Shown here piece after piece: positions 1 through 6,900 of a DNA stretch of 6,900 bases. Location of the stretch: NCBI GenBank assembly GCA_002693165.1, contig NZOP01000038.1, positions 5,728 to 12,627 of the forward strand, given 5' to 3'. The DNA is from Nitrososphaerota archaeon. Its GTDB lineage: Archaea; Thermoproteota; Nitrososphaeria; Nitrososphaerales; UBA57. Each line of letters opens with the position of its first letter. Position 1 is the first letter of the stretch. The notes below the pieces were generated by a model that saw only the letters and a program-made list of their open reading frames with translations, was not told the origin of the DNA and ran no database searches. A program made the translations under genes and the position numbers.

Positions 1-1605
1 AACAGTATTGCATTTGGATCTGCAAAAGATAGATGGGCATTCAGTGCTGCTACGTCTAAAAAGACTGGTGTAAACTTCAAAACTATTTTTGACGCATATA
101 ATAATGATAAAGTAGACGAACTTGTCGAACAATCACCACTACACGAAGCTATTCTTGGAATGGTAATCCAACATCATCCTGCGCCTCATGTAGCCCAAAA
201 ATACCGTATTCCAAAAATCTGGAAAGGTGATCTAGATAGCGAAATTGGAAAAGCGCTACTTAATTGTGATGAAAATGGTCCTGCCGTTATGATGATTGTC
301 AATATTAATATTGATCCACATGCAGGTAGTGTGGCTACTGGTAGATTATTTTCAGGTACTTTGAAAGATGGTGATACTGTCGAACTATTGGGTGCAAAAC
401 GAAGTGGTAGAATTCAATCTGTAAATATGTTTATGGGAAATCAACGTGAATTGGTTGGTCAATTTACTGCTGGTAATATTCCTGCATTGTTGGGACTAGA
501 ACATGCTCGTGCAGGCGAAACTCTCAGTTCTGTAAAAGGCTTTGTACAATTTGAATCGATTGCGTATGTATCTGAACCTGTCGTCACTATTGCTGTTGAA
601 TCTAAACATCCTAAGGAACTACCAAAATTGGTTGAAGCCTTACGAAAACTCAATATTGAAGATCCAAGTCTTATTGTAAAGATTAACGAAGAAAGTGGTG
701 AAATGCTCATTGCAGGAATGGGAGTACTTCATCTTGATGTAGCTACTAATCTGCTAAAAGAACAAGAGATTGAAATTATTACTTCCCCTCCACTTATTAA
801 TTATCGTGAAACAATTTCTGGTACTGCTGGCCCAATAATGGCCAAGTCTCCCAATCGACATAATAAATTATTCTTACGTGTGGAACCATTAAGTGATGAA
901 GTAATTGGACTTATTCGTAATGGAAAAATTAATGATAATACTGATAAAAAAGAATTGGCAGAAATTTTAAGAAATGCCGGTTGGGATAGAGATGAAGCAA
1001 AACGCGTTGTTACAATTGATCCTGGAGGAAATATGTTTGTTGATGCTACGAAAGGTGTTCAATATGTTCAAGAATCAATGGATTCTATACGTGCAGGTTT
1101 TGCGGACGTTATGGAAAATGGTCCTATTGCATATGAAAATTGTCGAGGTATTAAGGCAATTTTTCATCATTATGTTCCACATGAAGATGTTGCTCATAGA
1201 AGCTATGCACAATTAATGCCTGCTACTAGAAGGGCTATTCTTGGATCACTTCTTTCTGCTAAACCAACACTTTTGGAACCAATTCAAGCAATTGAAGTAA
1301 AAACTCCTTCTGATTTGATTGGAGAGGTTGCAGGTGTTATATCTTCAAAACGTGGAAAAGTAGGCGAAATTACTCAAAAGGCTCACTTGTCTGTTATAAT
1401 TGGCGAAATTCCTGCTGCAGAAACCTTTGATCTATCTGAAAAAATGCGTGGTGCTACTGCAGGAAAAGCAATTTGGTCTACACACTTTAAAGAATGGTCT
1501 CAAATACCTGCTTCAATGCTTTCTACTGTTATTACTGATGTTAGAAAACGACGTGGGTTATCTTCTTCACCTCCTCCAGCATCTGATTTTATCGATAAAG
1601 ATTAA
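1..1605 (+). CDS. fusA: Translation elongation factor 2 (aEF-2), 5' end outside window
   Basis: This is the archaeal/eukaryotic-type ribosomal translocase, a cytosolic GTPase that moves tRNA and mRNA after peptide bond formation. The frame is open from base 1, giving 534 visible residues. Archaeal EF-2 is about 730 residues, so roughly 195 are missing, including the P-loop. Visible residues 1-70 cover the end of the G/G' region (AFGSAKDRWAF). The domain II beta-barrel follows at about 90-175 (VATGRLFSGTLKDGD), domain III at about 190-265 (EEGEML-like segment and GMGVLHLDV), domain IV at about 268-430, and domain V ends in RKRRGL. Domain IV carries the diphthamide loop HEDVAHRSYAQ; the histidine expected to become diphthamide is visible residue 399 (codon 1195-1197). 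The usual HRG is HRS here. The ATG at 160 lies inside the domain and is not a start. The stop is TAA at 1603. Confidence 0.97.
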   Translation, partial: NSIAFGSAKDRWAFSAATSKKTGVNFKTIFDAYNNDKVDELVEQSPLHEAILGMVIQHHPAPHVAQKYRIPKIWKGDLDSEIGKALLNCDENGPAVMMIVNINIDPHAGSVATGRLFSGTLKDGDTVELLGAKRSGRIQSVNMFMGNQRELVGQFTAGNIPALLGLEHARAGETLSSVKGFVQFESIAYVSEPVVTIAVESKHPKELPKLVEALRKLNIEDPSLIVKINEESGEMLIAGMGVLHLDVATNLLKEQEIEIITSPPLINYRETISGTAGPIMAKSPNRHNKLFLRVEPLSDEVIGLIRNGKINDNTDKKELAEILRNAGWDRDEAKRVVTIDPGGNMFVDATKGVQYVQESMDSIRAGFADVMENGPIAYENCRGIKAIFHHYVPHEDVAHRSYAQLMPATRRAILGSLLSAKPTLLEPIQAIEVKTPSDLIGEVAGVISSKRGKVGEITQKAHLSVIIGEIPAAETFDLSEKMRGATAGKAIWSTHFKEWSQIPASMLSTVITDVRKRRGLSSSPPPASDFIDKD

Positions 1606-1628
1606 TCGTTCTTTGTTTTACTTTATTT
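1606..1628 (+). terminator. Candidate U-rich terminator after EF-2
   Basis: The whole 23-base gap between the EF-2 stop and the next start is pyrimidine-rich, with T-runs of 3 to 4 bases. Archaeal RNA polymerase can terminate at U-rich tracts without a hairpin, so this could end or attenuate the EF-2 transcript. It leaves no space for an obvious separate promoter for the next gene, so partial read-through is likely. The call is inferred from base composition only. Confidence 0.35.
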
Positions 1629-2090
1629 GTGGCTTTAAACACATCTATTAAATTTTTTCATCACAAATTTCACGATCTTTCTCTGGATGATTTATATTAT
1701 ATATTAAGATTACGAAGCCTTGTTTTTAATCATCAACAACGATTAGTTGATGTTTCTGATGGAGAATGTATTGAAATTGATGGCAGAGATGTATCTTGTA
1801 CACATATAATTGGCAAGCTTCCAAATAATAAAATTGTTACTACTGCAAGATTATTTGATAACCACTCTCCATTGAGATTAGGACGATTTGCAGTTGACCC
1901 TGATTTTCAAAAACATGGTATTGGAACTAGTCTTCTTGATTATTTAGATTCAATTATTGACTCGAAACCAATAGAGATGAACGCACAATCTTATCTTGTT
2001 GATTGGTATTCGAAATTTGGTTGGTCTGTTTCTGGTTCTGAATTTATTGAATGTGGAATTAAACACGTGCGAATGATAAAAAATATATAA
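1629..2090 (+). CDS. GNAT-family N-acetyltransferase, ElaA-like
   Basis: This is a 153-residue acetyl-CoA-dependent acyltransferase of the GNAT fold, most like the ElaA subgroup. The N-terminal stretch LSLDDLYYILRLRSLVF (residues 18-33) matches the ElaA opening, in which a helix is followed by LRxxVF and an acidic segment. Motif A is at 82-103 (LRLGRFAVDPDF then QKHGIGTSLL), where Q-x-x-G-x-G binds the CoA pyrophosphate. The typical ElaA AQ...Y..FGW block is at 119-132, and GIKHVRM closes the domain near 143-149. Length matches the family at about 150. The start is GTG at 1629; no in-frame ATG or better start exists nearby, and no Shine-Dalgarno is seen, so the exact start is uncertain. The gene lies 23 bp after EF-2 and probably relies on read-through. 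The acceptor substrate is unknown: I infer a small molecule or protein amine, but nothing in the sequence decides it. Confidence 0.85.
   Translation: MALNTSIKFFHHKFHDLSLDDLYYILRLRSLVFNHQQRLVDVSDGECIEIDGRDVSCTHIIGKLPNNKIVTTARLFDNHSPLRLGRFAVDPDFQKHGIGTSLLDYLDSIIDSKPIEMNAQSYLVDWYSKFGWSVSGSEFIECGIKHVRMIKNI
2074..2090 (-). terminator. Candidate U-tract terminator of the E1 (ThiF/MoeB-like) gene
   Basis: Read on the minus strand, the bases right after the E1 stop codon are TTATATATTTTTTATC, a U-rich tract with six consecutive U. This is a plausible archaeal terminator for the minus-strand unit. It lies inside the 3' end of the acetyltransferase gene on the other strand. No hairpin is evident. Confidence 0.4.
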
Positions 2091-3194
2091 TTAGTTGAAT
2101 TGCACTAACTTTTCAAATTCACTATCAATTTTTTCGGGGTTAATGTTTAATTCATTAATTATTATTTCATTAAATACTTCTAATGCTCGTTTCTCTTCTA
2201 ATGCACCAACTATTATTGATACCCCGCTAGACACAATACTGATTGTTATCTGTTCATTGTATTGTATGGTTGTACCTAATTCCCCTTCCCGAATTATTCT
2301 TAATTCTTTTTCCTCGATGATTTCATTTAAACGCTTCAAGTCGATATTGAGATTCTCTTTTGGACTAATAATATGAACTGATTTTCCTTCTCTTCCACAT
2401 ATGTCTTCTATTAATTTTCTCTTTGATTTTTTTGCTGTCAAATTTGCGTTAATTCCACATACATTACATTTGGGCTGTTTGATTATTTTGACTTTATCAT
2501 AATTGAGATCACTAATATCGGCTAAGAATAGTTTATTTGCTAAATTTGGTTCTTTTCCAATTATTATCCTTACAGCCTCAGAAACCTGAACACTTGATAT
2601 TGTGGTTAATATTGATGGATGGACTCCTTCTGTTCCGCATTTTGGCATTTCTTCGTCTTTTAATGATGGTTGAAAACACTCCAAACAAGGTGTTTTACCA
2701 GGAATTATTGAAGTAGATGAACCTGTCGTTACTATTGCAGATCCAAAGACATATGGTATGTTTAATCTTACACATGCTCTATTGATAGAATATCTTGCAG
2801 ATACTGAATCTAATCCATCTATAACTACGTCTGAATCACTGATTACTTCGTCCACTGTATCATCATTAATTGATAGTGTTAAAGGCTCGACCTTCACTTG
2901 AGGATTTATTATTTTTAATCTATCGTGTGCTGCTTCAGCTTTTGATAATCCTACATCTTTATCTCCATATAAAACTTGTCTATGTAAATTCGACACTTCT
3001 ACTACATCTCTGTCCACGATTCTTATTGTTCCAATTCCCATAGCTACTAGTTGTTGAGTTATCGGAGATCCTAAACCTCCTATTCCTATTACAGTTATTC
3101 TTGCATTCTTTAATTTTTGTTGTCCTTCAAAACCAATTTCGTCCATGACAATTTGTCTTGAATATCTCTCAATTTCTGTATCTGATAATTCCAT
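2091..3194 (-). CDS. E1-like sulfur-carrier adenylyltransferase (HesA/MoeB/ThiF family) with C-terminal extension
   Basis: This cytosolic enzyme would use ATP to adenylate the C-terminal glycine of a ubiquitin-like sulfur carrier, here presumably the neighbour at 3199-3480. From the ATG at 3194 it is 367 residues. The E1 opening ELSDTEIERYSRQIVM is at 2-17. The Rossmann loop GIGGLG is at 37-42, and D61, the NLHRQ arginine R72, K85 and D129 are the expected ATP/Mg residues. Zinc ligands are Cys170/Cys173 and Cys243/Cys246. Cys186 in KCGTEGVHPSI sits where MOCS3/Uba4/ThiF enzymes have the catalytic cysteine. Residues about 250-367 form an extra domain that opens with CGREGK. It resembles the non-rhodanese tail of some bacterial ThiF/MoeB proteins; no rhodanese domain is present. 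The ATG at 3194 is preferred over GTG at 3209 because GGTGG lies 8 bases upstream and the E1 motif starts directly. It lies 4 bp after the carrier gene. Confidence 0.93.
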   Translation of the reverse strand: MELSDTEIERYSRQIVMDEIGFEGQQKLKNARITVIGIGGLGSPITQQLVAMGIGTIRIVDRDVVEVSNLHRQVLYGDKDVGLSKAEAAHDRLKIINPQVKVEPLTLSINDDTVDEVISDSDVVIDGLDSVSARYSINRACVRLNIPYVFGSAIVTTGSSTSIIPGKTPCLECFQPSLKDEEMPKCGTEGVHPSILTTISSVQVSEAVRIIIGKEPNLANKLFLADISDLNYDKVKIIKQPKCNVCGINANLTAKKSKRKLIEDICGREGKSVHIISPKENLNIDLKRLNEIIEEKELRIIREGELGTTIQYNEQITISIVSSGVSIIVGALEEKRALEVFNEIIINELNINPEKIDSEFEKLVQFN

Positions 3195-3198
3195 TAAT

Positions 3199-3480
3199 TT
3201 ATCCACCACTTACTGCTGGCAAAAATAAAATCTCATCTTTGTCTTTTAATATTGTTTGAAGATCCTCGAGGAATTTTATATTTTCGTCATTGACATAAAT
3301 ATTGATTATTGGTTTTAATTTTCCATTATTGTCTATTACTTTATTCTTGAATCCGTCCCCATATTTTTTTGCTAATTCATCAATCACTTCAATTACAGTA
3401 CTGCCTTCTATTTCCACTTCTCTTTCACCATTTGTAGAAGACGACATTACTGAAGGAATTAAGACTTTTACTTCTGTCAT
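3199..3480 (-). CDS. Ubiquitin-like sulfur carrier of the MoaD/ThiS family, CysO-like
   Basis: This 93-residue beta-grasp protein ends in AVSGG with Gly92-Gly93 as the last residues. That is the form that an E1 can adenylate and convert to a thiocarboxylate without proteolytic maturation. From memory of the M. tuberculosis sequence, it aligns along its length with CysO: a V-x-V-x-IPS start, an S/T-x-GxxxV strand, GKL followed by a near-identical NIYVNDEN(I) block around 59-68, and an LPAV(S/A)GG tail. MoaD of molybdopterin synthase and ThiS usually lack the long NIYVNDE strand pair in this form, so a role in amino-acid sulfuration is favoured over molybdenum cofactor or thiamine synthesis; this is inference. 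The gene starts 3 bp after the threonine synthase-like gene, which ends in tandem TAA stops, and a weak AGGT Shine-Dalgarno lies within that gene's end. The E1 gene follows 4 bp downstream. A tRNA-thiolation or protein-conjugation role remains possible. Confidence 0.9.
   Translation of the reverse strand: MTEVKVLIPSVMSSSTNGEREVEIEGSTVIEVIDELAKKYGDGFKNKVIDNNGKLKPIINIYVNDENIKFLEDLQTILKDKDEILFLPAVSGG
3203..3207 (-). promoter_or_regulatory. Shine-Dalgarno-like GGTGG for the E1 gene
   Basis: On the minus strand GGTGG(A) is followed by a short A/T spacer and ATG at 3194, a standard ribosome-binding spacing. The same bases encode the terminal Gly-Gly of the upstream carrier. This site favours the ATG at 3194 over the GTG codons at 3209 and 3206, which would overlap it. 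Confidence 0.5.
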
Positions 3481-3483
3481 TTA

Positions 3484-4704
3484 TTATCGACCTATTATGT
3501 TCAGTAATACTTCTCTCTTGGGTTCAACAATCTTTAATTCTGGTTGTTGAATAAATGGTGCATCTGGGGCTTTTAGACCATTTCCTGTTACATAGCATAC
3601 TATTTTCTCATCTGGATCTACTCTGTTCTGTTTTACCAATTTCTGTAATACTGCAATAGATACTGCTCCTCCTGGTTCCGCAAATATACCTTCAGTACTT
3701 GCTAAAAGCCTAATGGATTCTCTTATTTCTTCATCATTTGCCTTTTCTCCATATCCTCCAGAGTTTTTTACCGTTTCTATTGCAAATATCCCGTCTCCAG
3801 GTTCTCCTATTGCAAGACTCTTAGCTAGAGTGTTTGGTTTCTTCACAGGTTTTATTAAATTACTGTTATTTTTTATTGCATCTACTATGGGAGAACAACC
3901 ATCTGGTTGCGCGCTAGTGATCTTTGTTTTATTGTTTGATATTAAATCAACTTTATTAAATTCTTTTAATCCTCTGTCTATTGCACATAATAATGCACCA
4001 CTTCCTGTTGGAACTATTACATGATCTGGGGCTGACCATCCTAATTGTTCACATACTTCAAATGCAAGTGTCTTTGAACCTTCAACATAGTATGTTCTTA
4101 AATTTACATTTACTATTCCTATGTTGTATTGATCTCCTGCATATGATGCCAATCTATTTGCATCGTCATAAGTTCCATTTACTGGTATTATATTAGCTCC
4201 ATACGTCTGAATTTGAGATATTTTTGCTTTCTCAATGTTATGAGGAATAAAAATATAACATGGTATTCCTGCTCTTGCTGCGTGTGCTGCAGTAGCTGAC
4301 GCTAAATTTCCTGTAGAAGGAGCTCCTACTGCTTCTAGACCTATTTCTATTGCTTTAGATACTGCTACTCCTGCAGGTCTGTCCTTAAACGAAAATGACG
4401 GGTTGACTGTATCGTTTTTTATATACAGATTATTTAATCCTAATTTCTTTGCGAGTTTATCTGCTTTGTGTAATGGTGTATATCCTGCACCTATGTCTAT
4501 TATGTTGTTTTTGTTTCTTAATGGTAATAATTCAAAATATCTCCATAAACTTTTTTCTCTATTTTTAATTGTTTCTTTTGTTAGTTTGATTTTTTCAAAA
4601 TCATATATTACGTCTAATGGATTGAAACAATCATCACAAACATATTTTAAATCTACATCAAATTGTTTTGAACATTTCCGACATTTTAGATATTTGATCG
4701 TCAT
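3484..4704 (-). CDS. thrC: Threonine synthase-like PLP enzyme (fold type II) with N-terminal zinc ribbon
   Basis: By family this enzyme converts O-phosphohomoserine to threonine in the cytosol. It has 406 residues. An N-terminal zinc ribbon has Cys8/Cys11 and Cys23/Cys26, common in archaeal ThrC. The PLP-binding lysine is Lys107 in NPSFSFKDRPAG. STGNLASATAAHAARAG (130-146) binds substrate, and PTGSGAL (232-238) is the phosphate-cradle loop. AQPDGCSPIVDAI and LASTEGIFAEPGGAVSIAVL are typical of the ThrC branch. Length and motifs are complete. The gene is first in a tight unit with the CysO-like carrier (3-bp gap) and E1, which threonine synthesis itself would not need. The enzyme could therefore be a paralog that uses a carrier thiocarboxylate to make cysteine or homocysteine; cysteate synthase of methanogens is a known ThrC relative with another nucleophile. 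The ThrC-family call is strong, the exact reaction uncertain. A TATA-like element 22-34 nt upstream fits leaderless transcription. Confidence 0.9.
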   Translation of the reverse strand: MTIKYLKCRKCSKQFDVDLKYVCDDCFNPLDVIYDFEKIKLTKETIKNREKSLWRYFELLPLRNKNNIIDIGAGYTPLHKADKLAKKLGLNNLYIKNDTVNPSFSFKDRPAGVAVSKAIEIGLEAVGAPSTGNLASATAAHAARAGIPCYIFIPHNIEKAKISQIQTYGANIIPVNGTYDDANRLASYAGDQYNIGIVNVNLRTYYVEGSKTLAFEVCEQLGWSAPDHVIVPTGSGALLCAIDRGLKEFNKVDLISNNKTKITSAQPDGCSPIVDAIKNNSNLIKPVKKPNTLAKSLAIGEPGDGIFAIETVKNSGGYGEKANDEEIRESIRLLASTEGIFAEPGGAVSIAVLQKLVKQNRVDPDEKIVCYVTGNGLKAPDAPFIQQPELKIVEPKREVLLNIIGR

Positions 4705-4725
4705 ACAAGTCTAAAAATACTTATT

Positions 4726-4738
4726 CATAAATAAATAT
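4726..4738 (-). promoter_or_regulatory. TATA-like promoter element of the thrC-like unit
   Basis: On the minus strand ATATTTATTTATG lies 22 to 34 nt upstream of the thrC-like ATG. TATA-dependent initiation about 25 nt downstream would put the transcript 5' end at or very near the start codon, that is a leaderless mRNA. No Shine-Dalgarno precedes the ATG (bases before it read TTTTTAGACTTGT), which agrees. The region is so AT-rich that chance matches are common. Confidence 0.45.
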
Positions 4739-4750
4739 TTTTTTGATAAT

Positions 4751-4770
4751 ATTATTCTTATATGAATAAT
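4751..4770. repeat. 20-bp imperfect palindrome upstream of the thrC-like promoter
   Basis: ATTATTC at 4751-4757 is perfectly inverted at 4764-4770 as GAATAAT, with a 6-base centre TTATAT that is itself almost symmetric. It sits between the HD hydrolase stop codon, which it touches, and the thrC-like TATA element. It could bind a dimeric regulator upstream of that promoter, or form a weak AT hairpin at the end of the HD transcript; no U-run follows it on the minus strand. Function is not shown by the sequence. Confidence 0.4.
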
Positions 4771-5309
4771 TACTCTAGTTCATAAACAATATTGTCAAAT
4801 ATGTCTCTAGTTAGTTTGGAGTTTATCTTTGACTCTGAAGAACGTAGAAATTCTTTAATTGATTTTTTTGATAAATGTTCTTTGTATGCCAATAATTGCA
4901 TCATTAATTCTAATTTATCTATTTCATGTACTAAAATAGCTTCTTTTGACTCTGATTTTTTTAATTCTTTCCAAATTTCTATATAATCATCTTGAATTTC
5001 TTTAGGCAAATTATTTATAATTTTGATCATTGCATCATTTTCTTCGCGAGATTTATTTGGATTTTCTCCAGGGAGCAAATCTCCAATAATCGATTCTGGT
5101 AAATCGTGTATTAACATCATTTTCATGACTTTTTCTGTATCCAATTTTAATATATCTGAACAAACCATTGCCATAGTTGTTGCAGAATAACTATGATCTG
5201 CAACAGATTCAACTTTTTTTATATCAGTTTTTATTAACCATCCTTTTCTATTAATTATTTTTAATTTCTGAACAAACATAAAGAAATTTTTTAATTTTTG
5301 ATTGTTCAT
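4770..5309 (-). CDS. HD-domain hydrolase, YfbR/HDDC2-type 5'-deoxynucleotidase-like
   Basis: This is a 179-residue metal-dependent phosphohydrolase of the HD superfamily. The metal site is complete: His39 in VADHSY, His68-Asp69 in LIHDLPES, and Asp131 in VHEIDKLELM. Glu72 and Asp77 (HDLPESIIGDL) match the catalytic pattern HDxxE...GD of YfbR and human HDDC2, as do the W24 segment before the first His and the ESVADHSY block. Characterised relatives remove the 5' phosphate from deoxynucleoside monophosphates, so a role in dNTP pool control or salvage is inferred; the substrate here is unproven. The ATG overlaps the FEN-1 stop as ATGA, which indicates co-transcription and translational coupling. 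The gene ends 65 bp before the thrC-like start. Length is close to the usual 190-200 residues, and nothing is missing. Confidence 0.9.
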   Translation of the reverse strand: MNNQKLKNFFMFVQKLKIINRKGWLIKTDIKKVESVADHSYSATTMAMVCSDILKLDTEKVMKMMLIHDLPESIIGDLLPGENPNKSREENDAMIKIINNLPKEIQDDYIEIWKELKKSESKEAILVHEIDKLELMMQLLAYKEHLSKKSIKEFLRSSESKINSKLTRDIFDNIVYELE

Positions 5310-6331
5310 TTAAACCACTTATCTAAACTCTCTGATCTTTCTTCTTGTGTTTTTTCTAATTTATTTATCATATTTGATATTCTTTCTTCTGAAAAATTAT
5401 TTTGATCACACAGAAATGAAATTAATTTATTTTTATTTATTTCATTATGAGATACTGTGTCAGGTTTTATTACATTTGGACTAAGAAACATTTTTCTCAC
5501 TTCATCAATATTAATTAATTCTAATTCTTTTTGAATTGCAGGTATTTCTTCGATTTTTTTAAATTTTTTGATATATTTCATAGCTGTTTTTGGTCCTATT
5601 CTAGTAAATCCATTGGGATTGTAATCCGTTCCTATTAATATGGATATGTCAATTAATTGTTCTCTGTTTATGTCATTTAATCTTAAAAATTCTTTTAATT
5701 CAATCATTTCTGGTTCTACGTTGACGTATCTATTTGTTCTTGGAATTCTTCTTTTTCCTGATACTGTCAGATTTCTACACAGTTTTTTTGCCCCAAATAA
5801 TAAAGAATCATAATCTTGACTAACTGAGTATTCTGCAATTCCTGTTTCTGTTAAATATGCTGCGGTTGCTTCTCCTTCTGAAGGAGCTTGCACATATGGT
5901 ATTCCTAATAATTCCAAGATTTTCTTAGTATCGCTAATTATTTCATCATTAATTCTTATCATTGAATGTGAATATTTTTTTGCGAGTTCCTGATTGTCTT
6001 CTTCTATAGCTTTTAAATATTTTTCTTGATTTTTTTCTCTAATTTCTCTTCGTTTTTGAATTAATATTGATTTTAATTCTGGAGGTTTACCATCAAGTAC
6101 GTATATTGGTTTTATTTTATTATTTAGTAAATTAATATTACGGTAAAATAATCCGGTTAAATGACTTGTTACTCTTCCTTTATTATTTCTTAATGGCTCA
6201 CCTGTGGGACCTCTAATTGTTGTTAAAAATTGATAAATGATATTATATCCGTCTATTGCTATTGTATTTCCTGATAAATTCTCTATTTTTATTTTCTTTG
6301 GATCTGTAAAGTCTTTTAATTTTACTCCCAT
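5306..6331 (-). CDS. fen: Flap endonuclease 1 (FEN-1)
   Basis: This structure-specific nuclease removes 5' flaps during Okazaki-fragment maturation and base excision repair, working with PCNA. It has 341 residues, a normal archaeal length. The N-terminal XPG domain starts MGVKLKDF. The XPG-I domain contains SEGEATAAYL and SQDYDSLLFGA. All expected acidic metal ligands are present at canonical numbers: Asp27, Asp80, Glu152, Glu154, Asp173, Asp175 and Asp236. A helix-hairpin-helix for duplex binding follows at about 237-257 (GFTRIGPKTAMKYIKKF). The region 85-130, rich in Lys, Arg and Glu, is the helical arch and cap. The C-terminus SESLDKWFK is a PCNA-interacting (PIP) motif in which the first position, usually Gln, is Ser. 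The start is the conserved MGV; Gly2 should be the mature N-terminus. It heads a two-gene unit with the HD hydrolase (4-bp overlap) and is divergent from the ferredoxin gene. Confidence 0.97.
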   Translation of the reverse strand: MGVKLKDFTDPKKIKIENLSGNTIAIDGYNIIYQFLTTIRGPTGEPLRNNKGRVTSHLTGLFYRNINLLNNKIKPIYVLDGKPPELKSILIQKRREIREKNQEKYLKAIEEDNQELAKKYSHSMIRINDEIISDTKKILELLGIPYVQAPSEGEATAAYLTETGIAEYSVSQDYDSLLFGAKKLCRNLTVSGKRRIPRTNRYVNVEPEMIELKEFLRLNDINREQLIDISILIGTDYNPNGFTRIGPKTAMKYIKKFKKIEEIPAIQKELELINIDEVRKMFLSPNVIKPDTVSHNEINKNKLISFLCDQNNFSEERISNMINKLEKTQEERSESLDKWFK

Positions 6332-6387
6332 TGTGTTTTCTATTTGTTAGATATCTTTATTATTACTTTTCTAATATAGTAATATAC
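6332..6387. promoter_or_regulatory. Divergent promoter region between FEN-1 and the ferredoxin gene
   Basis: These 56 bases must hold promoters for both strands. On the plus strand TTTATTATTA (6356-6365) lies about 22-32 nt before the ferredoxin ATG. On the minus strand the same core reads AATAATAAAGATATC, about 20-34 nt before the FEN-1 ATG. One AT-rich element may thus serve both directions, or two TATA boxes overlap. No Shine-Dalgarno precedes either start, so both transcripts look leaderless. Confidence 0.45.
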
Positions 6388-6690
6388 ATGACTTCTGAAA
6401 ATGATCAAGATAAGACTTTGGAATCAAAATTAAGTCTATTATCGTTTGATTGGGATAGTTCTGAGTTTATTAAAGTTAATACTGAAATTTGCAAGACCTG
6501 TGTGAAAAAACCTTGTTTATATGTTTGTCCATCTCAAGTTTATACTCTTTCTGATGAAGAACTTGTTTACAATATTGAAGGATGTATTGAAATGGGTTTG
6601 TGTACTATTGTATGCGATCAACTTGGTAAGGGTGCTATTGAATGGAATTATCCTCGAAGTGGCAAAGGCGTTAGTTATAAATTAGGTTAA
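6388..6690 (+). CDS. FixX-like ferredoxin with seven cysteines
   Basis: This is a 100-residue iron-sulfur electron carrier of the FixX type, probably cytosolic or membrane-peripheral. Relatives pass electrons from electron-transfer flavoprotein to the quinone via FixC/ETF-QO. After an acidic 30-residue lead, motif I is C35-x2-C38-x4-C43-x3-C47-P. Motif II is C66-x2-Met69-x2-C72-x3-C76, where Met replaces the second cysteine usually found in GCxECGxC. The C-terminal block IEWNYPRSGKGVSYKLG is the FixX signature (W-x-YPRG-x-GV-x-Y/F-x-G). With cross-ligation as in bacterial-type ferredoxins, C35/C38/C43/C76 could hold a [4Fe-4S] and C66/C72/C47 a [3Fe-4S]; this is inference. The ATG at 6388 is chosen over TTG at 6331, because the latter would run through the FEN-1 promoter and add an unrelated hydrophobic tail. 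No fixA, fixB or fixC is visible here. Confidence 0.9.
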   Translation: MTSENDQDKTLESKLSLLSFDWDSSEFIKVNTEICKTCVKKPCLYVCPSQVYTLSDEELVYNIEGCIEMGLCTIVCDQLGKGAIEWNYPRSGKGVSYKLG

Positions 6691-6698
6691 TTTCAATC

Positions 6699-6711
6699 TA
6701 TTTTTCATTTT
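6699..6711 (+). terminator. Candidate U-tract terminator of the ferredoxin gene
   Basis: Eight bases after the ferredoxin stop comes TATTTTTCATTTT, with T-runs of five and four. This is the form of an archaeal U-rich terminator. No strong hairpin precedes it. Confidence 0.4.
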
Positions 6712-6739
6712 ACAAGTGAATAATTTTCAAGTAAAAATG
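6706..6739. repeat. Imperfect inverted repeat in the intergenic region
   Basis: CATTTTAC (6706-6713) is matched by GTAAAAATG (6731-6739), its reverse complement with one extra A, around a 17-base centre. The arm halves also lie in a weak direct repeat, ACAAGTGAA versus TCAAGTAAA. It could be an operator upstream of the gene at 6784, or chance in AT-rich DNA. Confidence 0.25.
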
Positions 6740-6757
6740 TTATTACTCTCTGTTACT

Positions 6758-6767
6758 ATTAGTATAT
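6758..6767 (+). promoter_or_regulatory. TATA-like element before the repeat-protein gene
   Basis: TTAGTATATT ends about 17 nt and starts about 26 nt before the ATG at 6784, compatible with a short or absent leader. Between it and the ATG lies AGCGGGAAATA, whose purine run could alternatively act as a weak ribosome-binding site. Confidence 0.35.
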
Positions 6768-6783
6768 TGAAGCGGGAAATAAT

Positions 6784-6900
6784 ATGTTAGACGATTCTAT
6801 AGATCTAGAAAGTGAAGTTACAGAACCTGAAGAAGTTACAGAACCTGAAGAAGTTACAGAACCTGAAGAAGTTACAGAACCTGAAGAAGTTACAGAACCT
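6784..6900 (+). CDS. Unrecognised protein with acidic EVTEPE-repeat N-terminus, 3' end outside window
   Basis: Only the first 39 codons are visible. After MLDDSIDLES the frame is a tandem repeat of Glu-Val-Thr-Glu-Pro-Glu that reaches the window edge. The visible part is strongly acidic, contains no hydrophobic signal peptide or membrane segment, and is expected to be disordered. Pro-Glu-Thr-rich repeats like this often act as extended spacers before a folded domain, but which domain follows cannot be seen. The gene lies 93 bp after the ferredoxin stop on the same strand with its own TATA-like element, so it is probably transcribed separately. I do not recognise it. ATG at 6784 is the first in-frame start and is followed directly by the open frame. 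The call that it is coding rests on the 18-bp repeat keeping frame and on the promoter-like context. Confidence 0.6.
   Translation, partial: MLDDSIDLESEVTEPEEVTEPEEVTEPEEVTEPEEVTEP
6814..6900 (+). repeat. Perfect 18-bp tandem repeat (EVTEPE), continuing past the window
   Basis: The unit GAAGTTACAGAACCTGAA occurs 4.8 times in succession with no base change, to the last base of the window. The period is a multiple of three, so the frame is kept. Identity at synonymous positions (always GTT, ACA, CCT and GAA) points to recent expansion by slippage or recombination rather than selection on the protein alone. There are no spacers, so it is not a CRISPR array. Confidence 0.97.

Follow-up and report, generated by a model that had tools for sequence, protein, structure and literature searches.

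A three-gene archaeal operon probably encoding a MetM/MetO-type, carrier-dependent homocysteine synthase with its own E1

Mycobacterium tuberculosis makes cysteine by the CysO/CysM/MoeZ/Mec+ pathway. In the HcyS system of Wolinella, a carrier thiocarboxylate reportedly donates the sulfur for homocysteine, and the system is said to include a sulfite reductase in the cluster, MetY (a fold-type I enzyme acting on acetylhomoserine) and the JAMM-type HcyD. A third system, MetM/MetO of Streptomyces, presumably uses a MoeZ that is encoded elsewhere. The use of a thiocarboxylate for cysteine is described in PMC6225789, and the counterpart closest to the locus presented here was reported by Hasebe et al. 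in 2024 from Streptomyces albulus: according to excerpts of a paper that cites this work, metM encodes an O-phosphohomoserine-dependent homocysteine synthase, is a 'threonine synthase' homologue with a SAM riboswitch upstream, and neighbours metO, a member of the carrier family (PMC12172450). The same excerpts describe a Microcystis homologue with 51.6% identity to MetM and an adjoining carrier gene, which showed mainly threonine synthase and deaminase activities in vitro and brought no increase in cell methionine (PMC12172450). Since this homologue has no SAM riboswitch, as far as the excerpts go, the riboswitch does not define the MetM type (PMC12172450).

Here, we describe an operon from a marine Nitrososphaerota archaeon that most probably specifies a homocysteine synthase like MetM/MetO, supplied with sulfur by a carrier and equipped with an E1 of its own. 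Its product would far more likely be homocysteine, the methionine precursor, than cysteine. All coordinates refer to the window, the whole 6,900-nt stretch analysed (contig NZOP01000038.1 of assembly GCA_002693165.1, positions 5,728-12,627). The PLP enzyme, ThrC-A (MetM-like, fold-type II, 406 aa; 3484..4704, minus strand), is followed after 3 bp (TAA) by a CysO/MetO-like sulfur carrier of 93 aa with a free C-terminal Gly-Gly (3199..3480, minus strand) and, 4 bp further on (ATTA), by an E1-like adenylyltransferase of the ThiF/MoeB superfamily, 367 aa from its ATG (2091..3194, minus strand). An alternative E1 start, a GTG at 3209 upstream of this ATG, would make the gene overlap that of the carrier. 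Pfam scores are 246 bits for PALP (PLP enzyme), 52 bits for ThiS (carrier) and 246 bits for ThiF (E1). Before the PLP gene stands a TATA-like block, AAATATTTATTTATG (4726..4740, minus strand), which is conserved without change between the window and five relatives; upstream of it, the near-palindrome ATTCATATAAGAAT (4754..4767, minus strand), which reads ATTCATATATGAAT in the related loci L001-L003, is a possible operator. A riboswitch scan of the window gave no SAM riboswitch, and Pfam found no JAMM protease among the eight window proteins scanned. The original prediction had named three genes at 3- and 4-bp gaps behind one promoter-like element and no JAMM peptidase gene in the window, all of which these data bear out. 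It had further described a Gly-Gly-ending, CysO-like carrier, a complete E1 with zinc ligands and a catalytic-position cysteine, and a PLP partner of the ThrC branch instead of CysM, and the details given below agree with each.

The PLP enzyme belongs to the PALP family and is ThrC-like by models and tree. It carries N-terminal zinc-ribbon-like cysteines, and K107 is assigned as the PLP lysine by the motif SFKDR. With the solved threonine synthases (2zsj, 6cgq, 1uim) it shares the fold family, this PLP motif and probably the substrate, but it differs from them at 22 alignment columns, which split 110 A-type rows from 12 canonical ThrC rows and include R206Y and Q210S. Residues 201-212 (NLRTYYVEGSKT; 4069..4104, minus strand) occupy the site of the canonical motif S-x-N-P-x-R-x-E-G-Q-K, in which N is replaced by R203, R by Y206 and Q by S210. 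Each of the motifs R-x-EGQK, SFKDRG and GNAGN occurs in none of the 110 A-type rows and in all 12 canonical ones. In the tree, ThrC-A forms one clade (support 99/97), separate from both ThrC-B and ThrC-C and from the B. subtilis, Thermus and Aquifex enzymes of solved structure (99/99). The predicted fold of the PLP enzyme was of moderate quality (pLDDT 73) and was left out of the argument.

These data bear on the reading that ThrC-A is an ordinary threonine synthase sharing an operon by chance with an unrelated carrier/E1 pair, which we regard as very improbable. ThrC-A does score above the cut-offs of both NCBIfam threonine synthase models, NF006050 and TIGR00260, homoserine dehydrogenase genes also adjoin several ThrC-B genes, and threonine is an in vitro product of the Microcystis homologue, as excerpted (PMC12172450), a result that also counts against a homocysteine synthase. 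However, TIGR00260 does not discriminate, because types A, B and C all exceed its cut-off, the canonical residues are lost, and a second ThrC is present in 11 of the 12 relatives' genomes read, adjoining thrB in five of the seven type-B genomes. A plain threonine synthase was therefore rejected on paralogy, residues and context; judged by its sequence, ThrC-A is no ordinary enzyme of that kind. Cysteate synthase was also considered and rejected (TIGR03844, 70 bits against a cut-off of 325).

Conservation of the gene order, which the original prediction proposed as a check, proved extensive. At all 80 loci of the first sample the carrier follows ThrC-A, which excludes a chance neighbourhood, and the pairing recurs in an actinobacterium as well as in archaea. 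A second sample, from Bathyarchaeia, which overlaps the first, gave the same order in 26 of 28 loci, the two exceptions being a contig end and an incomplete hit. Other ThrC-like paralogues, at 15 loci, had neither a carrier nor an E1 beside them. The E1 comes next in 75 of the 80 loci; where it was not seen on the locus or lay 1 kb off (L012, L015, L062, L070 and L028), the ThrC-A/carrier pair is kept. Carrier and E1 are fused in 50 of the 80 related loci. In 6 of the 28 Bathyarchaeia loci the gene next after the carrier encodes homoserine dehydrogenase, and sulfite reductase-type genes follow the E1 in L074 and L052. A 'threonine synthase' in a sulfur cluster of an Aliarcobacter plasmid was set aside and does not count as support: its residues are not those of the A-type, and in the tree it sits on a long branch away from the clade. 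A phage search returned 13 records, all below 60% identity.

An actinobacterial gene, from Nonomuraea, links this clade to the Streptomyces system. It falls within the ThrC-A clade and agrees with the A-type at 19 of the 22 columns, although its row is a long branch flagged by the tree program as unsurely placed. Its ATG comes 13 nt after the end of a SAM riboswitch (RF00162; 68.7 bits, threshold 44.4), in this one bacterium, and a carrier gene follows 24 nt behind. Nonomuraea has a second carrier, adjoining a CysK-like gene, with no riboswitch within the surrounding 10 kb. The archaeal enzyme has the marks of the MetM type: it is a ThrC-like fold-type II protein, it groups in the clade of the Nonomuraea gene and not with canonical ThrC, and it adjoins a Gly-Gly carrier. 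Its likeness to S. albulus MetM/MetO is drawn from the published description, with the Nonomuraea gene as a sequence stand-in. A ThrC-like PLP enzyme, a carrier-family neighbour and probably O-phosphohomoserine as substrate are common to both, and the riboswitch is shared by S. albulus, according to the excerpts, and Nonomuraea (PMC12172450). The differences from Streptomyces are an E1 within the archaeal operon, no riboswitch in the window, carrier-E1 fusions in 50 of the 80 loci and, among the four closest archaeal relatives, the absence of JAMM matches. As a homocysteine synthase of ThrC type with a carrier-type neighbour had thus been reported in 2024, the original suggestion of a distinct variant has to be amended (PMC12172450, in excerpt).

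The carrier ends in ...LPAVSGG, with its terminal Gly-Gly codons at 3202..3207 (minus strand). Among solved structures, it scores best with 4n6e (66 bits) and 3dwg (57 bits), which we take to be CysO from Amycolatopsis and from M. tuberculosis. The E1 consists of a ThiF domain and a C-terminal domain of about 110 aa, and its nucleotide-binding GxGGLG, zinc-ligand cysteines and catalytic-position cysteine are all present. The zinc-ligand pairs C170/C173 and C243/C246, placed by alignment to MoeB, and C186 (2637..2639, minus strand), which lines up with E. coli ThiF Cys184, presumably a catalytic residue, do not vary among 27 aligned sequences, one of them from the window. Another invariant cysteine, C266 (2397..2399, minus strand), lies in the C-terminal domain motif C-x-R-x-GK and is a candidate sulfur-handling residue. 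For the E1 model (pLDDT 88), the match to ThiF and MoeB spans about 245 columns; Pfam gave no rhodanese match, and the identity of the C-terminal domain was not found among the 50 PDB matches listed. In most archaeal E1s this domain is called TBP-like, according to an excerpted source (PMC2948915).

A carrier and E1 of this kind might serve mainly tRNA 2-thiolation, molybdopterin or SAMP-like tagging, ThrC-A being only co-transcribed, a reading to which we give scarcely any weight. G003 and G004, which are among the four closest genomes, show a single ThiS-family match each, so that the carrier may serve several clients, and archaeal Ubl proteins have been tied to tRNA modification, as far as the excerpt shows (PMC2948915). 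However, the carrier/ThrC-A pair is kept across domains and in the five loci where the E1 was not seen or is displaced, and MoaE occurs in 9 of the 20 operon-bearing relatives but in none of the four closest. The carrier was accordingly rejected as a MoaD for molybdopterin, and the MoaE pairing that would have spoken against the original prediction was not borne out in those four genomes.

The remaining evidence comes from pathway genes, counted in the genomes of relatives, mostly MAGs of unstated completeness. PF01053 (the MetY/MetB family) has no full-length match in any of 20 genomes with the operon; partial matches reach at most 41.6 bits, exceeding Pfam's low cut-off (27 bits) in 17 of them. 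HcyBio is absent from 17/20, and in 17/20 no known homocysteine synthase was found, nor in any of the seven genomes of ammonia-oxidiser genera (G013, G014, G016-G020). Methionine synthases are of the MetE type in 12/20 and the MetH type in 5/20. Genuine PF01053 matches in Bathyarchaeia (E up to 1e-30) occur in 2/28 genomes with ThrC-A and 66/173 without, raw counts in which kinship is ignored. The inverse pattern expected for HcyBio in this group was not found: it is present in 18/28 genomes with ThrC-A and 88/173 without (p 0.22), and neither HcyBio nor PF01053 occurs in 9/28 and 54/173, respectively. This coexistence and the equal share of genomes with neither enzyme argue that there is no complementarity in Bathyarchaeia, and the coexistence counts against the homocysteine reading. 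A further point against it is that no standard homoserine kinase (thrB) exceeds the cut-off in 7/20 genomes (G005, G007, G009-G012, G015); the supply of O-phosphohomoserine is thus backed in part of the relatives, 13/20 having a match, including all four closest.

Synthesis of cysteine, with ThrC-A joining O-phosphoserine (or O-acetylserine) and carrier-COSH as in CysM/CysO, appears quite improbable. The carrier is CysO-like, and in two Bathyarchaeia (L022 and L020) carriers fused to CysK-type and CysM-like enzymes lie next to ThrC-A, which weighs against the main reading; a cysteine desulfurase-type gene and a JAB gene are also near the L020 locus. Set against this, 11 of the 12 genomes read have a separate CysK/CysM-type gene (not seen in G004; two such genes checked against NCBIfam both fell below the curated cut-off), so that cysteine is unlikely as the ThrC-A product. 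The operon's PLP partner is not of CysM/CysK type, the Nonomuraea riboswitch is on the ThrC-A carrier locus only and not on the CysK-like one, and the homoserine dehydrogenase of the six clusters points to the homoserine branch. Gene order, clade, riboswitch, homoserine dehydrogenase in some archaeal copies and the synthase gaps together support homocysteine. Of the carrier-thiocarboxylate route to cysteine or homocysteine first proposed, the homocysteine branch is therefore strongly supported and the cysteine branch is not; of the independent synthases that would have told against that route, a synthase-type gene for cysteine exists in the 11 genomes, but none was found for homocysteine in 17/20.

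We infer the operon's substrate, product and chemistry from the observed genes, fold families, order, clade, diagnostic residues, Nonomuraea riboswitch and pathway gaps in relatives. With ATP, the E1 would adenylate the C-terminal glycine of the carrier, and the acyl-adenylate would be converted to a thiocarboxylate (carrier-COSH) with sulfur from sulfide or a persulfide via C186 and possibly C266. ThrC-A would take O-phosphohomoserine as its PLP aldimine and eliminate phosphate to give a vinylglycine intermediate, to which the thiocarboxylate would add at C-gamma, replacing the threonine route of C-gamma protonation and water addition at C-beta. Hydrolysis of the resulting homocysteinyl-carrier thioester or amide would yield homocysteine for methionine synthase. 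None of the four closest genomes (G001-G004) gave a Prok-JAB match, in line with the missing JAMM peptidase gene that the original prediction noted for the window, and the lack of such a protease for product release counts against this scheme. A CysO-like Gly-Gly carrier and E1-type activation are common to the operon and the M. tuberculosis system; the differences are the ThrC-branch PLP partner, the E1 without a rhodanese match and the missing Prok-JAB. With Wolinella, the operon would share a carrier thiocarboxylate as sulfur donor for homocysteine, and the L074 and L052 clusters share sulfite reductase, but the archaeal operon has ThrC-A (fold type II, PALP) instead of MetY, and no HcyD-type JAMM was seen.

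In both ocean and soil, few cells are as abundant as ammonia-oxidising archaea, and the operon would supply their missing homocysteine step. With it, amino-acid synthesis from a carrier thiocarboxylate would reach into the archaea, and the ThrC-A subfamily, which the 22 columns distinguish, would be mislabelled as 'threonine synthase'. Among CC-licensed papers we found no archaeal ThrC/carrier pair or ammonia-oxidiser methionine route; Hasebe et al. (2024) may mention archaea. A broader reading, which we hold tentatively at slightly less than even chances, makes this pathway, with its dedicated E1, the only one by which archaeal ammonia oxidisers and related marine heterotrophs form homocysteine, and hence methionine, de novo. 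The carrier-E1 polyprotein would be cut by JAMM proteases in ammonia oxidisers, small-genome relatives would have a free Gly-Gly carrier without JAMM, and in some Bathyarchaeia the carrier would also feed fused cysteine synthases, as a sulfur-assimilation hub. The carrier-E1 fusion brings the question of maturation to the fore. Among organisms whose homocysteine route is unknown, according to an excerpted source, is Acidimicrobium ferrooxidans (PMC5764234), for which the ThrC-A subfamily is a candidate.

The three-gene unit of the original prediction was confirmed in the window, where the PLP enzyme ThrC-A (3484-4704), the 93-residue carrier with its Gly-Gly end (3199-3480) and the E1 adenylyltransferase (2091-3194) lie on the minus strand, 3 and 4 bp apart. 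An HD-domain gene and the flap endonuclease FEN1 stand upstream on the same strand, and a GNAT gene and elongation factor 2 stand downstream on the other. This eight-gene neighbourhood is also found in four loci from marine Thaumarchaeota MAGs (L001, L003, L004 and L005), and in a fifth relative, L002, it is kept as far as the contig end. Because L002 carries the label ASW8, which passages of PMC7300363 group with the heterotrophic marine Thaumarchaeota, the window most likely comes from that group. The window and five relatives share the TATA-like block upstream of ThrC-A without a change. A near-palindrome directly upstream of this block (4754-4767) is a possible operator site; upstream of ThrC-A in L001-L003 its form is ATTCATATATGAAT, with one change in L004 and more in L005, and the window form has a chance expectation of 0.03 occurrences for a pattern picked after being seen. 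Elsewhere in the window, a perfect 18-bp tandem repeat (6814-6900; 4.8 copies up to the window end) codes for VTEPEE-type repeats close to the N-terminal end of a protein. In L003 the protein that corresponds to it in position and start belongs to the Rad51/RadA family; the repeats of the window protein can be read as an acidic repeat extension.

The gene order, which the original prediction had proposed to check, proved to be conserved. A 12-row alignment of the PLP enzyme served as query for a genome scan, from which the best 80 of 305 relatives were kept; the carrier follows ThrC-A on the same strand in all 80 loci and E1 comes after it on the same locus in 75, about 1 kb behind the carrier in L028 and L074. 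Among these best 80, E1 was not seen on the locus in L012, L015, L022, L062 and L070. In 50 loci the carrier and E1 form an in-frame fusion with the Gly-Gly internal (two run off a contig); in two (L020 and L022) the carrier is joined to another PLP enzyme, and in 28 it is unfused. A second sample comprised 201 genomes from the class of G011, a Bathyarchaeum, taken as Bathyarchaeia; it overlaps with the first, for example in the genomes of L015, L020, L021, L022 and L074. The ThrC-A subfamily occurs in 28 of these genomes (at least 511 bits; next match 414), with the carrier present at 26 of the 28 loci and a contig end and a truncated hit accounting for the remaining two. As a control, 15 loci holding other ThrC-like paralogues were examined (two span only 4.2 kb), and neither carrier nor E1 was matched at any of them.

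ThrC-A is a paralogue of threonine synthase. Another ThrC is present in 11 of the 12 relatives whose PALP loci were read, type B in seven and type C in four; no second ThrC was seen in the fragmented assembly of G005. Type B retains the canonical residues and adjoins the homoserine kinase gene thrB in five of its seven genomes (the four closest relatives, G001-G004, and G006); in the other two, G009 and G010, no match to thrB passed the cut-off. A 45-sequence tree places ThrC-A and its actinobacterial member in one clade (99/97), with the Nonomuraea row flagged as a long branch by the tree program, and types B and C group with solved threonine synthases (99/99). The 110 ThrC-A rows, in which some genomes are counted twice, are separated from 12 canonical rows by 22 columns, one of them a gap: SFKDRG becomes SFKDRP or SFKDRV, EGQK becomes EGSK, GNAGN is lost, and tyrosine replaces the arginine before EGQK, the probable ligand of the substrate phosphate in canonical threonine synthases. 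TIGR00260 is passed by types A, B and C alike, and curated models do not separate them.

The link to methionine comes from Nonomuraea gerenzanensis, whose ThrC-A (43% identity to the window enzyme) is followed after 24 nt by a CysO-like carrier (36% identity). Upstream lies a SAM riboswitch (Rfam RF00162; 68.7 bits, threshold 44.4) that ends 13 nt before the ThrC-A ATG, an assumed start; in the stretch around the other Nonomuraea carrier, beside a CysK-like gene, Rfam gave no riboswitch. MetO, the carrier-type neighbour of the Streptomyces enzyme MetM, works as a thiocarboxylate and is charged by MoeZ. As related in sections of PMC12172450, the homocysteine synthase MetM of Streptomyces albulus converts O-phosphohomoserine and has a SAM riboswitch upstream (Hasebe et al., 2024). 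The same sections liken a carrier-family gene beside a Microcystis MetM homologue to metO; this homologue acted as a threonine synthase and deaminase, and cellular methionine was not raised.

From knowledge of these families, the archaeal carrier would be charged by E1, ThrC-A would eliminate phosphate from O-phosphohomoserine, the thiocarboxylate would be added at C-gamma and homocysteine would be released by hydrolysis. Residue C266 of the window E1 is the invariant cysteine of a C-x-R-x-GK motif (27 of 27 aligned sequences), which stands at the start of the C-terminal domain. As for release, no Prok-JAB match was obtained in the four closest genomes, and a homocysteinyl thioester could undergo direct hydrolysis. 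Seven of the 20 operon genomes have a carrier that continues past the Gly-Gly (six E1 fusions and one with a tail) and carry two JAB matches each, whereas none was matched in six of the 13 whose carrier ends in Gly-Gly (Fisher p 0.05). This distribution agrees with a JAMM protease cutting the fused precursor, as reported for a MoaD-MoaE fusion by work cited in excerpts of PMC11237513.

Carrier-thiocarboxylate synthesis is established for cysteine in M. tuberculosis and methionine in Wolinella (PMC6225789), and thaumarchaeal carrier-E1 fusions have been noted as Ubl-E1 or MoaD-MoeB proteins (PMC2948915, PMC11237513); a term search of the main texts of PMC2948915 and PMC1779556 returned no mention of threonine synthase. 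The predicted carrier-dependent route is supported in its homocysteine branch. The archaeal operon would work like MetM/MetO and is most likely an archaeal variant of this recently described kind; unlike MetM/MetO, it has its own E1, which is fused to the carrier in relatives, and its closest relatives lack a JAMM match. The operon is of moderate to good interest in that it opens methionine synthesis in ammonia-oxidising archaea to direct testing.

A pathway gap was sought in the 20 operon genomes. PF01053 (MetY, MetB and cystathionine enzymes) gave partial matches only, of at most 41.6 bits; these pass Pfam's low 27-bit cut-off in 17 genomes, as does a desulfurase-type protein (32 bits), and most genuine members in the Bathyarchaeia search exceed 250 bits. 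HcyBio, another known homocysteine synthase type, occurs in three (G008, G011 and G012). Methionine synthase is of the MetE type in 12 genomes, the four closest included, and of the MetH type in five, with neither matched in G010-G012. The MetE-type matches form two neighbouring stretches in G001 (C11), G003 (C22), G005 (C69) and G006 (C7), which suggests a split or duplicated MetE. For thrB, 13 of the 20, again including the four closest, have a match over the cut-off, and none was found in G005, G007, G009-G012 and G015. For marine heterotrophs, passages of PMC7300363 describe genes for all amino acids and an acquired metE. The argument from a gap holds well for the ammonia-oxidiser genera and for relatives of the window; it is weak for Bathyarchaeia, since genomes with and without ThrC-A are alike there in HcyBio (18/28 versus 88/173; p 0.22) and in having neither HcyBio nor PF01053 (9/28 versus 54/173). 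PF01053 occurs in 2/28 versus 66/173 (p 0.0009, a statistic that ignores kinship).

Homoserine dehydrogenase lies directly behind the carrier at six of the 28 Bathyarchaeia loci (L172, L174, L177, L178, L181 and L189), as found by tblastn with the L074 protein, itself confirmed by Pfam and NCBIfam; L177 is the genome of L074. In L074 and L052, E1 is followed by a sulfite/nitrite reductase-type gene and then a TusA-like gene, confirmed by Pfam in the former and recognised by sequence reading in the latter. Homoserine dehydrogenase also neighbours several type-B ThrC genes and alone would equally suit a threonine operon; its combination with a sulfur carrier and a sulfite reductase would suit homocysteine better. 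The two carrier fusions to PLP enzymes stand directly behind ThrC-A: in L022 (4841-6055) the partner is CysK, above the curated cut-off, and in L020 (1991-3610) it is a middle segment, which on reading resembles a ParB-like serine kinase, plus a CysM-like enzyme below the cut-off. Behind the L020 fusion come E1, a desulfurase-type class-V aminotransferase and a JAB gene.

Two further loci were observed. L102, in G013, encodes a divergent PALP protein of 520-530 aa that has a weak resemblance to cysteine synthases (PF00291, 92.6 bits) and, by length, is also present in G014 and G016, all of ammonia-oxidiser genera. L160, at about 52-74 kb on plasmid pACIB of Aliarcobacter cibarius, is a sulfur cluster of alkanesulfonate genes, a divergent 'threonine synthase', a cysteine synthase, an M67 protease, a MoaD-like carrier, IS elements, an encapsulin with a cysteine desulfurase, cysE and cysK.
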